64,000 bases of DNA from Pseudanabaena frigida (GTDB lineage Bacteria; Cyanobacteriota; Cyanobacteriia; Pseudanabaenales; Pseudanabaenaceae). The translations under genes were made by a program, and so were the position numbers. The stretch spans positions 62,001 through 126,000 of the forward strand of contig QBML01000001.1 in the NCBI GenBank assembly GCA_003242085.1, written 5' to 3'. Within the stretch, counting starts at the first letter, position 1. The number at the start of each line of letters is the position of its first letter. The notes below the pieces were generated by a model that was not told the DNA's origin, did not search any database, and saw nothing but the letters and a program-made list of their open reading frames with translations. This document shows positions 1-64,000 of this stretch, one piece after another.

Positions 1-1026
1 CAGTCAGAAGCAACTTCGAAGTATTTGGCTCATGCAGAGCAAACACGCCTTGCTTGGGAGCAGGGAAGACAAGCGATCGCTGAGAATGCACTAGCATCAA
101 GGCAAGAAGAAATAAAAGATCGTGCCGAACAAATGTCGCAGTATTTGCAAGATATCAATGTTGCTCGTACCGAACAGGCATTAGAAGATAACGATCGACG
201 CGCTCAAGATGTTAGAACTCGTACTTTTAAAACGCGATCGCAGTTAAAGCACATCCATAAAGCGAGGATCAGGTCAGGGGAAGCCAATCGCTTACAGCGG
301 CAGAGCCTAGTTCAAGAAAGAGCTGCTCTTACACAGATGCAAATAGAAGATCTCGCGAAAACCCGTCTTGCTAATGAAACTCTTGCCGCGCAAGAAAGAG
401 CACAAGAGGTGCAGATCAGATCTGCTGCAACTGCAGAACAAATTCAAGCAATTTCCGAGCAACGCCTCGCTCAGGCAGAGCAGGATGCATCAACTAGAGC
501 TCAAGAATTTAGCGATCGCGCTGTAAATGTTAAAGACTCTCTAGCGCAGATTAACGCTAATCGTTTGGCTGAGAGTGAAGCACAATCACTCAAGCTGAAA
601 GATTTTCGCGCTAATTTAAGTGCCTCGGTTTGGGCAGGCTCGCGCTCTGTAGTGGCAACTCAGGCTACTACTACACCAGCTAAGCCGATTGTTAAGACCA
701 CTGCTGATAGCTCTAGCAGCTCTAATAGATCCAAAAAGAAGAGTGCTAAGTCTGAAACTGTTGCCTTACAAACTACAGAACCAGTTATCTCCAAACCAGT
801 TGAGCCAAAGGAAGTTCTTAAAGAAACTCCTAAGGCTACTGGCAAAATCGAACAATTTGTTGTTGACTATGTTGCCCAGTTATCTACAAACTCTAGCTTG
901 TTAGAAGTTGTCAACGATCGCGATACCGTGAGAGATTTACTCGCGCAAGGCGCAAATACTCTTAAAGTCGATCCTTCTGATATCCTTAATACCCTGCTGC
1001 AAATGGCAGAAGGCTCAACAACATGA
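1..1026 (+). CDS. gvpC: Gas vesicle protein GvpC, 5'-truncated by the window edge
   Basis: GvpC binds the outside of the gas vesicle shell and stiffens it against pressure. The reading frame is open from base 1 (341 codons visible), so the true start lies upstream and the TTG at 25 should not be taken as the start. About residues 1-205 are highly charged, helical and rich in Gln, Ala, Arg and Glu, with degenerate repeats of the GvpC type (recurring 'R.A.E...L..I...R' patterns). A Ser/Thr/Lys/Pro-rich linker follows, then a C-terminal segment of about 60 residues rich in hydrophobic positions. Typical GvpC is roughly 150-200 residues, so this one is unusually long. The stop overlaps the gvpN start (ATGA, 1023-1026), which indicates translational coupling. 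Repeat composition and the neighbours make the family call firm; the role of the tail is unknown. Confidence 0.85.
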   Translation, partial: QSEATSKYLAHAEQTRLAWEQGRQAIAENALASRQEEIKDRAEQMSQYLQDINVARTEQALEDNDRRAQDVRTRTFKTRSQLKHIHKARIRSGEANRLQRQSLVQERAALTQMQIEDLAKTRLANETLAAQERAQEVQIRSAATAEQIQAISEQRLAQAEQDASTRAQEFSDRAVNVKDSLAQINANRLAESEAQSLKLKDFRANLSASVWAGSRSVVATQATTTPAKPIVKTTADSSSSSNRSKKKSAKSETVALQTTEPVISKPVEPKEVLKETPKATGKIEQFVVDYVAQLSTNSSLLEVVNDRDTVRDLLAQGANTLKVDPSDILNTLLQMAEGSTT

Positions 1027-1904
1027 CCACAGTTCTCCATGCCAATGCACGTCAGTTTATTAGTACTGACTTTACCAAACAAATAGTCCGCCGAGCATTA
1101 CGATACCTACAGTCAGGTTTTGCAATTCATTTGCGCGGACCTGCTGGTACTGGAAAAACGACATTGGCAATGCATCTTGCTGGCTTAGTTGGCAGACCGA
1201 TGGTTTTAATCTATGGAGATGAAGATCTGCGATCGTCTCAACTGATTGGATCTAATTCAGGCTATACCCGTAAAAAAGTTGTTGATAACTATATCCACTC
1301 AGTTTTAAAAGTTGAAGATGACCTGCGCCAAAGTTGGACAGATTCGCGCTTAACTCTAGCGGCGAAGGAAGGCTTCACATTAATTTATGACGAGTTCAAC
1401 CGATCGCGCCCTGAAGTTAATAATGTCTTGCTCAGCGCTCTTGAAGAAAAGCTGATTGTTCTACCTCCTGACAGTTCGCAATCAGAGTATGTGCGCGTGC
1501 ATCCGATGTTTCGGGCGATTTTTACATCTAATCCTGAAGAGTATGCAGGTGTACATCCTACACAGGATGCACTGCTCGATCGGATGATTACGATTAATAT
1601 CGGTGAAGCGGATGTAGAGACCGAGAAGCAAATCTTGGTAAATAGAGTTGGTTTAGATCGCACGGAGGCTTTGAAATTAATCAATTTAATTCGTGGTTTT
1701 CGCCGTCAAGTACAATGCAGTAAAGCTTCGAGCTTACGAGCTTGTTTGCTGATTGGCAAAATTTGTCACGAGCATGAGATTGCTGTATCTGGGAAAAATG
1801 AGGATTTTCGAGATCTCTGTTTTGATGTGCTGATTTCTCGTTATGGTAATGGTGAGCCTGAGTCGGAACTCGGACTTGCTAAATTATTGGATCAAATACC
1901 TTAA
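1023..1904 (+). CDS. gvpN: Gas vesicle protein GvpN, MoxR-like AAA+ ATPase
   Basis: GvpN is an AAA+ ATPase of the MoxR/NorQ type needed for efficient gas vesicle assembly or enlargement. The 293-residue product shows a Walker A motif GPAGTGKT at residues 39-46, a Walker B-like stretch LIYDEFNRS near residue 120, and a sensor-1-like FTSNP segment about 45 residues later. The start overlaps the gvpC stop (ATGA) and the stop overlaps the gvpJ start (TAATG), so the three genes form one translationally coupled operon. The order C-N-J matches cyanobacterial gas vesicle clusters. Confidence 0.95.
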   Translation: MTTVLHANARQFISTDFTKQIVRRALRYLQSGFAIHLRGPAGTGKTTLAMHLAGLVGRPMVLIYGDEDLRSSQLIGSNSGYTRKKVVDNYIHSVLKVEDDLRQSWTDSRLTLAAKEGFTLIYDEFNRSRPEVNNVLLSALEEKLIVLPPDSSQSEYVRVHPMFRAIFTSNPEEYAGVHPTQDALLDRMITINIGEADVETEKQILVNRVGLDRTEALKLINLIRGFRRQVQCSKASSLRACLLIGKICHEHEIAVSGKNEDFRDLCFDVLISRYGNGEPESELGLAKLLDQIP

Positions 1905-2215
1905 TGTCTCAAGCGATTAAATCTAGCACCAATGGTTCTTCCCTTGCTGATATTCTGGAACGAGTATTAGACAAAGGAATTGTTATTGCAGGTGATATTA
2001 CAGTGTCGGTTGGCAGTGTAGAGTTACTAAGTATCAGAATTCGTTTGCTAGTTGCCTCCGTAGATAAAGCTAAAGAAATTGGGATTAACTGGTGGGAATC
2101 CGATCCTTATTTATCCTCTAGAACTCAGGAATTACTGGCTTCTAATCAACAATTATTAGAGCGCGTCAATCTTTTAGAAAGAGAACTAGCTGCAACTAAA
2201 CAGTTAACTGATTAA
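1904..2215 (+). CDS. gvpJ: Gas vesicle protein GvpJ (GvpA family)
   Basis: A minor GvpA-like protein thought to act in gas vesicle nucleation or assembly. Of its 103 residues, about 15-75 follow the GvpA fold signature (LADILERVLDKG, then IAGDITVSVGSVELL). A charged, coiled-coil-prone C-terminus (residues about 75-103) is absent from the structural shell protein GvpA, which favours GvpJ. The start shares its first base with the gvpN stop. A strong terminator follows directly, so the operon ends here and gvpK, F/L, G, V and W must lie elsewhere if present. Confidence 0.88.
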   Translation: MSQAIKSSTNGSSLADILERVLDKGIVIAGDITVSVGSVELLSIRIRLLVASVDKAKEIGINWWESDPYLSSRTQELLASNQQLLERVNLLERELAATKQLTD

Positions 2216-2257
2216 GAAGAGAAGAGTCATAAAAGCGACTCTTCTCTTCTTTTTTTA
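2215..2257 (+). terminator. Intrinsic terminator of the gvp operon
   Basis: A perfect 14-bp stem (2215-2228 with 2237-2250) with an 8-nt loop, followed by seven T. It starts at the last base of the gvpJ stop codon and separates the operon from the convergent MFS gene. Confidence 0.9.
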
Positions 2258-2258
2258 G

Positions 2259-3473
2259 TCAAGATTTTGACTGATGTATAAATGTCTTTAGGCAAATTAT
2301 GGTAGTTACTAGAGCAAATATACTTAGGAATGCTCCATTGATGGCAGTAATTTCTTTTTGAGTTAGCACTAAACTAGCAAAGAGAGCTGTTGCCATACCG
2401 CTTCCTCCAAAAAATAGTCCCGTTCCAAACCCTGCCTGACTGGGAGAAACCATCGCTAATGCAAGGGGAATCGTGTTAGTCAAAACTAAACCCAAGGCAA
2501 TAGAAGCGATCGCACTAACTAGTATCAGATAAATCGCATTTTGACTAATTACTATCATAGTCAGACATCCTGTGATTACTGCTAGTCCAAAACCCATACA
2601 AAAAGCTACTTTTTGTCTACCAAAAAGTGAACGCAAAGGCAATGCTGCTAGACCAGCAATTAGCAAGATTCCTGATTGGAAATATTCGCTAGAAAGATAA
2701 TTAGTTGCCTTAAAAAGGTTATGAGGCAATACATGAAGCAGTAAATTAATTTCAAACCCTGAACCTAGACCTACGATAAAGGGTAATGCATACATAACCA
2801 GCGATTTTGTAGTTGATTTCGCAATTGAGACTTCTGGAGTTGTTGCTGTGTTTAGAAGACGGGGCATTGATGACCATAGCAGAACTGAACCAACTAATAG
2901 AGCGATCGCTCCTAAAATAAAAGTCATTGATGCCCCAATTTGTTTGAGGATCAGTCCTAATATTGGGCTAGTTGCACTAGCGATCGCTAAAACAAGCGCG
3001 AGAACAGCATTAGCTTTTGGCAATTGATTGGTTGGAGCAAATCCTTGGAGTAAGGCGATCGCAGGACCACGAAAGATGATCATGGCAATTACCCAAGCTG
3101 TCATTAGCACAGGCACAATCCAGCGCATTTCCTCTGATAATTGCGTTTCGACTAGCCACGAAACGATCACAAAAATTAGTCCCGCACAAGTCACCCCAAC
3201 GACAATAAGTGGAAATCGACTACCAAATCTACCGAGAATGCGATCGGAAAACCAACCCACAACTGGCTCAACGATCGCCCCAAGCAATCCCTGAAAGATG
3301 CCTAGCCATGCCGCTAACTCGACAAATCCAATCCTTGCCAAAATTTTCGGCTGATAAAATCCATAAGCAATCCAACTGAAAGTAATTGCCGCTAATAATG
3401 ATGCAAGTCCCCAAACCTGTCTCCAAAGAATTTTGTTTGAGGAATTGGTTTGAGCGTTAGTTACAACATTCAT
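2259..3473 (-). CDS. Major facilitator superfamily transporter
   Basis: An inner-membrane secondary transporter of about 404 residues with roughly 12 hydrophobic helices. A loop motif GWFSDRILGRFGSR after helix 2 matches the MFS signature (GxxaDrxGrr). The N-terminal helix pair resembles glycoside-pentoside-hexuronide/PucC-like branches, but the substrate cannot be read from the sequence. The open frame extends upstream to 3521. I prefer the ATG at 3473 because GGAG sits 7 nt before it; the extra 16 residues would be a poor N-terminus. The gene is convergent with the gvp operon. Confidence 0.8.
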   Translation of the reverse strand: MNVVTNAQTNSSNKILWRQVWGLASLLAAITFSWIAYGFYQPKILARIGFVELAAWLGIFQGLLGAIVEPVVGWFSDRILGRFGSRFPLIVVGVTCAGLIFVIVSWLVETQLSEEMRWIVPVLMTAWVIAMIIFRGPAIALLQGFAPTNQLPKANAVLALVLAIASATSPILGLILKQIGASMTFILGAIALLVGSVLLWSSMPRLLNTATTPEVSIAKSTTKSLVMYALPFIVGLGSGFEINLLLHVLPHNLFKATNYLSSEYFQSGILLIAGLAALPLRSLFGRQKVAFCMGFGLAVITGCLTMIVISQNAIYLILVSAIASIALGLVLTNTIPLALAMVSPSQAGFGTGLFFGGSGMATALFASLVLTQKEITAINGAFLSIFALVTTIICLKTFIHQSKS

Positions 3474-3538
3474 TTTGCACTCCAAAGAAAGCCCAATAAC
3501 TTTAAAAAACCTTGCAAGCAAGGCTTTTTAAAAATTAT

Positions 3539-4186
3539 TTATACCTTGATAATCCAAGCATCACGGGTATCTTTGCTGACGAAAGATGCTGGAATCACAT
3601 TCAGATTAACTCCCAAGGATTGGAAAGCTGCACGAATTACAGTTGCATGAGAAGCTTCTGTGGAGCCAATACTCGCACCTGCGGTAACTAGATCGGGATT
3701 TTTTAGCTTGGCTACTTCACGACCATAGGCGATCGCGGCATCTACTTCTAGGGCAAGGGCAAGCTTAGCAATATTCACATCTGAGTCTAGATTACCTTCG
3801 CCTTTTTCAATATAGGGGGTGACGGTTTTGAGATATTCAGTCTTTGAAGCTACAGGCATTCCACCGAGTTGCTTGACGACACCCGTCAATAAGTCACGAT
3901 GGGCTTTGTGGTCGGTTTGGTTGGCTAGGGCGATCGCCAAAACCGCTTTACCGACATTGCTATCAGTGAGTTTGCCTGCGGCAAAGCCATAGGCCCAGAT
4001 TGCTTGATGTTCGTAGAACAAGGCATTGTTGAGAATTTTGATGTCATTTACAACATCTCCCTTTAAGGATTTTGCCATGACCTCAGGTACAACTGCGGCG
4101 CTAGCAATTCCCACTGCTCCAAATAAGCCAGCTTGGAGCAATTGACGGCGCGAAGCTGAACCAGAAGATTTTTCTGCTCTAGACAT
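3539..4186 (-). CDS. Tat-exported ferritin-like domain protein (DUF4439-like)
   Basis: A 215-residue protein with a twin-arginine-type N-terminus (SRRQLLQAG, followed by a hydrophobic stretch ending near residue 38), so probably exported folded. The mature part is an all-helical ferritin-like bundle with E/H-containing helices (LFYEHQAIWAYG near residue 55, ALEVDAAIAYG, TEASHATVIRAAF), as in ferritin-like families such as DUF4439. A metal- or peroxide-related role is inferred from the fold. It is transcribed divergently from the ECF sigma factor gene, with about 200 bp between them, so it could belong to that regulon. Confidence 0.72.
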   Translation of the reverse strand: MSRAEKSSGSASRRQLLQAGLFGAVGIASAAVVPEVMAKSLKGDVVNDIKILNNALFYEHQAIWAYGFAAGKLTDSNVGKAVLAIALANQTDHKAHRDLLTGVVKQLGGMPVASKTEYLKTVTPYIEKGEGNLDSDVNIAKLALALEVDAAIAYGREVAKLKNPDLVTAGASIGSTEASHATVIRAAFQSLGVNLNVIPASFVSKDTRDAWIIKV

Positions 4187-4389
4187 GGTTTTTACCAGAT
4201 AATATATAGTTAAAAATCAGTTAGGGATGCTCAACGAGCATATCTACATAAATCTCTAATTAATTCTTTTCGGCTCATGATTAGCGAGGTAATTTACTAC
4301 TAGTCATTTCTTCCAGAATAGAATTTATTGGAAAGTGTTTGAGATTTTGCTTTCGTTGATTTGAATAGGAATACGAAGAGGGTCTAATC

Positions 4390-4992
4390 TTGGATTCATG
4401 CGATCGCAAATTGATTAAAACTGACAGTGAGATTAGACTTGATGAAGTTTCGCTCATTAGCCGCATCGCCGAACAGGATCAATCGGCTCTTTCAATACTC
4501 TACGATCGCTATGCCAAAGTCATTTATACAATCGCTTATAGAATTCTTAACTCTTCAGAGGAATCCGAAGAGATAGTTCTGGACGTATTTACTCAAGTAT
4601 GGAGAATTGCCAAAAACTATAATTTCCGAAAAGGGAGAGTAGATACATGGCTGTTTATGCTCACCCGCAGTCGAGCCTTAGATCGCCTACGCACCTATGC
4701 AAGATTTAGTAAAGCTATCACGGCTTCTGAAGATGCATTAATGGTTCGTTCCCATACAGATAGCCCTGAGGAAGATGTGCTACTTCAAGAGCGAAGATCT
4801 TATATCAATACTTGTCTCGATGAGCTTCCCAGCGAGCAGCGACTAGTTTTAGAACTTGCTTATTTTAGTGGACTTAGCCATAGTGAAATCGCCGCAAAAA
4901 CTGGTATTTCCCTTGGCACTGTAAAAACTCGCGTCCGCTTAGGTCTAAAAAAATTACGGGAAGCAATCGGCGAAGAATGGTTTAGTTTTTAG
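4390..4992 (+). CDS. ECF RNA polymerase sigma factor
   Basis: An alternative sigma factor of the extracytoplasmic-function group, 200 residues. Region sigma-2 spans about residues 30-100 (ALSILYDRYAKVIYTIAYRIL, then EIVLDVFTQVWR), and sigma-4 covers about 135-190 with a helix-turn-helix (SHSEIAAKTGISLGTVKTRV). The predicted start is TTG at 4390, preceded by GAGGG about 8 nt upstream; no in-frame ATG lies near. A cupin-type anti-sigma gene follows 68 bp downstream. This pairing resembles RpoE-ChrR systems that answer singlet oxygen or peroxides, but the signal here is an inference. Confidence 0.9.
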   Translation: MDSCDRKLIKTDSEIRLDEVSLISRIAEQDQSALSILYDRYAKVIYTIAYRILNSSEESEEIVLDVFTQVWRIAKNYNFRKGRVDTWLFMLTRSRALDRLRTYARFSKAITASEDALMVRSHTDSPEEDVLLQERRSYINTCLDELPSEQRLVLELAYFSGLSHSEIAAKTGISLGTVKTRVRLGLKKLREAIGEEWFSF

Positions 4993-5060
4993 GGAATGTT
5001 AATCACAACTATCGAAGTTTAAATTTAAGAAGCCAAAGCTAAAAAAAGGATCTAAACTGC

Positions 5061-5615
5061 ATGAATCAAGAAGAACTAAATGACCTATTAGCATTGACTG
5101 CCATTGAAGCACTTTCTCCTCAAGAAATTCAGGCAGTCGAAGAAATGGCTGTCGCTTCTCCAGAATTAGAGCGCGAATTAAGATCGCTACGTAATACTAC
5201 TGCGACTATTGCCTATGCTGAGAAACCTCTAGCAGTGCCTAGTGCTCTCAAACAGAGACTATTCGATCGCATTAAACAAGAAACTGAAGTTTTAGAGTTT
5301 ATGGCATTGCGATCGGAAGAACTAAAGTGGAAGCCTCATCCCGTAGATGGTTTAGTTATGGCAATAATTAAAATCGATCGTGCTAAAAGAGAGCTATCTG
5401 CATTAATTTGCGCGGAGAGAACAGTGCTGTATCCATCGCATCGACATGCTACTGGGGAGGAGATTTTTATGCTGAAAGGTGAGCTAATTAATGGCGGCGT
5501 GACTTATAAAGCGGGGGATTATCTCTATTCGGCAGCTAGCTCTGTGCATTCACCATCGGCGATCGCAGGTTGTATGTTCTTTGTAAAAACATCTATAGAT
5601 GATAAATTTCTTTAA
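5061..5615 (+). CDS. Cupin-type (ChrR-like) anti-sigma factor
   Basis: The predicted partner that holds the upstream sigma factor inactive. Its 184 residues split into an N-terminal anti-sigma-like helical part (about 1-75) and a C-terminal cupin domain (about 90-180). The cupin metal ligands are visible as H127, H129, E133 and H163 within SHRHATGEE and SSVHSP. ChrR-type proteins use such a cupin to sense oxidative stress. The N-terminal zinc motif H-x3-C-x2-C of classical ZAS domains is not seen, so sigma binding would not depend on that zinc site. No membrane segment is present, so it is cytoplasmic. Confidence 0.78.
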   Translation: MNQEELNDLLALTAIEALSPQEIQAVEEMAVASPELERELRSLRNTTATIAYAEKPLAVPSALKQRLFDRIKQETEVLEFMALRSEELKWKPHPVDGLVMAIIKIDRAKRELSALICAERTVLYPSHRHATGEEIFMLKGELINGGVTYKAGDYLYSAASSVHSPSAIAGCMFFVKTSIDDKFL

Positions 5616-5623
5616 AAAGAAAA

Positions 5624-6202
5624 CTATTTAAAAATTAGTGTCAGCAAAATAATTGCCGAAACTACAAAAATAAAAACAAAAATAAATTGCCTTAAAAGTC
5701 TTTCAGTAGATGTAAGGGGAATTAATTCTTTTTTGAGTAATTTACATGGAATCCAGATGTTTCCATATGAATAAAATCCAGCATCTCTGACTATAGTGAA
5801 TCCCTTGTTTTTATAAAAATCTATCGATTCAAGGGATGATAAAACAAATAATATCCTTTTTCTTTGCGCTATATAAGCAATCTCTGCTTCTTTTATTAGT
5901 TTTCCACCTATACCTTTGTACCTATAATCTTGATGGACATATATTCCGTATATTCTAGTTAACTTGGAATTATTGGCAAAAGTTATAAATCCAACTATTT
6001 TATTGCTCTGCTCAGCAACTAAAATTGACTCAAAGCGGGGAAACATAGTTTTTCTAGCTTCTGCTTGAGATGTTATAAGAGAGCCAATTTGCTTCTCATT
6101 ATATTTTCTATTATTAAAATCGTTACTTAATAAAGATAAAGTTTGTAACTCAATAATTGTTTCTATTTCTTCAGGTTTAGCTAGACGGATACTAACTTCC
6201 AT
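5624..6202 (-). CDS. GNAT-family N-acetyltransferase with C-terminal membrane anchor
   Basis: A 192-residue protein. Residues 1-150 form a GNAT domain with the acetyl-CoA-binding loop QDYRYKGIGGKLI near residue 95 and a typical strand-turn IDFYKNKGF. After a basic linker, the last 20 residues (from about 171) form a single hydrophobic helix, predicting a tail-anchored cytoplasmic enzyme. The acceptor substrate is unknown. It is convergent with the anti-sigma gene, with only 8 bp between stop codons. Base composition is more AT-rich than that of its neighbours. Confidence 0.75.
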   Translation of the reverse strand: MEVSIRLAKPEEIETIIELQTLSLLSNDFNNRKYNEKQIGSLITSQAEARKTMFPRFESILVAEQSNKIVGFITFANNSKLTRIYGIYVHQDYRYKGIGGKLIKEAEIAYIAQRKRILFVLSSLESIDFYKNKGFTIVRDAGFYSYGNIWIPCKLLKKELIPLTSTERLLRQFIFVFIFVVSAIILLTLIFK

Positions 6203-6332
6203 ATTTATTTAGAACTAAGCGCAAAAAATTATATCGCAGCTTACAATTAAATCAGCTTGTCTAAATAAATTACAGAAGCTTGGCTAAATTTGTTGATTAA
6301 GCGATAGAGCTACGCATCGTTGAGTTCGTAAT

Positions 6333-6971
6333 TTATGTAGACTTGCGTGATTTAATTTGATCATCAATGCGACGTAAAACTCCGTTGATAAAGCGATATC
6401 CGTCCTCACTGCTGTAGCGTTTGGCAAGCTCTACCGCCTCATCGATCGCGACCTTGCTTGCCACACTCATAAACAACATTTCCGCAGTGGCAATTCGCAA
6501 AATATCTTTGTCTACTTGAGCAAGGCGATCGATCTGCCAATTAACCAAAGCGCTACTGATGGTTTCATCAATTTGCGATCGCTTACTATTTACGGTTTTA
6601 AGAATATCGATCGCATAGTTGCGGACTTCGGCGCGTTGTGACAGTACGAGAGTGACGGGGAAATCGAGGGCTGCGCCGATGTGATTAATTGCATTTTTAG
6701 TCAGCTCGATCGCTTCACGCACCATGCCTTCAACAGCTTGGATATCTTGGCGAATGTCACCTGTACGGGTTTCGCTAGCAGATACGCGCTCTTGACCGCG
6801 TTGTAACTCAGCGCTAGCTGTTTGTAATAATTCTTTGGTTTCATCGTGCAGCGATCGCACTACTGCCGTGACAATGTCATCTAAGGTTTTTGTTTCTAGC
6901 TTTTGAGGTTGGCTAGGTAATTGATTGATACTAAACAGTGCGAGTTCGCGGGCGATGTGGCGGGGTTGCAT
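6333..6971 (-). CDS. nusB: Transcription antitermination factor NusB
   Basis: NusB forms part of the NusB-S10 antitermination complex on rRNA operons. The C-terminal half carries the NusB fold with DRLAQVDKDILRIATAEML and VAIDEAVELAKRYSSEDGYRFINGVL motifs. I take the start at 6971 (MQPRHIARELAL), which gives 212 residues and matches the usual start of cyanobacterial NusB. The open frame continues to 7043, but that extension runs into a 35-bp palindrome (7034-7068). Cyanobacterial NusB carries an insertion of about 60 residues between helices, which is visible here. Confidence 0.9.
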   Translation of the reverse strand: MQPRHIARELALFSINQLPSQPQKLETKTLDDIVTAVVRSLHDETKELLQTASAELQRGQERVSASETRTGDIRQDIQAVEGMVREAIELTKNAINHIGAALDFPVTLVLSQRAEVRNYAIDILKTVNSKRSQIDETISSALVNWQIDRLAQVDKDILRIATAEMLFMSVASKVAIDEAVELAKRYSSEDGYRFINGVLRRIDDQIKSRKST

Positions 6972-7033
6972 AGGAGGAGATAAAATTAAGCCAATTGAAC
7001 ATCGTATCATTCTCTTTGCACGATCTTTAATCC

Positions 7034-7068
7034 CAAAGCACAAAACAGCGTGGCTGTTTTGTGCTTTG
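7034..7068. repeat. Perfect intergenic palindrome
   Basis: A 16-bp perfect stem with a 3-nt loop in the divergent region between nusB and the ferredoxin gene. It lies upstream of both starts, so it is not a terminator of either. It resembles the other long hairpins dispersed in this window. Confidence 0.7.
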
Positions 7069-7192
7069 AAAACCCTTACTGGGTTTAGTTTTTAATTCAC
7101 AAAAGTATCGTCACACTTGTGTGAATTGGTATAAATAGGTAGGGTGTAGCACCTTACGCATCACTAAACAACTAACTAAATTTTTAGAAAAA

Positions 7193-7522
7193 ATGACTCA
7201 GACTTTTACAGCCACACTTCACCACCAAGGACAAACCTTTACTGTATCTGTACCCGAAGACCAAGCAATTCTTGATGCCGCAATCGCTGCGGGTTTAGAT
7301 TTGCCATGCTCTTGCTATGCGGGCGTATGCACTACTTGTGCTGCTCAAATTGTGAAGGGGCAAGTCGATCAAAGCCAAGGCATGGGCATCGGTGGCATGG
7401 GTGAAGAGCTAGATGCTAAGGGCTATATCCTTCTATGTGTATCGCATCCTAAGTCCGATGTCGAAATCTACACCGACAAAGAGCAAGACGTTTATGCAAT
7501 TCGGTTTGGACACAGCTCCTAG
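7193..7522 (+). CDS. Plant-type [2Fe-2S] ferredoxin
   Basis: A small soluble electron carrier of 109 residues. The cluster ligands C41, C46 and C49 (CYAGVCTTC) and C82 (YILLCVSHP) match the C-x4-C-x2-C...C pattern of photosynthetic-type ferredoxins. The loop sequence (CYAGVC rather than CRAGAC) and a C-terminal extension of about 10 residues (ending RFGHSS) mark it as one of the minor ferredoxins rather than the main PetF. The exact partner is unknown. It is probably monocistronic. Confidence 0.9.
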   Translation: MTQTFTATLHHQGQTFTVSVPEDQAILDAAIAAGLDLPCSCYAGVCTTCAAQIVKGQVDQSQGMGIGGMGEELDAKGYILLCVSHPKSDVEIYTDKEQDVYAIRFGHSS

Positions 7523-7621
7523 AATTTAAGCAAGCGGGCGCAATGCGCTCGATTGCTTCAGCGAATCGATTAGCAATATTTTGTTTAGCTTGTTCCCGAA
7601 AATTGATGAGGTAATTATCCC

Positions 7622-7852
7622 ATGTCAGTAAATACTCGCGCACAACTCCATCAACAAATTGATAGCTTGCCAGATCACATCATCGAACAAATCGCTAAAT
7701 TTACTCAAATATTAACCACTAAACAAGAAATCTCAGAATATAGTGATTGGGAAAGTGGTCAATGGCAGGAGTTTTCACTTGCCCAGTTTTTTAGTGAAGA
7801 TGACGAAATCGAGTATTTCTTGGAAGATGCTCAGGAAGTCTATAAATCATGA
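7622..7852 (+). CDS. Probable antitoxin of a type II TA pair
   Basis: A 76-residue acidic protein with an N-terminal segment (HQQIDSLPDHIIEQIAKFTQIL) resembling DUF2281-like cyanobacterial antitoxins, and an acidic C-terminus (FFSEDDEIEYFLEDAQEVYKS) suited to bind a toxin. Its stop overlaps the start of the downstream MazF/PemK-like gene (ATGA at 7849-7852). The antitoxin role rests mainly on this coupling. Confidence 0.7.
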   Translation: MSVNTRAQLHQQIDSLPDHIIEQIAKFTQILTTKQEISEYSDWESGQWQEFSLAQFFSEDDEIEYFLEDAQEVYKS

Positions 7853-8190
7853 AATCGGGAGATATTGTTCTAGTTCGGTTTCCTCAAGCTGACTTAAAGG
7901 CAGGAAAGCTCCGACCCGCATTAGTTGTGGCGATCGCGCCTAGTCGTCATTCTGATTTATTGCTTGCTTTAATTTCATCTCGCATACATCAGGCTATTCC
8001 CAATTTTGACGACATCATAGATACATCTGATGTTGACTACCTAGTGACAGGACTAAAAATTACATCTGTAATTCGATTAAGCAGATTGGCAACCGTTGAA
8101 TCATCGGTTATTAGCGCTCATCTTGGAAATATTTCACGGGAAAGATTGAAACGCATCAAAACTAGGTTAATTGATTGGCTGTCCACATAA
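7849..8190 (+). CDS. MazF/PemK-family toxin
   Basis: A predicted mRNA interferase of 113 residues. The N-terminal GDIVLVRFPQAD and KLRPALVVA motifs are diagnostic for the PemK/MazF fold; the following strand LLLALISSRI and the late VIRLSRLATVESS segment also fit. It overlaps the antitoxin stop by 4 bp, forming a two-gene addiction module between the ferredoxin gene and folK. Confidence 0.85.
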   Translation: MKSGDIVLVRFPQADLKAGKLRPALVVAIAPSRHSDLLLALISSRIHQAIPNFDDIIDTSDVDYLVTGLKITSVIRLSRLATVESSVISAHLGNISRERLKRIKTRLIDWLST

Positions 8191-8279
8191 CTTCAAAATA
8201 TCAGCGATCGCTTTGTGATTGTTTGAATTAGTTTTTAATTTGTTAGGTCTGCCACCTAATGCAAGAGATGCACTCAATC

Positions 8280-8816
8280 TCAGATTAAGACAATTTCCTT
8301 AGCATCAAGCGCAATCGGATAGCTCAAATCTAAGTCGGGGGGATTTTGAGATAGTTCAGAGATTGCTAACCCTTTTACGGGATGAATCCAATCGGCAGCA
8401 ATTTCGGCTAGGGGTAAAAGCACAAAGGCACGATCGCTCATTCTGGGATGCGGTAATACTAATTCGGGCGTATCGATTTGGCGTTCGCCATAGAGCAGTA
8501 AATCTAGATCGAGAGTTCTTGCGCCCCAACGTTCGCGGCGTTCGCGCCCAAAAAACTGCTCTGTATAAAATAATGCTTGCAATAACTGAAACGGATTGAG
8601 CATAGTTTTTAAAATTGCACAGCCATTGATGTAGTCAGGCTGTGGCGCAGAATTAGGTAAAGTGATCGCCTTAGTCCGATACCATCGGGAAACCTTAACC
8701 ACTTCTATCTCAGGATGGGTAGCGAGTTGGGTGATCGCTGCTTGGACAATTTTTTGGGAGTCACCAATTTCACTACTCAGGTTACTACCTAGGGCGATCG
8801 CGCAAATCTCTGTCAT
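8280..8816 (-). CDS. folK: 2-amino-4-hydroxy-6-hydroxymethyldihydropteridine pyrophosphokinase
   Basis: FolK transfers pyrophosphate from ATP to the pterin alcohol in folate synthesis, just before FolP (found separately at 44204-45121). The 178-residue product contains the HPPK signature RWGARTLDLDLLLYG and the N-terminal ALGSNL motif, plus the late HPRMSDRAFVLLPL segment. Length is normal for the family. The next gene on the same strand is murA about 50 bp upstream, separated by a small hairpin. Confidence 0.95.
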   Translation of the reverse strand: MTEICAIALGSNLSSEIGDSQKIVQAAITQLATHPEIEVVKVSRWYRTKAITLPNSAPQPDYINGCAILKTMLNPFQLLQALFYTEQFFGRERRERWGARTLDLDLLLYGERQIDTPELVLPHPRMSDRAFVLLPLAEIAADWIHPVKGLAISELSQNPPDLDLSYPIALDAKEIVLI

Positions 8817-8828
8817 GAATTTTTATTA

Positions 8829-8864
8829 ATAACAACAAAGACGCTGCATAGCAGCGCCTTTGTT
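8829..8864. terminator. Hairpin between murA and folK
   Basis: A stem-loop just after the murA stop with arms of about 13 bases and one mismatch, and a loop of about 4 bases. No strong T run follows on the minus strand, so it may be a weak terminator or a processing site. Confidence 0.5.
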
Positions 8865-8867
8865 GAA

Positions 8868-10247
8868 TTATACGGGAACCGCTTCACTCGTGCGATAGAG
8901 CTTAGCGCCAACTTTGCGTAACTTCTCTTCGATGCGATCGTAGCCGCGATCGAGGTGATGCAAGCCCATGACGGTGGTTTCACCATCAGCAGCTAGTCCT
9001 GCGATGACCAAAGCCGCCGAAGCGCGCAAATCCGTTGCCATCACAGGAGCACCCGACAATTGAGGAACGCCTGTAACTACTGCCACATTGTTTTTGAGGC
9101 GAATATTAGCACCCATGCGATTAAGTTCGGCAACATGCTGCAAGCGATTTTCAAATACGGTTTCGGTGACTACGCCATTGCCTTCGCAGATGCTGAGTAA
9201 TGCCATAAATTGCGCTTGCATATCCGTTGGAAAGCCCGGGTAAGGCAAGGTTTCGATATCGACAGCACGATAGCGATCGCCGCCAATTACTGTAATCGTA
9301 TCTGGGGCATCTATACGCACGGTGACTCCAATATCTTGCAACTTGGAAATTGCGGCGGTGAGGTGTGCGGGAATCACAGGTGACATCGATAGGGTTGAGC
9401 GCGTAATCGCGGCAGCGACCATGAAAGTTGCGGCTTCAACGCGATCGGGAATAGCGGTGAAATCAGCAAAATGTAGCTTTTCCACACCATCAATGACGAT
9501 CGTGCTAGTACCAGCACCTCTAATCTTTGCGCCCATAGCAATGCAGAGATCGGCAAGATCGGTGACTTCAGGCTCCAGTGCAGCATTTTCAATAATTGTT
9601 TCCCCTTCAGCAAGCGTTGCCGCCATCATTAAGGTTTCGGTTGCACCGACGCTGGGATAATCTAAATAAATTTTTGCCCCTTGCAAACGTCCATTGCGGC
9701 TCTTGGCATAGGCTTGAACGATGCCATGCTCGATCTGTACATCTGCCCCCAAGGCTTGTAAACCACGCACGTGCAATTCTACTGGACGCGCTCCGATCGC
9801 GCAGCCACCGGGCAGAGGCATTTTGGCTGAGCCAAGTCTTGCTAATAACGAACCGAGAGCGAAGAAACTAGCTCTCATTTTGCTGACCAGTTCGTAAGGA
9901 GCAGAGTTTGTGGTCAAGTTGCTAGTATCGAGATCGAGAACTTCGCCATTGCGCGAAATTTTCACACCGAGAGTTTCGAGAATATCGCCCATGCGTTGCA
10001 CATCAGCGAGGTTGGGGACATTGCGAATTCGGCAGCCTTCGGATGATAAAAGTGTGCCTGCCATGAGGGCAAGGATCGAGTTTTTTGCACCGCTAATGGT
10101 GACGTGACCCGATAGTGGCACTTTGCCTGTAATGCGGAGGACTGGGGCGTTAGGTTCGATTTGTGGCATTTGCGAAGATTCGAGCGTGGTTAGTTCGATT
10201 GGCTCAATAATTTGTGAAGCGTTGCCAAGATCCATCGTCGATTGCAT
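8868..10247 (-). CDS. murA: UDP-N-acetylglucosamine 1-carboxyvinyltransferase
   Basis: MurA transfers enolpyruvate from PEP to UDP-GlcNAc, the first committed step of peptidoglycan synthesis, in the cytoplasm. The 459-residue protein has the catalytic loop [10 protein letters not shown] with C149, the residue that fosfomycin modifies, as well as [12 protein letters not shown] and the C-terminal [12 protein letters not shown] motif. About 35 N-terminal residues precede the conserved core ([12 protein letters not shown]), so a later start cannot be excluded. Confidence 0.96.
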
Positions 10248-10489
10248 AGGCTGTTGTAAATTGGTGGTTGTACCTGCATTGGTTGAACTGGTTGTAGAAA
10301 CGATCGCCTTGTCCTCCTCACATCAGAATTAGCGTGGTCAAAAGTTTAGCGGAGTATATCCGAAAAACTGTTAACTTTTGTACAGTAAGTGTATGTACTC
10401 ATTATTAGCGATCGAGTCATATATAGCAATTCGGTAAAAAGGCGTGAAGCCTCATCTTTACTTTCGAGCTTTTGCATAACTCGATCTGT

Positions 10490-10915
10490 TCATCTGGTTA
10501 ATAAATCGAACAATCCTTCTGGGACTAATCTCTCTTTAGCAGCGAAATAATCAAGCTTTTGCCATGTTGCGATAATCTCCGAACCATCTGTTTCTCGTCC
10601 GATAATTGTTTTCTCTGCATAAAGGTTTTTATCAACAAGTTCGGCATCGTAGATAAATACCACTTCATGACAGCGTTTTCCCTCAAACTCAAACAAGCTT
10701 TCTAAAACTCCCAATAGTTTTACGTCAGTGATGTCAGCCCCTATTTCCTCTTTAATTTCTCTAACGATCGCGCTTTGACTCGTTTCCCCAAATTCGATCG
10801 AGCCGCCTAAAGGTCTGTAGAATGTTGCACCATTTCGAGGGTCTTCACCCCAAGCTACTAATATGGATTCCTGATATGAACAGACACACATTGCCTTACA
10901 GCGAATTTTGTTCAT
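10490..10915 (-). CDS. Nudix hydrolase
   Basis: The protein hydrolyses a nucleoside diphosphate linked to some other group; the substrate is unknown. A complete Nudix box is present: GGSIEFGETSQ followed by SAIVREIKEEIGAD, matching G-x5-E-x7-REUxEExGU. I start at 10915 (MNKIRCKAM), where the fold begins, giving 141 residues. An upstream in-frame ATG at 10954 would add 13 residues; neither has a strong ribosome-binding site. The gene is divergent from the VanX-like gene with under 60 bp between starts. Confidence 0.82.
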   Translation of the reverse strand: MNKIRCKAMCVCSYQESILVAWGEDPRNGATFYRPLGGSIEFGETSQSAIVREIKEEIGADITDVKLLGVLESLFEFEGKRCHEVVFIYDAELVDKNLYAEKTIIGRETDGSEIIATWQKLDYFAAKERLVPEGLFDLLTR

Positions 10916-10972
10916 CTTGCTTATTACAGTTTGCGATCGCTCATTTAGTTTCATCAGAACCTATCACACATC

Positions 10973-11662
10973 ATGTCAAAGCCCTATCAAAGTATCCCGA
11001 TCGCTGAATGTGGTGAGCCATTAGTGACAATTCCCGATCGCATTTTTAAAATCGATCCTCATCCGTATGTTTCATTGGGCGCACCTTATGGCGATCGCTC
11101 TCCATTTTTTGTGCGTCAAGGAATTTTAGAGAAATTGCAAAAATCTCAAGCCTATTTACAAACGATTCGTCCCCATTGGCAAATTGCAATTTTTGATGCC
11201 TATCGCCCGATTCCTGTGCAGCAGTTTATGGTGGATTATAGTTTTGCTCAGTTAGTCGAAAGTAAGGGCTTAGAAGTTAATGCTCTTTCTGAAGATCAAA
11301 AAAATTCACTGATAGCGGAAGTGATGAAGTTTTGGGCGATTCCTAGCCACGATCCCAAAACTCCTCCTCCTCACAGTACGGGTGCAGCGATCGATGTGAC
11401 TCTCTTTGACGATCAGGGTCAGGAAGTGAATTTAGGTTCTCCAATTGATGAAATTAGCGATCGCTCTTTGCCTAATTATTTTGCTAACTCCATTGATGAG
11501 CAAGAGATGGAATTTCATTGCGATCGCCAATTATTAAACCAAGTAATGACCCATAGCGGATTTGCGAGACATCCGAATGAATGGTGGCATTTTTCCTATG
11601 GCGATCAACTTTGGGCATGGATTAGTAATGAGAAACAGGCAATTTATGGAGGAGTTGGCTAG
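10973..11662 (+). CDS. D-alanyl-D-alanine dipeptidase (VanX/DdpX family, M15D)
   Basis: A zinc dipeptidase that cleaves D-Ala-D-Ala; in non-resistant bacteria it serves wall turnover or nutrition. The 229-residue protein shows the M15 zinc motif HSTGAAIDVTLFD (near residue 137) and the C-terminal EWWHFSYGD with the catalytic Glu and third zinc ligand, plus FDAYRPIPVQQ for substrate binding. There is no VanH or VanA partner nearby, so a glycopeptide-resistance role is not supported. Confidence 0.88.
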   Translation: MSKPYQSIPIAECGEPLVTIPDRIFKIDPHPYVSLGAPYGDRSPFFVRQGILEKLQKSQAYLQTIRPHWQIAIFDAYRPIPVQQFMVDYSFAQLVESKGLEVNALSEDQKNSLIAEVMKFWAIPSHDPKTPPPHSTGAAIDVTLFDDQGQEVNLGSPIDEISDRSLPNYFANSIDEQEMEFHCDRQLLNQVMTHSGFARHPNEWWHFSYGDQLWAWISNEKQAIYGGVG

Positions 11663-11676
11663 TTATGTCTGTACCC

Positions 11677-11715
11677 AAAAGATAAAGATAGTGCAACGCA
11701 TTATCTTTATCTTTT
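11677..11715. terminator. Bidirectional hairpin overlapping a stop codon
   Basis: A perfect 14-bp stem (11677-11690 with 11702-11715) between two convergent genes. The right arm contains the last codons and the stop of the minus-strand membrane protein gene. Confidence 0.75.
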
Positions 11716-12126
11716 AGGAATTTCATTGCTGCGCCACTCCTGAGCGATTACGGATGACCACAACATAAAACTAATCAACGATAGTCCCGAAATTGCGTCA
11801 AACCAAATTAATCCATGCATTTTGAGTGACATTGGCACAACCATTGGATAGAGATAGTGTACAGGGCTTGAAATACTAGTAATGGAGTAAATACCTAGCA
11901 ATAAATACGCTAACCAGAATGAACCTTTTGTATATAGCCAATAGCCCAAAATCCCAATAGGTGTCATCACAATCACGGTAGCGAAGACACCAGTAGATGT
12001 GAACCATTCTGGCCCCGAATATTGGCTCAAAAATATGGCGTTATCGGTGTAGTGCAGCCAAGTCGAAACAAGATTAAATATGGCGATCGCTAAAAGAATT
12101 CGTTGATTATCAAGTGAGCGATTCAT
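11707..12126 (-). CDS. Small four-helix membrane protein of unknown function
   Basis: A 139-residue hydrophobic protein with about four predicted membrane helices (for example ILLAIAIFNLVSTWLHY, then TVIVMTPIGILGYWLY). I do not recognise the family. It is monocistronic by position, convergent with the VanX-like gene, and its 3' end lies inside a terminator palindrome. Confidence 0.65.
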   Translation of the reverse strand: MNRSLDNQRILLAIAIFNLVSTWLHYTDNAIFLSQYSGPEWFTSTGVFATVIVMTPIGILGYWLYTKGSFWLAYLLLGIYSITSISSPVHYLYPMVVPMSLKMHGLIWFDAISGLSLISFMLWSSVIAQEWRSNEIPKR

Positions 12127-12311
12127 TATGTAATCCTTTTGAATTGATAATGGTCAATAATATTCTTCATAATAGCCTCTCCGTTTATGGTCGGCTTGAA
12201 TGCTAAATAAAAGTATGATTTCTCTGTAACACCGAGATGATAATTCCTTCATTATAATTATTCTAGTATTCCATCCAGTATTCTCAATAGTCAAAATCTG
12301 AGAGGACAGCT

Positions 12312-13370
12312 ATGGCGATTAACATCGAATCATTATTGGAAGACGAGGCAGGTTACCTTCTTGATTACCAAGCCAAAGTTAGCAAAGATCTCTTACATCT
12401 GCCTAGTTCCAATTGGATCGATCGCATTTTTACTAATAGCGATCGATCGCCTCAAGTCCTTCGCAGTCTTCAACAACTCTATGGCACTGGCAGATTAGCA
12501 AATACGGGTTATCTTTCCATTTTACCTGTGGATCAAGGGATTGAACATTCGGCTGGTGCTTCCTTTGCGCCTAATCCAATTTACTTCGATCCAGAAAATA
12601 TTGTAAGATTAGCGATCGCCTCAGGATGTAATGCTGTAGCTACAACTTTGGGCGTTTTGGGAATGACCTCGCGCAATTACGCTCACAAAATCCCCTTTAT
12701 CGTAAAGCTCAATCATAACGAGTTGCTAACTTATCCCAATCAGTTCGATCAAATTATGTTTGCTTCCGTGGAGCAAGCATGGAATTTAGGTGCAGTTGCG
12801 GTCGGAGCTACGATTTACTTTGGTTCCGAACACTCTACTCGTCAAATTCAAGAAGTTAGTAAAGCCTTCGCTTTAGCCCATGAGTATGGAATGGCTACTA
12901 TCCTATGGTGCTATCTTCGCAATAATGCCTTTAAGCAGGATAAAGATTATCACCTCTCAGCCGATCTCACTGGTCAGGCAAATCATTTAGGTGTGACGAT
13001 TGAAGCTGATATTATCAAGCAAAAATTGCCAGAGAATAACGGTGGCTATAATGTTATCGGTGAAATCAGCAGCTATGGCAAAACTGATAAACGGATCTAT
13101 TCCGAACTCACTACCGATCACCCTATCGATTTAACACGCTATCAAGTGCTGAATTGCTACTGTGGTCGGGCGAGTTTAATCAACTCTGGCGGCGCATCTG
13201 GGAAAAACGACTTAGTGGATGCTGTGCGTGCTGCGGTGATTAACAAGCGAGCAGGCGGTGCGGGTTTAATTTCTGGGCGCAAAACTTTCCAAAAGCCTTT
13301 TGAAGAAGGCGTAAAACTCTTTCATGCAATTCAAGATGTCTATCTTTCTGAGGCGGTGGCGATCGCCTAA
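12312..13370 (+). CDS. Class I fructose-bisphosphate aldolase (DhnA/FbaB type)
   Basis: It cleaves fructose-1,6-bisphosphate to two triose phosphates, or the reverse in the Calvin cycle, through a Schiff-base lysine without metal. The 352-residue protein matches the bacterial/archaeal class I family: [12 protein letters not shown] early, [19 protein letters not shown], and the lysine-bearing strand [11 protein letters not shown]. Cyanobacteria usually also carry a class II enzyme, so this one may be an auxiliary isoform. AGAGGA about 10 nt before the ATG is a good ribosome-binding site. A long palindromic terminator follows. Confidence 0.92.
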
Positions 13371-13383
13371 TCCTATAGCGCTC

Positions 13384-13438
13384 TAAATCCTAAAAGAGAG
13401 TTGCGGCGCGAAGCACCACAACTCTCTTTTAGGATTTA
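13384..13438. terminator. Long palindromic terminator between convergent genes
   Basis: A 20-bp perfect stem (13384-13403 with 13419-13438) whose loop holds a GGCGCGAAGC-like core. It serves both the aldolase gene and the TetR gene. Arm sequence recurs, altered, near 60150-60290. Confidence 0.8.
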
Positions 13439-13455
13439 ACGTGGTGACAATTAAG

Positions 13456-14250
13456 TTAACTACTTTTCACAAATTGCTTTCTGCAATCCTTACACAAGTA
13501 ACATTGCTTCCCCCTACGCTGTCCGTTTTTGGATATCTGCTTGGAATAACAATGAGGACATATCATTACTTTCATTACATTATTCAGATTATCGCCCACG
13601 GCATCCCTGACATAAGGCTCTAAATATGCCACTAGCAAATCCTCAATCTCCTTAGCCAACAGTTGACGGCGTTGTAGATCTGGGTTGCGGAGAGCTGACA
13701 AAATCACGGCATTACTACTATGGACGCATACTTCAGCAATCAAACTTAACTGCAAATCATTTAATAGCGGGTTGCGTTGCTTCAAAATACTAGCCAAAAA
13801 GTTAATTGCCTCCTGAGTCATACCTTCATCAATGGATTGAAAGACTTGGCGGTTCGTATAAAACTGGATAAACATTACTCGCGATACAGGATTCTCAAAT
13901 AGTTGCGAAATAGCTTTTACCAGCAGATCGATCATCTGCCGTAGCGGTAATGAGACTATTGCCTCAACATCAGTCTGCGCCCACATCGCTTTAACCCTCT
14001 CCGTATGGCGCAATTCCATTGTGTTGAAAATACTTGCCTTGTCGGGAAAGAATTGGTACAGGGAACCCACGGCTGTACCCGCTTTGGAGGCGATCTGATG
14101 TGTAGTTGCGGCTTCATAACCCATCTCGTCAAATACAGCAGCAGCGGCTTCTAGGATTTTTTCAACGCGCTCTTGACCGCGTTTTTGGCTAGGTTGGCGG
14201 CGCAAACTATCAGTAGATTTATTGGTTGACAAATACGAATCATTCGTCAT
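13456..14250 (-). CDS. TetR/AcrR regulator fused to an IS1-type zinc ribbon
   Basis: A transcriptional repressor-type protein of 264 residues. The TetR helix-turn-helix lies at about residues 28-75 (ILEAAAAVFDEMGYEAATTH, then AGTAVGSLYQFFPDK), followed by the all-helical ligand and dimer domain to about 220. The last 39 residues carry C231, C234, C253 and C256 in a CPHC...KNG...GKQCYLCKDC pattern, which is the zinc ribbon that begins IS1-family transposases (InsA). No remaining transposase is visible downstream. The fusion may be a captured IS end or a true extra DNA-binding module. It is divergent from a Rieske oxygenase gene 78 bp away, the likely target. Confidence 0.82.
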   Translation of the reverse strand: MTNDSYLSTNKSTDSLRRQPSQKRGQERVEKILEAAAAVFDEMGYEAATTHQIASKAGTAVGSLYQFFPDKASIFNTMELRHTERVKAMWAQTDVEAIVSLPLRQMIDLLVKAISQLFENPVSRVMFIQFYTNRQVFQSIDEGMTQEAINFLASILKQRNPLLNDLQLSLIAEVCVHSSNAVILSALRNPDLQRRQLLAKEIEDLLVAYLEPYVRDAVGDNLNNVMKVMICPHCYSKQISKNGQRRGKQCYLCKDCRKQFVKSS

Positions 14251-14328
14251 ATATTCAAAAGCGACAGATTATTCATGATTTTATAAATATATTTTACAAA
14301 TATTTAACTATATCAAGAGGAGATAGTC

Positions 14329-15321
14329 ATGGCTTCTATGTTACAAGGTGCGCCTTGGTTGACTGCCCATACCTCTATGTTATCAACTAATCAGCCACGC
14401 AAAATCTCAGTATATGGTAATGATTATGTAATGTGGAAAGATACTAAGGGCGATATTCATGCTTTGCCAAATGCTTGTCCGCATATGGGAGCGATGCTGT
14501 CTGAGGGATGGTGTGAAATAGAGAGTAATGGTAAAAGCGCGATCGCCTGTCCATTCCATGCTTTACGATTTGACGCTTCAGGTTGCACGGTGCTGCCAGA
14601 TTCCAACAAAAAGACCTTGCCTCTCTTGAATCCATTAGAACTGATAATTCAAGGTGATTTCATCTGGACGTATGGAGGATACGAACCGAAAATAGAAATT
14701 CCATCCGTCTTGAATGAGATTGCCAAAAACCATCAGTTTGTCGGTCATACTGGCGATCGCAGCATTGAAACGGATTTGCTGACGATGCTTCTCAATATGC
14801 ATGATTACAATCATCAAAATGGTACGCATCGGGAGCTATTTCGGATTACAGAAGTGCAATTCCACCAATTTATCGATCGAGGACATCTATCTCATGCTTT
14901 CTATGAGATGCCTACCGCTCCCTATAGACTGATGGAAAAAATTAAAAAGCCTGATTTATTCCTTTTACCAACTACCTTAAAAGCACATTTAGAAAATCAT
15001 TTTCCATCCCTTGTAATTTTTCACGGTGAAACAGATTTTGCTAAAATTACCCAATGCCATCTGTTTGTACCAGAGTCATCAAACTACACGCGCACATACA
15101 TTTTGATGTTTGCTCAACCGAAGCACCCAATGTTTAAGATACTTGGTAAGACCCTTTTAAATTTTGCTAAGATCGTAGTTGACCAAGATGCTGATATTCT
15201 CGGCAAGATTTATCCCAATTCTCTACAGAAAATCAAGCTCAATAATGAAGTGGGTATGGATTGGGTAAAAAGGAATTTTGCAAACTTTCCTAATATCATA
15301 GAGCCTAATCTTTCCAAATAA
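14329..15321 (+). CDS. Rieske [2Fe-2S] oxygenase
   Basis: A non-haem iron oxygenase of 330 residues. The Rieske cluster ligands are visible as CPHMG near residue 48 and CPFH near residue 75. A mononuclear-iron motif follows (NMHDYNHQNGTH near residue 163, D/H/H pattern). The layout is that of Rieske ring-hydroxylating or cholesterol-desaturase-like/PaO-like enzymes; the substrate is unknown. AGAGGAG lies 8 nt before the ATG. It is divergent from the TetR regulator, a standard arrangement for an inducible detoxification or catabolic gene. Confidence 0.82.
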   Translation: MASMLQGAPWLTAHTSMLSTNQPRKISVYGNDYVMWKDTKGDIHALPNACPHMGAMLSEGWCEIESNGKSAIACPFHALRFDASGCTVLPDSNKKTLPLLNPLELIIQGDFIWTYGGYEPKIEIPSVLNEIAKNHQFVGHTGDRSIETDLLTMLLNMHDYNHQNGTHRELFRITEVQFHQFIDRGHLSHAFYEMPTAPYRLMEKIKKPDLFLLPTTLKAHLENHFPSLVIFHGETDFAKITQCHLFVPESSNYTRTYILMFAQPKHPMFKILGKTLLNFAKIVVDQDADILGKIYPNSLQKIKLNNEVGMDWVKRNFANFPNIIEPNLSK

Positions 15322-15482
15322 GCGATCGTAAGGAAGGAGGCGCAAAGCTTAGCCTTGCATTGTTTGGGTTTTGTGCACTAAGCAAAAATGATTAAATAAA
15401 ATCAGATTAACAAAACTGCTGACTAGAAATATTGACGCTGACAGTGTATTGCCCATCGTAGCTATATAGACAATAAAACCCA

Positions 15483-15532
15483 GAAGAGAGAAACGCCGCT
15501 TCACTCTTCTGAGTTTTGCTTTTATATTAAGA
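15483..15532. terminator. Hairpin between convergent Rieske and DUF305 genes
   Basis: Arms CAGAAGAG and CTCTTCTG, extended by AAAAC/GTTTT, flank a loop containing ACGCCGCTTC. It lies just after the DUF305 stop on the minus strand and probably ends both transcripts. Confidence 0.7.
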
Positions 15533-15536
15533 TTCT

Positions 15537-16265
15537 CTACTTAGCGTACCAAGCCTTACGCCACTGATTCATTCGATCGATCTCAGCCTGTTGAGAAGTA
15601 ATGATATCTTTGGCTAATTTAGTAATCTCCGATCGCTTAGATTTTTGGAGTGCGTCATTTGCCATCACCACTGCCCCCTCATGATGTGGAATCATTGCAT
15701 TGATAAACCGCAAATCAAATTCAGCATCCTTGGCTCCTAAATCTTGGCTCATCATCATGCCTTGCTTTTGTTCGGAACTCATATCCATCATGTGCCCCAT
15801 TTTGGCATCGTAAGCCATCGGCTTATCGCTAGCAGAGGCATACCATTGCTTGCGCCAAGTCTTTAATTCTTCAATCTCCTTGGTTTGTGCCTGAATAATC
15901 TCATCGGCTAGTTTTTTAATCTCAGGACGCTGAGATTTTTGCTGTGCTTCTTTAGCCATTTCGATCGCTCCTTGGTGATGTGGCATCATGCCATCGATAA
16001 AGCGAAGATCGAAATCTGCATCGGCTGGGCCTAAATCCATTGCCATACTTCCCATATTGCCCATGTTATGAGGAGTCGGTTTGGTTATCGGTTTAGCAGA
16101 AGGTGTAACGGCAGTAGGGGAACTAGAAGCCGATGACTCTGAATTAGTTGAAGGCGAACATGCCGCTAAAGTTGCAGTTGTAATTGAGGCGATCGCGACT
16201 AATCCTAGATTATGAAGTAAAACACCGAGCTTGGTATTTGATTTAACGGGGCGTGTAAAATTCAT
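15537..16265 (-). CDS. Lipoprotein with two DUF305 domains
   Basis: A 242-residue exported protein. The N-terminus is a lipoprotein signal with lipobox LAAC (Cys near residue 36), then a Ser/Thr/Pro-rich linker. Two tandem DUF305 units follow (about 80-150 and 170-240), each with a DFDLRFI..M.PHH.GA core and a WRK.WY end. DUF305 belongs to the ferritin-like four-helix group; the conserved HH and M residues suggest metal binding, possibly copper, which is an inference. Internal duplication is clear. Confidence 0.85.
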   Translation of the reverse strand: MNFTRPVKSNTKLGVLLHNLGLVAIASITTATLAACSPSTNSESSASSSPTAVTPSAKPITKPTPHNMGNMGSMAMDLGPADADFDLRFIDGMMPHHQGAIEMAKEAQQKSQRPEIKKLADEIIQAQTKEIEELKTWRKQWYASASDKPMAYDAKMGHMMDMSSEQKQGMMMSQDLGAKDAEFDLRFINAMIPHHEGAVVMANDALQKSKRSEITKLAKDIITSQQAEIDRMNQWRKAWYAK

Positions 16266-16325
16266 TAGTCTTCAATATGTTACGGCTACGACCATCTTAG
16301 GTTAAAGCAAAAAAATGAAATCAGA

Positions 16326-16961
16326 ATGAATTATCTCTATTTACATGGCTTTGCCTCTAGTCCTCAGTCCACCAAAGCAAGATATATGCAGAAAAAGTTT
16401 GCCGAACTAGGACTAACTTTGCATGTCCCCGATCTCAACCTCGCGGATTTCTCAAAGGTGACACTCTCCGAGCAACTGGCTTATCTCGATCGCACTTACC
16501 TACATCACAACGAGCCGCTATCTGTAATCGGTTCGAGTTTAGGCGGATTTCTTGCCGTTCAACTTGCCGCTCAAAGTTCATTAGTCCAGAAGCTAGTATT
16601 ATTTGCCCCAGCTTTTGGCTTTAGTCAGAGAATCGGTAATGCCTTAGGCGCAGAGAATGTTATCAAATGGCAACAAGATGGAATTCGTGAGTTTTACAAT
16701 TATGGGATGAAGCGTAATGTAAATTTACAATTTCAATTCTTTGCTGATGCCCAAAAATATACAGAAGAAAAACTGACGCGATCGCTACCAATACTTATCT
16801 TTCACGGTGTTGATGACGAAGTTGTGCCAGCATCTCTGAGTGAAGAATTTGCTAAAAGGCGATCGCAAGTTACTTTAAAATTACTAAACGACGATCACGC
16901 CCTTGGGAAAGATCTAGAGAGCATTTGGCAAAACACAAAGCAATTTTTGGCAATTTCCTAG
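16326..16961 (+). CDS. YqiA-like alpha/beta-hydrolase (esterase)
   Basis: A cytoplasmic serine esterase of 211 residues in the YqiA/UPF0227 group. It begins with YLHGFASSPQS (oxyanion region), has the nucleophile elbow IGSSLGGF near residue 77, a late acid segment FHGVDDEVVP and a catalytic histidine in DDHALG. Substrate unknown. Confidence 0.85.
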   Translation: MNYLYLHGFASSPQSTKARYMQKKFAELGLTLHVPDLNLADFSKVTLSEQLAYLDRTYLHHNEPLSVIGSSLGGFLAVQLAAQSSLVQKLVLFAPAFGFSQRIGNALGAENVIKWQQDGIREFYNYGMKRNVNLQFQFFADAQKYTEEKLTRSLPILIFHGVDDEVVPASLSEEFAKRRSQVTLKLLNDDHALGKDLESIWQNTKQFLAIS

Positions 16962-17090
16962 ACCTGAGAAGAGTACGTTAAATACCTCTTTTACAAATAG
17001 TCATTCCAAAGGGTAGTTACGTCGGATACAAAATATCCGCTAGGATTTTAGAATCAGCAGTTGCATATATAAAAAAGGGTTTTTAAACCG

Positions 17091-17867
17091 TTGAAAAACA
17101 TTATCAAAACGCTGCGAGCCGACTTCGCAATCATTTTTGAGCGCGACCCTGCTGCGCGTAACTGGCTAGAAGTGCTGTTATGCTATCCCGGTCTCCATGC
17201 GATCGTCTTATATAGATTTGCTCATTGGTTGCATACCCTCAAATTACCTGTGGTTCCCCGCATGATCTCGCAATTTGCTAGGTTCTTGACGGGTATTGAG
17301 ATTCACCCTGGCGCAAAGATTGGCATGGGTGCGTTTATCGATCATGGTATGGGTGTAGTAATTGGCGAAACCGCGATTATTGGCGAATATGTCTTGATTT
17401 ATCAAGGCGTTACCCTCGGTGGTACTGGCAAACAATCAGGCAAGCGTCACCCTACCCTCGGCGATAATGTAGTTATTGGAGCTGGAGCAAAGGTTTTAGG
17501 CAATATTGAAATTGGTAGCAATTCACGGATTGGTGCTGGCTCCGTAGTTTTGAAATGCGTTCCCCCTGATTGCACCGTGGTTGGCATCCCTGGAAGGATT
17601 GTGCATCGTCATGGCGTGAAGGTTTCAGCTCTCGATCACTTTCAAGTTCCCGACCCTGAAGGCGATGTGATCCGATCGCTGATTGGTCGAGTAGAGCAGT
17701 TAGAAAGACATGCTGAAGCAAATACTTTACAGCCAATCAATAACTATATTATTGATTCAGAATTGCTTAAGAATGTCCGTCCTCGCCATCTTACGCCTTG
17801 CGACCGTATCGATCATTTTGAACATCCTCACGAGTATGAAGGGTTCTCTGAAGGTGGCGGTATTTAA
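17091..17867 (+). CDS. cysE: Serine O-acetyltransferase
   Basis: CysE acetylates serine with acetyl-CoA, the first step of cysteine synthesis. The 258-residue protein has the helical N-terminal domain ([20 protein letters not shown]) and a left-handed beta-helix of hexapeptide repeats with [12 protein letters not shown] and [19 protein letters not shown]. The predicted start is TTG at 17091, as no in-frame ATG precedes the conserved region. The tail past residue 200 is longer than in enterobacterial CysE. A T-rich hairpin terminator follows the stop. Confidence 0.94.
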
Positions 17868-17869
17868 TA

Positions 17870-17900
17870 AAAAAAGACTCGCGATGCGAGTCTTTTTTTA
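17870..17900 (+). terminator. Intrinsic terminator of cysE
   Basis: A stem of about 13 bp around GACTCGC/GCGAGTC flanked by A and T runs, directly after the cysE stop. Confidence 0.85.
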
Positions 17901-17941
17901 TGGAATTTTTGGCAAGCCGCTATAATGCATTCAAAAAAGCA
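17889..17941 (+). repeat. Left copy of ~53-bp direct repeat flanking the integron
   Basis: It begins in the T run of the cysE terminator and ends one base before the attC core. The core CAAGCCGCTATAAT and following CATTCAAAAAAGCA match the copy at 19197-19245 with one substitution; the left part matches with small indels. Confidence 0.75.
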
Positions 17942-18027
17942 ACCTAACGTTCGCGATCACCGGACTTAGATAAAACTGAATAGCAATTACTATACTTCAA
18001 GGTTCCGGTGCATCGCCCTTGTTAGCC
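17942..18027 (-). repeat. attC recombination site of an integron cassette
   Basis: Read on the minus strand, the site has R'' GGCTAAC (18027-18021), a 5-nt spacer, L'' CGATGCACCGG, a central variable region of 41 nt, L' CCGGTGATCG, a 5-nt spacer and R' GTTAGGT (17948-17942, consensus GTTRRRY). L'' and L' pair completely except for one extra base in L'', the expected extrahelical base. This is the layout of a 59-base element, 86 bp long. The extra base in the left half and the position of the integrase both orient the cassette on the minus strand. Confidence 0.85.
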
Positions 18028-18055
18028 AGAGCTAGCTAGAATTTGATACTAACCC

Positions 18056-18352
18056 TTACTCTCTAATTTCCAAATCCAGACCAATTAGTTTGCAAGTACA
18101 GAATGCTAAAATCTCAAGAGTAATTATCCCAAATATTGATACAAGTAGAAAATATAGCAGAGGCAACTTTAACGTTACTAAAGCAACGGTCAATCCAAAA
18201 ATACTAGCAAGAACTACAGCCAGAACCGAATGCTTACGTGGCTTAAGCTTGGTCTTGCAGCTTCGACATTTTAAATGCCAAGGAGTGGGAGCTTGAGCAA
18301 ATGTCAACAAACTCATTGAGTTTCCACATTTAGGGCATACCAGATTTTTCAT
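18056..18352 (-). CDS. Integron cassette gene: zinc-ribbon membrane protein
   Basis: A 98-residue protein of unknown function. The N-terminus holds a zinc ribbon (C6-x2-C9 and C29-x2-C32), followed by a basic stretch and two predicted membrane helices (about 43-63 and 66-88). It lies inside a 535-bp cassette bounded by cores at 18482/18483 and 17948, with attC 28 bp after its stop, so it is the cassette cargo. The unusually long 130-bp leader before the ATG contains no obvious second gene. It could be a small stress or envelope protein, but nothing fixes its role. Confidence 0.7.
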   Translation of the reverse strand: MKNLVCPKCGNSMSLLTFAQAPTPWHLKCRSCKTKLKPRKHSVLAVVLASIFGLTVALVTLKLPLLYFLLVSIFGIITLEILAFCTCKLIGLDLEIRE

Positions 18353-18476
18353 TGCTTAAATTAAAATTACTTGCAAAAAATTTCTTATCGCTTTTCAGGC
18401 ATATCTCAAACAAGAACTTCTCATCACTGGAGAATTAATTGCATTCCATATTATCTTAATCTCCTCAGAGAATGCG

Positions 18477-18704
18477 GGCTAACTATGTATTAGACGGAAA
18501 AATTCTGTCTAATCTGAATATAGGGGATATAGGCTGAATGTCAAATTTCTAGCTAATCACCCAATAGGGGACATTATGCAGAAAAATTCTAGCTATTTAC
18601 CCTGTGGAGAATGTTATATAGAAAAATTCTGCCTAATCACCCATATGGCATACTAGACCGACAATATCATGTATTATTTAGGCTAGTTGCTTCATAATTT
18701 CATT
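18477..18704. other. attI region with four tandem ~40-bp repeats
   Basis: The cassette junction core GTTAGCC (minus strand 18483-18477) marks the start of the cassette. Between it and the integrase start are four tandem units beginning at 18497, 18541, 18581 and 18621 (period 44, 40, 40), each starting with a GAAAAATTCT-like word and containing a CTAATC-like word. Known attI sites carry integrase-binding direct repeats next to the core, so these units may be such sites. The region should also hold the integrase and cassette promoters, which I cannot define. Confidence 0.65.
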
Positions 18705-19163
18705 ATGCAAACTGAGCCACCACCTCGGAAATTGCTTGATAGAGTCAGGGATCGCATACGGGTTAAGCATTACTCCTACCGCACCGAAGAAACTTATTTG
18801 CAGTGGATTAGGCGGTTTATTTTGTTTCATAGCAAGCGCCATCCTAGCGAAATGGGTGGCGATGAAGTCAATGACTTTTTGACCCACTTGACAGTCAAGG
18901 AAAGTGAATTGATGTGTCGCTATCATATTCATGAAAGTGGAATCCGAAAATCCATTAAACAGGCTGTAAAATCAGCCAAGATCGAAAAAAGAGTTGGCTG
19001 CCATACATTTCGCCATAGCTTCGCCACACATCTATTACAAAATGGCTATGATATCCGTACTGTTCAAGAGTTATTGGGACATAAAGATGTCAAGACAACC
19101 AAGATTTATACTCACGTTCTCAATCGCGGCGGTAAAGGCGTAATTAGTCCGCTCGATCGCTAA
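18705..19163 (+). pseudogene. Integron integrase (IntI-like), internally deleted
   Basis: A tyrosine recombinase of 152 residues where full IntI proteins have roughly 320. The N-terminal core-binding part ([20 protein letters not shown], to about residue 64) runs straight into the C-terminal catalytic part (from about residue 72, RYHIHESGI), keeping the frame. H100, R103, H126 and Y135 of the second catalytic box remain, as does the IntI-type ending [14 protein letters not shown]. The first catalytic arginine, the lysine strand and the central IntI region are gone, so it should not recombine alone. ATG at 18705 is preferred to TTG at 18687. It is divergent from the cassette, as in true integrons. 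Confidence 0.85.
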
Positions 19164-19196
19164 CAATTTCCACAATCACGCGATCGCAATATTGTC

Positions 19197-19245
19197 AGTC
19201 TTTTTATTTGGATTTTTGGACAAGCCGCTATAATTCATTCAAAAA
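19197..19245 (+). repeat. Right copy of the direct repeat flanking the integron
   Basis: It matches 17889-17941 with one substitution in the last 29 bases and a few small indels before that. It sits about 20 bp upstream of the amino-acid binding protein gene, so it may include that gene's promoter region. Confidence 0.75.
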
Positions 19246-19263
19246 AGCATCTCAAAAACATTC

Positions 19264-20397
19264 ATGCATTATCAAAATCGTCACCGTCGTCAAGGTTTCT
19301 GGCATTTTTGGCAAAGACTTGTGCATAAGTTAATCCATAGCCCAGTCTGGCAACGGGCGATCGCTTTGCTAGTAGTAGGTGTATTTTTATTCACCCTAGC
19401 TGCCTGTGAGCCAATCCCAGAACCAAATCAATCAAGTGTTGGTAGTACTAATCGCCTTAAAACTGTTTTGAGTCGTGGCAAATTAGTTTGTGGTGTCAGT
19501 GGCGAGTTGCCAGGATTTAGCTTTGTTAATAAAGAAGGCAAATATTCAGGACTAGATGTCGATATTTGTCGGGCGATCGCTGCTGCGATATTTGATAATC
19601 CTGATGCTGTGCAATTTCGCAATCTCAATGCTAAAGAACGTTTCACCGCATTGCAGTCTGGCGAAATTGATGTACTGAGTCGTAATACCACATGGACATT
19701 AAGCCGAGATACTGCCTCACGGTTAGCATTCATGCCTGTGGTGTTCTATGACGGTCAGGGCGTAATGGTGAGAAAGGATAGCAATATTAAGGCAATTACC
19801 GATCTCAAGGACGCTGATATTTGCGCTCAGACAGGAACAACGACGGAGCAGAACTTAGCCGATCAAATGCGTAAGCGTAACCTTGCCTACAAGCCCGTAG
19901 TTTACGAAGATGTGAATGCAACATTTAATGCCTATCAGTCAGGACGTTGCACCGCAATTACCGCCGATCGCTCCGCCCTTGTAGTGCGTCGTACCCGCCT
20001 CGCCGATCCTGATAATCACGTGGTTTTAGATTTTGTGATTTCTAAGGAGCCTTTAGCACCTGCGGTCGGCGATGGTGACTCGAAGTGGGCAGATATTGTC
20101 AAGTGGATTATATTTGCAGCGATCGAGGCAGAGGATTTAGATATTTCTTCAGCAAATCTAGCGACTCAATTGCAGAGTAAAAATGCGGAAATTCGTCGAT
20201 TTTTAGGGATTGATGGCAGTTTGGGTAAGGATACAGGCATCGCCAATGATTTCACAGCACGAGTGGTTAAGCATGTGGGTAACTATGCCGAAATTTACGA
20301 TCGCAATCTCGGTAAAGATAGTCCATTCAAATTACCACGCGGACAAAACGAACTCTGGAAAAACGGCGGCTTAATGTACGCACCACCATTTCGTTAA
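19264..20397 (+). CDS. Amino-acid ABC transporter substrate-binding lipoprotein (AapJ/BztA/NatF type)
   Basis: The periplasmic binding component of a polar amino-acid uptake system, 377 residues. A basic N-terminus precedes a membrane segment ending in the lipobox LAAC (Cys near residue 49). The mature part begins LKTVLSRGKLVCGVSGELPG and continues GLDVDICRAIAAAIF, typical of the AapJ/BztA branch; cyanobacterial NatF belongs here. No permease or ATPase gene is adjacent, so it must work with subunits encoded elsewhere. A paired CCCCTCTCC-type repeat follows its stop. Confidence 0.88.
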   Translation: MHYQNRHRRQGFWHFWQRLVHKLIHSPVWQRAIALLVVGVFLFTLAACEPIPEPNQSSVGSTNRLKTVLSRGKLVCGVSGELPGFSFVNKEGKYSGLDVDICRAIAAAIFDNPDAVQFRNLNAKERFTALQSGEIDVLSRNTTWTLSRDTASRLAFMPVVFYDGQGVMVRKDSNIKAITDLKDADICAQTGTTTEQNLADQMRKRNLAYKPVVYEDVNATFNAYQSGRCTAITADRSALVVRRTRLADPDNHVVLDFVISKEPLAPAVGDGDSKWADIVKWIIFAAIEAEDLDISSANLATQLQSKNAEIRRFLGIDGSLGKDTGIANDFTARVVKHVGNYAEIYDRNLGKDSPFKLPRGQNELWKNGGLMYAPPFR

Positions 20398-20400
20398 TTT

Positions 20401-20499
20401 TAGCCCCTCTCCCTGCGGGAGAGGGGTTGGGGTGATGGCAATTTACCATTAGCCCCTCTCCCACAGGGGAGAGGCGGTTGGGATGAGAGAAATTTACCA
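20401..20499. repeat. Two tandem copies of a CCCCTCTCC hairpin repeat
   Basis: Two units of about 49 bp (20401-20448 and 20450-20499), each with a CCCCTCTCCC/GGGAGAGGGG stem and ending in ATTTACCA. They sit between convergent genes and overlap the cpcS-like stop, so they may act as a bidirectional terminator. Such G/C-rich units are common dispersed repeats in cyanobacteria. Confidence 0.8.
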
Positions 20500-21090
20500 G
20501 CCGAAAACTGAGGCGATCGCGGGTTGGGCAGAACTAGACCCTTCCGAAACCTCAGCATGATCGGCTTCATCAATCAGTTCTTCAGTACAAAAAGTTGCCT
20601 GACTAAATCCTCCGAAACGCTGAACGGTACTAGCTCGCATCCGCACATTCGGTGCAGGAAACCAAAACCGCTCATAGGAACTCATGGAAGGATATTCAGT
20701 GATCAGCACAAGGGCATCTTCGTCATCAATTTCATAGTGACCTATTACAGGCATTACTTCCGCGTAACCACGTTCGCGTAACAGCTTACCCTTACGACCT
20801 GTCTCATCATCAGGCACTAGCGCAAACACAGTTTCGCCCGAGTGATTTTCTTCATCCTCTTTATCCCACGCCATCGTGCCATCCCATTTGACATAGGCTC
20901 CACCGATCGCTGTGGTTGGTTCAACTTCATGCATTTGGCAAATTTCAATCACCTTCGGATCGTCAGCATTGAGCGGATTTACATAAATTTCCGAGCCGCC
21001 TTTTTCAGCGCGACGAAAGGCTAGATGATGGGTAGTCCGTTGCGATTTCCACTTGCCTGCACTCTTTTGAAAAAATTCTAAAGCATTCAT
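20494..21090 (-). CDS. cpcS: Phycobiliprotein lyase, CpcS/CpeS family
   Basis: A bilin lyase that attaches phycocyanobilin (or phycoerythrobilin) to the Cys-84-type site of phycobiliprotein subunits. The 198-residue protein starts with ALEFFQKSAGKWKSQRTTHH and continues with the lipocalin-like strands ICQMHEV, GTMAWDKED and SSYERFWFPAPNVRMR, a close family match. The last 25 residues (EVSEGSSSAQPAIASVFGW) extend past the usual end. The exact subtype (S or U, phycocyanin or phycoerythrin) cannot be decided here. It is convergent with the binding-protein gene. Confidence 0.88.
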   Translation of the reverse strand: MNALEFFQKSAGKWKSQRTTHHLAFRRAEKGGSEIYVNPLNADDPKVIEICQMHEVEPTTAIGGAYVKWDGTMAWDKEDEENHSGETVFALVPDDETGRKGKLLRERGYAEVMPVIGHYEIDDEDALVLITEYPSMSSYERFWFPAPNVRMRASTVQRFGGFSQATFCTEELIDEADHAEVSEGSSSAQPAIASVFGW

Positions 21091-21243
21091 AATTTCCGCG
21101 AAGCTGTTTGATATAGCAATATTTATTTATTCCCATTATGAAACCGATCGCAGGTTTTTCTACGTTGTTGACAGCGAAAAATCTACAATAAAAACAGAGA
21201 TTGATGAAATAGGGTTGAACAAAAGCTGAGGAATTACCTAAGC

Positions 21244-23622
21244 ATGGATAAAAAGCAGTTTTCTGAGCGTGACATTTGTACCAAATACATCACTCCTGCT
21301 CTGGAGCGATCGGGATGGGATATTGCTACGCAGATCCGCGAAGAATTTGCATTGACTAATGGTCGTGTGCTGGTGCGGGGAAATTTACATACCCGTGCTA
21401 AAAGCAAGCGTGCTGATTATGTCCTATTCTATAAGCCGAATATTCCGATCGCCATTATTGAAGCCAAGGATAACAACCATGCTATTGGTGATGGGATGCA
21501 GCAGGGGCTAGGCTATGGCTCAATGCTCGAAGTTCCTTTTATCTTTAGCTCCAATGGCGATGGCTTTTTATTTCACAACAAAATTGCCCATGATGGCATT
21601 ATCGAACGAGAACTGAGTCTTGATGAATTTCCTTCTCCCGATCTGCTGTGGGTTTGGTGGTCAGCGCATCGAGGCATGACCGAAGCGCAAAATAGTATCA
21701 TCACGCAGGATTACTACAGCGATGGGTCTAACAAGACTCCGCGTTACTATCAACTACTGGCGATTAACAAAACGATTGAGGCGATCGCTAAGGGACAAAA
21801 TCGCCTATTACTAGTAATGGCAACGGGTACGGGTAAGACTTTTACAGCTTTTCAGATTATTTGGCGGCTTTGGAAATCGAAGACGAAGAAGCGAATTTTG
21901 TTCTTAGCCGATCGCAATATTTTGGTTGACCAAACGATGGTTAATGACTTCAAACCCTTCGGCTCAGCAATGACTAAAATCCAGAAGCGACAGGTGGATA
22001 AGTCCTATGAGATTTATTTGTCGTTGTATCAGGCAGTGACGGGAACTGAGGATATCCAGAATATTTATAAGCAATTTAGTCGTGATTTCTTTGATTTGAT
22101 TGTGATCGATGAATGTCATCGGGGCAGTGCGGCTGAGGATTCGGCATGGCGGCAAATTCTCGAATATTTTTCGTCAGCGACTCAAATCGGACTAACGGCT
22201 ACGCCAAAAGAAACCAAAGAAGTTTCTAACATTGATTATTTTGGTGAGCCGCTTTATACCTATTCACTAAGGCAAGGGATTAATGATGGCTTTCTTGCGC
22301 CCTATAAGGTGGTGCGGATTGACATTGACAAGGACTTGACGGGCTGGCGACCCGATCGGGGGATGGTCGATAAATATGGCTATGAGATTGAAGATCGGGT
22401 TTATAACCAGAAGGATTTTGATAAAAATTTGGTGTTGGAACAGCGCACTAAGTTAGTGGCTAAGAAGATTAGTGAGTTTCTAAAAGCTACTGACCGCTTT
22501 GATAAGACGATTGTGTTTTGCGAAAATATTGACCATGCGGAACGGATGCGTCAGGCATTAGTTAATGAAAATCCAGACTTGGCGGCAGATTCACGCTATG
22601 TGATGCGAATTACGGGGGATAACGATGAGGGTAAAGCTGAGCTTGACCACTTTATTTTCCCTGAGTCCAAATATCCTGTGATTGCTACGACCTCAAAGCT
22701 GATGACGACTGGTGTTGATGCTCAGACTTGTAAGTTGATTGTGTTAGATCAAAGGATTCAGTCGATGACTGAGTTTAAGCAAATCATTGGACGTGGAACT
22801 CGGATTAATGAGGATTATGGCAAGTTCTATTTCACAATTATTGATTTTAAAAAGGCGACTGAGCTATTTGCCGATCCTGATTTTGATGGCGATCCTGTAC
22901 AGATCTATGAGCCAAAGGCTGATGAATCGCCAGTGCCGCCAGATTTGCCAGAGGATGAATTTGTTTACCAAGATGAAGACATAGAAAAAGGTGAGACAAG
23001 CTTTCGAGATATAGAAAGTAATTCTCCCTATAACTTTACAGAACCGATCGCTGATTCATCAATCAGGCGCTATGTAGTGGCGAATGTCGAGGTTAAAGTG
23101 GCGGCGGAGCGAGTGCAGTATTTTGATGCGAACGGTAAGTTAATTACGGAGTCGCTCAAGGACTATACTCGCAAGGCGATCGCAAAGGATTTTGCATCCT
23201 TAGATGACTTCTTGAAATGTTGGAGCAGTGCCGATAAAAAACAGGCGATCGTTGATGAGTTGGCACAAGAGGGTATATTCTTTGAGGCTTTGGCTGATGA
23301 GATCGGTCGCGATTGCGATCCTTTTGATTTGCTCTGTCATATTGTTTGGGATATGCCGCCTTTAACTCGTAAGGAGAGAGCGGAACGGGTCAAAAAACGC
23401 AACTATTTTACGGAGTATGGCGAGCAAGCTAAACGGGTGCTAGATGCTCTCTTGGATAAATATGCTGATGAAGGAGTTGCCCAAATTGAGGAGAATCAAG
23501 TTTTGACGATCGCCCCTTTTAGTCAAATAGGAACCCCGATGGAGATTGTCCGCGCTTTTGGCGGATCAGATAATTATCAAAGGGCTGTGCGTGAGTTAAA
23601 GCGATCGCTTTATAGTGCTTAG
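21244..23622 (+). CDS. hsdR: Type I restriction enzyme, R subunit
   Basis: HsdR is the translocating and cleaving subunit of a type I restriction-modification complex. The 792-residue protein has an N-terminal PD-(D/E)xK nuclease (ADYVLF...IIEAKD, about residues 58-76), Walker A MATGTGKT at 192-199, the IDECH box at about 288-292, a GLTATPKE motif and a C-terminal helical part that binds the methylase core. This short HsdR type resembles the EcoAI/EcoEI class. hsdM starts about 320 bp downstream, with a small antisense gene between them. Confidence 0.95.
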
Positions 23623-23873
23623 AGAATCACTTGAAAATATTCTTTATTAGTCGATAGATCTGAGGGGGCTTCTAAACAGCCAACTAAATCTCCTGCTAAG
23701 TCTAAGGCACTGAGTTCTCTATCTTCTTCAATTTTATCTATCTGATTTACGGGATTTCTAATAGATTCTTGTGTGAGCAGATAAAATAGAAAGTCATTAA
23801 CAAATTTCAGGCTTTCAGGAGAAAGTGCGTCAATGTATTGTTTGGCTTGATTTCTAATCTGGATACTGTTCAT
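23619..23873 (-). CDS. Small antitoxin-like protein between hsdR and hsdM
   Basis: An 84-residue protein with a helical N-terminus ([20 protein letters not shown]) and the motif [18 protein letters not shown] near the C-terminus, which I associate with orphan antitoxin-like proteins of cyanobacteria. I start at 23873, where GGGAG precedes the ATG by about 10 nt; the open frame reaches 23903. It is on the strand opposite to the restriction genes and its stop overlaps the hsdR stop by 4 bp. No toxin is adjacent. Function unproven. Confidence 0.55.
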
Positions 23874-23940
23874 CTTTATATTCTCCCTTATGCGCTTCTG
23901 CATAGCTTTATAATCTCATAGGCATTCTAGTTAGGCAATT

Positions 23941-25410
23941 ATGGCGATCGCAACTTTAATCAAAAGTATTCAGGACATCATGCGTAAGGATGTGGGTGTC
24001 GATGGTGACGCTCAGCGTATTAGCCAGATTGTGTGGTTGTTGTTTCTGAAGATTTTTGATGATAAGGAACAGGAGTGGGAATTTACGATTTCTAGCTATA
24101 AATCACCATTGCCTGAGCGGTTGCGGTGGTCTAACTGGGCAAAGAATCCTGAAGGGATAACGGGGGAAGAGTTACTGGATTTTGTGAACAATGAGCTTTT
24201 TCCTGAGTTGAAAAGGTTGGCGACGGCTGCTGGTGTGTCCCCACATGGAAGGGTTGTGGGTGCGGTGTTTGAGGATGCCTATAACTATATGAAGTCGGGA
24301 ACTTTGTTGCGGCAGGTGATTAACTGCATTCAGAGTGATGTGGACTTTAACTCATCGGGCGATCGCCATTTGTTTAATGACATCTACGAAAAGATTCTGG
24401 CGGATCTGCAATCGGCGGGAAATGCGGGGGAATATTACACGCCTCGCGCTGTGACACAGTTTATGGTGGATATTCTCGATCCGAAGTTGGGTGAAAAGTT
24501 GCTTGACCCTGCCTGTGGTACGGCGGGATTTTTGGTGAATGCGATCGAGCATCTCAAGTCGCAGGCAAAGACGGCTGAGGATTTACAAAACTTGCAAAAA
24601 AATATCAATGGGGTAGAGAAAAAGCCTTTGCCGCATATGTTGGCGATGACGAATGTGATGTTGCATGGGATTGATGTGCCGACGAATATTCGCCATGACA
24701 ATACTTTGAAGCGCCCATTACGGGACTACACACCCAAGGATCGGGTGGATATTGTGATTACCAATCCGCCATTTGGAGGCATGGAGGAGGATGGCATTGA
24801 GGGCAATTTCCCCAAGAAGTACCAGACTCGCGAGACTGCCGATCTGTTTATGGCTTTGATTATGCATTTACTCAAACCTGAGACGGGACGGGCGGCAGTG
24901 GTGTTGCCCGATGGTTTCCTGTTTGGTGAGGGGACAAAAACGAATCTCAAGCGGGAATTGCTAGAGGAGTTTAATCTACATACGATTGTGCGTTTACCCA
25001 AGGGCGTATTTAGTCCCTATACGGGCATTAATACGAATATTCTCTTTTTTGAAAAAGGTGAGCCGACTAAGGATATCTGGTTTTTTGCACATCCCTATCC
25101 AGAGGGTTACAAGTCCTATTCACGGTCGAAGCCGCTCACAATTGGGGAGTTCGATCGCGAAAAGAGTTGGTGGGGTGGCAAGTCACGCAAGGGGCGCAAG
25201 GTGAATGAATATGCGTGGAAGGTGTCGGTTGCCGAGATTGCGGCGCGTAATTATAATCTCGATTGCAAAAATCCCCATGAGGTGATGGTCAATCATGGGG
25301 AGCCTGATGAGTTGATGGCGGAATATTTGGCAATTGCTCAACAAATGAAGGCAGCACAGGATGCGCTAAAGCAAGAACTGGTAAATGCTTTGCAGCGTGG
25401 GGGCAGTTAA
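23941..25410 (+). CDS. hsdM: Type I restriction enzyme, M subunit (N6-adenine methylase)
   Basis: HsdM is the adenine methyltransferase of the type I complex. The 489-residue protein has the helical N-terminal domain (to about 150), GEYYTPRAVTQFMV, the AdoMet motif DPACGTAG at 189-196 and the catalytic NPPF at 275-278. The stop overlaps the next start (TAATG at 25408-25412), so translation is coupled to the AlbA-type ATPase gene. Confidence 0.96.
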   Translation: MAIATLIKSIQDIMRKDVGVDGDAQRISQIVWLLFLKIFDDKEQEWEFTISSYKSPLPERLRWSNWAKNPEGITGEELLDFVNNELFPELKRLATAAGVSPHGRVVGAVFEDAYNYMKSGTLLRQVINCIQSDVDFNSSGDRHLFNDIYEKILADLQSAGNAGEYYTPRAVTQFMVDILDPKLGEKLLDPACGTAGFLVNAIEHLKSQAKTAEDLQNLQKNINGVEKKPLPHMLAMTNVMLHGIDVPTNIRHDNTLKRPLRDYTPKDRVDIVITNPPFGGMEEDGIEGNFPKKYQTRETADLFMALIMHLLKPETGRAAVVLPDGFLFGEGTKTNLKRELLEEFNLHTIVRLPKGVFSPYTGINTNILFFEKGEPTKDIWFFAHPYPEGYKSYSRSKPLTIGEFDREKSWWGGKSRKGRKVNEYAWKVSVAEIAARNYNLDCKNPHEVMVNHGEPDELMAEYLAIAQQMKAAQDALKQELVNALQRGGS

Positions 25411-26729
25411 TGGAATCAAATCGAGTTGAGTATAAGCGCGAACTAACCGATGGTTTTGAGCGAGAGGCGATCGCCTTTTTAAATTATCGAGATGGCGGCG
25501 TTATTTACATCGGCATTGATAAAGATGGCTCGGTGGTGGGTGTTGCTGATTGCGACGCGGTACAACTGGCGATTAAGGATCGTTTGAAAAATAATATTTT
25601 GCCGTCCTGTTTGGGACTATTTGATGTAATTCATGAAGTCCGTGAGGATCGGGACATTATCAAGGTGACTCTGGCTAGTGGCTCAGAGAAGCCCTATTAC
25701 TTGCGAAAGTATGGAATGTCTGAGAAGGGTTGTTTTGTCAGGATCGGTAGTGCTTCGGAACCGATGTCAGGACGGATGATTGAGGATCTGTTTGCGAGGC
25801 GGACTCGTAACTCACTCGGACGGATGCGATCGCCACAGCAAAGCCTTAATTTTGAGCAGTTACGGATTTATTACGAGGAAGCTGGGTTTACGCTAGGCGA
25901 TCGCTTTGCGGCGAATTTGGAACTGTTAACTGAGGATGGGGCTTATAACTATGCTGCCTATTTGCTGAGCGATCGCAATGGTAATTCGGTTCAGGTGGCG
26001 AAGTATCGAGGTTTGGATCGCTATGATTTGATTGATAGTAATGAGTATGGGTACTGCTCTCTGGTTAAGACTTGTAAGCAGGTGCTAGATCGCCTAGAGG
26101 TGGAAAATCGCACGGCGACAAGGATTACATCTAAGGAAAGAATCGAGCGGCGGCTATGGGATACGGTGGCGCTACGGGAGGCGGTAATCAATGCGATTAT
26201 TCACAATGATTTTACTAATGAGGCTGTGCCTAAGTTTGAGATTTTTGACGATCGCTTAGAAATTACATCTGCGGGTTCGATTCCTGAAGGGGTGGCGCGT
26301 GAGGAATTTTTTGCTGGCTATTCGATTCCGCGCAATAAGATTTTGATGCGGGTGTTTAAGGATTTGCACATTGTCGAATATCTGGGTTCGGGGATGCCGC
26401 GCATTTTGCGGGTTTATCCGAGGGAGTCTTTTATTTTTACGGCTAATTTTATTCGCACGGTGTTTCCAATTTCACAGGAGGCGCTGGCGCTAGAGCAAAA
26501 AACGACGGTAAAAACGCTGGTAGAAACGCAGGGTAAAACTCCTGACAAGATTCTCCAAATCCTGAGAGCTAATCCTAAGTTAACTTTGGCTGAGGTGGCT
26601 GAGGCGATCGCAAAGTCTCTCAGTGCTGTGGAACGTGCTAGCAGTAAGTTGGTTAAGGCTGGCAAGTTAAAGAGGGTTGGCTCACCGAAAGGGGGATATT
26701 GGCAAGTTTTGGAGGATGGAAATGAGTAG
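25410..26729 (+). CDS. AlbA_2/Schlafen-like DNA-binding protein with ATPase-like domain and winged helix
   Basis: A 439-residue protein inserted between hsdM and hsdS. Residues 1-120 resemble an AlbA_2 (Schlafen AAA_4) domain (ESNRVEYKREL and AFLNYRDGGVIYIGID). Residues about 240-350 resemble a GHKL-type ATPase of the RecG-like family (LREAVINAIIHNDF and FDDRLEITSAGSIPEG). The C-terminus (about 370-435) is a winged helix (ANPKLTLAEVAEAIAKSLS). Such proteins are annotated as transcriptional regulators or RecG-like. It is coupled to hsdM by TAATG and overlaps hsdS by 8 bp, so it is produced with the modification subunits. Role in restriction unknown. Confidence 0.85.
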   Translation: MESNRVEYKRELTDGFEREAIAFLNYRDGGVIYIGIDKDGSVVGVADCDAVQLAIKDRLKNNILPSCLGLFDVIHEVREDRDIIKVTLASGSEKPYYLRKYGMSEKGCFVRIGSASEPMSGRMIEDLFARRTRNSLGRMRSPQQSLNFEQLRIYYEEAGFTLGDRFAANLELLTEDGAYNYAAYLLSDRNGNSVQVAKYRGLDRYDLIDSNEYGYCSLVKTCKQVLDRLEVENRTATRITSKERIERRLWDTVALREAVINAIIHNDFTNEAVPKFEIFDDRLEITSAGSIPEGVAREEFFAGYSIPRNKILMRVFKDLHIVEYLGSGMPRILRVYPRESFIFTANFIRTVFPISQEALALEQKTTVKTLVETQGKTPDKILQILRANPKLTLAEVAEAIAKSLSAVERASSKLVKAGKLKRVGSPKGGYWQVLEDGNE

Positions 26730-28425
26730 AAATATGGACACAGCGACACTTTTAGAAAAATATTTTGATGTTGCTTTTGCTGCACCTGATGGGATTAAGA
26801 AGCTCCGCGAGTTGATTTTGTCTTTGGCGATGCAGGGGAAGTTAGTGCCACAAGATGAGGCTGATCAGCCTGCGAGTGAGTTGTTAAAGGAGATTGCGGC
26901 GGAGAAAAGTCGGTTGGTGAAGGATGGCAAGATTAAGGCTTCTAAGCCTTTGTCTGAGATTAAGCCTGATGAGGTTCCTTATGATTTGCCGAATGGTTGG
27001 GAGTGGGTGAGATTAGGAGATCTAGGAGAAGCCCAAACGGGCGCAACTCCATCTACAAAAGATATTGAAAATTTTGGTGATTTTATTCCATTTATTGGAC
27101 CAGGTGATATCAAGAACTACAAGATTGATTACTCTGGTCAGGGATTATCTGAGATAGGAGTTAATAAAGGTCGCTTAATTCAAAAAAATTCAATTCTAAT
27201 GGTTTGTATAGGTGGAAGTATTGGGAAACACGCAATAAACGATAGAGATCTTACCTGCAATCAACAGATTAATACTATTACTCCCTACAACTACGAATTT
27301 ACAAAATACATATTTTTCGCGATGGGAGAAAAATTTTTTCAAACGATGGTTATTAACCAATCTAGCGGTTCTGCAACACCAATAATCAATAAGCAGAAAT
27401 GGTCATCGATTCTTACTCCACTTCCACCACTTGCAGAACAACGCCGAATTGTTGCCAAGATTGATGAATTAATGGTGCGATGTGATGAACTGGAAAAGCT
27501 AAAAAATGAACGCAATCAAAAACAAATCACCCTCCACAAATCTGCCCTAAATCGCTTATTAACTGCCAAAGATCACAGCGATTTCCAAACCTCATGGCAT
27601 TTCATCACCCAACATTTCGGCGAACTTTATTCGGTTAAAGAAAATGTGGCGGAACTACGCAAAGCTATACTCCAACTTGCTGTGATGGGTAAGCTAGTCC
27701 CTCAAGATCCTAGCGATCAGCCTGCTAGTGAATTGTTAAAGGAAATTGAAAAAGAGAAACAAAAACTAATCAAAGAAGGAAAAATCAAAGATTCTAGACC
27801 CTTGCCAGAAATTAAATCTAATGAGATTCCCTACGATTTACCAAAGGGTTGGGAGTGGGTCAGACTACAGGAGGTATTAGATGTTCGAGATGGCACACAT
27901 GATTCTCCTAAAGATGCCATAGAAGGTGAAAGATACCCACTAATAACAAGCAAAAACTTTACTAACGGCAAAATTGATTTTTCAAATGCAAGACAAATAT
28001 CTGCTAAAGATTATTTTGAGATTTCAAAACGCTCCAAAGTAGATAGATTAGATATTCTATTTTCAATGATTGGTGGAAATATAGGTAATCAAGTTTTAGT
28101 TCAAGATGAATGTGAATTTAGCATTAAAAATGTTGCTTTATTCAAATATTACAATAGAGAGCTTACATACCCTTATTTTTTTAAAAGATATATGGAACAA
28201 ATAGCTATTTATCTACAACAAAAAGCTACTGGAGGAGCGCAGCCATTTGTATCTTTAGGGTTCTTAAGAAACTTAGTCATGGCACTTCCTCCCATCACTG
28301 AACAACATCGCATTGTTGCCAAAATCGATCAACTCATGACCCTTTGCGACGAGCTAGAAAAACAAATTGACGCAGCAGATAGCAAACAGACCAATCTGCT
28401 TAACTCCATGATGGCAAAGGTTTAG
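26722..28425 (+). CDS. hsdS: Type I restriction enzyme, S (specificity) subunit
   Basis: HsdS recognises the split DNA target. The 567-residue protein has two target-recognition domains, each preceded by the same module of about 65 residues (GKLVPQD..DQPASELLKEI and IPYDLP.GWEWVRL) and each followed by a spacer starting LPP..EQ.RIVAKID. Both recognition domains are more AT-rich than the repeat modules, as expected for swapped cassettes. GGAGG ends 6 nt before ATG 26722, so I choose this start over upstream in-frame ones. The 3' end is duplicated at 28740-28843. Confidence 0.94.
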   Translation: MSRNMDTATLLEKYFDVAFAAPDGIKKLRELILSLAMQGKLVPQDEADQPASELLKEIAAEKSRLVKDGKIKASKPLSEIKPDEVPYDLPNGWEWVRLGDLGEAQTGATPSTKDIENFGDFIPFIGPGDIKNYKIDYSGQGLSEIGVNKGRLIQKNSILMVCIGGSIGKHAINDRDLTCNQQINTITPYNYEFTKYIFFAMGEKFFQTMVINQSSGSATPIINKQKWSSILTPLPPLAEQRRIVAKIDELMVRCDELEKLKNERNQKQITLHKSALNRLLTAKDHSDFQTSWHFITQHFGELYSVKENVAELRKAILQLAVMGKLVPQDPSDQPASELLKEIEKEKQKLIKEGKIKDSRPLPEIKSNEIPYDLPKGWEWVRLQEVLDVRDGTHDSPKDAIEGERYPLITSKNFTNGKIDFSNARQISAKDYFEISKRSKVDRLDILFSMIGGNIGNQVLVQDECEFSIKNVALFKYYNRELTYPYFFKRYMEQIAIYLQQKATGGAQPFVSLGFLRNLVMALPPITEQHRIVAKIDQLMTLCDELEKQIDAADSKQTNLLNSMMAKV

Positions 28426-28478
28426 CTCACAACATAAAAATTTTGTTAGACTACACAACAAAACCCGATCACATTCTT

Positions 28479-28619
28479 ATGAAATCAATCGATCCAACCA
28501 TTCAGGCAGCTTGGACAAATGAAGCCAAAACTAGACGCGACGCAGTGCGGAATGGCTCTGTGGAAACTATTTCAGGAGATGATGCCCTAGCTCAAGTAAG
28601 AAGATTACTAGCTCAATGA
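28479..28619 (+). CDS. Short addiction-module antitoxin-like ORF (probably truncated)
   Basis: A 46-residue ORF. Its second half (AWTNEAKTRRDAVRNGSVET, then a DDALAQVRRLL end) resembles the C-terminal part of addiction-module component proteins (TIGR02574-like), which usually have about 25 more N-terminal residues. The stop overlaps a following ATG (ATGA 28616-28619), the usual coupling to a ParE-type toxin. It lies between hsdS and a copied hsdS tail, so it is likely a remnant. Confidence 0.5.
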   Translation: MKSIDPTIQAAWTNEAKTRRDAVRNGSVETISGDDALAQVRRLLAQ

Positions 28620-28702
28620 AGTATGTAGAAGCTTTAGCGGAATATTCTGATGCAGTGCTTTACGCGCGATCGAGCCAGACTTTATTCTCATATTGGCAGT
28701 GA
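28616..28702 (+). pseudogene. ParE-like toxin remnant
   Basis: A 28-codon frame (KYVEALAEYSDAVLYARS) that resembles the first helices of RelE/ParE toxins, then ends at a stop before the duplicated hsdS tail. Overlap with the antitoxin-like ORF supports a former TA pair. Confidence 0.35.
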
Positions 28703-28739
28703 TGCATTGTAGCCGAGAAGTTGGATACTGGAAGAATAG

Positions 28740-28843
28740 GAAATCGATAAACTGAATACCCATTGCAACGAGCTAGAAAAACAAATTGAGGCAGCAGAGA
28801 GCAAACAGACCAACCTGCTTAACTCGGTGATGACAAAGGTTTA
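28740..28843 (+). repeat. Duplicated 3' end of hsdS
   Basis: About 104 bp closely matching 28322-28425, ending in the same AAAGGTTTA stop context. It encodes the last hsdS residues (LEKQIEAAESKQTNLLNSV) but has no start. It records a second hsdS copy or a duplication around the TA remnant. Confidence 0.85.
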
Positions 28844-28879
28844 AACAGCTATATTTGTAAGAAACATCGCAGAAAACCT

Positions 28880-30241
28880 ATGACAAGTTTTGATTATGAC
28901 CTATTTGTGATTGGAGCGGGTAGTGGTGGACTAGCCGCGTCAAAGCGAGCAGCAGCATTTGGGGCAAAAGTAGCGATCGCAGAAGGTGACTTGGTGGGTG
29001 GTACTTGCGTAATTCGGGGTTGCGTACCCAAAAAGTTAATGGTCTATGCATCCCACTTTTCGCACTTCCCCCACGAATCCGCAGGCTATGGCTGGACAAT
29101 TCCCGCAGGAACTTTTGATTGGACGAAGCTACGCGAGTCAATTCAAACAGAAGTAATGCGCCTCAATAAACTGCACATCAGCTTCTTAGAAAAAACGAAT
29201 GTCGAGCTAATTTCAGGATTTGCCAAATTTGTAGACGCTCACACAGTAGCCGTCGGCGATCGCCAATTTACCGCCGAGCGCATACTGATCGCCGTAGGTG
29301 GAGAAGCCGCAAAGCCAGATCTACCAGGTATGGAGTATGCGATTACTTCCAAAGAAATGTTTTTGCTACCCAAATTTCCGCAGCGCTTTGCTGTTATCGG
29401 TGGCGGCTATATCGGCACAGAATTTGCAGGGATTATGCATGGACTAGGGGCAAAAGCAACGCAAATTATTCGCGATCGCTATATTTTGCGAGGATTTGAT
29501 GAGGATGTCCGCACCAATGTCCAAGAAGGGATGGTAAATCATGGCATTAACTTCCATACATGCATTGATAGCAGTTCGCTCACAATTACCAAAAATAGCG
29601 ATGACAGCTTAACAATTAATTTCAAAGATGGCAGTGGCAGTCCTCAAAGTCTTGAAGTTGATGCAGTTCTCGCCGCCACAGGTCGTCAGCCCAACCTCGC
29701 ACCTCTAAACTTAGCGCAAGCAGGCATCGAAATTGTCAATAATGCGATCGCCGTCAAAGAAGATAGCTGCACCAATCAGCCCCATATCTATGCGATCGGC
29801 GATTGTACTAATCGAGTCAACTTAACACCCGTAGCGATCGCTGAGGGTCGAGCCTTTGCCGATACCGTTTATGGACATACACCCCGATTTATTAGCCATA
29901 CCAATATTCCTTCGGCAGTGTTCTCTCAACCCGAAGCTGCCACTGTCGGTTTATCTGAAGAACAGGCAAAAGCTTTATATGGCGATCGGGTAAAAGTTTA
30001 TAAAACTAAGTTTCGTCCGATGTTCTATAGCCTCGCAGGAGGAGAAGCAAGAACAATGATGAAATTAATCGTCGTTGGTGAAGAAGAACGGGTTTTAGGC
30101 TTACATATGGTGGGCAAAGATGCCGCAGAAATCATTCAAGGGATGTCGCTAGTAGTGACGATGGGCGGCTGCAAAAAAGATCTCGACAATACAATGGCAA
30201 TGCATCCCACCGCAGCAGAAGAATTTGTCACTATGCGTTAA
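28880..30241 (+). CDS. gor: Glutathione-disulfide reductase
   Basis: It reduces oxidised glutathione with NAD(P)H. The 453-residue flavoprotein has the FAD motif GAGSGG, the redox-active C43/C48 pair in GGTCVIRGCVPKK (the VPKK form typical of glutathione reductases), a second Rossmann motif VIGGGYIGTEFAG near residue 175 and the C-terminal catalytic HPTAAEE. The sequence reads as complete. A repeat element follows the stop. Confidence 0.92.
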   Translation: MTSFDYDLFVIGAGSGGLAASKRAAAFGAKVAIAEGDLVGGTCVIRGCVPKKLMVYASHFSHFPHESAGYGWTIPAGTFDWTKLRESIQTEVMRLNKLHISFLEKTNVELISGFAKFVDAHTVAVGDRQFTAERILIAVGGEAAKPDLPGMEYAITSKEMFLLPKFPQRFAVIGGGYIGTEFAGIMHGLGAKATQIIRDRYILRGFDEDVRTNVQEGMVNHGINFHTCIDSSSLTITKNSDDSLTINFKDGSGSPQSLEVDAVLAATGRQPNLAPLNLAQAGIEIVNNAIAVKEDSCTNQPHIYAIGDCTNRVNLTPVAIAEGRAFADTVYGHTPRFISHTNIPSAVFSQPEAATVGLSEEQAKALYGDRVKVYKTKFRPMFYSLAGGEARTMMKLIVVGEEERVLGLHMVGKDAAEIIQGMSLVVTMGGCKKDLDNTMAMHPTAAEEFVTMR

Positions 30242-30251
30242 ATTTGTTTTT

Positions 30252-30435
30252 TCTTTGAATACAGCATTCCTAAGTCATTTGTGAGAATCTTGGGCTTCAG
30301 CTTCGCTCAGTTAACGGTTATTATTGCTAACTTAGCAAAGCGATGCACTGAACTTGCCAAAGTGTCGAAGCATTTCATGGCTGAGCAAAGTCGAAGCCAG
30401 TACCATGAATGATTTAGGATTGCTGTATTCAGAGA
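30252..30435. mobile_element. MITE-like element with 29-bp terminal inverted repeats
   Basis: Terminal repeats 30252-30280 and 30407-30435 match at 25 of 29 positions, and the inside is also palindromic (GGCTTC...GCTCAG at about 30291 with its partner near 30398). It has no coding capacity. A shorter relative with the same terminal word lies at 32429-32539, and the inner part resembles 49855-49925. Confidence 0.6.
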
Positions 30436-30490
30436 AAGAGGTTTGTGAAAACATCCCGATTCTTGACGTGAATTTATTCCAAAAGATTTA

Positions 30491-31900
30491 ATGGGCTTCA
30501 TTAAAAACTTACCTTTTTTTGCAATAAATCCTATCTTACTGATGGTAGGAATAAGCACTTTAGTTCTATTCTTCTTTAGCAGTCTCAGGCATTCACTATT
30601 TCATTCTGGTGCATGGGATTTAGGGATTTTCGATCAAGCAGTTTATTTAATCAGTCAAGGAGTAATACCTAATTCATCTTTTACAGATTTTCATATATTA
30701 GGAGACCATGCTGCATTCATACTTTATCCATTGAGCCTGTTATATCGAATTTACCCAGATGTACATTGGCTATTTCTAATTCAGGCAATTGCGCTTTCCT
30801 CAGGAGCTATTCCAGTATTTTATCTAGCTCGACAACAAAAATTAAATGACAATTTAGGGCACATATTATCTTTAGTGTATCTTTTGTCTCCATTGATATT
30901 CAATGCCAATTTATTTGATTTTCATCCTGATGCGATCGCAGTGCCATCTTTTCTATGGGCAGTGTTATGGGCAAGGTTAGATAAGTTACTACATTTTTGT
31001 ATTGCTGTAGTGATTGTACTTAGCTGTAAAGCTGTTTTTTCTCTTACTGTAATAGCTATGGGAATATGGTTATTTCTATTTGAAAAAAAGCTTTTAATGG
31101 GATCTCTATCAATAGTTGCAGGAATAGTTTGGTTTGTAATTGCGACTAAAATAATTATTCCCGCGATCGGTGGTGAATCAGCTAGCACAGCTCGTCATAT
31201 CACAAGATATATTTCTCTGGGAAGCTCTTATTCTGAGATATTTACTAATTTTTTCACAAAGCCAAATCTATTCTTTAACAAAGTATTTTCGATTGATAGT
31301 TTTACATATTTACTTTTATTATTTGCCCCGTTTATATGGTGTTGGCGTTCTAAAAATTTATCGCCTCTAATAGCTACCATCCCCACTATTACTATGAGCA
31401 TTTTGTCAGACGATCCAGCACAGAGATACCTAGCAAATCAATATCCTTTACCCATATTGCCATTTTTGATGCTTATAGCAATTTCTAATCTGAGCATTGC
31501 AGATCGTCAAAAAAAGTGGAACTTACGATTTATCGTATTTTGGGCTGCTTTAGTATTTATACTAATGTCCCGATTAAATCTCTTTACATGGGAATATTTA
31601 GACTCTTTAGATACTTGGAAAGAAAATAATGAAGCGATCGCCTTAGTAAAAGATCAAGGCAGTATTCTTACAACTCATGAAATCGCTCCTCATGTTACAC
31701 ATCGCTTAAAAGTTGAGACTACTCTCATAGGAGATCCTTCAAATTTAGATGACTTTGATTATGTGCTACTAAATGTTAGGTATCCAGGTTTTGGTAGTAA
31801 CCACGATTATTCCGTAGATTTAGTTGAGAAAGCAAAAAAAATACAGAATTTACAACTTGAATATCAAAAAAATGACGTCTACCTATTTGCTAAGAAATAA
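30491..31900 (+). CDS. DUF2079 multi-pass membrane protein
   Basis: A 469-residue integral membrane protein with about nine or ten hydrophobic helices. The first loop GAWDLGIFDQAVYLISQG and the FTDFHILGDHAAFIL motif are characteristic of the DUF2079 family, which is distantly related to GT-C type glycosyltransferases. A soluble C-terminal tail (after about residue 375) follows. Function unknown; envelope glycan work is a guess from the fold. The coding sequence is AT-rich. Confidence 0.8.
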   Translation: MGFIKNLPFFAINPILLMVGISTLVLFFFSSLRHSLFHSGAWDLGIFDQAVYLISQGVIPNSSFTDFHILGDHAAFILYPLSLLYRIYPDVHWLFLIQAIALSSGAIPVFYLARQQKLNDNLGHILSLVYLLSPLIFNANLFDFHPDAIAVPSFLWAVLWARLDKLLHFCIAVVIVLSCKAVFSLTVIAMGIWLFLFEKKLLMGSLSIVAGIVWFVIATKIIIPAIGGESASTARHITRYISLGSSYSEIFTNFFTKPNLFFNKVFSIDSFTYLLLLFAPFIWCWRSKNLSPLIATIPTITMSILSDDPAQRYLANQYPLPILPFLMLIAISNLSIADRQKKWNLRFIVFWAALVFILMSRLNLFTWEYLDSLDTWKENNEAIALVKDQGSILTTHEIAPHVTHRLKVETTLIGDPSNLDDFDYVLLNVRYPGFGSNHDYSVDLVEKAKKIQNLQLEYQKNDVYLFAKK

Positions 31901-32181
31901 GTTATAGAGTTGAAGAAAGTAGATAAATTTAAAAATCTTTAAGATAGCGATCGCTTCTTATTTTTGTATCAAATAAATCTATGTGAAGCATTAATATTGT
32001 AAAGAAATATTTAAACATCTCTCTGTCTTAAGAAATATTTATACTTATATCTAGATAAAGATCTTGTAAAGATTTATAAGGAATTTGTGACTATTATCGA
32101 TCTTTAATAATTTTTTAATTATCCATTATTTCCTTACAGACAAGCCAAATCTAGTCTCTAAATTATTATCTTTTTTAGTCT

Positions 32182-32216
32182 TGGGATCGCTCGCCGCACA
32201 ATGATCCCCATTTTTT
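32182..32216 (+). terminator. Orphan terminator-like hairpin
   Basis: TGGGATC (32182-32188) pairs with GATCCCA (32203-32209), followed after one base by six T. It is about 280 bp after the DUF2079 stop, far for that gene, so it may end a small RNA. Confidence 0.45.
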
Positions 32217-32428
32217 ATGCTTATAATAATTTTATTGCATATCTTGATTTCAAAAGTTTGTCTATCCCATACTTATCTGAACATAAATCTGCAACTAAAT
32301 CTAATTTTTGGGGAACTATTCATTTATAAATACATTCCACCACACCTGAAAAATCTCCAATCTACAAAAAATTAACTTGTTGATGTGATGAGTTCATTAC
32401 AATCACAAGACAATTGAACAAAATAATG

Positions 32429-32539
32429 TATAGCAATCCTAAATGATATGAGAGAGGCTTCAACTACGTAGGCTTCGACTTCGCCCAACCAACCAAGTCA
32501 AAGCTTACTGAATCTCAAAAATAATTTTGGACTGCTATA
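32429..32539. mobile_element. Short MITE-like palindromic element
   Basis: Termini TATAGCAATCCTAAAT (32429-32444) and the inverted copy at 32524-32539 agree at 14 of 16 positions. They match the terminal repeats of the element at 30252-30435, with GGCTTCGACTTCGCCCAACC inside. Confidence 0.55.
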
Positions 32540-32633
32540 AGTAGACTAAACTCAACCATTTCTATTTAAGATCGTATTTCCAGATTTTTTATAAAAAATA
32601 TTTAAATTTAACCTTAGTAAGAGTCTAACCAAA

Positions 32634-32897
32634 ATGATTGAATCTATACACTGCCCTAATTGTGGCGCGATCGCTGAGCGACATCATCTATCCTATCTTG
32701 CTCAAGTCAAGACCCAATGCGAAAAATGTGACTACCTATTAGTTATCTGCACTCGCAGCGGTCACGTTCTAGAGTCGTATGCTCCAGGGCTACCATCTCC
32801 ACGAGCAAATAAACCAGTAGCAGTAAGCATTCCTCATCTTTCTCAGCATCCGAACTATAATTCTCGCAACAGAGATATATCCGTTCTAAGTCATTAA
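32634..32897 (+). CDS. Small zinc-ribbon protein, cyanobacteria-type
   Basis: An 87-residue protein with a CPNC...CEKC zinc ribbon in the first 35 residues, followed by YLLVICTRSGHVLESYAPG and a low-complexity tail. Homologues in cyanobacteria are short and often mislabelled as PriA fragments; function is unknown. It stands alone between two non-coding stretches. Confidence 0.65.
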   Translation: MIESIHCPNCGAIAERHHLSYLAQVKTQCEKCDYLLVICTRSGHVLESYAPGLPSPRANKPVAVSIPHLSQHPNYNSRNRDISVLSH

Positions 32898-33233
32898 GCT
32901 GAAATAAGAGGCAATCTGGATTTAGATGCAAACACTTACAATAGAAAATGGCTCTTAGAGATCTGATTCACGAGTTAATCACTTCCCTGAGAGCCAAAAA
33001 TTTGCTTGATGCTTTTTGGTAGGGCTTAAGTTACGGATTAGCTCAGCCAACATTAGCTATTAGAAATAAACTTATCAATCGATCAGCACAAAAAAAGTTA
33101 AAATTCAAAAGCTTTAAGTTATCGACTACCAACAATGTCTTAGAGCAAAAATCGGGGTTTGAAGCGTAACCAACCAGATCGACCAATGACCGATACCCCA
33201 AAAAACGACAACTGTTCATTAAGAAACTGAAAC
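32898..33233. other. 336-bp intergenic region upstream of accC
   Basis: Nothing beyond short chance ORFs is visible. It should hold the accC promoter, which I cannot place. Confidence 0.6.
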
Positions 33234-34598
33234 ATGGCTCCAATCGCCAAACTACTTATTGCCAATCGAGGTGAAATTGCTCTCCGAATCATTCGGACTT
33301 GTGAAGAACTAGGAATTCCTACGGTTGCAGTTTATTCTGATATCGATCGCAATTCTTTGCATGTTCAATTAGCTCACGAAGCTGTTTGCATCGGCGATTC
33401 ACCCAGCAGCAAAAGCTATCTGAATATTCCCAACATTATTTCAGCCGCGATTACTCACAATGCCACCGCCATCCATCCTGGCTATGGTTTTTTGTCGGAA
33501 AATGCTCGATTTGCGGAAATCTGTGCCGATCATAATTTAATGTTCGTGGGGCCAAGCCCCCACTCAATTCGCTCGATGGGGGATAAATCTACTGCCAAAA
33601 AGACGATGCAAAAGGCAGGTGTACCAACCATTCCTGGTAGTGAAGGCTTGATCGAGTCAGAGGAGCAAGCAATTAAAATTGCCCATGAAATTGGCTATCC
33701 TGTGATGATCAAAGCAACCGCAGGTGGTGGCGGTCGGGGGATGCGCTTAGTCACCAATCCTGATGATTTACTGCGCCTGTTACGTGCTGCCCAAGGTGAA
33801 GCTGAGGCTGCCTTTGGCAATGGTGGTGTCTATATCGAAAAAGTGATCGAAGAGCCTCGCCACATTGAGGTGCAAATCTTGGCGGATATGCATGGTCATG
33901 TAGTGCATTTGGGCGAAAGAGACTGCTCGATCCAACGTCGTCACCAGAAGTTATTAGAAGAAGCGCCTAGTAGTGCCGTCAACCCCAAATTGCGGGAAAG
34001 AATGGGTGATGCGGCGGTAAAGGCGGCTAAAGCGATTAATTATCTCGGTGTGGGTACTGTCGAGTTTTTGCTGGATAAATACGGCAAGTTTTATTTCATG
34101 GAAATGAATACTCGCATCCAAGTTGAGCATCCTGTAACGGAGATGATCACGGGGATTGACTTGATTGCTGAGCAGTTACGAGTTGCCCAAGGCGAGAAAT
34201 TACGCTTCCAACAAAAGGATATTGAGATTCGTGGTCATGCGATCGAATGTCGGATCAATGCCGAAGATCCCGATCACAATTTTCGTCCAAATCCCGGTCG
34301 CATTAGTGGCTATTTGCCTCCCGGGGGCCCTGGTGTTCGCATGGACTCCCATGTTTATACCGATTATGTGATTCCTCCGTATTACGATTCGCTGATTGCG
34401 AAGTTGATTGTTTGGGGCAGCGATCGCAATGCGGCGATTTTACGCATGAAGCGAGCTTTGCGTGAATGTGCGATTACAGGTGTACCAACGACGATTCCTT
34501 TTCATCAGAAGGTTTTAGATGATGAGGAATTTAGATTAGGGCATGTGTACACCAACTATGTGCCATTACTGCAAGCGAGACTCGCAGAACAAGAATAA
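33234..34598 (+). CDS. accC: Acetyl-CoA carboxylase, biotin carboxylase subunit
   Basis: AccC carboxylates the biotin on AccB with ATP and bicarbonate, the first half-reaction of fatty-acid synthesis. The 454-residue protein starts [20 protein letters not shown] and has the ATP-grasp glycine loop [12 protein letters not shown], the [14 protein letters not shown] active-site motif and the RINAEDP segment. Length is standard. accB is not adjacent, as is common in cyanobacteria. A strong terminator follows. Confidence 0.97.
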
Positions 34599-34628
34599 AG
34601 AAACATACCCCAGTGGGGTATGTTTCTT
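34598..34628 (+). terminator. Terminator of accC
   Basis: A 14-15 bp stem (34598-34612 with 34614-34628) of AAGAAACATACCCC and its complement, beginning on the last base of the stop codon. Confidence 0.8.
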
Positions 34629-34677
34629 AGGCTCGTAATTAGATCTAACAAAAACAACTCTAACGAAGGAGTCTAGA

Positions 34678-35259
34678 ATGCGCCAAAAGACTATTTTTGT
34701 TATCTCTTTTTGCGTAATGAGTAGTCTATGCAGCATTACTTTGGCGGATGTCCCTGTCGCCAATGAAGGACAAAAGCAGGGATTCGGTAAACTTATCTTT
34801 TCCGCAGACATTGTGCATCTTGATGGTGCAGTTACGGTTACTCGAACTGAAGACTATCAAGTAAAGTGGAACTCTGTACGCTTTCTTCCTGTAGAAAAAC
34901 GAAAGGACACCTATAGCGAAAGGCGACTGGTGGGCGGAACTAATAATTCCAACAAAAAAAAGAATGTTGTGGCTCTTATCCCCATTTACGCATTCCGAGG
35001 GATAAAAAATCCTGCTTTCGAGATTGCTTGGGTCAATGTGAATGGAAAAGCAGCACGATGTTTTCTTTTATTGCCCGAAAGTGATATCAACAAATCAATT
35101 GAAATTGCACAGCAAGCCTTCGGAAACAATAAATTATTTTCGACTCAACTCGATCCAAGAGTGCCAACTCTTTTTATCGATGCTGGAACAGTTCAGCCAA
35201 ATGCTGATATACGAATCGAATATGAAATTAAACCGAGAAGTCGCATTGTTTTTAATTAA
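34678..35259 (+). CDS. Secreted protein of unknown function
   Basis: A 193-residue protein with a Sec signal peptide (basic start, hydrophobic core, cleavage likely after about residue 23 near TLADV). The mature part is predicted mainly beta (VHLDGAVTVTRTEDYQVKW and AFEIAWVNVNGKAARCF) and rich in Lys/Arg/Asn. I do not recognise the family. GAAGGAG lies about 9 nt before the ATG. It follows the accC terminator and so has its own promoter. Confidence 0.65.
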   Translation: MRQKTIFVISFCVMSSLCSITLADVPVANEGQKQGFGKLIFSADIVHLDGAVTVTRTEDYQVKWNSVRFLPVEKRKDTYSERRLVGGTNNSNKKKNVVALIPIYAFRGIKNPAFEIAWVNVNGKAARCFLLLPESDINKSIEIAQQAFGNNKLFSTQLDPRVPTLFIDAGTVQPNADIRIEYEIKPRSRIVFN

Positions 35260-35376
35260 GAGGAAGGCGCGCGGCTCGACTCACCAATGTCTTATCTATA
35301 TTTCCGAAGACTAAAAACAATTCAAAAAAATAGCAGAGCCATTTTTTGAGTCTAAACTTCACTCGATTTAGTTTTA

Positions 35377-36237
35377 CTAACTCCATATATGCGTCAAATC
35401 TTGTACATTAATCTGTAAAAACTGACCTAAACTTTGAGCCATATTTTGAGCATTTATGATGGAGTTAGAAACTAGAGGAATCGGACTTTTTCTGTCTGAA
35501 ATATAGATTTTAATATAGTAAAAAATTCCACCTTTGCCTCCCCTCACCTTAGTAATTTTAATTTCTTGAATATCTATTAATAAAAATCGGTAATTCTGCT
35601 TACCAAAAATTGTTTGTACTTCCCAAATTAAAGATTGTTCATTGCGATCAAAAGTTAAACAATGCCATTGCAGTAAAAGATAAGCTAGCAGTATTTCGAT
35701 CGAAGGAAACAATAAAAGCAAGCATAGAAAAATAGCTGCCTGCCACTGTTGACTCGCAGGATAAATCAACTCTATTTTTCCATCACCAGAATCAACAAAC
35801 TTATTAAACTTTTCTACCCATGAGGCTAACTCATCAGCCTCCATATTCAGGCTAGGGGACATGCGATCGCTAAATATAGTTACTTCTTTGTCACTGGTTT
35901 TTAAAGTAATCCATTGTTCGTTATTCCCTTTCTTCCGTGGAACCAAATGAAAATCAGCTTTAGTAACATTTTGCCATGTAGTTTCTTCAGGCTTTGCATA
36001 TCCTAAAAAGCGATCGGAAGTTTGTTTACAAATAACTTTTTTGGATGCGTTATGCTCACAGGTTAGAGTCTTTGTTCCAATAGCATAGAGACTGTCATAA
36101 GCAATAAAAGGGAAAGAAAGTAATGGAGTTATACAAGCTGAGCCAAAAATACTTAAAAACACAATAATAATGACTTCAGGTTTCCCTTTAATTGTCATTT
36201 TTTGATTGTTTTCGGTTTGGACTATGTTGTATTGCAT
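35377..36237 (-). CDS. Membrane protein of unknown function
   Basis: A 286-residue protein with two hydrophobic regions (about residues 22-45 and 160-185) separated by a soluble part, and a mixed alpha/beta C-terminal domain with basic character (DIQEIKITKVRGGKGG). The layout resembles PH-like-domain membrane proteins, but I cannot assign a family. I start at 36237, where GGGAG lies about 10 nt upstream; the open frame reaches 36288 into the lpdA terminator. It lies downstream of lpdA on the same strand. Confidence 0.6.
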   Translation of the reverse strand: MQYNIVQTENNQKMTIKGKPEVIIIVFLSIFGSACITPLLSFPFIAYDSLYAIGTKTLTCEHNASKKVICKQTSDRFLGYAKPEETTWQNVTKADFHLVPRKKGNNEQWITLKTSDKEVTIFSDRMSPSLNMEADELASWVEKFNKFVDSGDGKIELIYPASQQWQAAIFLCLLLLFPSIEILLAYLLLQWHCLTFDRNEQSLIWEVQTIFGKQNYRFLLIDIQEIKITKVRGGKGGIFYYIKIYISDRKSPIPLVSNSIINAQNMAQSLGQFLQINVQDLTHIWS

Positions 36238-36276
36238 GAGATTCTCTCCCTTAGATTCAACAAAAGATTTAACAAA

Positions 36277-36299
36277 AAAGCACCCCATCGGGGTGCTTT
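36277..36299 (-). terminator. Terminator of lpdA
   Basis: AAAGCACCCC and its complement form a 10-bp stem with a 3-nt loop, just after the lpdA stop, followed on the minus strand by a T run. Confidence 0.85.
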
Positions 36300-36305
36300 C
36301 TTCAT

Positions 36306-37709
36306 TTAGATATGTGCTGCGCGTTTGTAAGCTTCATCCAAGACTTCGCTGAGCGTTGGGTGAGCGTGAACAATCGTCGCTAACTTCTGCACAGTTTGGC
36401 GATCGCGTATCGCTGCCGAAGCCTCATGAATCAAGTCCGAAGCATGGATACCAATGATATGCACGCCCAAAAGTTCGCCCGTATCTTCACGGTAAACAAT
36501 CTTGGCTAGCCCTTCGGTTTCTCCCTCTGCGATCGCCTTGGAATTGCCCTTAAAGTAAGACTTTGCAGTAGCAACCTTAAAGCCTTCCGCCGCACCCTTT
36601 TCCTTTGCCTGTGGTTCGGTCAAGCCGACAAAGCTAACTTCAGGATGGGTGAATGCTGCCGCAGGGATGCTTTGATAATCAACAGTAGTGGGGCGACCAG
36701 AAATATTTTCTACCGCCACAATGCCCTGAGCCGAGGCAGCATGAGCCAACATCATCTTGCCCGTCGCATCGCCGATCGCCCAAAGATGAGGAACGGAAGT
36801 TGCCATTGTGTCATCCACATCAATGAATCCACGCTGATTAGGCGCGATACCCACACTTTCTAAACCAAGATCCTTAGTAAGCGGAATCCGTCCTGTCGCC
36901 ACCAGACAAGCATCCACTTCCAGAACTTCCACTACCTTCTTGGTCTTCGCATCGGTCAGTTCAATCTTAACGGGAGAACCTGCGGTAATCTTGGTGGCGA
37001 ATACACCAGTTCTCGTTTCGATATCGCGAGGTTTGAGAAGTACACGCTCCGCAATCTTGGCAATATCAGGATCGAAGCCAGGCATCAAAATATCTAATGC
37101 TTCGATCATCGTTACTTCCGAACCTAGCGCTGTGTAAACATCGGCAAATTCTAGCCCGATGTAACCACTACCAATAATCGCGACCCATTGGGGCAAGGTT
37201 TCTAGACGCACAGCCTGATCGCTGGTAAATACGGTTTTGCCGTCGAGTTGAATCCCGCGAGGGACGAATGGCTCGGAACCAGTGGCGAGAATAATATCTT
37301 TGGCGGTGTAAGTCTTATCGCCAACGCTAACTTTTTGTGTGCCAGCCACACGACCACGACCTTCTAAAATATCTACGCCTAATCGTTTGAGGCTATTGGT
37401 CAAGTCGCCGCGCAATTTCAGTACTAAGTTATCGGCATGACTAGCGATCGCGCCGCGATCGAAATTTACTTCACCCACATCAATGCCTAACGCCTTTAGG
37501 TGAGACTTTGCCCGCATTTCGCGCACTCGTCCTGAAGCCGCTAGTAGTGCCTTGGAGGGGATGCAACCACGGTTGACGCAGGTTCCGCCCATTACTCCAT
37601 CTTCGACGATCGCTGTTTTTAAGCCACAAGCGACGGCATGGAGGGCTGCGCCATGTCCACCAACGCCAGCGCCAATAATGATCAAATCGTAATCAAATTT
37701 GTCCGACAC
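36306..37709 (-). CDS. lpdA: Dihydrolipoyl dehydrogenase
   Basis: The E3 flavoprotein of pyruvate dehydrogenase and glycine cleavage complexes; it reoxidises dihydrolipoamide with NAD. The 467-residue protein has [10 protein letters not shown] for FAD, the redox pair C44/C49 in [13 protein letters not shown] (IPSK form, distinguishing it from glutathione reductase), [11 protein letters not shown] and the catalytic HAHPTLSE at the C-terminus. An unknown membrane protein gene lies downstream on the same strand beyond a terminator. Confidence 0.95.
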
Positions 37710-37943
37710 CTAATCTTTCTCCAGTAGAATCGATCTACTATTTTTGCATCGTTTGGGTATCGCTATATTAGCTAACGCTGATTAGCTACCATAGCAATGC
37801 AAGTTTTGCTGTAAAGTATCAATTACAGCTAAAATTTGGTAACCTGAAAATACTAGTTGGGTCTAGACGAGCTATAAGCCTTGTTACAAAAAACGCTTTG
37901 ACAAGAACAATCGATCATCATAGTAGGTAGCTCAATCAAGTTT

Positions 37944-38219
37944 GTAGCAGAATTTGAGAGTAGGAATTGACAAAATGATTATTCACGTAAAGTTGAGGAT
38001 TACTCAGTATTAGGTATTCCTGAATATTGGATTACCAATTATTTAGGTTTGGGTGGGATTCGACATATAGGTAAACTTAAGCAACCCAAACTTTCAATCT
38101 ATACGTTGGGAGATGGAGAGTATGAAATTAATTTGTTTCGTGGTAATGATGCAATCGCTTCGCCCACATTTCCAAATTTGAAATTAACTGCTGTAAAAAT
38201 TCTGAATGCAATAATATAA
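37944..38219 (+). pseudogene. Uma2-family endonuclease fragment
   Basis: A decayed C-terminal fragment of a Uma2 (DUF820) protein: the frame reads VAEFESRN, a TGA stop, then NDYSRKVEDYSVLGIPEYW and 60 further codons to TAA. The first half of the gene is missing. DUF820 genes are numerous in cyanobacteria. Confidence 0.7.
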
Positions 38220-38281
38220 TATTTTAAAAATTAGCCAAACTAAAATCAAAAAGTAACTGCAACAAATCAAGGAGTACTATA

Positions 38282-38923
38282 TTGAAAGATAAATATATTT
38301 CACCTTCGTTTCAAGCTAGTGCTTTTCATTGTTCAAGCTGTCATGTTTTTGCTAAACAAGATTGGTTTTACATGAAAGGTGCACAGCTTGCTAATGGGTA
38401 TGGTTTACAATTTCAGGATGATAGATTTTCTATTTCACGTTGTGAACATTGTGGATTTCCAACAATCTGGCATAATGATTTAATCATATTTCCTCTTAAC
38501 CTTACTGCTGAAAGTCCAAGCGATGATCTACCCGAAGAAATAAAAAAAGATTATGAGGAAGCAAGATTAATTTTTAACTTTTCCCCAAGAGGTTCTGCTG
38601 CTTTATTAAGATTAAGTATTCAGAAATTGTGTATTCATCTTGGTCAATCTGGGAAAAACATAAGTGAAGATATTAAAGCTCTAGTAAAACAAGGTTTACC
38701 ACCTAAAGTACAGGAAGCATTAGATATTGTAAGGGTTATTGGAAATGAAGCTGTTCACCCAGGAGTTATGGATTTAAATGATGACAGAAATACTGCTAGC
38801 CAACTTTTTAAACTAGTTAATTTTATTACATATAAAATGATAACTGAACCCGCAGAAATTGATGAAATATATAATCAACTTCCTCAAGAAAAACTTGAAG
38901 CAATTAAGAGAAGAGACAATTAA
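38282..38923 (+). CDS. DUF4145-domain protein
   Basis: A 213-residue soluble protein. The N-terminal half has a treble-clef-like zinc site (CSSCH and CEHCG), and the C-terminal half (about 95-190) matches the helical DUF4145 domain with LRLSIQKLCIHLG and VIGNEAVHPG. DUF4145 occurs alone or attached to restriction endonucleases and other defence proteins; function unknown. The start is TTG at 38282, supported by AAGGAG 7 nt upstream. AT-rich composition and nearby pseudogenes suggest acquired DNA. Confidence 0.75.
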   Translation: MKDKYISPSFQASAFHCSSCHVFAKQDWFYMKGAQLANGYGLQFQDDRFSISRCEHCGFPTIWHNDLIIFPLNLTAESPSDDLPEEIKKDYEEARLIFNFSPRGSAALLRLSIQKLCIHLGQSGKNISEDIKALVKQGLPPKVQEALDIVRVIGNEAVHPGVMDLNDDRNTASQLFKLVNFITYKMITEPAEIDEIYNQLPQEKLEAIKRRDN

Positions 38924-39171
38924 CTATTTATTTTTATAAAGAATTTCTAGTTATACAAATTTGATTTTGTAGTTATAACTTTTTGCATGTCAACAATATG
39001 GCAATCAATTTTTTTTGATTAATATATTTGCGCCTTTTTTACTGTTATAAAATGGTCGTTTAATTGCTCATTGTACATTAGTTAATTGTTTCTAAGGCTA
39101 TAAAGAATTGCCTGTAAAGACTATTCTTTATAGGCACACGATAATAATAAATAATAGTCGATATCGATATT

Positions 39172-39588
39172 ATGTATATCAAAATTAACATTCTCACTGA
39201 TAAGCAAGCGACACAACTTTATGATCTTTACCAGCATAAGTGGTGGACAAAAGGAAGAACATTAGATGATGTTCACAAGATGTTAATTAACTCCGATTAT
39301 ATATTCGGAATTTGTGAATCACATTCTCAGAAACTTGTGGCATTTGCGCATGTTGTTAGCGATCGCACCTATAGAGCGATCATCTATGATGTCATTGTGG
39401 CAGCAAATCATCGACATCAAGGGCTAGGCTCATTACTTATTGAGCAAATTGTGTCACATCCTGAAATATCACAGATTGAGTGTGTTCAACTATGTTGCTT
39501 GCCAGAGACGATACCTTTTTATCAAAAATTTGGGTTTGACAAACCTAAAACATATTTGTTAGCGCGCCAAAGAGTAGAAAAAAGTTAG
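39172..39588 (+). CDS. GNAT-family N-acetyltransferase
   Basis: A 138-residue acetyltransferase with the acetyl-CoA motif NHRHQGLGSLLIEQI near residue 82 and the late ETIPFYQKFGF element. The substrate is unknown. It has its own upstream region of about 250 bp containing a CGATATCG-centred short palindrome. Confidence 0.8.
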   Translation: MYIKINILTDKQATQLYDLYQHKWWTKGRTLDDVHKMLINSDYIFGICESHSQKLVAFAHVVSDRTYRAIIYDVIVAANHRHQGLGSLLIEQIVSHPEISQIECVQLCCLPETIPFYQKFGFDKPKTYLLARQRVEKS

Positions 39589-39706
39589 GATATTTTTTTG
39601 ATTACTCATCGCTTTTACTCTTCCAAATGACCTCTGTTTAGATCGAGTTGAGTTTGAAGATTTAAATCTTTCTCCATAACTTTAATCAAATTAAGAAAAG
39701 ACAACT

Positions 39707-39979
39707 ATGCTACCAATAACAACTTTTCAAAATATCGAAAAAAGCTTAAAGCAACTACCTGATTCTTTGCAAATTGAGGTACTGCATTATATTGAATTTC
39801 TCAAGAGTAAATATGTAAAGCAAATTGATAGTAAAAATCAATCTCTTGATCGAGCCAGTATAGAAACTCTAGAATATAAAAAAGTCAAAAAGCGTGATGG
39901 CTTTGGCATTTGGCAGGGTCAAATAACAATGTCAGAAGATTTTGATGCGCCAATGGAAGAATTTGAGGAGTATATGTAA
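39707..39979 (+). CDS. DUF2281-like antitoxin
   Basis: A 90-residue protein beginning ITTFQNIEKSLKQLPDSLQ with VLHYIEFLKSKY, the pattern of DUF2281 antitoxins, and a C-terminal GFGIWQGQITMSEDFDAPME, typical of antitoxins paired with PIN toxins. The stop is 2 bp before the PIN gene start. Confidence 0.82.
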   Translation: MLPITTFQNIEKSLKQLPDSLQIEVLHYIEFLKSKYVKQIDSKNQSLDRASIETLEYKKVKKRDGFGIWQGQITMSEDFDAPMEEFEEYM

Positions 39980-39981
39980 AT

Positions 39982-40368
39982 ATGGATGTACTGTTAGATA
40001 CACATGCATTCATTTGGTATATCGAAGGCAACACAAGCCTGACACAAAAAGCTAGAGAGACCATTGAATTTTCTGCGGATAATGTCTATTTGAGTATCAT
40101 TAGCCTTTGGGAAATTGCAATTAAAACTGGCAAAAACAAGCTTACTATGCAAAATGAATATGATGATTTGTTAGATGTTCTAAATTCATTGAATATTGAG
40201 ATTTTACCAATTACCTTTGCCGACACGCAAATCTATAAAAATCTTCCTTTGCATCATGGCGATCCATTTGATCGCATGATCATTTCTCAAGCAATAAATA
40301 ACAATTTAACGATTATCGGCTGCGATCGCGCTTTTAATGATTATTCGGTGCAAATGTTGTGGTCATAA
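39982..40368 (+). CDS. PIN-domain toxin (VapC-like)
   Basis: A predicted RNase toxin of 128 residues. Acidic catalytic residues are visible in LLDTHAFIWY (D6), SLWEIAIKT (E44), and the C-terminal GDPFDRMIISQA and CDRAFNDY. It forms a type II TA operon with the preceding DUF2281-like gene. Confidence 0.88.
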   Translation: MDVLLDTHAFIWYIEGNTSLTQKARETIEFSADNVYLSIISLWEIAIKTGKNKLTMQNEYDDLLDVLNSLNIEILPITFADTQIYKNLPLHHGDPFDRMIISQAINNNLTIIGCDRAFNDYSVQMLWS

Positions 40369-40392
40369 ATCAGTCTGTATTTGATACGGCTA

Positions 40393-40634
40393 TATGTCCC
40401 CTTACCCAATCAATTCGAGAGATGGCAAAGCGACATTAGCTTTTATCGATGCGGTATTGAGCTTATTTTTGAAGATGCTCCTAGCTTAAAAAAAATTGGG
40501 ATGAAAGGTTTGATTTTAACTACTCATCTGCGCTCTATGCTCTAACTGCTGACTATCCAGATACGAATTTCCCTGAAGCATAGGAATTTGAACGAGATAT
40601 TGAATCAATTTTGCATAAAAGATTTAGGCAATAG
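40393..40634 (+). pseudogene. DUF29-like gene remnant
   Basis: Joined across two frames it reads QFERWQSDISF through IELIFEDAPSLKK, then (after a shift at a run of eight A near 40488) NWDERFDFNYSSALYALTA, an in-frame TAG, and EFERDIESILHKRFRQ. This resembles cyanobacterial DUF29 proteins without their N-terminus. One frameshift and one stop make it non-functional. Confidence 0.5.
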
Positions 40635-40651
40635 CAAACTTTTTTAGCTTT

Positions 40652-41131
40652 ATGACATCACAAAAAAATAAAGAGATTGTTCTCAATTTCTACCAATCAT
40701 TTGATAATCGCAAAATGGATGAGGCAATGGAGCTTTTATCCTCGGATTTTGTTGCTCATCTGGCTGGAATAACCCAACCATTGAATGCCGAAGAATTTAA
40801 ACAATTTGGCATGAACTTTTACTTAGCCTTTAGCCAAGGCAAACATATTTTCGATGAGATAATCACAGCAGAGGATAAGGTTATAACTTGCGGTACTTTC
40901 ATCGCTACCCACTCAGGAAACTTTCAAGGATTACCAGCAACAGGCAAGCAGATCGTACTTTCCATCATGCACATCGATCGCATTGAGAATGGCAAAATAG
41001 TCGAGCATTGGGGGCAGGGCGATGCAATGGGTCTCATGCAACAGCTTGGAATTCTATTCATACCAAGTCCCAAACTACTGCTACTTATCCTCAAAGGTTT
41101 TATCTCTAAACTATTTAGTAAATCTGCATGA
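40652..41131 (+). CDS. SnoaL/NTF2-like protein (ester cyclase family)
   Basis: A 159-residue protein. Residues 1-125 form a SnoaL-like fold (NKEIVLNFYQSFDN, ATHSGNFQGLPATGKQI and IVEHWGQGD). A hydrophobic C-terminal stretch (PSPKLLLLILKGFISKLF) is atypical and could associate with membranes. Its stop overlaps the CpcT/CpeT-like gene start (ATGA 41128-41131), so the two are co-translated. Substrate unknown. Confidence 0.75.
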   Translation: MTSQKNKEIVLNFYQSFDNRKMDEAMELLSSDFVAHLAGITQPLNAEEFKQFGMNFYLAFSQGKHIFDEIITAEDKVITCGTFIATHSGNFQGLPATGKQIVLSIMHIDRIENGKIVEHWGQGDAMGLMQQLGILFIPSPKLLLLILKGFISKLFSKSA

Positions 41132-41736
41132 ATATTTCCAAAGATCTGTTAAACATTACCTCATGGATGGCAGGTGAATTTAGCAACCGTGAACAATCGC
41201 TAGATCAACCTGTTTGGTTTGTGAACTTAGTCTGGTGGCAGCGTCCTATCCCATTTAACGTTTTAGGCAGCATTGCCATCTTTGCCGAACAAGCCAATGC
41301 CCTAATCCTCGATCGCCCCTATCGTCAGCGTATTTTGCAATTTGTGGAAAATGACGGCAAAATTCAAGTGAAATATTGGGGATTTAAAGATCCTGCTGCA
41401 TGGTCTGGGGCTGGACGCGATCGCGATCGGCTCAATCAGATCGCGATTAATGACATCGAACCTCTCGCTGGTTGTTTACTAGATGTCTCATTTGCCAATG
41501 GTCGCTACAAAGCCGAAATGCCTAAAGATGCCAAATGTTGTTTTCAATATTTAAACGAATCGCGCCAAGTTGTTTTAGGTTTTGAGGTGAGCGCTGATGA
41601 ATTTTGGAGTGGCGATCGGGGAGTCGATCCTGAGACAGGTTCGGCAATTTGGGGCGCAATTATGGACTTTTACAAATTCAAAAAAATTCAAGATTTTAGC
41701 CAAGAGTTTCAACTGAACTCAGCTACTAAATATTGA
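41128..41736 (+). CDS. Chromophore lyase, CpcT/CpeT family
   Basis: A bilin lyase-type protein, in the family that attaches bilin to Cys-153-type sites of phycobiliprotein beta subunits. The 202-residue product has the family start LLNITSWMAGEFSNREQSL, FRPY-like motif LILDRPYRQRIL, and the GDRGVDPETGSAIWGA motif near the end. Whether it acts on phycocyanin (CpcT) or phycoerythrin (CpeT) is undecided. It is coupled to the SnoaL-like gene. Confidence 0.88.
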   Translation: MNISKDLLNITSWMAGEFSNREQSLDQPVWFVNLVWWQRPIPFNVLGSIAIFAEQANALILDRPYRQRILQFVENDGKIQVKYWGFKDPAAWSGAGRDRDRLNQIAINDIEPLAGCLLDVSFANGRYKAEMPKDAKCCFQYLNESRQVVLGFEVSADEFWSGDRGVDPETGSAIWGAIMDFYKFKKIQDFSQEFQLNSATKY

Positions 41737-41825
41737 TTGGCTGCGATCGCAATTACCGTACTTACCGAATCGTGACGATTAGTGACATAATATATTGGAA
41801 AACTTAGAACAAGACTGATACTGCT

Positions 41826-42164
41826 ATGTCAGACGGAAAAGGATTTGGCTTTGGTTTAGGCAAAATGAAAGAAGCCTTCCAAAAAGCGCAGCAAATTCAA
41901 GAAGGTGCGAAAAAGCTACAAGAAGAATTAGACGAACTGCGTCTAACTGGTAAATCTCCCAATGGCTTAGTGAAAATTACTCTAAGCGGAAACCAAGAAC
42001 CTCAAGACGTAGAAATTGCTCCTGAAGCTTTGAATGAAGATGCAGAAGTTTTAGCAGACTTGGTACTCGCAGCGCTAAAAGATGCTTATCAGCTTTCTAC
42101 TGGCACGATGAAGCAAAAAATGGAAGATCTAACTGGTGGCTTAGGTTTACCTGCAGGTTTCTAA
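41826..42164 (+). CDS. YbaB/EbfC nucleoid-associated protein
   Basis: A small DNA-binding protein of 112 residues in the YbaB/EbfC family. It is helical at the start ([20 protein letters not shown]), with the beta tip [18 protein letters not shown] and a Gly-rich end. Usually next to dnaX or recR in other bacteria, but not here. Confidence 0.92.
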
Positions 42165-42230
42165 ATAATCAAGAAGCGTACAATTCGCCCATCTTGATCG
42201 CTAATGATTGCTAACAATAATTTTCTAAAT

Positions 42231-42263
42231 AATTAATAGGGGCGCGAAGCGCCCCTATTAATT
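42231..42263. terminator. Perfect 15-bp palindrome after ybaB
   Basis: Arms 42231-42245 and 42249-42263 are perfect complements with a GAA loop and GGGGCGC/GCGCCCC core. It lies between ybaB and the DUF3134 gene. Confidence 0.8.
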
Positions 42264-42290
42264 ACTAACAGTAATTGGTATTTTTGAGAT

Positions 42291-42531
<241 letters not shown>

Positions 42532-42533
<2 letters not shown>

Positions 42534-42578
42534 GACAATATAAAGTAAGTACTGAGAGTACTTACTTTATATTGTCTT
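42532..42578. terminator. 22-bp perfect hairpin overlapping the DUF3134 stop
   Basis: Arms 42532-42553 and 42557-42578 are exact complements with a GAG loop; the left arm includes two bases of the stop codon. The next gene starts within 15 bp, so its expression may depend on read-through or its own promoter. Confidence 0.8.
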
Positions 42579-42592
42579 GATTGGAAGCCTTT

Positions 42593-42823
42593 ATGACCAA
42601 AAAACAGAAATTTCCACATCTGGTCGGTTCAAAATGGACTGCCATGCAAGAAACCTTTGGTTGGCGACATTTTGTAGTTGTAAATCGCAAAAATGAGGGG
42701 GAGCTGGTTTTTGCAGAAATCAAAGCAGCATGTGATGATTCCGTCAGGTTTTGGCTAAATGCTAAGGCACTCAAGCGACCCTCGCTATGGAGCCCTGGAT
42801 GGAAAACACTCCAAGAAATGTAA
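42593..42823 (+). CDS. TIGR02450 family Trp-rich conserved protein
   Basis: A 76-residue basic protein with the family pattern LVGSKWTAMQETFGWRHFVV and SLWSPGWKTLQEM. Function unknown. I start at ATG 42593 (MTKKQKFP), as in homologues; a TTG at 42581 would add four residues. A terminator hairpin with AGCCTCC/GGAGGCT arms follows. Confidence 0.82.
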   Translation: MTKKQKFPHLVGSKWTAMQETFGWRHFVVVNRKNEGELVFAEIKAACDDSVRFWLNAKALKRPSLWSPGWKTLQEM

Positions 42824-42853
42824 AAAGCCTCCAAATTTCTGGAGGCTTTTTAC
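42822..42853. terminator. Bidirectional terminator
   Basis: AAAAAGCCTCCA and its complement form an 11-12 bp stem with A and T runs on either side, between convergent genes. Confidence 0.85.
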
Positions 42854-42856
42854 ATT

Positions 42857-43963
42857 TTAGGCAGTAGTTGCATAAGCCTTAATATTCATTAGTTTCAGAA
42901 AGCGATCAAAATTAAAGTGCTTAGCCATCATGTCGCAAATACTCGTCACCTTAATCCCTTCGTGGAGACGCACTTGACCTAGGCTGCCTTCAATGATACT
43001 CACTGTGCTAAGAGTATCTTTACTTACAGAAAGAATAGGAACACCTAACTCCATCGCTTTATGGGCGACATCCTCACTAATAAATGGGCGACCCGTCAAA
43101 ATCAGGCAATTGGTAGAAGTTTCAAGAGCCGCAAACTGGAGGTCAATCCTGCTACTGCCTGTAACGACAGCTTTGTTATACGACTTGCGGAAATAACTTT
43201 GCGCTGAGTTAACATCCATTGCGCCAATTTTTAACTCCTCGACCATTACTTTGCTTAAGTCAATATTTTCAGGACAACAAAGAATAGTCGCACCTAATTG
43301 CTCAATTATTTCTGCTACGCTGACACTCCGCAAAGTTCGGTTCTCAGGCATGATAGCTAATACGGGAATACCTTGATTTTCAAGATAGGGATGTAATATC
43401 TCAAGCGTGGTCTCATACTGCTCTTCAGGAATGTCATTTATTACAACACCTAGTAAGCGATCGCCAAAGCGCCGTTTTGCCATCAAAATATGATCGACAA
43501 CTAACAGAGAGCCAAAGCGCATTACTAATAAGATTGGTGCATCTAGATGATCGGCCATTTCTTCTAGTGATAGTCCGAAAATTGCTCCCTCAGCAGTATT
43601 TGCTGGTGCTTCTAGGAGCACGAGATCACCTTCTATTAATTTTTTATATTCCTCTAACTTGGTACTGTATTCAGCCTTATCTTCACCAGATAGACGACGT
43701 TGGAGGGCAGCTCGGTCGAGATTGAGTAAGGTAGGTCGTAGTAATGATTGCGGCAAATTTAGCGTTTGCTTAATAAAATCTACATCAGCCTCAATACGTT
43801 CGGCTGATTCAGGTAATTCTTTAGTAGTAAAAGTGCCAATTGGTTTACCGTAGCCAATTTTGTAACCCTTGGCTTGCAAATGATATGTTAATCCCAAAAT
43901 TGCTGCTGACTTTCCACTACCCGATCTGGTGGAACCAATCAACAAATGCTTAGCCTGTGGCAC
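42857..43963 (-). CDS. Phosphotransacetylase-family protein (BioD-like P-loop domain plus DRTGG domain)
   Basis: A 368-residue cytoplasmic protein. The N-terminal half is a dethiobiotin-synthetase-like P-loop domain (GSTRSGSGKSAA near residue 9, VLLEAPAN for the Walker B region). The C-terminal half (about 215-330) is a DRTGG-like domain (GAMDVNSAQSYF, AVVTGSSRIDLQ, CLILTGRPFI). This matches the N-terminal region of Pta, without the acetyltransferase domain. Role unknown; regulatory binding of a nucleotide is likely. Confidence 0.85.
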   Translation of the reverse strand: MPQAKHLLIGSTRSGSGKSAAILGLTYHLQAKGYKIGYGKPIGTFTTKELPESAERIEADVDFIKQTLNLPQSLLRPTLLNLDRAALQRRLSGEDKAEYSTKLEEYKKLIEGDLVLLEAPANTAEGAIFGLSLEEMADHLDAPILLVMRFGSLLVVDHILMAKRRFGDRLLGVVINDIPEEQYETTLEILHPYLENQGIPVLAIMPENRTLRSVSVAEIIEQLGATILCCPENIDLSKVMVEELKIGAMDVNSAQSYFRKSYNKAVVTGSSRIDLQFAALETSTNCLILTGRPFISEDVAHKAMELGVPILSVSKDTLSTVSIIEGSLGQVRLHEGIKVTSICDMMAKHFNFDRFLKLMNIKAYATTA

Positions 43964-44203
43964 GTCTTGCCCTCTAAATTATTACAAATCTTACAAGACT
44001 GCATTAAAGTCTAAATCCTGTTTGGTTATTGTAACTGATGGACTGTAACAGATGGTTTTTGCTACAAGCTAATTCTGCATACTATTTATGCATTCTTTGC
44101 AATATCGATAAATACATCTGAAATGTATCTGAGTTAAATCTTTTTATTGATTGAAATAGAGATCGCAACTAGTGAAAAATTAACGATCTGCGGATTATTT
44201 TTA

Positions 44204-45121
44204 TTATTTTTTATATCGGAAAATTGCATCACTAACTTGACAGGCATCGATAATTTCTTTAGGGTCGTGAACTCGCAAAATATCTGCTCCACCTGCAATA
44301 CAAGCACTACAGGCAGCAATCGTCCCAAATAAGCGATCGCTTGGTTCGTAGCGATCGCAGAGTTTCCCTATGAAACTTTTACGCGATACACCTAATAGCA
44401 AAGGCGATCCAATCTCTTGAAAAGCACGTAAATTTTGGAGAATTTCCAGATTATGTTCGAGAGTTTTGCCAAAGCCGATACCAGGATCGATCGCAATTAA
44501 ATGTTTGGGAATGCCGCAAGACTTGGCAACAGAAATGGCATCAGCAAGGAACCGTTTGATGTCTTTCACAACATCGCGATATTGGGGATTTAGCTGCATT
44601 GTACGCGGTTCGCCTTGCATATGCATCAAAAAAATTGGCACTTGCAGCTTTCCTGCAAGGGGCAGCATATCAGGATCGAACCTTCCTGCTGAAACATCAT
44701 TGAGCATATCGGCTCCCACCGCGATCGCTGCTTTAGCGACACTTGCTTTCATCGTATCGACAGAAATTGGCAAATTTGGATATGTCTCACGTATTGCCTC
44801 AATAATTGGCAAAATGCGATCGCATTCTTCTTGGGCGCTCACAGGCTGAGCATTTGGCTTTGTCGATTCGCCGCCGATATCGAGAATGTCGATGTATGGG
44901 AACATCTCAGTAACTTTTTTGAGTGCTGCATCGTGCGTGTTAAATTGCCCGCCATCGCTAAAGCTATCGGGCGTAACATTCAAAACACCCATCAAATAAG
45001 TGCGATCGCCCCAGATAAATTGGCGATCGCGAATTATCCAGCGATCTTTTGTAGCAGGCTTAGTTATGCTTGGTTTCAATGTATACACCTCAGACCTTGA
45101 TTTACAGAGCTTTGCGCTCAA
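44204..45121 (-). CDS. folP: Dihydropteroate synthase
   Basis: FolP condenses the pterin pyrophosphate made by FolK with p-aminobenzoate; it is the sulfonamide target. The 305-residue protein has GVLNVTPDSFSDGG near residue 44, DIGGESTKP, ISVDTMKASVAKAA, NDVSAG and LLGVSRKSFIG. About 30 residues precede the conserved core, so the start is uncertain. The gene is separate from folK (8280-8816). A 19-bp palindrome lies just upstream. Confidence 0.95.
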   Translation of the reverse strand: MSAKLCKSRSEVYTLKPSITKPATKDRWIIRDRQFIWGDRTYLMGVLNVTPDSFSDGGQFNTHDAALKKVTEMFPYIDILDIGGESTKPNAQPVSAQEECDRILPIIEAIRETYPNLPISVDTMKASVAKAAIAVGADMLNDVSAGRFDPDMLPLAGKLQVPIFLMHMQGEPRTMQLNPQYRDVVKDIKRFLADAISVAKSCGIPKHLIAIDPGIGFGKTLEHNLEILQNLRAFQEIGSPLLLGVSRKSFIGKLCDRYEPSDRLFGTIAACSACIAGGADILRVHDPKEIIDACQVSDAIFRYKK

Positions 45122-45129
45122 ACAACTCG

Positions 45130-45188
45130 CAATATTTTTGGTTGTTAAAAGTGTCTTAAAACAGCACTCTTAACAACCAAAAATATTG
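45130..45188. repeat. Palindrome upstream of folP
   Basis: Perfect 19-bp arms (45130-45148 and 45170-45188) with an inner AGTG/CACT pair. It lies between bcp and folP on the same strand, so it may end bcp transcription on the minus strand. Confidence 0.75.
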
Positions 45189-45245
45189 TTTTTTCACTCA
45201 GCGCAAAGCGCTATAAACAGTAAAGAGGTGCAAAGCGCCCCATAC

Positions 45246-45701
45246 TTAAATTTCCGAAAGCACTTGGGCAGGATGCAATTCGGCTTTAACCGCAAGATAA
45301 ATTTTCTCGATTTTACCCTCTGCATCAATCACAAAGGTATTACGGAAGATACCTAAATACTCTTTACCCATCATTTTCTTTTTACCATAGCTCTCGTAGG
45401 CTGTGGCAACTTGAGCATCCACATCACAAAGCAGCGGAAAGGGTAAATCAAACTTTTCTACAAATTTGAGATGGGACTTAGCATCATCAGTACTAACACC
45501 AAAAATCAATGTATTTTTTTCTTGAAATTGAGCGTAGTTATCGCGAAATCCACAGGCTTCTTTAGTACATCCAGGCGTATTGTCACGGGGATAAAAATAC
45601 AAAACGACACGCTTTCCCTTGAGACTTGAGAGTGTCACGATGTTGCCATAAGTATCGGGCAAGCTAAATTCTGGGGCGAGATCGCCAACATTCAAAGCCA
45701 T
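45246..45701 (-). CDS. bcp: Thioredoxin-dependent peroxiredoxin, Bcp/PrxQ type
   Basis: It reduces hydrogen and organic peroxides using thioredoxin. The 151-residue protein has the peroxidatic motif PRDNTPGCTKEACGF, with both cysteines of the PrxQ class five residues apart (C-x4-C). An atypical 2-Cys mechanism is therefore expected. Cytoplasmic. Confidence 0.94.
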   Translation of the reverse strand: MALNVGDLAPEFSLPDTYGNIVTLSSLKGKRVVLYFYPRDNTPGCTKEACGFRDNYAQFQEKNTLIFGVSTDDAKSHLKFVEKFDLPFPLLCDVDAQVATAYESYGKKKMMGKEYLGIFRNTFVIDAEGKIEKIYLAVKAELHPAQVLSEI

Positions 45702-46204
45702 AAAGTAATCTTTGTAATTGATGATTTGCTAGAGCATATTAACTTGAGATCGGTTTACAACGCATGAACTTGCGATACCAAAAAGCACAATGGTGACTAA
45801 AGTACTTTCTTCCTTTTAAGTAGATGGACGCAATTAAAAAACTTGTGGCGCACGCACAGCTTATGCCACAAGTTTTTGCTCTGATTTTTAATTATGCTCA
45901 GCTACATAAAGCCTAAACAGGCTTTATGTAGTACAAGAAATTTTTTAAAAGTGCTGCAAAGCAACACTTTTAAAAAATTTCTTGGGTTTTGAGAAAGTGC
46001 AAAGCGCTGTATGTAGCTATGTAAGTTTAGCTTAGGACATAAAACCCAAATCGAATAAAGGCGGCGCTTCGCGCCGCCTTTATTCGATTTATCTTGCATC
46101 GCTATATGGAGGCAAGAATCGCGATCGCGATAAACGCATTAAAATTTTAAAATCGGGAAGAGGTTACAAAAACAGAGCTTTGTGTAATGATCTTTGGCAG
46201 TTGA
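45702..46204. repeat. 503-bp gap filled with four long palindromes
   Basis: No gene is visible. It holds hairpins at 45832-45893 (imperfect, ACTTGTGGC core), 45902-45931 (perfect 13-bp arms), 45934-45984 (perfect 20-bp arms) and 46048-46090 (perfect 20-bp arms with a GGCGGCGC core and TTC loop). The last is followed by a TTGCATCGCTATA word that recurs after other hairpins in this window. Confidence 0.8.
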
Positions 46205-46858
46205 TTGCAAAAACCTGTGAATTCTTGGCTAAATTTGTTGCAACAGCATCGCATTATTGCGGTTATTCGTGCGGATAACGCAGGCATTGCGAGAGAGATG
46301 GCACTTGCCGCAGCCGCAGGTGGAATTAAGCTACTTGAGATTGCTTGGAATACGGATCGCGCTGAATCGCTCATCCCAAAATTGCAGCAGGAGTTACCTG
46401 ATTGTAAAATTGGTACAGGTACAGTTTTGGATATGGATAGTGCTGAGCGAGCGATCGCTTGTGGTTGTAGTTTTTTGTTTACACCTCATACCAATCCCGA
46501 ACTCATTGCCAAAGGCACAGAAAATAATATTCCTGTAGTTGCAGGTGCACTCACACCTACGGAAATCGTTACTGCATGGCAGGCTGGAGCAGCGGCTGTC
46601 AAAGTTTTTCCAATTAAAGTGATTGGTGGCGTTGACTATTTAAAGTGTCTGCAACCAATACTACGAGACATTCCGCTAATTCCCACTGGTGGGATTACGA
46701 TTCAAAATGCAGATCAATTTCTAGCAGCAGGGGCGATCGCCGTTGGGATATCTAGTCATTTATTTTCCCCAGAAGCGATCGCTGAGGATGACTGGACGAC
46801 GATTATTTCGCGATCGCAGACATTGATTCAAAAAGTTCAACCATTTCAAAATCAATAG
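46205..46858 (+). CDS. eda: KHG/KDPG aldolase
   Basis: It cleaves 2-keto-3-deoxy-6-phosphogluconate (Entner-Doudoroff pathway) and related keto-hydroxy acids. The 217-residue protein shows HRIIAVIRADN, LEIAWNT, the Glu/Lys pair of the TIM-barrel active site (ELIAKG and VKVFPIKVIGG) and IPTGGIT. The start is uncertain: TTG 46205 or GTG 46217, with no in-frame ATG. The ruvX gene follows about 40 bp downstream. Confidence 0.9.
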   Translation: MQKPVNSWLNLLQQHRIIAVIRADNAGIAREMALAAAAGGIKLLEIAWNTDRAESLIPKLQQELPDCKIGTGTVLDMDSAERAIACGCSFLFTPHTNPELIAKGTENNIPVVAGALTPTEIVTAWQAGAAAVKVFPIKVIGGVDYLKCLQPILRDIPLIPTGGITIQNADQFLAAGAIAVGISSHLFSPEAIAEDDWTTIISRSQTLIQKVQPFQNQ

Positions 46859-46896
46859 CGTGTTGTGCTTAGCACGTGACACGCCAAAAGTAATTT

Positions 46897-47319
46897 ATGC
46901 AATATGCAGCATTAGGTTTAGATGTCGGCAGAAAGCGCATCGGCGTAGCGGGATGCGATCGCCTTGGTATATCAGTACATGGCATTACGACAATTATTCG
47001 CAAGTCTTGGCAAGAGGATATGGCGCAGTTACAAGCCTTAATTGAAGAGCGCAATATCGATACACTGGTGATGGGATTGCCCTATAACATGGATGGTTCG
47101 CTAGGCTATCAAGCAAAACATGTCCAAAAATTTGCCCACAGCGCTTCTAAACAGTTGGGCATGATTTTAGAATTTGTGGATGAGCGTTTGACCTCCTACG
47201 AAGCTGAGGAAATGATGCGATCGCAAGGCATTTCCACAAGACACAACAAAGAAATGATCGACCGCAAAGCTGCTGCGCTAATCTTGCAACAATGGTTAGC
47301 CCTTAAGCGTCAAGCTTAG
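46897..47319 (+). CDS. ruvX: RuvX/YqgF-family putative pre-16S rRNA nuclease
   Basis: A 140-residue RNase H-like nuclease implicated in 16S rRNA 5' maturation. The family motifs LGLDVGRKRIGVAGCD, LVMGLPYNMDGSLG and FVDERLTSYEAEEMM are present, with the acidic residues D and E of the active site. The stop lies inside a hairpin (47316-47358). Confidence 0.92.
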   Translation: MQYAALGLDVGRKRIGVAGCDRLGISVHGITTIIRKSWQEDMAQLQALIEERNIDTLVMGLPYNMDGSLGYQAKHVQKFAHSASKQLGMILEFVDERLTSYEAEEMMRSQGISTRHNKEMIDRKAAALILQQWLALKRQA

Positions 47320-47358
47320 AAAATAGAGATGACGCTTCGCATCATCTCTATTTTCTAA
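47316..47358. terminator. Hairpin containing the ruvX stop codon
   Basis: Perfect 17-bp arms (47316-47332 and 47342-47358) around CGCTTCGCA. The stop TAG (47317-47319) is in the left arm. Confidence 0.8.
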
Positions 47359-47458
47359 ATATGTCCCCTTTGCTGTCATAATGCTTAAAAGCGCCAAAAG
47401 CCTTATACAAGAGGGTTTCTCTGAGCTAGTAGTGCTATAGGATACAAAACAGCAATCT

Positions 47459-48013
47459 ATGGAAGGATCGACGATCGTACTTACGGATGACGCAGGTAAG
47501 AACTTGCCTTGCACTATCGAAACCACATTTAAAGTGGACAGCACTGAATATATGTTGCTGCAACCAGTTGACTATTCTGTGCAAATCTTTGCATGGCAGG
47601 AAACTGATGACGAGGAAGAAACTGAATTAGTTGATGTCACCGAAGAAGAAATCGATTTGATTTTTTCAACTGCTCAGGCCGTTTTAGCAGAACAGAATCT
47701 CTCTTTACGGCGCTCAGCTTACACGTTGACAGTTGAGGGGGAACTGCCTGAACCGACGGAAGAAGATATCATCGAGATTGACACCGAAGAAGACGGTAAT
47801 TGTGGCGAATTCCAAGAATTAGCACACTTCTACTATGAAGAACAAGCTTTTTCCGTATTTACAGCCCTCGATCCTTTGATGTTTATCGCCAAAGTAGGAG
47901 ATAGCGGTCTACCTGAGATCCTTTCACCCGTGGAAATGGCAGCACTAGAGCCTTATGTGGAGCAATATTTAGACCATGTCCTCAGCACAGAAGATGCCGA
48001 AGAAGAGTTCTAA
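47459..48013 (+). CDS. DUF3727 family acidic protein
   Basis: A 184-residue, strongly acidic cytoplasmic protein of the cyanobacterial DUF3727 family (N-terminal DUF1292-like start STIVLTDDAGKNLPCTIE, MLLQPVDYSVQIFAW). Function unknown. Its last 38 bp overlap the mltG start, and this pairing supports co-expression. Confidence 0.82.
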   Translation: MEGSTIVLTDDAGKNLPCTIETTFKVDSTEYMLLQPVDYSVQIFAWQETDDEEETELVDVTEEEIDLIFSTAQAVLAEQNLSLRRSAYTLTVEGELPEPTEEDIIEIDTEEDGNCGEFQELAHFYYEEQAFSVFTALDPLMFIAKVGDSGLPEILSPVEMAALEPYVEQYLDHVLSTEDAEEEF

Positions 48014-49067
48014 TTGGCTGTTTTATGGTGTTGGTGTTCCATTAACGATCTTATTGACTGGTTTAGCCAGTAGTTCTTGGTGGATCTGGGCAAGTGCAGC
48101 ACCTAATAATTTTGGGGCAAAAATTCGGTTAACTATATCGGATGGGACACCAACTCAGGCGATCGCCCAAGAGTTAGAGTCAGCAGGCGTAATCCGCTCG
48201 AGCTTAGCCTTGCGTCTATGGGTTCAGTGGCAGTCTCTTCGTGGCAATGAGACAGTAGCTTTGCGATCTGGTACGTATGACTTTGCCACCAATCAATCGT
48301 TGCAAGAAGTTGTTGCTCAAATTCAAACAGCTAAATCTTCAGAGGTTCGATTTACGATTCCTGAAGGTTGGTCGATCGCGCAGATGGCAGATCTATTTGA
48401 GAAGCAGGGATTTTTTACAGCTAAAGATTTTGTAGCGGCAACTCAACGGACTAGTCCAAGACGACGTACTTGGCTTCCTGATGATGTTCCAAGTCTGGAA
48501 GGATTTTTATTTCCCGATACCTATCAAATACTGCCATCGGAAGCGACTCCCGATCGCATCATTGATTTGATGCTCGATCGCTTTGAGCAAGTGGCTTTGC
48601 CTGTTTATCAAGAGAACCAGTCTGGTAAACCCAAGGTCAAAATCAGTCTTAAAGATTGGGTAACTTTATCTAGTATTGTCGAAAAAGAGGCTGTGATTGA
48701 CTCAGAGCGGCGGGTTATATCTGGAGTTTTCTGGAATCGACTCAAACGAAATATGCGTCTAGAGTCCGATCCAACCGTTGAATATGGTTTAAATATCAAA
48801 CAAACTCCTGAAAATCCGCTTACTTTAGATCAGGTGCGTACTAACTCGCCCTATAACACCTATCTAAATGAAGGCTTACCACCAGGAGCGATCGCTTCAG
48901 TTGGATTAGCTAGCCTCAAGGCTACACTCGATCCTGCAAGCACTGATTATTTATTCTTTGTGGCTAAATACGACGGCAGCCATGTATTTAGCCGTACCTT
49001 AGAAGATCACGAAAAAGCATTGCAGGCGATCGACAAAAAAATTCAACAGAAAACACCCAAACAATAG
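47976..49067 (+). CDS. mltG: Endolytic murein transglycosylase MltG
   Basis: A membrane-anchored lytic transglycosylase that cuts nascent glycan strands. The 363-residue protein has one N-terminal membrane helix (about 16-40), a LysM-like portion (SDGTPTQAIAQELESAGV), the SLEGFLFPDTY motif and the catalytic Glu in SIVEKEAVIDSER, then VEYGLN and NSPYNTYLNEGLPPGAI. Start overlaps the DUF3727 gene by 38 bp. Confidence 0.95.
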   Translation: MSSAQKMPKKSSNWLFYGVGVPLTILLTGLASSSWWIWASAAPNNFGAKIRLTISDGTPTQAIAQELESAGVIRSSLALRLWVQWQSLRGNETVALRSGTYDFATNQSLQEVVAQIQTAKSSEVRFTIPEGWSIAQMADLFEKQGFFTAKDFVAATQRTSPRRRTWLPDDVPSLEGFLFPDTYQILPSEATPDRIIDLMLDRFEQVALPVYQENQSGKPKVKISLKDWVTLSSIVEKEAVIDSERRVISGVFWNRLKRNMRLESDPTVEYGLNIKQTPENPLTLDQVRTNSPYNTYLNEGLPPGAIASVGLASLKATLDPASTDYLFFVAKYDGSHVFSRTLEDHEKALQAIDKKIQQKTPKQ

Positions 49068-49077
49068 TTTGGATGTG

Positions 49078-49195
49078 GCTTTGGCTCCGCTCGACCAGTG
49101 AATTTCTTTGGTTGAGCGGAGCCAAAGCTTTTTCTTTACCCAAATAAATAGAGGCGGCGCTTCGCGCCGCCTCTATTTATTTGGGTAAAGAAAAA
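49078..49195. repeat. Two abutting long palindromes after mltG
   Basis: The first has perfect 15-bp arms (49078-49092, 49114-49128) with the word GCTCCGCTC. The second starts at the very next base and has perfect 32-bp arms (49129-49160, 49164-49195) with a TTC loop and a GGCGGCGC core. The first hairpin lies 11 bp past the mltG stop and can act as a terminator. Confidence 0.85.
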
Positions 49196-49296
49196 CTTGT
49201 ATTGCTATAAGTGAAGCCAAAGCCTTCTTGCGTAAACTGTTGACTATTCTGAGCTAGGATATTCCCAACCACTTAATTAACATCCCCAAAATATTT

Positions 49297-49833
49297 GTGA
49301 AACCTTGGCGACTTATTGCTCCTGACTTAGTTTTGTCAGCACCGATTAACACGATCGCACCGCAACTAATGCAAAAACATGGACTGCGCGGTTTAATTTT
49401 AGATGTGGATAATACGTTAATCGGGGATGACGAATCCGAAGTGTCAGAAGAAATTCGCCTTTGGGTGGAGCTGATGCGTCAGCAATATCCGATTTGGCTA
49501 GCCAGCAATAACTTTAGCGATCGCCGTATTCAAAAGGTCGCCGAAAGCTTAAATCTTCCCTATCGCAGCCGTGCAGGTAAACCTTCGCGTCGGGTGGTGC
49601 GTCAGGTACTCGAAGCGATTCAACTGCCTCCTTCTCAAGTAGCAATGGTAGGCGATCGCCTATTTACCGACACAATTGTGGGCAATCGTTTAGGCTTATT
49701 TACAATTTTGGTGCAACCACCTTGCGAAGATCTCGCATTTAAACCATCTATTTCCACAATATTTAAAGCGCGATCGAGTTTTCTCCGCAATTGGGAAATT
49801 TGGATCGCCCGTAAATCTGGTGTAAAAATTTAA
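49297..49833 (+). CDS. YqeG-family HAD phosphatase (IIIA type)
   Basis: A 178-residue phosphatase with the HAD nucleophile motif LDVDNTL near residue 35, the SNN motif LASNNFSD and the acidic motif MVGDRLFTD. It belongs to the YqeG group, related to phosphatidylglycerophosphate phosphatases (GEP4/PGP1-like); the natural substrate is inferred only. The start is GTG at 49297, no ATG being available upstream of the conserved region. Confidence 0.88.
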   Translation: MKPWRLIAPDLVLSAPINTIAPQLMQKHGLRGLILDVDNTLIGDDESEVSEEIRLWVELMRQQYPIWLASNNFSDRRIQKVAESLNLPYRSRAGKPSRRVVRQVLEAIQLPPSQVAMVGDRLFTDTIVGNRLGLFTILVQPPCEDLAFKPSISTIFKARSSFLRNWEIWIARKSGVKI

Positions 49834-49854
49834 AAAAGATTGCATTGTTAATAC

Positions 49855-49925
49855 AGGCTTCGACTCCGCTCAGCCAACGTTGGCTGAGCGGAGCGATGCA
49901 CTGAGTTTGCCTAAGTGTCGATGCC
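49855..49925. repeat. GGCTTCGACTCCGCTCAGCC-type dispersed palindrome
   Basis: A perfect 30-bp palindrome (49864-49893) inside a unit that shares its flanks (GCGATGCACTGA, AAGTGTCGA) with the inner part of the MITE-like element at 30252-30435. It lies between convergent genes. Confidence 0.75.
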
Positions 49926-49934
49926 ATATATACT

Positions 49935-52922
49935 TTAAGGAAGAACTGGCTCTTCGACTGGGCGAATAATTGGTGGTGCAGATTGCTGCTCTGGTTTAAA
50001 GATAGACTCGATCGCTTGTTGGAGAGTCTGCGCCATCACGATCCGATTTTCATACGCGACAATTACCCTAACTAGGGTCGGTAATTTATTTTGGGTTGAC
50101 TCTAAATATAGAGGCTCTACATACAATAAGGATTGTTCAATGGGAATGATTAGTAAGTTCCCTTGAATTGCTCGCGAACCCTGACGATTCCAGAGTGAAA
50201 TTTGTTGAGAAATGACGGGATCTTGATTGATCCGCGCTTCGATTTGCTCGGTGCCATAAACCAGAATTTGTTTGGGAAAGGTATAAAGAAACAGCTTGCC
50301 ATAGTTCTCTCCATCTGACCTAGCCGCTAGCCATGCAACGAGGTTTGTACGCTCTTTAGGGGTAAAGGGTAATAGAAGAATAAACTCTTCAAAGGGAACG
50401 CTTGGCAAACTAGTAATCAGGTAATAGGGTTCCACTAAACGCGGTTTATCGCCATAGACCTCATTCGGAATTTGCCATTGATCTTCGCGGTTGTAAAACA
50501 CCTGAGCATCCGTCATGTGATAGATCATCAAGCGTTCTGATTGAATCTGAAACAGATCGACGGGATAGCGCAAATGCTCGCGTAAAGACAATGGCATCGC
50601 GTTTAAAGGTTTAAACAAATCAGGAAAGATCTTTGACCATGTAGCAATCATCGGGTCGCTAGCATCAGCAATGTAGAAATTTACTGTGCCGTGGTAGGCA
50701 TCCACCACCACTTTGACCGAGTTACGAATGTAATTAATTCCTTCTTTACCAATGTCGGAATAGGGATATCGATCGCTAGTAGTATAGGCATCAATAATCC
50801 AATAGAGATAACTTGGATCTTTGGTCTGAGTTTGAGTATTAGCTGCTACTAGATAAGGATCGCTGTCGTAGCGAAGAAACGGCGCGATCGCCTTAACCCT
50901 CTCCATGATATTCCGTCGAAACAGTAGCTTAGTGTCGGGAAGAAACTCAGGAGTAACCGCCATGCGCCAATCATTAAGATATTTGGCAAACAGAATGCGC
51001 CGCCAAATTGAGTCTAGGTTGATGCCACCCTTTCCATCGTAAATGTTATAGACATTTTCATTGTCGCTAGGATAGTCAAGCTCTTTTACCTTAGTCCCAG
51101 TCATCACATAGGTATCAGTATTCTCTCCGTAATAAATGCGTGGCTGTCCAATGGGAATGCTATTTCGCACTGCTTCACTAGAAGTGGTGAGGGGCATACC
51201 GTTAGTAACGCCAATATCTTTAATGAAATATTCAGGTAGTCCACCTGCGCCCACGCGATTGACAGGGCTGAGGGTAAAGCCATAGCCATGGGTATAGATT
51301 AGATGCTGGTTGACCCATGTTTGCGCCTCTTGAGGAACAGATGCATAGTCCAATTCCCTTGCTGAAATTAGCACTTGTTGCTGACTAGATTGTCTGCTAG
51401 CTAAGGGGTTGGATGAATTCTGTTCGCTGATTGTGTAGCGATCAATATCAGCGTCAGGAAAGCCATAGTAAAGACGAATTTGCTGAAGTTGGCGATTGGT
51501 GGCAAGTAGCGGCTGTTTATCCCAGAGTCTAATATTGCGAATAGTTAACTCATTATCTTGAAGCGATCGCTTGGTGAGTTTCCCTTGAGGATTAAAAACT
51601 TGAGAATTAATACTTTCTAAACCAAAGGCTTGTCGAGTTAAAGCGATCGTCCGTTGGATAAAGGGCTGCTCTCTGGCGAGCTCATTTGGCTGCACGACTA
51701 AGGATTGTACGGCGATCGGTAAAAATACACCCAAACCGATCGCCATAACCAGATACAAAGCTAACGCCGCTACTACTGGTTTTCGGCTCGCAGGTTGACG
51801 ATAAAATTTCAGCCATCGCACAATTAAATAACTAGCGATCGCCAGTGCCAACATACTTAGCCCTGTATAAACTGGCAACTGCACAACAGTATCGGTATAG
51901 CTAGCGCCATAGGATACTCCTCGCGGTGAATATAAAAGTTCATAACGATTTAGCCAGTAGCTAAAGCCAATCACCAACATCAATAAGCCACCTAGCCCAT
52001 ACAGATGGCGCTGTTGATCGTGGGAAATACCAATAAACTTGCCTTCACTGAGGCTCCCCCCCGACAGTAAATAAGTTAATAGAACAGAAATAAACCCATA
52101 TAGACATATCCCAGTCAAGCAAAATTCCAGCACTTCTAAAGTAGGTAAATTGAATATATAAAAGCTGAGATCTTGATTGAAAACTGGTTCAGTTTGCTCA
52201 AAACTAGTGGGTTGAAAATAAGGAATGATCCGCATCCATTGGCGTGAGATCACCCATGCCGTAGATACACCGATCAGAACTGCGATCGCCTTCAGCAAAA
52301 CCTTGGGATAAATCAATATGGCGATCGCCGCACCAATAGTGGCGATCGCGGGGCGACTCTCAGTTAGAGTTTTGATTGCTAGACGACCAATTAACTCTGG
52401 TCTCAATAACGCAGGCGCAAGCGAAGAAATATTAGGCTGATTTAGAGATGGTCGCCACTGGGCGATCGCCACTTGTCCGTAATGGATCGTTAATAAACAG
52501 ATCAGGATACTTAAGCTCAAGACTAGGGGCAATAGCCAACGCAATCGTAAAGAAGTCGATATATATTGAGGCGGCTCTGATTGGGTATCGCGGGCTGAAG
52601 GATCATATTGAGCTTTTGCTTTTGCCTGTTTTCGTTCGGCATCGCTAGGTGGATCGGCATATTTCAGCTTTTGCGCGATCTGTAAATTATTGAAAAGATA
52701 GATTAAGGCGATCGCTAATACGGCACTTCCCAATCCAATTTGTATCGCGAGCCGAAGCAAATACATCGGCAAATAACCCACCTCGTGAAACCATAAAATT
52801 TCTGCTCCCAGTCGTGCAACAATTTCACTACCTACGGCTAAGCCCACAAGCGCCAACAATAAGCGTCGGTAATGCCACTTTGATATTGTGAAAGCAGAAA
52901 GTTTTAAGGATAGGAACTTCAT
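49935..52922 (-). CDS. UPF0182 family membrane protein
   Basis: A 995-residue integral membrane protein. The N-terminal third has about seven membrane helices, with an acidic linker around residues 95-120. The large remainder is soluble and carries UPF0182 signatures ([24 protein letters not shown]-like region, [12 protein letters not shown]). Function is unknown. The last 20 residues are Pro-rich. The size and topology match family members in cyanobacteria and actinobacteria. Confidence 0.93.
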
Positions 52923-53183
52923 ACACTATTGGAGTGCTAGGGGATGGGTGGATGACACTTTAAGCGAATAATCCCATCTTTTTTAGCTATCAAATATCGG
53001 TAGTGCTAAAGGAGTAATAATTTTGCGTTAATGAAGTAACGAGCGGAGCATAGTACTTCATTGCTGCTTTAGGACTACCCAAAAATCTTTATTAGTTTAG
53101 GTTTGTCATGATAAAGATGGAACCGTGCCAAGCCGTTCATGTTGATGATACAGTCAATACAAGATTTTTTCTAACTAACAACA

Positions 53184-54095
53184 ATGGGAAACCTTCAGGG
53201 ACGCGATCTTCTTAGCTTGGCAGATTTGCAAACATCCGAAATTCAGGATTTGCTCACACTAGCCGCACAGCTCAAAGCAGGGGTAACGCAATTCAACTTT
53301 CAGCGGAAAACTCTTGGCCTGCTCTTTCGCAAAGCTTCCACCAGAACACGAGTTAGTTTCACAGTCGCCATGCATCAATTGGGAGGAAATGTAATCGATC
53401 TCGATCCGAATGTGACGCAGGTAAGTCGAGGTGAACCCATTGAAGATACTGCTAGAGTTCTCGATCGCTACTTGGATGTTCTCGCCATTCGTACCTTTGA
53501 GCAAGCAGAGCTAGAGACTTTTGCCAAATTCTGTAAGATGCCGATTATTAATGCCCTGAGTGATTTAGAGCATCCCTGCCAAGTTCTTGCGGATTTACTT
53601 ACCGTGATGGAAAATTTTGGCTCTTTGAAAGGACTGACCCTGACCTATCTCGGTGATGGCAACAATATGGCACATTCCTTGATGATTGGCTGCGCTCTTG
53701 TCGGAATGAATGTACGGATTGCGTCACCCAAAAACTTCATGCCAGATCCTGCTATTGTCGCTCAGGCAAAAGCTTTGGCTACTAATTCAGAAGTAATTGT
53801 CACTGAAGATCCTAAGCTTGCCTCTCAAGCGGCGCATGTTTTATATACCGATGTGTGGGCTAGCATGGGTCAAGAAGCTGAAGCTGAAGATCGAATTCCT
53901 ATTTTCCAACCCTATCAGTTAAATGCAGAATTAATGGCTTTAGCCGATAAAGAAGCGATCGCCTTGCATTGTTTACCCGCTCATCGTGGTGAAGAGATTA
54001 CCGATGAAGTAATGGAAGGTAAACAATCGCGCATTTGGGATGAAGCCGAAAATCGTCTCCATGCTCAAAAAGCTCTATTAGCAAGCGTTTTATAA
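53184..54095 (+). CDS. argF: Ornithine carbamoyltransferase
   Basis: It converts ornithine and carbamoyl phosphate to citrulline in arginine synthesis. The 303-residue protein has the carbamoyl-phosphate loop KASTRTRVSF near residue 50, LEHPCQVLADL, DGNNMAHS and the ornithine-binding HCLPAHRGEE. Lengths and motifs are complete. The stop codon lies in the left arm of a 23-bp hairpin. Confidence 0.96.
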   Translation: MGNLQGRDLLSLADLQTSEIQDLLTLAAQLKAGVTQFNFQRKTLGLLFRKASTRTRVSFTVAMHQLGGNVIDLDPNVTQVSRGEPIEDTARVLDRYLDVLAIRTFEQAELETFAKFCKMPIINALSDLEHPCQVLADLLTVMENFGSLKGLTLTYLGDGNNMAHSLMIGCALVGMNVRIASPKNFMPDPAIVAQAKALATNSEVIVTEDPKLASQAAHVLYTDVWASMGQEAEAEDRIPIFQPYQLNAELMALADKEAIALHCLPAHRGEEITDEVMEGKQSRIWDEAENRLHAQKALLASVL

Positions 54096-54142
54096 AGATT
54101 CATACCCTTCTGGAGTGGCATGAATCTTTATAAAACGCTTGC
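54081..54142. terminator. 23-bp perfect hairpin containing the argF stop codon
   Basis: The last 15 coding and stop bases of argF plus 8 following bases (54081-54103) are repeated in inverse at 54120-54142 without mismatch. Confidence 0.85.
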
Positions 54143-54150
54143 ATTAAATT

Positions 54151-54211
54151 GCTATAACCCAAATAAATAGAGGCAGCGCTTCGCGCTGCCTCTATTTATT
54201 TGGGTTATAGC
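54151..54211. repeat. 29-bp perfect palindrome between argF and murG
   Basis: Arms 54151-54179 and 54183-54211 with a TTC loop. The core GAGGCAGCGC/GCGCTGCCTC differs from the GAGGCGGCGC copy at 49129-49195 by a matched change in both arms. Confidence 0.85.
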
Positions 54212-54230
54212 GCAAAGCGCTGTAAAACAA

Positions 54231-55340
54231 TTATTTTTTAAATTCTTTGATTAAAGTAACGATTTGAGCGATCGCATTGGCATCTTCACTTTGGTTCATA
54301 TTCTGAATATACTCATCGCGACGGCGATCGAGATCGGCGATCGCTTTTAACAAACTATCGCTAGTTAAATCTTCTTCAAAGAGAACTGCACTATAACCAC
54401 GAGATTGAAAAGACTTAGCATTGAGAATCTGATCGCCACGACTAGATAGCTTGGATAAAGGAATAAGTAAATTAGGTTTGCGTAAAGTCAGAAACTCAAA
54501 TACCGCATTTGCTCCCGATCTCGATACAACTAGATCGGCTAGTGCCAAAATATCGGCGAGTTCCGTTCCCAAATATTCAAACTGCTGATAGCGAGGATTG
54601 CCTTTAAGACTGACATCAAGATTTCCTTTACCGCAAGCATGAATAACTTGATAATCTCGTGTGAGAACTTCTAAAATAGAACGTACAGCTTGGTTGATTT
54701 TTGCCGAGCCAGTACTCCCTCCGACCACAAATAGAACTGGAGTATCTGCATTAAAACCACAAAATTCTCTCCCCTGATTTGCATTGCCTTTAAGAAGATC
54801 GGAACGGATTGGCAAACCTGTATGTTTGACTTTGTTTGCATACTTGGTTAAGTGCTTGGCAGTTTCAGGAAATGTGACGCAGACCTTAGTAGCAAATGGG
54901 ATCGATAAACGATTGGCCAAGCCTGAAGAGAAGTCTGACTCATGGATAATTACGGGAATTCGTTGCAGCCAGCTTGCAAAAATGACAGGAACGGTAACAA
55001 AGCCACCTTTAGAAAATACAACTTGGGGTTTAATTTTCGCGATCGCCAAGTAAGCATCAAATACTCCTTTCAGCACTTTGAACGGGTCAATAAAATTTTG
55101 CCATGAGAAATAACGGCGCAATTTTCCCGAAGAAATACCATGATAGGAAATCCCAACCTCAGCAACAAGTTGCTTTTCAATACCAGTTTTTGAGCCAATA
55201 TACTCAACTGTCCAACCATCAGCTTCAAGTTCAGGAATTAAAGCGAGGTTAGGGCTAACATGACCACCAGTACCTCCACCTGTTAACACAATTTTCTGGA
55301 TATGCTCTGATGGTAATTGAGTCTCGTTATTTGCGCCCAC
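54231..55340 (-). CDS. murG: UDP-N-acetylglucosamine-N-acetylmuramyl-(pentapeptide) pyrophosphoryl-undecaprenol N-acetylglucosamine transferase
   Basis: MurG adds GlcNAc to lipid I to make lipid II at the inner membrane face. The 369-residue protein has the N-terminal GGGTGGHVSPNLAL loop, the KGGFVTVPVIFAS helix, the second domain loop VVGGSTGSAKINQ and the nucleotide-binding SRSGANAVFEFLTLRKP. About 15 residues precede the first strand. Confidence 0.95.
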   Translation of the reverse strand: MGANNETQLPSEHIQKIVLTGGGTGGHVSPNLALIPELEADGWTVEYIGSKTGIEKQLVAEVGISYHGISSGKLRRYFSWQNFIDPFKVLKGVFDAYLAIAKIKPQVVFSKGGFVTVPVIFASWLQRIPVIIHESDFSSGLANRLSIPFATKVCVTFPETAKHLTKYANKVKHTGLPIRSDLLKGNANQGREFCGFNADTPVLFVVGGSTGSAKINQAVRSILEVLTRDYQVIHACGKGNLDVSLKGNPRYQQFEYLGTELADILALADLVVSRSGANAVFEFLTLRKPNLLIPLSKLSSRGDQILNAKSFQSRGYSAVLFEEDLTSDSLLKAIADLDRRRDEYIQNMNQSEDANAIAQIVTLIKEFKK

Positions 55341-55673
55341 AGATATTACTAGTCTCTAGATATTTGAATATTGAGAATGTTTGATTCTACACTGCAAGTA
55401 TTGTAGCGATCTCAGGACGATTTTCAAATAACTAAGTAGCTGGGTGCAATTAAATATAAAACCCAAAAAACTATGGCGCACGCGCAGCGTGCACCATAGT
55501 TTTTGACTCTGGTTTTTAATTCTAGGACAAATCAAAACCCAAACAGAGGCGGCGCAAAGCGCCGCCTCTGTTTGGGTTTTATGTCAACTTGCATTGCTAT
55601 AAAAAGTAGGCTTTTTATATTCTCCAATTTTTTAGATTTTATGTAACAATCAGTTAAGCCGCTCGAAAACTCA
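55341..55673. repeat. 333-bp gap with two long palindromes
   Basis: No gene is visible. A hairpin at about 55465-55520 carries ACTATGGCGCACGC/GCGTGCACCATAGT arms with one mismatch, inside a GCAATTAAA frame shared with 45832-45893. A second at 55534-55580 has perfect 22-bp arms with an AAA loop and GGCGGCGC core, followed by TTGCATTGCTATA. Confidence 0.8.
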
Positions 55674-56486
55674 ATGATTAAGAGTTGTGACATGAAACAA
55701 GTCTGGCAAAATCTCAAAAAGTCACTCCGCCCTAATATTAAGTATGCTCAGTCTTTAGTTAAAGGCTATCCATTCCGCTATGCCAATAGTCAAACTCCCG
55801 ATGGTGCAGAGCTATATATGCATAAATGGATAGAATTTAGTACGCCAATCCCCGATCGCGGCACAACAGAGATTCGAGCTAATCGGATTTGGAATTTACA
55901 ACTTGCTGCCAAACGGATAAATTTTCTAAACCTAGCTCCTCAACAGATTTTCAGTTTTAGCGATCGCATTGGCAACCCCACCAAGTCTAATGGGTTTCGA
56001 GAAGCACCTACATTTGTTCGCGGACAGATAAAAAACGATATTGGTGGTGGATTATGTTTGCTTGCCACTAATGTCTTTAATACATTTCTTTATGGAGGAT
56101 GTCAGATCTTAGAAAGACATAGCCATAGCATTGATGCTTATGGAGAGTCAAGGTTTTATAAGCTTGGGCAAGATGCTGCAGTTGCCTATGGTTATAAAGA
56201 CTTAATTATCCGTAATCACAGCCAAATCCCTTTGCAACTTCGTTTAACAGTTTTAGAACAAGAAAATAGAGTTGAGTCCAGTCTTTGGGGATCTGCACCC
56301 AAACCTTGGCAGGTGAAGGTGGAATCACATGTGATTGAAAAGATATCACCACCAGATCCTCAGCATCTATCTGGTTGGGTTGTAGAAACCTCTCGCTACA
56401 TCCATGAAATAGAAATAGCTCACTCGCCATCATGGCAGCGTAACTATGAAACCATAAGTTTTTATTCGCCTTGCATTAAGTCATAA
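55674..56486 (+). CDS. VanW-like family protein
   Basis: A 270-residue protein with the VanW signature (LAPQQIFSFSDRIGNPTKSN, then GGGLCLLATNVFNTFLYGG and ERHSHSIDAY). VanW proteins occur in glycopeptide-resistance clusters and widely outside them; their function is not established. No van genes are near. The start may be ATG 55674 or 55692 (MKQVWQNL). No signal peptide is seen. Confidence 0.85.
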   Translation: MIKSCDMKQVWQNLKKSLRPNIKYAQSLVKGYPFRYANSQTPDGAELYMHKWIEFSTPIPDRGTTEIRANRIWNLQLAAKRINFLNLAPQQIFSFSDRIGNPTKSNGFREAPTFVRGQIKNDIGGGLCLLATNVFNTFLYGGCQILERHSHSIDAYGESRFYKLGQDAAVAYGYKDLIIRNHSQIPLQLRLTVLEQENRVESSLWGSAPKPWQVKVESHVIEKISPPDPQHLSGWVVETSRYIHEIEIAHSPSWQRNYETISFYSPCIKS

Positions 56487-56511
56487 TCTGTCAAAGCTCT
56501 TATAAAATCAT

Positions 56512-56620
56512 TTTGCTAGAAAGCTTGCGCAGCAAACCTTCTAGCAAAATAATAAATATCTGGGCGCAATTACTAATCAAACCTAAAAAACTGCGGCGTA
56601 CGCCACAGTTTTTTGGGTTT
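56512..56620. repeat. Two hairpins between VanW-like and pirin genes
   Basis: TTTTGCTAGAA (56512-56522) pairs with TTCTAGCAAAA about 18 bases on. The second has 20-base arms (56579-56598, 56601-56620) with two mismatches and an ACTGCGGCG core, preceded by the GGGCGCAATTA word shared with the hairpins near 45830 and 55445. Confidence 0.7.
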
Positions 56621-56637
56621 TAGCTACTTATTGAAGA

Positions 56638-57336
56638 TTAAGCCAAATCAAAAATTAGAAGCTCAGCGTTACCTTGTCCGATCAACTTCAAATCGCCTAC
56701 TCGATCGCTAGAAATAGCATCACCTGCATTGAGCAAGCGATCACCTACTAATATACTACCTCTGGCTACTTGTATCCATGCATAGCGATCGCTATTGACT
56801 GTATGCTTTACCTCTGCTCCATCCTCCAGAATTGAAGCATAAATATAGGCATCTTGATGAATAGTGACCGAGCGATCGCGTCCATCTGGTGAAGCAATCA
56901 ATCGTAATTGGTTGAGCTTCTCTTCTCGTGAAAAAGAGATTTGCTCGTAACTTGGCTTCACGTTTTCTTGATTCGGTAAAATCCATACTTGGAGTAAATG
57001 GGCAGTATCTGTAGCAGAATGATTGAACTCACTATGGGTAATTCCCGTTCCTGCACTCATTCTTTGGACATCGCCAACCCGAATAATTGAGCCATTGCCC
57101 ATGCTGTCCTTATGCTCTAGAGCTCCATCGAGCATATAGGTAATAATTTCCATATCACGATGGGGATGCGTTCCGAATCCTTTGCCACCAGCAATTTGAT
57201 CTTGGTTAATTACTCGCAAAGAGCGAAAAGCCATATGCTGTGGATCGTAATAGTTAGCAAAAGAGAATGTATGATAGCTATCAAGCCAGCCATGATTGGC
57301 ATGTCCTCTTTCTTCTGATTTCCGAATAGTAAGCAT
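56638..57336 (-). CDS. Pirin-family protein
   Basis: A bicupin of about 232 residues. The first cupin carries the metal ligands in [17 protein letters not shown] and [11 protein letters not shown]. Bacterial pirins include quercetin-2,3-dioxygenase-like enzymes and redox cofactors; the substrate here is unknown. I start at 57336 ([12 protein letters not shown]), where AAGGG lies about 8 nt upstream; the open frame reaches 57393. It follows the CDGSH gene on the same strand with about 65 bp between them, forming an operon. Confidence 0.9.
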
Positions 57337-57401
57337 AATTTTTCCCTTTGGTAATTGTTTTTTTGATAATTTGCAGCACCTATGGTGCTGCAAATCGTGA
57401 A

Positions 57402-57638
57402 TTAAAGTTTTGTATGTGCGCCGTCACAGAATGGAGCATTACCTGTGTGTTTACATAGACAAAGTGCAACCTTTTTCGTTTCTGTCACTTCAAAGGCAAG
57501 AGGTGTAAATTCTGTTCCTTTGTGTGCGCCGTTGCAATAGGGTTGATTAGTGGATTCTCCACAGGTACACCAATAATAAGTTTTGGGTTCTAGTTCCAAT
57601 ACAACAGGTTTCTTGTCAACAATCTTAGGTTCACTCAT
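57402..57638 (-). CDS. CDGSH-type iron-sulfur protein
   Basis: A 78-residue protein with two CDGSH-like [2Fe-2S] sites, each C-x-C-x2-3...C-x-G-x-[20 protein letters not shown] near residues 21-40 and [17 protein letters not shown] near residues 58-75. Such double-motif proteins are redox or iron-sulfur carriers. It is the first gene of the pirin operon and is divergent from an HxlR regulator. Confidence 0.9.
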
Positions 57639-57703
57639 AAATTCTGTCCAAATGCGTTGGTTACCGACAAATCAAATATAATTGACTCGCACTCTTTAAG
57701 TAA

Positions 57704-57732
57704 AGTATGCACTTTTTTGTAAGGTACATACT
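57704..57732. promoter_or_regulatory. Candidate HxlR operator
   Basis: AGTATGCAC (57704-57712) and GTACATACT (57724-57732) form an inverted repeat (8 of 9) with an 11-nt spacer, in the 105-bp divergent region and 11 bp before the HxlR start. HxlR-family dimers bind such sites. Binding is inferred only. Confidence 0.5.
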
Positions 57733-57743
57733 AAAAAGATACT

Positions 57744-58124
57744 ATGGAAAATTATTCTGATACTTTTACCCTAAATTCCTTGCCTGAAGTGGATTGTATT
57801 GCTGCTTACCAGAGCGATCGCCCTAGCTGCCCAGTTGAGGCTACCCTTGATGCGATCGGCGGTCGTTGGAAAGTTTTGATTTTACATGAATTATTTAATG
57901 GCACTAAGCGTTTTGGTGAGTTGCATCGAAGTTTGCATGGAATTACTCAAAAAATGCTGACACAACAGTTGCGAGAGATGGAGCGGGATGGATTAATTCA
58001 CCGAGAAGTCTATATGCAAGTACCTCCTAAGGTTGAATATTCCCTCACAACCCTAGGGAGAACTTTGCAACCTGTGTTGGACGCTATGCATCTTTGGGGC
58101 AAAAAGTATTTAGAGCAGCAATAA
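57744..58124 (+). CDS. HxlR-family transcriptional regulator
   Basis: A 126-residue winged-helix regulator. CPVEATLDAIGGRWKVLILH with one Cys near residue 28, then KRFGELHRSLHGITQKMLTQ and the wing segment REVYMQVPPKVEYSLT are diagnostic. HxlR proteins often sense electrophiles or quinones through that Cys. It is divergent from the CDGSH-pirin operon, its likely target. A 15-bp perfect hairpin with T run follows. Confidence 0.92.
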   Translation: MENYSDTFTLNSLPEVDCIAAYQSDRPSCPVEATLDAIGGRWKVLILHELFNGTKRFGELHRSLHGITQKMLTQQLREMERDGLIHREVYMQVPPKVEYSLTTLGRTLQPVLDAMHLWGKKYLEQQ

Positions 58125-58155
58125 AAAAGACGCAACTTCGTGCGTCTTTTTTATT
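58120..58155. terminator. Bidirectional terminator after hxlR
   Basis: Arms 58120-58134 and 58141-58155 are exact complements (AAAAAAGACGCA core), overlapping the regulator's stop codon and ending both convergent genes. Confidence 0.85.
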
Positions 58156-58180
58156 GCTATTAAAGCTATCTAAAGTTTAT

Positions 58181-59926
58181 TTACTTGCCGCCTTTCTTCA
58201 ATGCAAGAATTGCTTCAACTTCAGCAGTTTCTTGATTGGGATAAGCAGCTGTTGCAGCTAAACCACGGATAGAAGCAATCAATGCTTTTACTTCAGGAGG
58301 AGTTTTTTCTTTCTCAGCAGCTGGCATGAAAGTTTGCACAATACTCCATGTTTTATCTGCATCAATATAAAAATAGCCAACATTGTTAGTAGGAAGAGTA
58401 CTAACTACAGATTTGAAAGTAGGATCGGCATCAAGGGCACTTGCGGGCTTAGGAACAAACAAAGATACAATTGGTGAAGCTGTAACAAATACAGTATCCT
58501 GTTGACTCCAGCCGTGAGAGACGATCGCGCCAGGTGCACCAGGAACTGACCATTCAGTTACTGAGACTCCGCCAACATCTTTTTTGCCAACCTTACCGCC
58601 ATTTTTAGAAACGAAATCATCAAGCTTCGTTAGCAAAGATTCGCCAGCCGCTCGGTTTGTTGTTTGCAGCATCAGTACAGGTGCAATTCCCTGAGTTTGC
58701 GCTAAAATCCCTTCAGGCTTACCAGATACCGAAGCGATCGCAAACTCACCATCCATCCACCCAAAAATATCTTTGTCAAGATCGATTGCCAATGGGGAAG
58801 TCTTGAGCTGAGTTCTCGCTTCATCAATACTCTTCTTGACTTCAGGGCTCTTCTCGGCCGACTTCACAAACTGTTCCCATGAATTCTTGATATTAAAGCC
58901 AGTGATTACAGTAAATGCTTGAGAAGGAAGCTGGCTAATAATCTTGTTAGGAGAATTCTTGAGTGCAGAAATTGCTGACGGATCGAATTTACCAAGTAAC
59001 TTGAAGCGAATACCTGAGTCATCAATACCAACACCCATATTCATGGATTTTACTTTCTTCAATTGCTCCAGTGATTCGGGAGGAATTGTCTCAGCTTTGG
59101 GATTCAATGCTGACAGTTCAACAATAGATTCGCCAAAGTTGGGAATATAAATTTGAGCAACGGTATTTTTGAGTTTGAGATCGTCGGCACTAACGGAACT
59201 CGCTAAAGAAGCTTCACCTTTGAAAGTATCGATCGCCTTCTGAGTGGACTGTTCGCGCGGGGTAACGATTAAATAGTCGCCAACCATTGCAGTGTTACTG
59301 GCATTGGAGCCTTCACCATACTGCGTAATTTTTACGCCTTTATACTCAGATTGCTTCTCTTTACCGCCTGCCTTTGTTTTGACCTTCTCAGATAAAAACT
59401 TTTCAGCTCCAGCTTTGTCTTTCACTTCAACGACAATCAGAATGTTGGGGACAGTCTCAGCTTCAGGTTTAGCTTTATCTTGAACAAACTGGATTGAACC
59501 TGTGTCGCTCATGGGCACATAGCGATTTTGAACTGCTGCTTGTGACTTTAGAGGATTGATACTTGCAGTCTTACCTGAAGGTAAAAATGCGACGGTTACA
59601 CTTTTGCCAATCCAAGGCTTGACATCTTTTTCGTAGTCAAAATCACTTGAGGAAATATTACTTCTCACCTCAGCAATTGCTTTATCGTAAAGTTTTTTTG
59701 TTTCGGGTGATAGAAATTGCTCGATTTGGGAAAGTGCTGTTCCATCAGTAGATATCGACATTGCCATCAGCGACTGTTTGGGAACAATAGTTAGAGTTCC
59801 TGTCGCGCCACTGCCAGTAGGCAAAATCGCTGGTTTATTGAAGAAAAAATAAGCTCCTACACCACCAGCAACTACAACAGCAGCACCACCAATAATTGGT
59901 AATAAATTCGATTTCGTTTCGGTCAT
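58181..59926 (-). CDS. DUF3352 family protein
   Basis: A 581-residue cyanobacterial protein with one N-terminal membrane helix (about 8-28: LPIIGGAAVVVAGGVGAYFF), the rest predicted outside the cytoplasm and of mixed alpha/beta structure. Repeated segments of the type AEKFLSEKVKTKAG / GESLLTKLDDFVSKNGGK suggest internal duplication, as in DUF3352. Function unknown. Confidence 0.85.
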   Translation of the reverse strand: MTETKSNLLPIIGGAAVVVAGGVGAYFFFNKPAILPTGSGATGTLTIVPKQSLMAMSISTDGTALSQIEQFLSPETKKLYDKAIAEVRSNISSSDFDYEKDVKPWIGKSVTVAFLPSGKTASINPLKSQAAVQNRYVPMSDTGSIQFVQDKAKPEAETVPNILIVVEVKDKAGAEKFLSEKVKTKAGGKEKQSEYKGVKITQYGEGSNASNTAMVGDYLIVTPREQSTQKAIDTFKGEASLASSVSADDLKLKNTVAQIYIPNFGESIVELSALNPKAETIPPESLEQLKKVKSMNMGVGIDDSGIRFKLLGKFDPSAISALKNSPNKIISQLPSQAFTVITGFNIKNSWEQFVKSAEKSPEVKKSIDEARTQLKTSPLAIDLDKDIFGWMDGEFAIASVSGKPEGILAQTQGIAPVLMLQTTNRAAGESLLTKLDDFVSKNGGKVGKKDVGGVSVTEWSVPGAPGAIVSHGWSQQDTVFVTASPIVSLFVPKPASALDADPTFKSVVSTLPTNNVGYFYIDADKTWSIVQTFMPAAEKEKTPPEVKALIASIRGLAATAAYPNQETAEVEAILALKKGGK

Positions 59927-60285
59927 AGATTAATACCTCACACTTGTCAATTTCAATATGACAGTATAGTGCTTAACCTAAAAACACCCATAGACTTGAT
60001 TCACACATGCATTGTGAGTTAGCTCACATTACATTTTTGGCAAATCTCTTATTTCCTTATGTAGTGATACTTTGAGATAAATTTTTTTAGTGCCGATTAG
60101 TAATGAATAAATAGAAAATCTCCCAAAAGGATGATTCTTATGGCTATCTTTTAAAATCCTAAAAGGGGAGCGTCGTGCGCTCCGCTTTTAGGGTTTTAAG
60201 CATTATGGCGGTAGCTAGCAATAGCTGTAGCTAATTTAAATTTCAAAAGAGTTGCGGTAAAAAGCACAGCAACTCTCTTTGTGAT
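59927..60285. repeat. 359-bp gap with two palindromes
   Basis: No gene is visible. Hairpins lie at about 60152-60199 (AATCCTAAAAG.GGAGCG arms) and 60237-60285 (CAAAAGAGTTGC with GCAACTCTCTTTG, reaching the next gene's stop). Both share arm words with the hairpin at 13384-13438. Confidence 0.7.
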
Positions 60286-61035
60286 TTAAAAATCAAGCCA
60301 TGCTGGAACAATCTGCCAAGCTTGGTTGAGAGATTTATCCAAAGCTTTATAGTTAGGCTCAATCTTACCGACCAATTTCCAAAATTTTGCTGAATGGTTC
60401 ATATGCACTGTATGGCAAAGCTCGTGTAATAGGACATATTCCACGACATTGGCTTCTAGAAAGAGTAGTTTATAGTTGAGGCTGATATTGCGATCGCGAG
60501 AACAGCTACCCCAAAGGGTCTTTTGACCGCGAACGGCGGTTGTTCGATAGGGTAAATTTGTACGGATACTGACTTTGCGCAACCAACTAAATAAATGTTT
60601 TTCAGCTTTTTGCATTAACCACCGTTTTAGTAATGCTTTGCAAGATTCGATATCGGCAATATTGCCGTCGAGAACTAACCGAAGTTGCTCTTTATCTTCT
60701 CTGATACTGATAGACCCTAATTTAGTCGCAGTTTCGCAATATTCAATTTGCCATTCTTCGCCTAGCGATCGCAAATTGATATAGTCAGGTAACTCGTGGG
60801 GAGCTTGAGACCGAAAAAAAGCTTCGCGCTCGTCGAGTTTGCGTTGGTTGCGGGCAATCCAATCACGCTTTTGATGAACGATCTCAGGAATCTTGAGGCG
60901 ATCGTAGTTAGAAGGCACAACCACCTCTAACCCATCCTCTACTGACAGGGCAAGGCGCACACACTTAGCACGAGAACTCACGCGCACAGTATAGGATGGC
61001 AAATCAGTGAGCAGAGGTTGAGAACTAGGTGTCAT
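60286..61035 (-). CDS. YgjP-like metallopeptidase domain protein (M48/DUF45)
   Basis: A 249-residue protein of the YgjP/DUF45 group. The zinc motif HELCHTVHMNHSAKFW (near residue 200, HExxH plus downstream H) and the upstream RGQKTLWGSCS and LLFLEANVVEYVLL are typical. It is a predicted cytoplasmic metallopeptidase. The start is 4 bp from the stop of the gene upstream, forming a two-gene operon. Confidence 0.9.
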   Translation of the reverse strand: MTPSSQPLLTDLPSYTVRVSSRAKCVRLALSVEDGLEVVVPSNYDRLKIPEIVHQKRDWIARNQRKLDEREAFFRSQAPHELPDYINLRSLGEEWQIEYCETATKLGSISIREDKEQLRLVLDGNIADIESCKALLKRWLMQKAEKHLFSWLRKVSIRTNLPYRTTAVRGQKTLWGSCSRDRNISLNYKLLFLEANVVEYVLLHELCHTVHMNHSAKFWKLVGKIEPNYKALDKSLNQAWQIVPAWLDF

Positions 61036-61039
61036 AAGT

Positions 61040-61969
61040 TCAATCTTGAATCAAAATCGTACCTGAATATTGGGTGTTTAGGCGTTCGCGTTCGCGTTGG
61101 GCGTTACCGCGATTGGTATATGTCCGCACTTGGATATAGGATTTTGCCTTAAAGATAGTCACAAATGCGTCGGGAGCAATTTCCCGCAGTTGTTTTAAGG
61201 TATTGCTATTGGCGTTGGGAACAAGAACGCGATAAATAATTTGCTTAGAACTTACAGGATTTTTATTTGGTGTCGAAGTTGAGTCTGCGGTTGCGGGAAT
61301 AGAACTTGGTGCCGAGTTAGGAGAGGCAATCAAGCTAGCGCTAATGACTTGAGCGGCTAAGCCCTGTTTACGAAGTAGCGTCGCGATCGCATTAGCACTC
61401 TGCTGACTGGATAAAGGAGCTGCAAGAATTACCGAGCGATTGTTAAATGTTGCCAAAAATGCACTTTTACTAGTGAGCGATCGCACTTGTTGAATCGTCA
61501 TATTTGGATCATTATTCGGTTCTACTAAAACCGCTGCCGCCTGTAGATTGGCAGGCACATCATTTACTTTGGCAGAGAAAGAATGCACGATCGCATCCAG
61601 TCCTAGCTCGCGCAGTTGACTTGCCCGAAATGTCGATGATTTAGCATTATCAAAACCACCAAAAAAGGTCATCGAAGTACTGAGATAGCTGCAAGGCACT
61701 GCGGCGATCGCTAAAAATTCGGGTAATTGTGGTAGCGAATTAGCGGGACGGTCAACCAAGACGACATAGCGACGATTCGTCAATTGTGGGCAATTGTTAG
61801 CAGGAATTGAGACAGATTGAGAGATTTGTTGAGGTGCTGGTGCAGCGATCGCGATCGATCGACCGATTAAACTATCGACTAATGCAAGACTAGTTATACA
61901 TAAACAACTAGTGGCATAACTGGTGGCGATCGCCCATGAAGACCTGCTGCTAAGTCTTAAAGATCTCAT
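61040..61969 (-). CDS. Exported SPOR-like repeat protein of unknown function
   Basis: A 309-residue protein with an N-terminal signal region (about 15-45). Three segments of similar character follow (NNRSVILAAPLSSQQSANAI..., KSYIQVRTYTNRGNAQRERE), which resemble SPOR-like beta-alpha-beta units with 'V..G.F' strands and '.A......L' helices. A Ser/Pro/Asn-rich linker lies at about 220-240. Binding to denuded glycan is possible for SPOR folds, but not shown here. It is the upstream gene of the YgjP operon. Confidence 0.6.
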   Translation of the reverse strand: MRSLRLSSRSSWAIATSYATSCLCITSLALVDSLIGRSIAIAAPAPQQISQSVSIPANNCPQLTNRRYVVLVDRPANSLPQLPEFLAIAAVPCSYLSTSMTFFGGFDNAKSSTFRASQLRELGLDAIVHSFSAKVNDVPANLQAAAVLVEPNNDPNMTIQQVRSLTSKSAFLATFNNRSVILAAPLSSQQSANAIATLLRKQGLAAQVISASLIASPNSAPSSIPATADSTSTPNKNPVSSKQIIYRVLVPNANSNTLKQLREIAPDAFVTIFKAKSYIQVRTYTNRGNAQRERERLNTQYSGTILIQD

Positions 61970-62292
61970 ATTGATAAACCTATTCTCTCTGAACCCGCCA
62001 AGTCGAGCACCATTTAGATCGCAAATTAGATCGCAAAGTTGTTATTGCGGCTTTCATTTTGCTGTAGGCAAAACGAAAACTTCAAAATCTTTGCTGTAAT
62101 TTATTTTTTATTGCGCACATGAGTATGCACTAAATTTACGCAACGGTATACCAATGACTGATTGAGATATACCATTTAATGTTGCGAATTGTCATATGCT
62201 TGGCAAATTTTTTCAGTCTTGTTTTACTGTTAAATTGTCGATCAATTTCATAGAACTTTATAAATAGCCGTACTGACAACGGAGTCAAGATA
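61970..62292. other. 323-bp divergent intergenic region
   Basis: AT-rich DNA between two divergent genes; no ORF or strong hairpin is visible. It should hold both promoters. Confidence 0.6.
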
Positions 62293-62973
62293 GTGGCAAA
62301 CAAAGAACATGTGCTTCAACTACAAAAAGGGGTAAGTAGTTGGAACTTCTGGCGATCGCAGTCATATCGCATCCAAATCGATCTCATAGAAGCAGACTTA
62401 GCCTATGCAGAGGTTAGTAAAGCTGACTTTAGTGGAGCTGACTTGAGTTTAGCGAACTTAGGTGGAGCAAACTTGATTGGTGCGAACCTACGAGAAGCAA
62501 ACCTCACTTTAGCGAATCTCAGTGGCGCAAATCTCAGCTTGGCAACATTTCAAGATGTTACTCTCTGCATGACTAATCTCAGTGGTACAAACCTCAGCTT
62601 GGCAAATCTCAGTGCAGTCAATCTTAGTCTTGCCGATCTGAGCGGCGCAAATCTTAGTGGTGCGGTATTACGAAACGCTAACTTAATGGGGGTAAATTTC
62701 AGTGGGGCGGATTTGACTAATGCCGATCTTAGTGATGCAAACCTTTGTGGGGCAAATCTAAATGGAGCAAATCTCAGCAATGCCTCTCTTTGTGAAACTG
62801 AGTTAAGCGGTGCTGTTTTAAGAGGAGCAAATTTAACTAAAGTAAATCTTAGTGGGGCAATCCTCAGAAAAACAGACTTTAATGGAGCCAAGTTTAAAGA
62901 CGCAGATATTCGAAATACCGATCTTCATGCGGCTAAATTTGATGGTGTTCATTTGGAAAATGCTAAGCGTTAA
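62293..62973 (+). CDS. Pentapeptide-repeat protein
   Basis: A 226-residue protein dominated by A(N/D)LSX pentapeptide repeats from about residue 40 to the end (for example ADLSLANLGGANLIGANL), predicting a right-handed quadrilateral beta-helix. Function is unknown; cyanobacteria have many such proteins. The start is GTG at 62293 with GGAG 8 nt upstream. No signal peptide is visible. Confidence 0.9.
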   Translation: MANKEHVLQLQKGVSSWNFWRSQSYRIQIDLIEADLAYAEVSKADFSGADLSLANLGGANLIGANLREANLTLANLSGANLSLATFQDVTLCMTNLSGTNLSLANLSAVNLSLADLSGANLSGAVLRNANLMGVNFSGADLTNADLSDANLCGANLNGANLSNASLCETELSGAVLRGANLTKVNLSGAILRKTDFNGAKFKDADIRNTDLHAAKFDGVHLENAKR

Positions 62974-63010
62974 AATCGCAAAGGCTCGCAAAGCAAACCT
63001 TTGCAACAAT

Positions 63011-63955
63011 TTAGCCTTCCCAGATTTTTTCTAGGACTATTTTTGGGTCGATCGCCTTGAGCGATTGACCTGCACTCGCCTGAACGTATTTGATCCTCTT
63101 TTCTTGGATCGGTAGGAATACCCCAGCAGGAGTATTCGACCCTAAAATTGCGACCAAGGCTGTACCAACGGCAACGCCCAATTGCATGGCATCACCTTCT
63201 GCACAGACAAACAAATTAGCGGCGGCAATTATGGCAGTTAGTTTTCCAATATCAGTCGGACTGGTAATTAAGAGATTGGGAACTTTGGTATTTAACTGCT
63301 TGAGTAAGTCGGCGTTATTGACACTATCGATCGCCACTATCGGCAGATTTGGTAGCTTAGATTGAATGCCGATCGCGATCTCAGCCCAACTTTCGGCAGG
63401 ATAGCTAGCATAAGCACCGCAATTTAACAGAATAAATCCACTTTGTTGAATGCCAAGTCGCTTTTGTTCGCTAGTCGCCCAGTCCAGATCGCTTTTGGGG
63501 AGATTAACTTTAATCGGTGGGCATGGGTTCTCGATACCAATTGATATGAGAAGGTTAAAGTTTTTGGTTACCGCATATTCTTGAGCATCAGCATTAATGA
63601 TATCGGTCAACAAAAAATCACCCTGTCCTGCAAAGGATATTCGCTTAGGAATACCACTTAGCCACAACAAGATATTAATCGAGAATATTGGCTGGGAGAC
63701 GATCGCCGCATCATATTCGCGATCGCGAATCGTGCCGAGTAAATTGCCAAAATCAGCCAAGGAGTTGCGATCGCTAAAATCAAACTTGAGCACTCGATTG
63801 ACAGACTGGCAAACGCGATAAGCTGCCATTGCACGTGGCTCGACCACCACATCAATCTCGGCATTGGGATACTGCTGTTTGAGTGTATCCAGTGTCGGGA
63901 AAAACAGTAACTGATCGCCAGTGCCACCTGGAATCAATGCCAGTATTCGCATCAT
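63011..63955 (-). CDS. Glycosyltransferase family 9 protein (heptosyltransferase-like)
   Basis: A 314-residue GT-B enzyme. The N-terminus RILALIPGGTGDQLLFFPTL and the later LLNCGAYASYPAESWAEIA (sugar-nucleotide domain) plus VCAEGDAMQLGVAVGTALVA match the ADP-heptose:LPS heptosyltransferase family. The cyanobacterial substrate is unknown; lipopolysaccharide or exopolysaccharide synthesis is the usual role. It is convergent with the pentapeptide gene. Confidence 0.85.
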   Translation of the reverse strand: MMRILALIPGGTGDQLLFFPTLDTLKQQYPNAEIDVVVEPRAMAAYRVCQSVNRVLKFDFSDRNSLADFGNLLGTIRDREYDAAIVSQPIFSINILLWLSGIPKRISFAGQGDFLLTDIINADAQEYAVTKNFNLLISIGIENPCPPIKVNLPKSDLDWATSEQKRLGIQQSGFILLNCGAYASYPAESWAEIAIGIQSKLPNLPIVAIDSVNNADLLKQLNTKVPNLLITSPTDIGKLTAIIAAANLFVCAEGDAMQLGVAVGTALVAILGSNTPAGVFLPIQEKRIKYVQASAGQSLKAIDPKIVLEKIWEG

Positions 63956-64000
63956 ATTTATACATCTCTAGACGAAGACCGTAAGTAATAATACTTTGTT

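Follow-up and report, generated by a model that had tools for sequence, protein, structure and literature searches.

Gene layout of the operon

The window analyzed here is a stretch of 64,000 nucleotides from Pseudanabaena frigida (contig QBML01000001.1, positions 62,001 to 126,000). It contains a type I restriction-modification (R-M) operon of the EcoAI/FtnUII family with the gene order hsdR-hsdM-X-hsdS, in which HsdR, HsdM and HsdS are all present and open (Table 1). The family assignment of hsdR is based on NF046051, for which the cut-off is 550. Of the named relatives found, Pseudanabaena sp. SR411 (L010) is the closest; its HsdR and HsdM are 97% identical to those of the window. The same operon is carried by plasmid pPg_02 of Pseudanabaena galeata (L192), where X is labelled merely "RNA-binding domain-containing protein". 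In both L010 and L192 a PIN gene adjoins the antitoxin-like ORF; this gene is absent from the window.

Table 1. Features of the X-containing type I operon (window coordinates)
Feature	Position	Strand	Evidence
hsdR, EcoAI/FtnUII-family restriction subunit, 792 aa	21244..23622	+	NF046051 1217.8 bits; ResIII, EcoEI_R_C, HSDR_N (Pfam); EAK, GTGKT, DECH strings
Lone antitoxin-like ORF between hsdR and hsdM	23619..23903	-	own Pfam match sub-threshold only
hsdM, 489 aa	23941..25410	+	HsdM_N, N6_Mtase (Pfam); NPPF and DPACGT strings
Gene X, Schlafen/AlbA_2 - GHKL - winged helix protein, 439 aa	25410..26729	+	intact ORF, Pfam, structure comparison
SLFN_AlbA_2 (Schlafen) domain of X, residues 2-120	25413..25769	+	Pfam E 1.7e-15; E2 (25413), E7 (25428), D37 (25518)
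HATPase_c_4 / GHKL stretch of X, residues 275-337	26232..26420	+	Pfam E 8.7e-15; G326, G328 inside; E257, N261, H265 just upstream
Exchanged block: linker and winged helix (HTH_24)	26495..26719	+	L010 has a Fic-like_C winged helix and a Uma2 gene here
X-hsdS junction	26711..26729	+	GGAGG 26711-26715, hsdS ATG 26722, X stop TAG 26727-26729; 8-bp overlap
hsdS, 567 aa, two target-recognition domains	26722..28425	+	two Methylase_S stretches (Pfam); PDLC03179 520 bits
Short second copy of hsdS 3' end, no longer part of a gene	28741..28845	+	frame 2; matches hsdS ends of L010 (88.6%) and L011

The sequence-only reading had X coupled to hsdM by TAATG and overlapping hsdS by 8 bp, and both junctions are as it described: the last base of the hsdM stop codon TAA (25408-25410) is also the first of the X start codon ATG at 25410, and the hsdS start codon lies within the end of X. 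The GGAGG within the last X codons is, by eye, at the position expected for the hsdS ribosome-binding site. The 8-bp overlap, hsdS start codon included, is readable also in L011 (ATG 9394), L012, L015 and L016, and L159, an M-X-S-R operon with a different HsdM, has a 4-bp overlap. The overlap is not universal, as extra genes intervene between X and hsdS in L010 (a Uma2 gene) and in the P. galeata plasmid (a Uma2 gene and a YoeB-type pair).

Domains and fold of X

The AlbA_2-like domain, GHKL-like region and winged helix that had been read from the sequence all match Pfam families above the curated cut-offs, as SLFN_AlbA_2, HATPase_c_4 and HTH_24 (residues 380-420, E 6e-8). The "RecG-like" label did not hold, being merely the Pfam wording of HATPase_c_4. 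RecG helicase is defined by helicase domains, none of which was listed for X in the Pfam scan, and we rejected this identity. X is presumably a member of COG2865. X is the sole match in its own genome at E <= 0.001, and PADLOC 2.0.0 returned only weak partial matches to it.

An AlphaFold2 model of X built with 47 relatives (mean pLDDT 80.4, pTM 0.52) is good for the individual domains and unsure for their mutual arrangement. Residues 1-104 of X match the catalytic (second) lobe of SLFN13 (5yd0, chain residues 204-325, Z 9.2) and that of SLFN11 (7zep, 208-328, Z 9.2), and residues 1-133/135 are covered by SLFN11 in 7fex (Z 9.9) and by the SAMD9 tRNase domain in 9o0d (Z 10.1). For residues 375-438 the matches are winged helices of the MarR and Z-alpha types. 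X thus shares the catalytic-lobe fold and carboxylate positions of the mammalian SLFN11, SLFN13 and SAMD9 tRNase domains, but differs from them in its single lobe and in its GHKL and winged-helix domains, and identity is low (15-20%). The solved protein matching most of X is DIP2311 of Corynebacterium diphtheriae (3LMM; Z 20.6 over 313 residues), deposited as uncharacterised; it has 17% identity to X and an rmsd of 14.9, and its domains are placed differently.

Searching with a profile built from relatives of X detects pig SLFN11 (E 5.5e-4). In the profile alignment E2 and E7 of X fall on both glutamates of the pig SLFN11 string ESQSIEFK and D37 falls on the aspartate of GVD; the Glu-to-Asp spacing, by count, is 38 in both pig SLFN11 and SLFN13. 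By spacing, E2, E7 and D37 of X would correspond to Glu205, Glu210 and Asp248 of SLFN13. These residues are needed for tRNA cleavage by SLFN13, with E205A and E210A inactive and D248A weakened (PMC5862951). In SLFN13 two lobes together make the valley that holds tRNA, so X, with its single lobe, would need to form a dimer.

A conserved core and an exchanged winged helix

The Schlafen-GHKL core of X is the most constrained part of the operon. We estimated dN/dS against three relatives: relative to L010, it was 0.012 for the X core (355 codons), 0.041 for hsdM, 0.043 for hsdR and 0.55 for hsdS; relative to L011, 0.057 for the X core, 0.063 for hsdR, 0.093 for hsdM and 0.43 for hsdS; and relative to L012, 0.055, 0.062, 0.085 and 0.29 in the same gene order. 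In an alignment of 85 rows, window included and rows shorter than 380 aa (such as L035) left out, mean column identity in 20-residue blocks is 0.71-0.86 up to residue 340 and 0.40-0.54 beyond residue 360. Among rows with a residue at the position, E2 and E7 are found in 83/83 and K9 in 84/84, and the GHKL residues E257, N261, H265, G326 and G328 are found in 85/85. The third carboxylate is more variable: the position of D37 holds D in 66/85 rows (N in 11, E in 3, G in 3) and in 14/23 of the RM-linked rows, and it is N or G in L015, L018 and L024, which are relatives inside restriction operons. X of the window keeps all three carboxylates.

The winged helix of X is exchanged between closely related operons. 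The window and L010 align without gaps from 23632 to 26494 at 92.6% identity; the alignment stops in X codon 362 and similarity resumes at hsdS. The X cores of the window and L010 are 99% identical while their tails have no BLAST match, and the same holds for L011, with a core that is 94% identical. The window and L012 have the same tail type, HTH_24, and L010 and L011 have Fic-like_C. Between L010 and L192 the front half of the winged helix differs and the tail is the same, and in L084 X carries HTH_24 and Fic-like_C in tandem. Across 47 relatives, HTH_24 was found in 35 and Fic-like_C in 9. An assembly error is an unlikely source of the exchange: three separate records (L010, L011 and the plasmid L192) carry the other tail type, and L012 has that of the window. 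In the region of the hsdM start 94/101 bases are identical between the window and L010; upstream of hsdR similarity begins only 25 bp before the gene, so that the hsdR promoters are not comparable.

Gene order among relatives of X

A scan of GTDB genomes yielded 366 relatives of X, and the best 80 of the 366 were used for context. In 25 of the 80 loci, X has a type I gene no more than 200 bp away in the same orientation (L010-L012, L015, L016, L018, L019, L022-L033, L035, L038, L039, L041, L043 and L084), the linked gene of L038 being a 100-aa hsdM fragment. For the remaining 55 the search turned up no such gene at this distance; some of their contigs end early, and short-contig loci (for example L013, L014, L020 and L021) were counted as unlinked although the neighbor may lie past the contig end. 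The linked count becomes 26 if L066 is included, where X lies between a PLD-helicase gene and an Eco57I-type methyltransferase and the "R" match is a PLD/SNF2 helicase. L066 was treated as linked in the tree described below and as unlinked in the count of 25/80, and L038 and L043 the reverse.

The order R-M-X-S is found in Pseudanabaena sp. SR411, Phormidium tenue FACHB-1050, a cyanobacterial MAG, Chlorobiaceae (L015) and Gallionella (L018). The sequence-only reading had made its proposal depend on a gene order shared outside its close relatives, and this was borne out: M-X-S recurs in cyanobacterial L010-L012 and in L015 and L018. L016 is M-X-S on a contig that begins inside hsdM. Ten Chlorobiaceae loci have the order R-X-M, with the contigs of L025, L027 and L030 ending before hsdM. 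Other orders are M-X-S-R (L024, Desulfamplus), X-S-X followed by hsdR (L019), R-M-S-X (L035) and X before hsdR (L041), and a far relative from the phylum of the window (L007, 29% identical) lies between hsdR and hsdM. Elsewhere X adjoins GmrSD, PHP-ATPase or HNH genes, and some relatives adjoin ordinary genes (MnmE, IPP transferase, alpha-amylase). With no type I gene found near X in 55 of the best 80 loci, and with some relatives beside such ordinary genes, X can persist without restriction.

We also searched samples of four phyla, with the whole X protein for the phylum of the window and the 355-residue core for the other three. At E <= 1e-60, 20/36 places are directly linked, 15 of the 20 being of the R-X-M type seen in Chlorobiaceae. 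There are 4 places in 292 genomes of the phylum of the window (1 linked), 2 in 395 genomes of the phylum of L032 (2 linked) and 5 in 398 genomes of the phylum of L018 (1 linked). The phylum of L042 accounts for 25 places in 395 genomes, of which 16 adjoin R or M, 1 lies ∼2 kb from M and 8 have neither; many of these genomes are also in the GTDB scan, so the two counts are not independent. In the phylum of the window a relative at E <= 1e-20 occurs in only 8/292 genomes, and those in an hsd operon are X of the window and L007. X did not prove common in type I operons there: 30 of the 55 hsdM places (in 50/292 genomes) were read with up to 1.5 kb of sequence on either side, as far as the contig reached, and only that of the window had X. 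In viral contigs we found no relative of X (4 pattern matches, 0 confirmed).

Repeated gain or loss of X in type I operons

X entered or left type I operons repeatedly, as seen from the tree of X cores and from the comparison of core identity with HsdM identity. The tree of 90 cores, from which the far relatives L005-L009 were removed where present, requires 8 changes of linkage, of which starred branches force at least 6. It splits the R-M-X-S rows by 3 changes, every one forced by a starred branch. The X cores of L018, L022 and L024 are 81-83% identical while their HsdM proteins are 18-28% identical. Similarly, in other type I operons with the X core (R-X-M and M-X-S-R) HsdM is 19-28% identical to that of the window; in the M-X-S-R operon of L159 the figures are 28% over 260 aa for HsdM and 64% for X. 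Strict co-evolution of hsdM, X and hsdS was rejected, as the R-M-X-S rows are split in the tree and the identity of the X cores does not track that of their HsdM partners.

A proposed second-line effector

We propose that X is most likely a Schlafen-type endoribonuclease, held off by its GHKL domain and winged helix, that acts as a second-line (abortive or growth-arrest) effector in the type I operon, a proposal we hold with moderate confidence. We infer the step from the Schlafen fold to RNase activity, and likewise the trigger of X and the coupling of its RNase activity to, and its dependence on, restriction. In the resting state the GHKL ATP-binding domain and the winged helix would keep the putative RNase off. 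When restriction is blocked or phage DNA is present, the winged helix/GHKL part might sense the trigger (free ends, single strands or an anti-restriction protein on the HsdMS complex) and release the RNase, which could then cut tRNA, as PrrC does in EcoprrI but by an unrelated enzyme. Co-expression with hsdM and hsdS would match the dose of effector to the amount of methyltransferase.

The sequence-only reading had offered two roles, an added defense component and a regulator that delays restriction. The first is favored by the carboxylates, by the architecture shared with the BREX backup RNase discussed below and by the occurrence of X in unrelated type I hosts; the second is weakened. In its full form the second role, which we consider unlikely, has X bind DNA through its winged helix and, switched by ATP, delay or tune restriction by regulating the hsd operon. 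The C-terminal winged helix is indeed MarR/HTH_24-like, and there are precedents for such regulation: RptR represses the type I operon of EPEC (PMC12255303), the CapK/CapS kinase-repressor pair lies beside immune operons and just downstream of an R-M system in 88/443 cases (PMC13373217), and a COG2865 member is listed among the transcriptional regulators of Histophilus somni (PMC3339403). CapK, which has been compared with anti-sigma-factor kinases, is activated by ssDNA and is also a precedent for ssDNA sensing near immune operons (PMC13373217). However, RptR and controller-type regulators are small HTH proteins ahead of the operon, while X has 439 aa and is inside it. The conserved part of X is the Schlafen-GHKL core and not the DNA-binding head, and the reading is weakened because the winged helix has been exchanged for one of another family in L010 while the DNA around the hsdM start is nearly unchanged. 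In a protein that regulates its own operon, the head would be expected to stay matched to the operator; as the head changes and the core stays, an effector core with a replaceable trigger suits the data better.

The other alternatives concern the tie between X and restriction. X may be a free-standing defense gene with the operon as its vehicle, because no type I gene was found close by in most of the best loci; it would then ride in a tolerant operon slot with no functional link to restriction, an explanation to which we give little weight. The low similarity of the HsdM partners of the core, the forced linkage changes in the tree, the GmrSD, PHP-ATPase and HNH neighbors found elsewhere, and the PIN, Uma2 and YoeB genes held by the same operon in relatives are all consistent with it. 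Against it stand the overlaps with the hsdS start in four further loci and in L159, and the junction retained in L011 despite a winged helix that differs from that of the window. The overlap of X with both hsdM and hsdS would also suit an accessory subunit or chaperone of the HsdMS complex; this is very improbable, given that a near-identical core accompanies such dissimilar HsdM proteins and that X is present also where no hsd gene was found.

Perhaps the effector proposed here is a restriction guard, a more specific version that is possible but doubtful. The Schlafen RNase would be silenced by the GHKL/winged-helix part while the type I complex works and released by anti-restriction proteins or unrestricted DNA, and the winged helix would be a trigger-reading cartridge swapped between strains like the target domains of hsdS, so that one killer core could serve different triggers and at least three type I families (HsdM less than 30% alike). 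If so, evolution arrived twice at the strategy of PrrC, an RNA-cutting guard in a type I operon, the second time with an enzyme of the Schlafen family, which acts against viruses in mammals. The gene annotated so sparsely on the P. galeata plasmid would also gain an R-M context, and the triggering of a bacterial Schlafen protein would be testable, because near-identical natural operons differ mainly in the winged helix and hsdS.

Comparison with known systems

PrrC and RloC are ABC-ATPases with a HEPN nuclease domain. X, with its Schlafen, GHKL and winged-helix domains, is unrelated to them, and neither an ABC nor a HEPN domain was matched in the Pfam scan, even at E values up to 0.1. The logic proposed for X is nevertheless like that of PrrC, an anticodon nuclease embedded in the EcoprrI type I operon and activated when EcoprrI is inhibited (PMC12707154): an RNA-cutting effector in a type I operon would be triggered by the inhibition of restriction. 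The GmrSD-like TgvAB (PMC11411939) and DarTG2 (PMC12255303) are, like X, defense modules inserted in type I operons, but they belong to other protein families, and DarTG2 lies between hsdS and hsdR (PMC12255303). COG2865 is labelled in a figure of PIN-GNAT-EVE neighborhoods, some of them close to hsdR/M/S operons, where it is called RecG-like and not Schlafen (PMC7641849). Our literature search returned, among the matches listed, no Schlafen gene between hsdM and hsdS.

The closest architecture is that of the BREX-linked backup RNase, which combines a Schlafen RNase, a minimal histidine kinase and a wHTH and is described from at least 1017 taxa in association with BREX and related core loci (PMC12839542). 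The BREX-linked endoRNases are read there as backup suicidal effectors, with the fused DNA-binding domains as possible sensors. X has the same three-part architecture, with the Schlafen carboxylates, a C-terminal GHKL domain and a wHTH, and likewise lies in a methyltransferase-based defense operon. It differs in that its flanking genes are EcoAI-family hsdR, hsdM and hsdS in place of a BREX core locus, and that its host site is the hsdM-hsdS junction; winged-helix exchange is not mentioned for BREX backup RNases in the excerpts of PMC12839542 available. Both elements combined at this locus are already known, the Schlafen-GHKL-wHTH architecture from the BREX backup RNase and genes embedded in type I operons from prrC, tgvAB and darTG2.

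Relatives of X and other genes of the operon

A distant relative of X, the Schlafen/AlbA_2–GHKL–winged helix gene between hsdM and hsdS, comes from a different genome within the window's phylum (L007, 1492-2913, minus strand; 29% identity), where it stands between hsdR-like and hsdM-like genes. Another relative, of 583 aa (L084, 2171-3922), carries tandem winged helices of the HTH_24 and Fic-like_C families.

The hsdM-hsdS gap of three genomes of the window's phylum (L104, L106 and L107) holds an ORF of 260–298 aa whose start is hydrophobic, as judged by eye; the L104 ORF gave no Pfam match at E 0.01. Immediately downstream of a close hsdM relative, small ORFs that look toxin-antitoxin-like by eye (L092, 2983-4320) occupy the expected place of X or hsdS.

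The second short copy of the hsdS 3' end is a remnant left when hsdS was duplicated or recombined. In Prevotella sp. oral taxon 299 the X relative (L193, match 6001-7068) is followed by a 1172-aa ORF matched by both the HsdM and the HsdS profile.

On the Pseudanabaena galeata plasmid pPg_02 (L192, 3299-12526), which carries the same operon, a Uma2 endonuclease and a PHD/YoeB pair lie in the X-hsdS gap, an IS4 transposase interrupts hsdS, and IS1380 separates hsdR from a PIN gene. A PIN gene adjoins the antitoxin-like ORF both on this plasmid and in Pseudanabaena sp. SR411, whereas in the window that ORF stands alone between hsdR and hsdM. A VapBC-like arrangement occurs elsewhere in the window.

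Coordinates of ORFs and of the short hsdS copy in the window and in three genomes of its phylum
Feature	Sequence	Position	Strand	Location
Antitoxin-like ORF	Window	23619-23903	-	Between hsdR and hsdM
Second short copy, hsdS 3' end	Window	28741-28845		Downstream of hsdS
Small ORF, then PIN-domain gene (VapBC-like)	Window	39707-40368		
ORF	L104	2933-3715	+	Between hsdM and hsdS
ORF	L106	2945-3727	+	Between hsdM and hsdS
ORF	L107	543-1439	-	Between hsdM and hsdS
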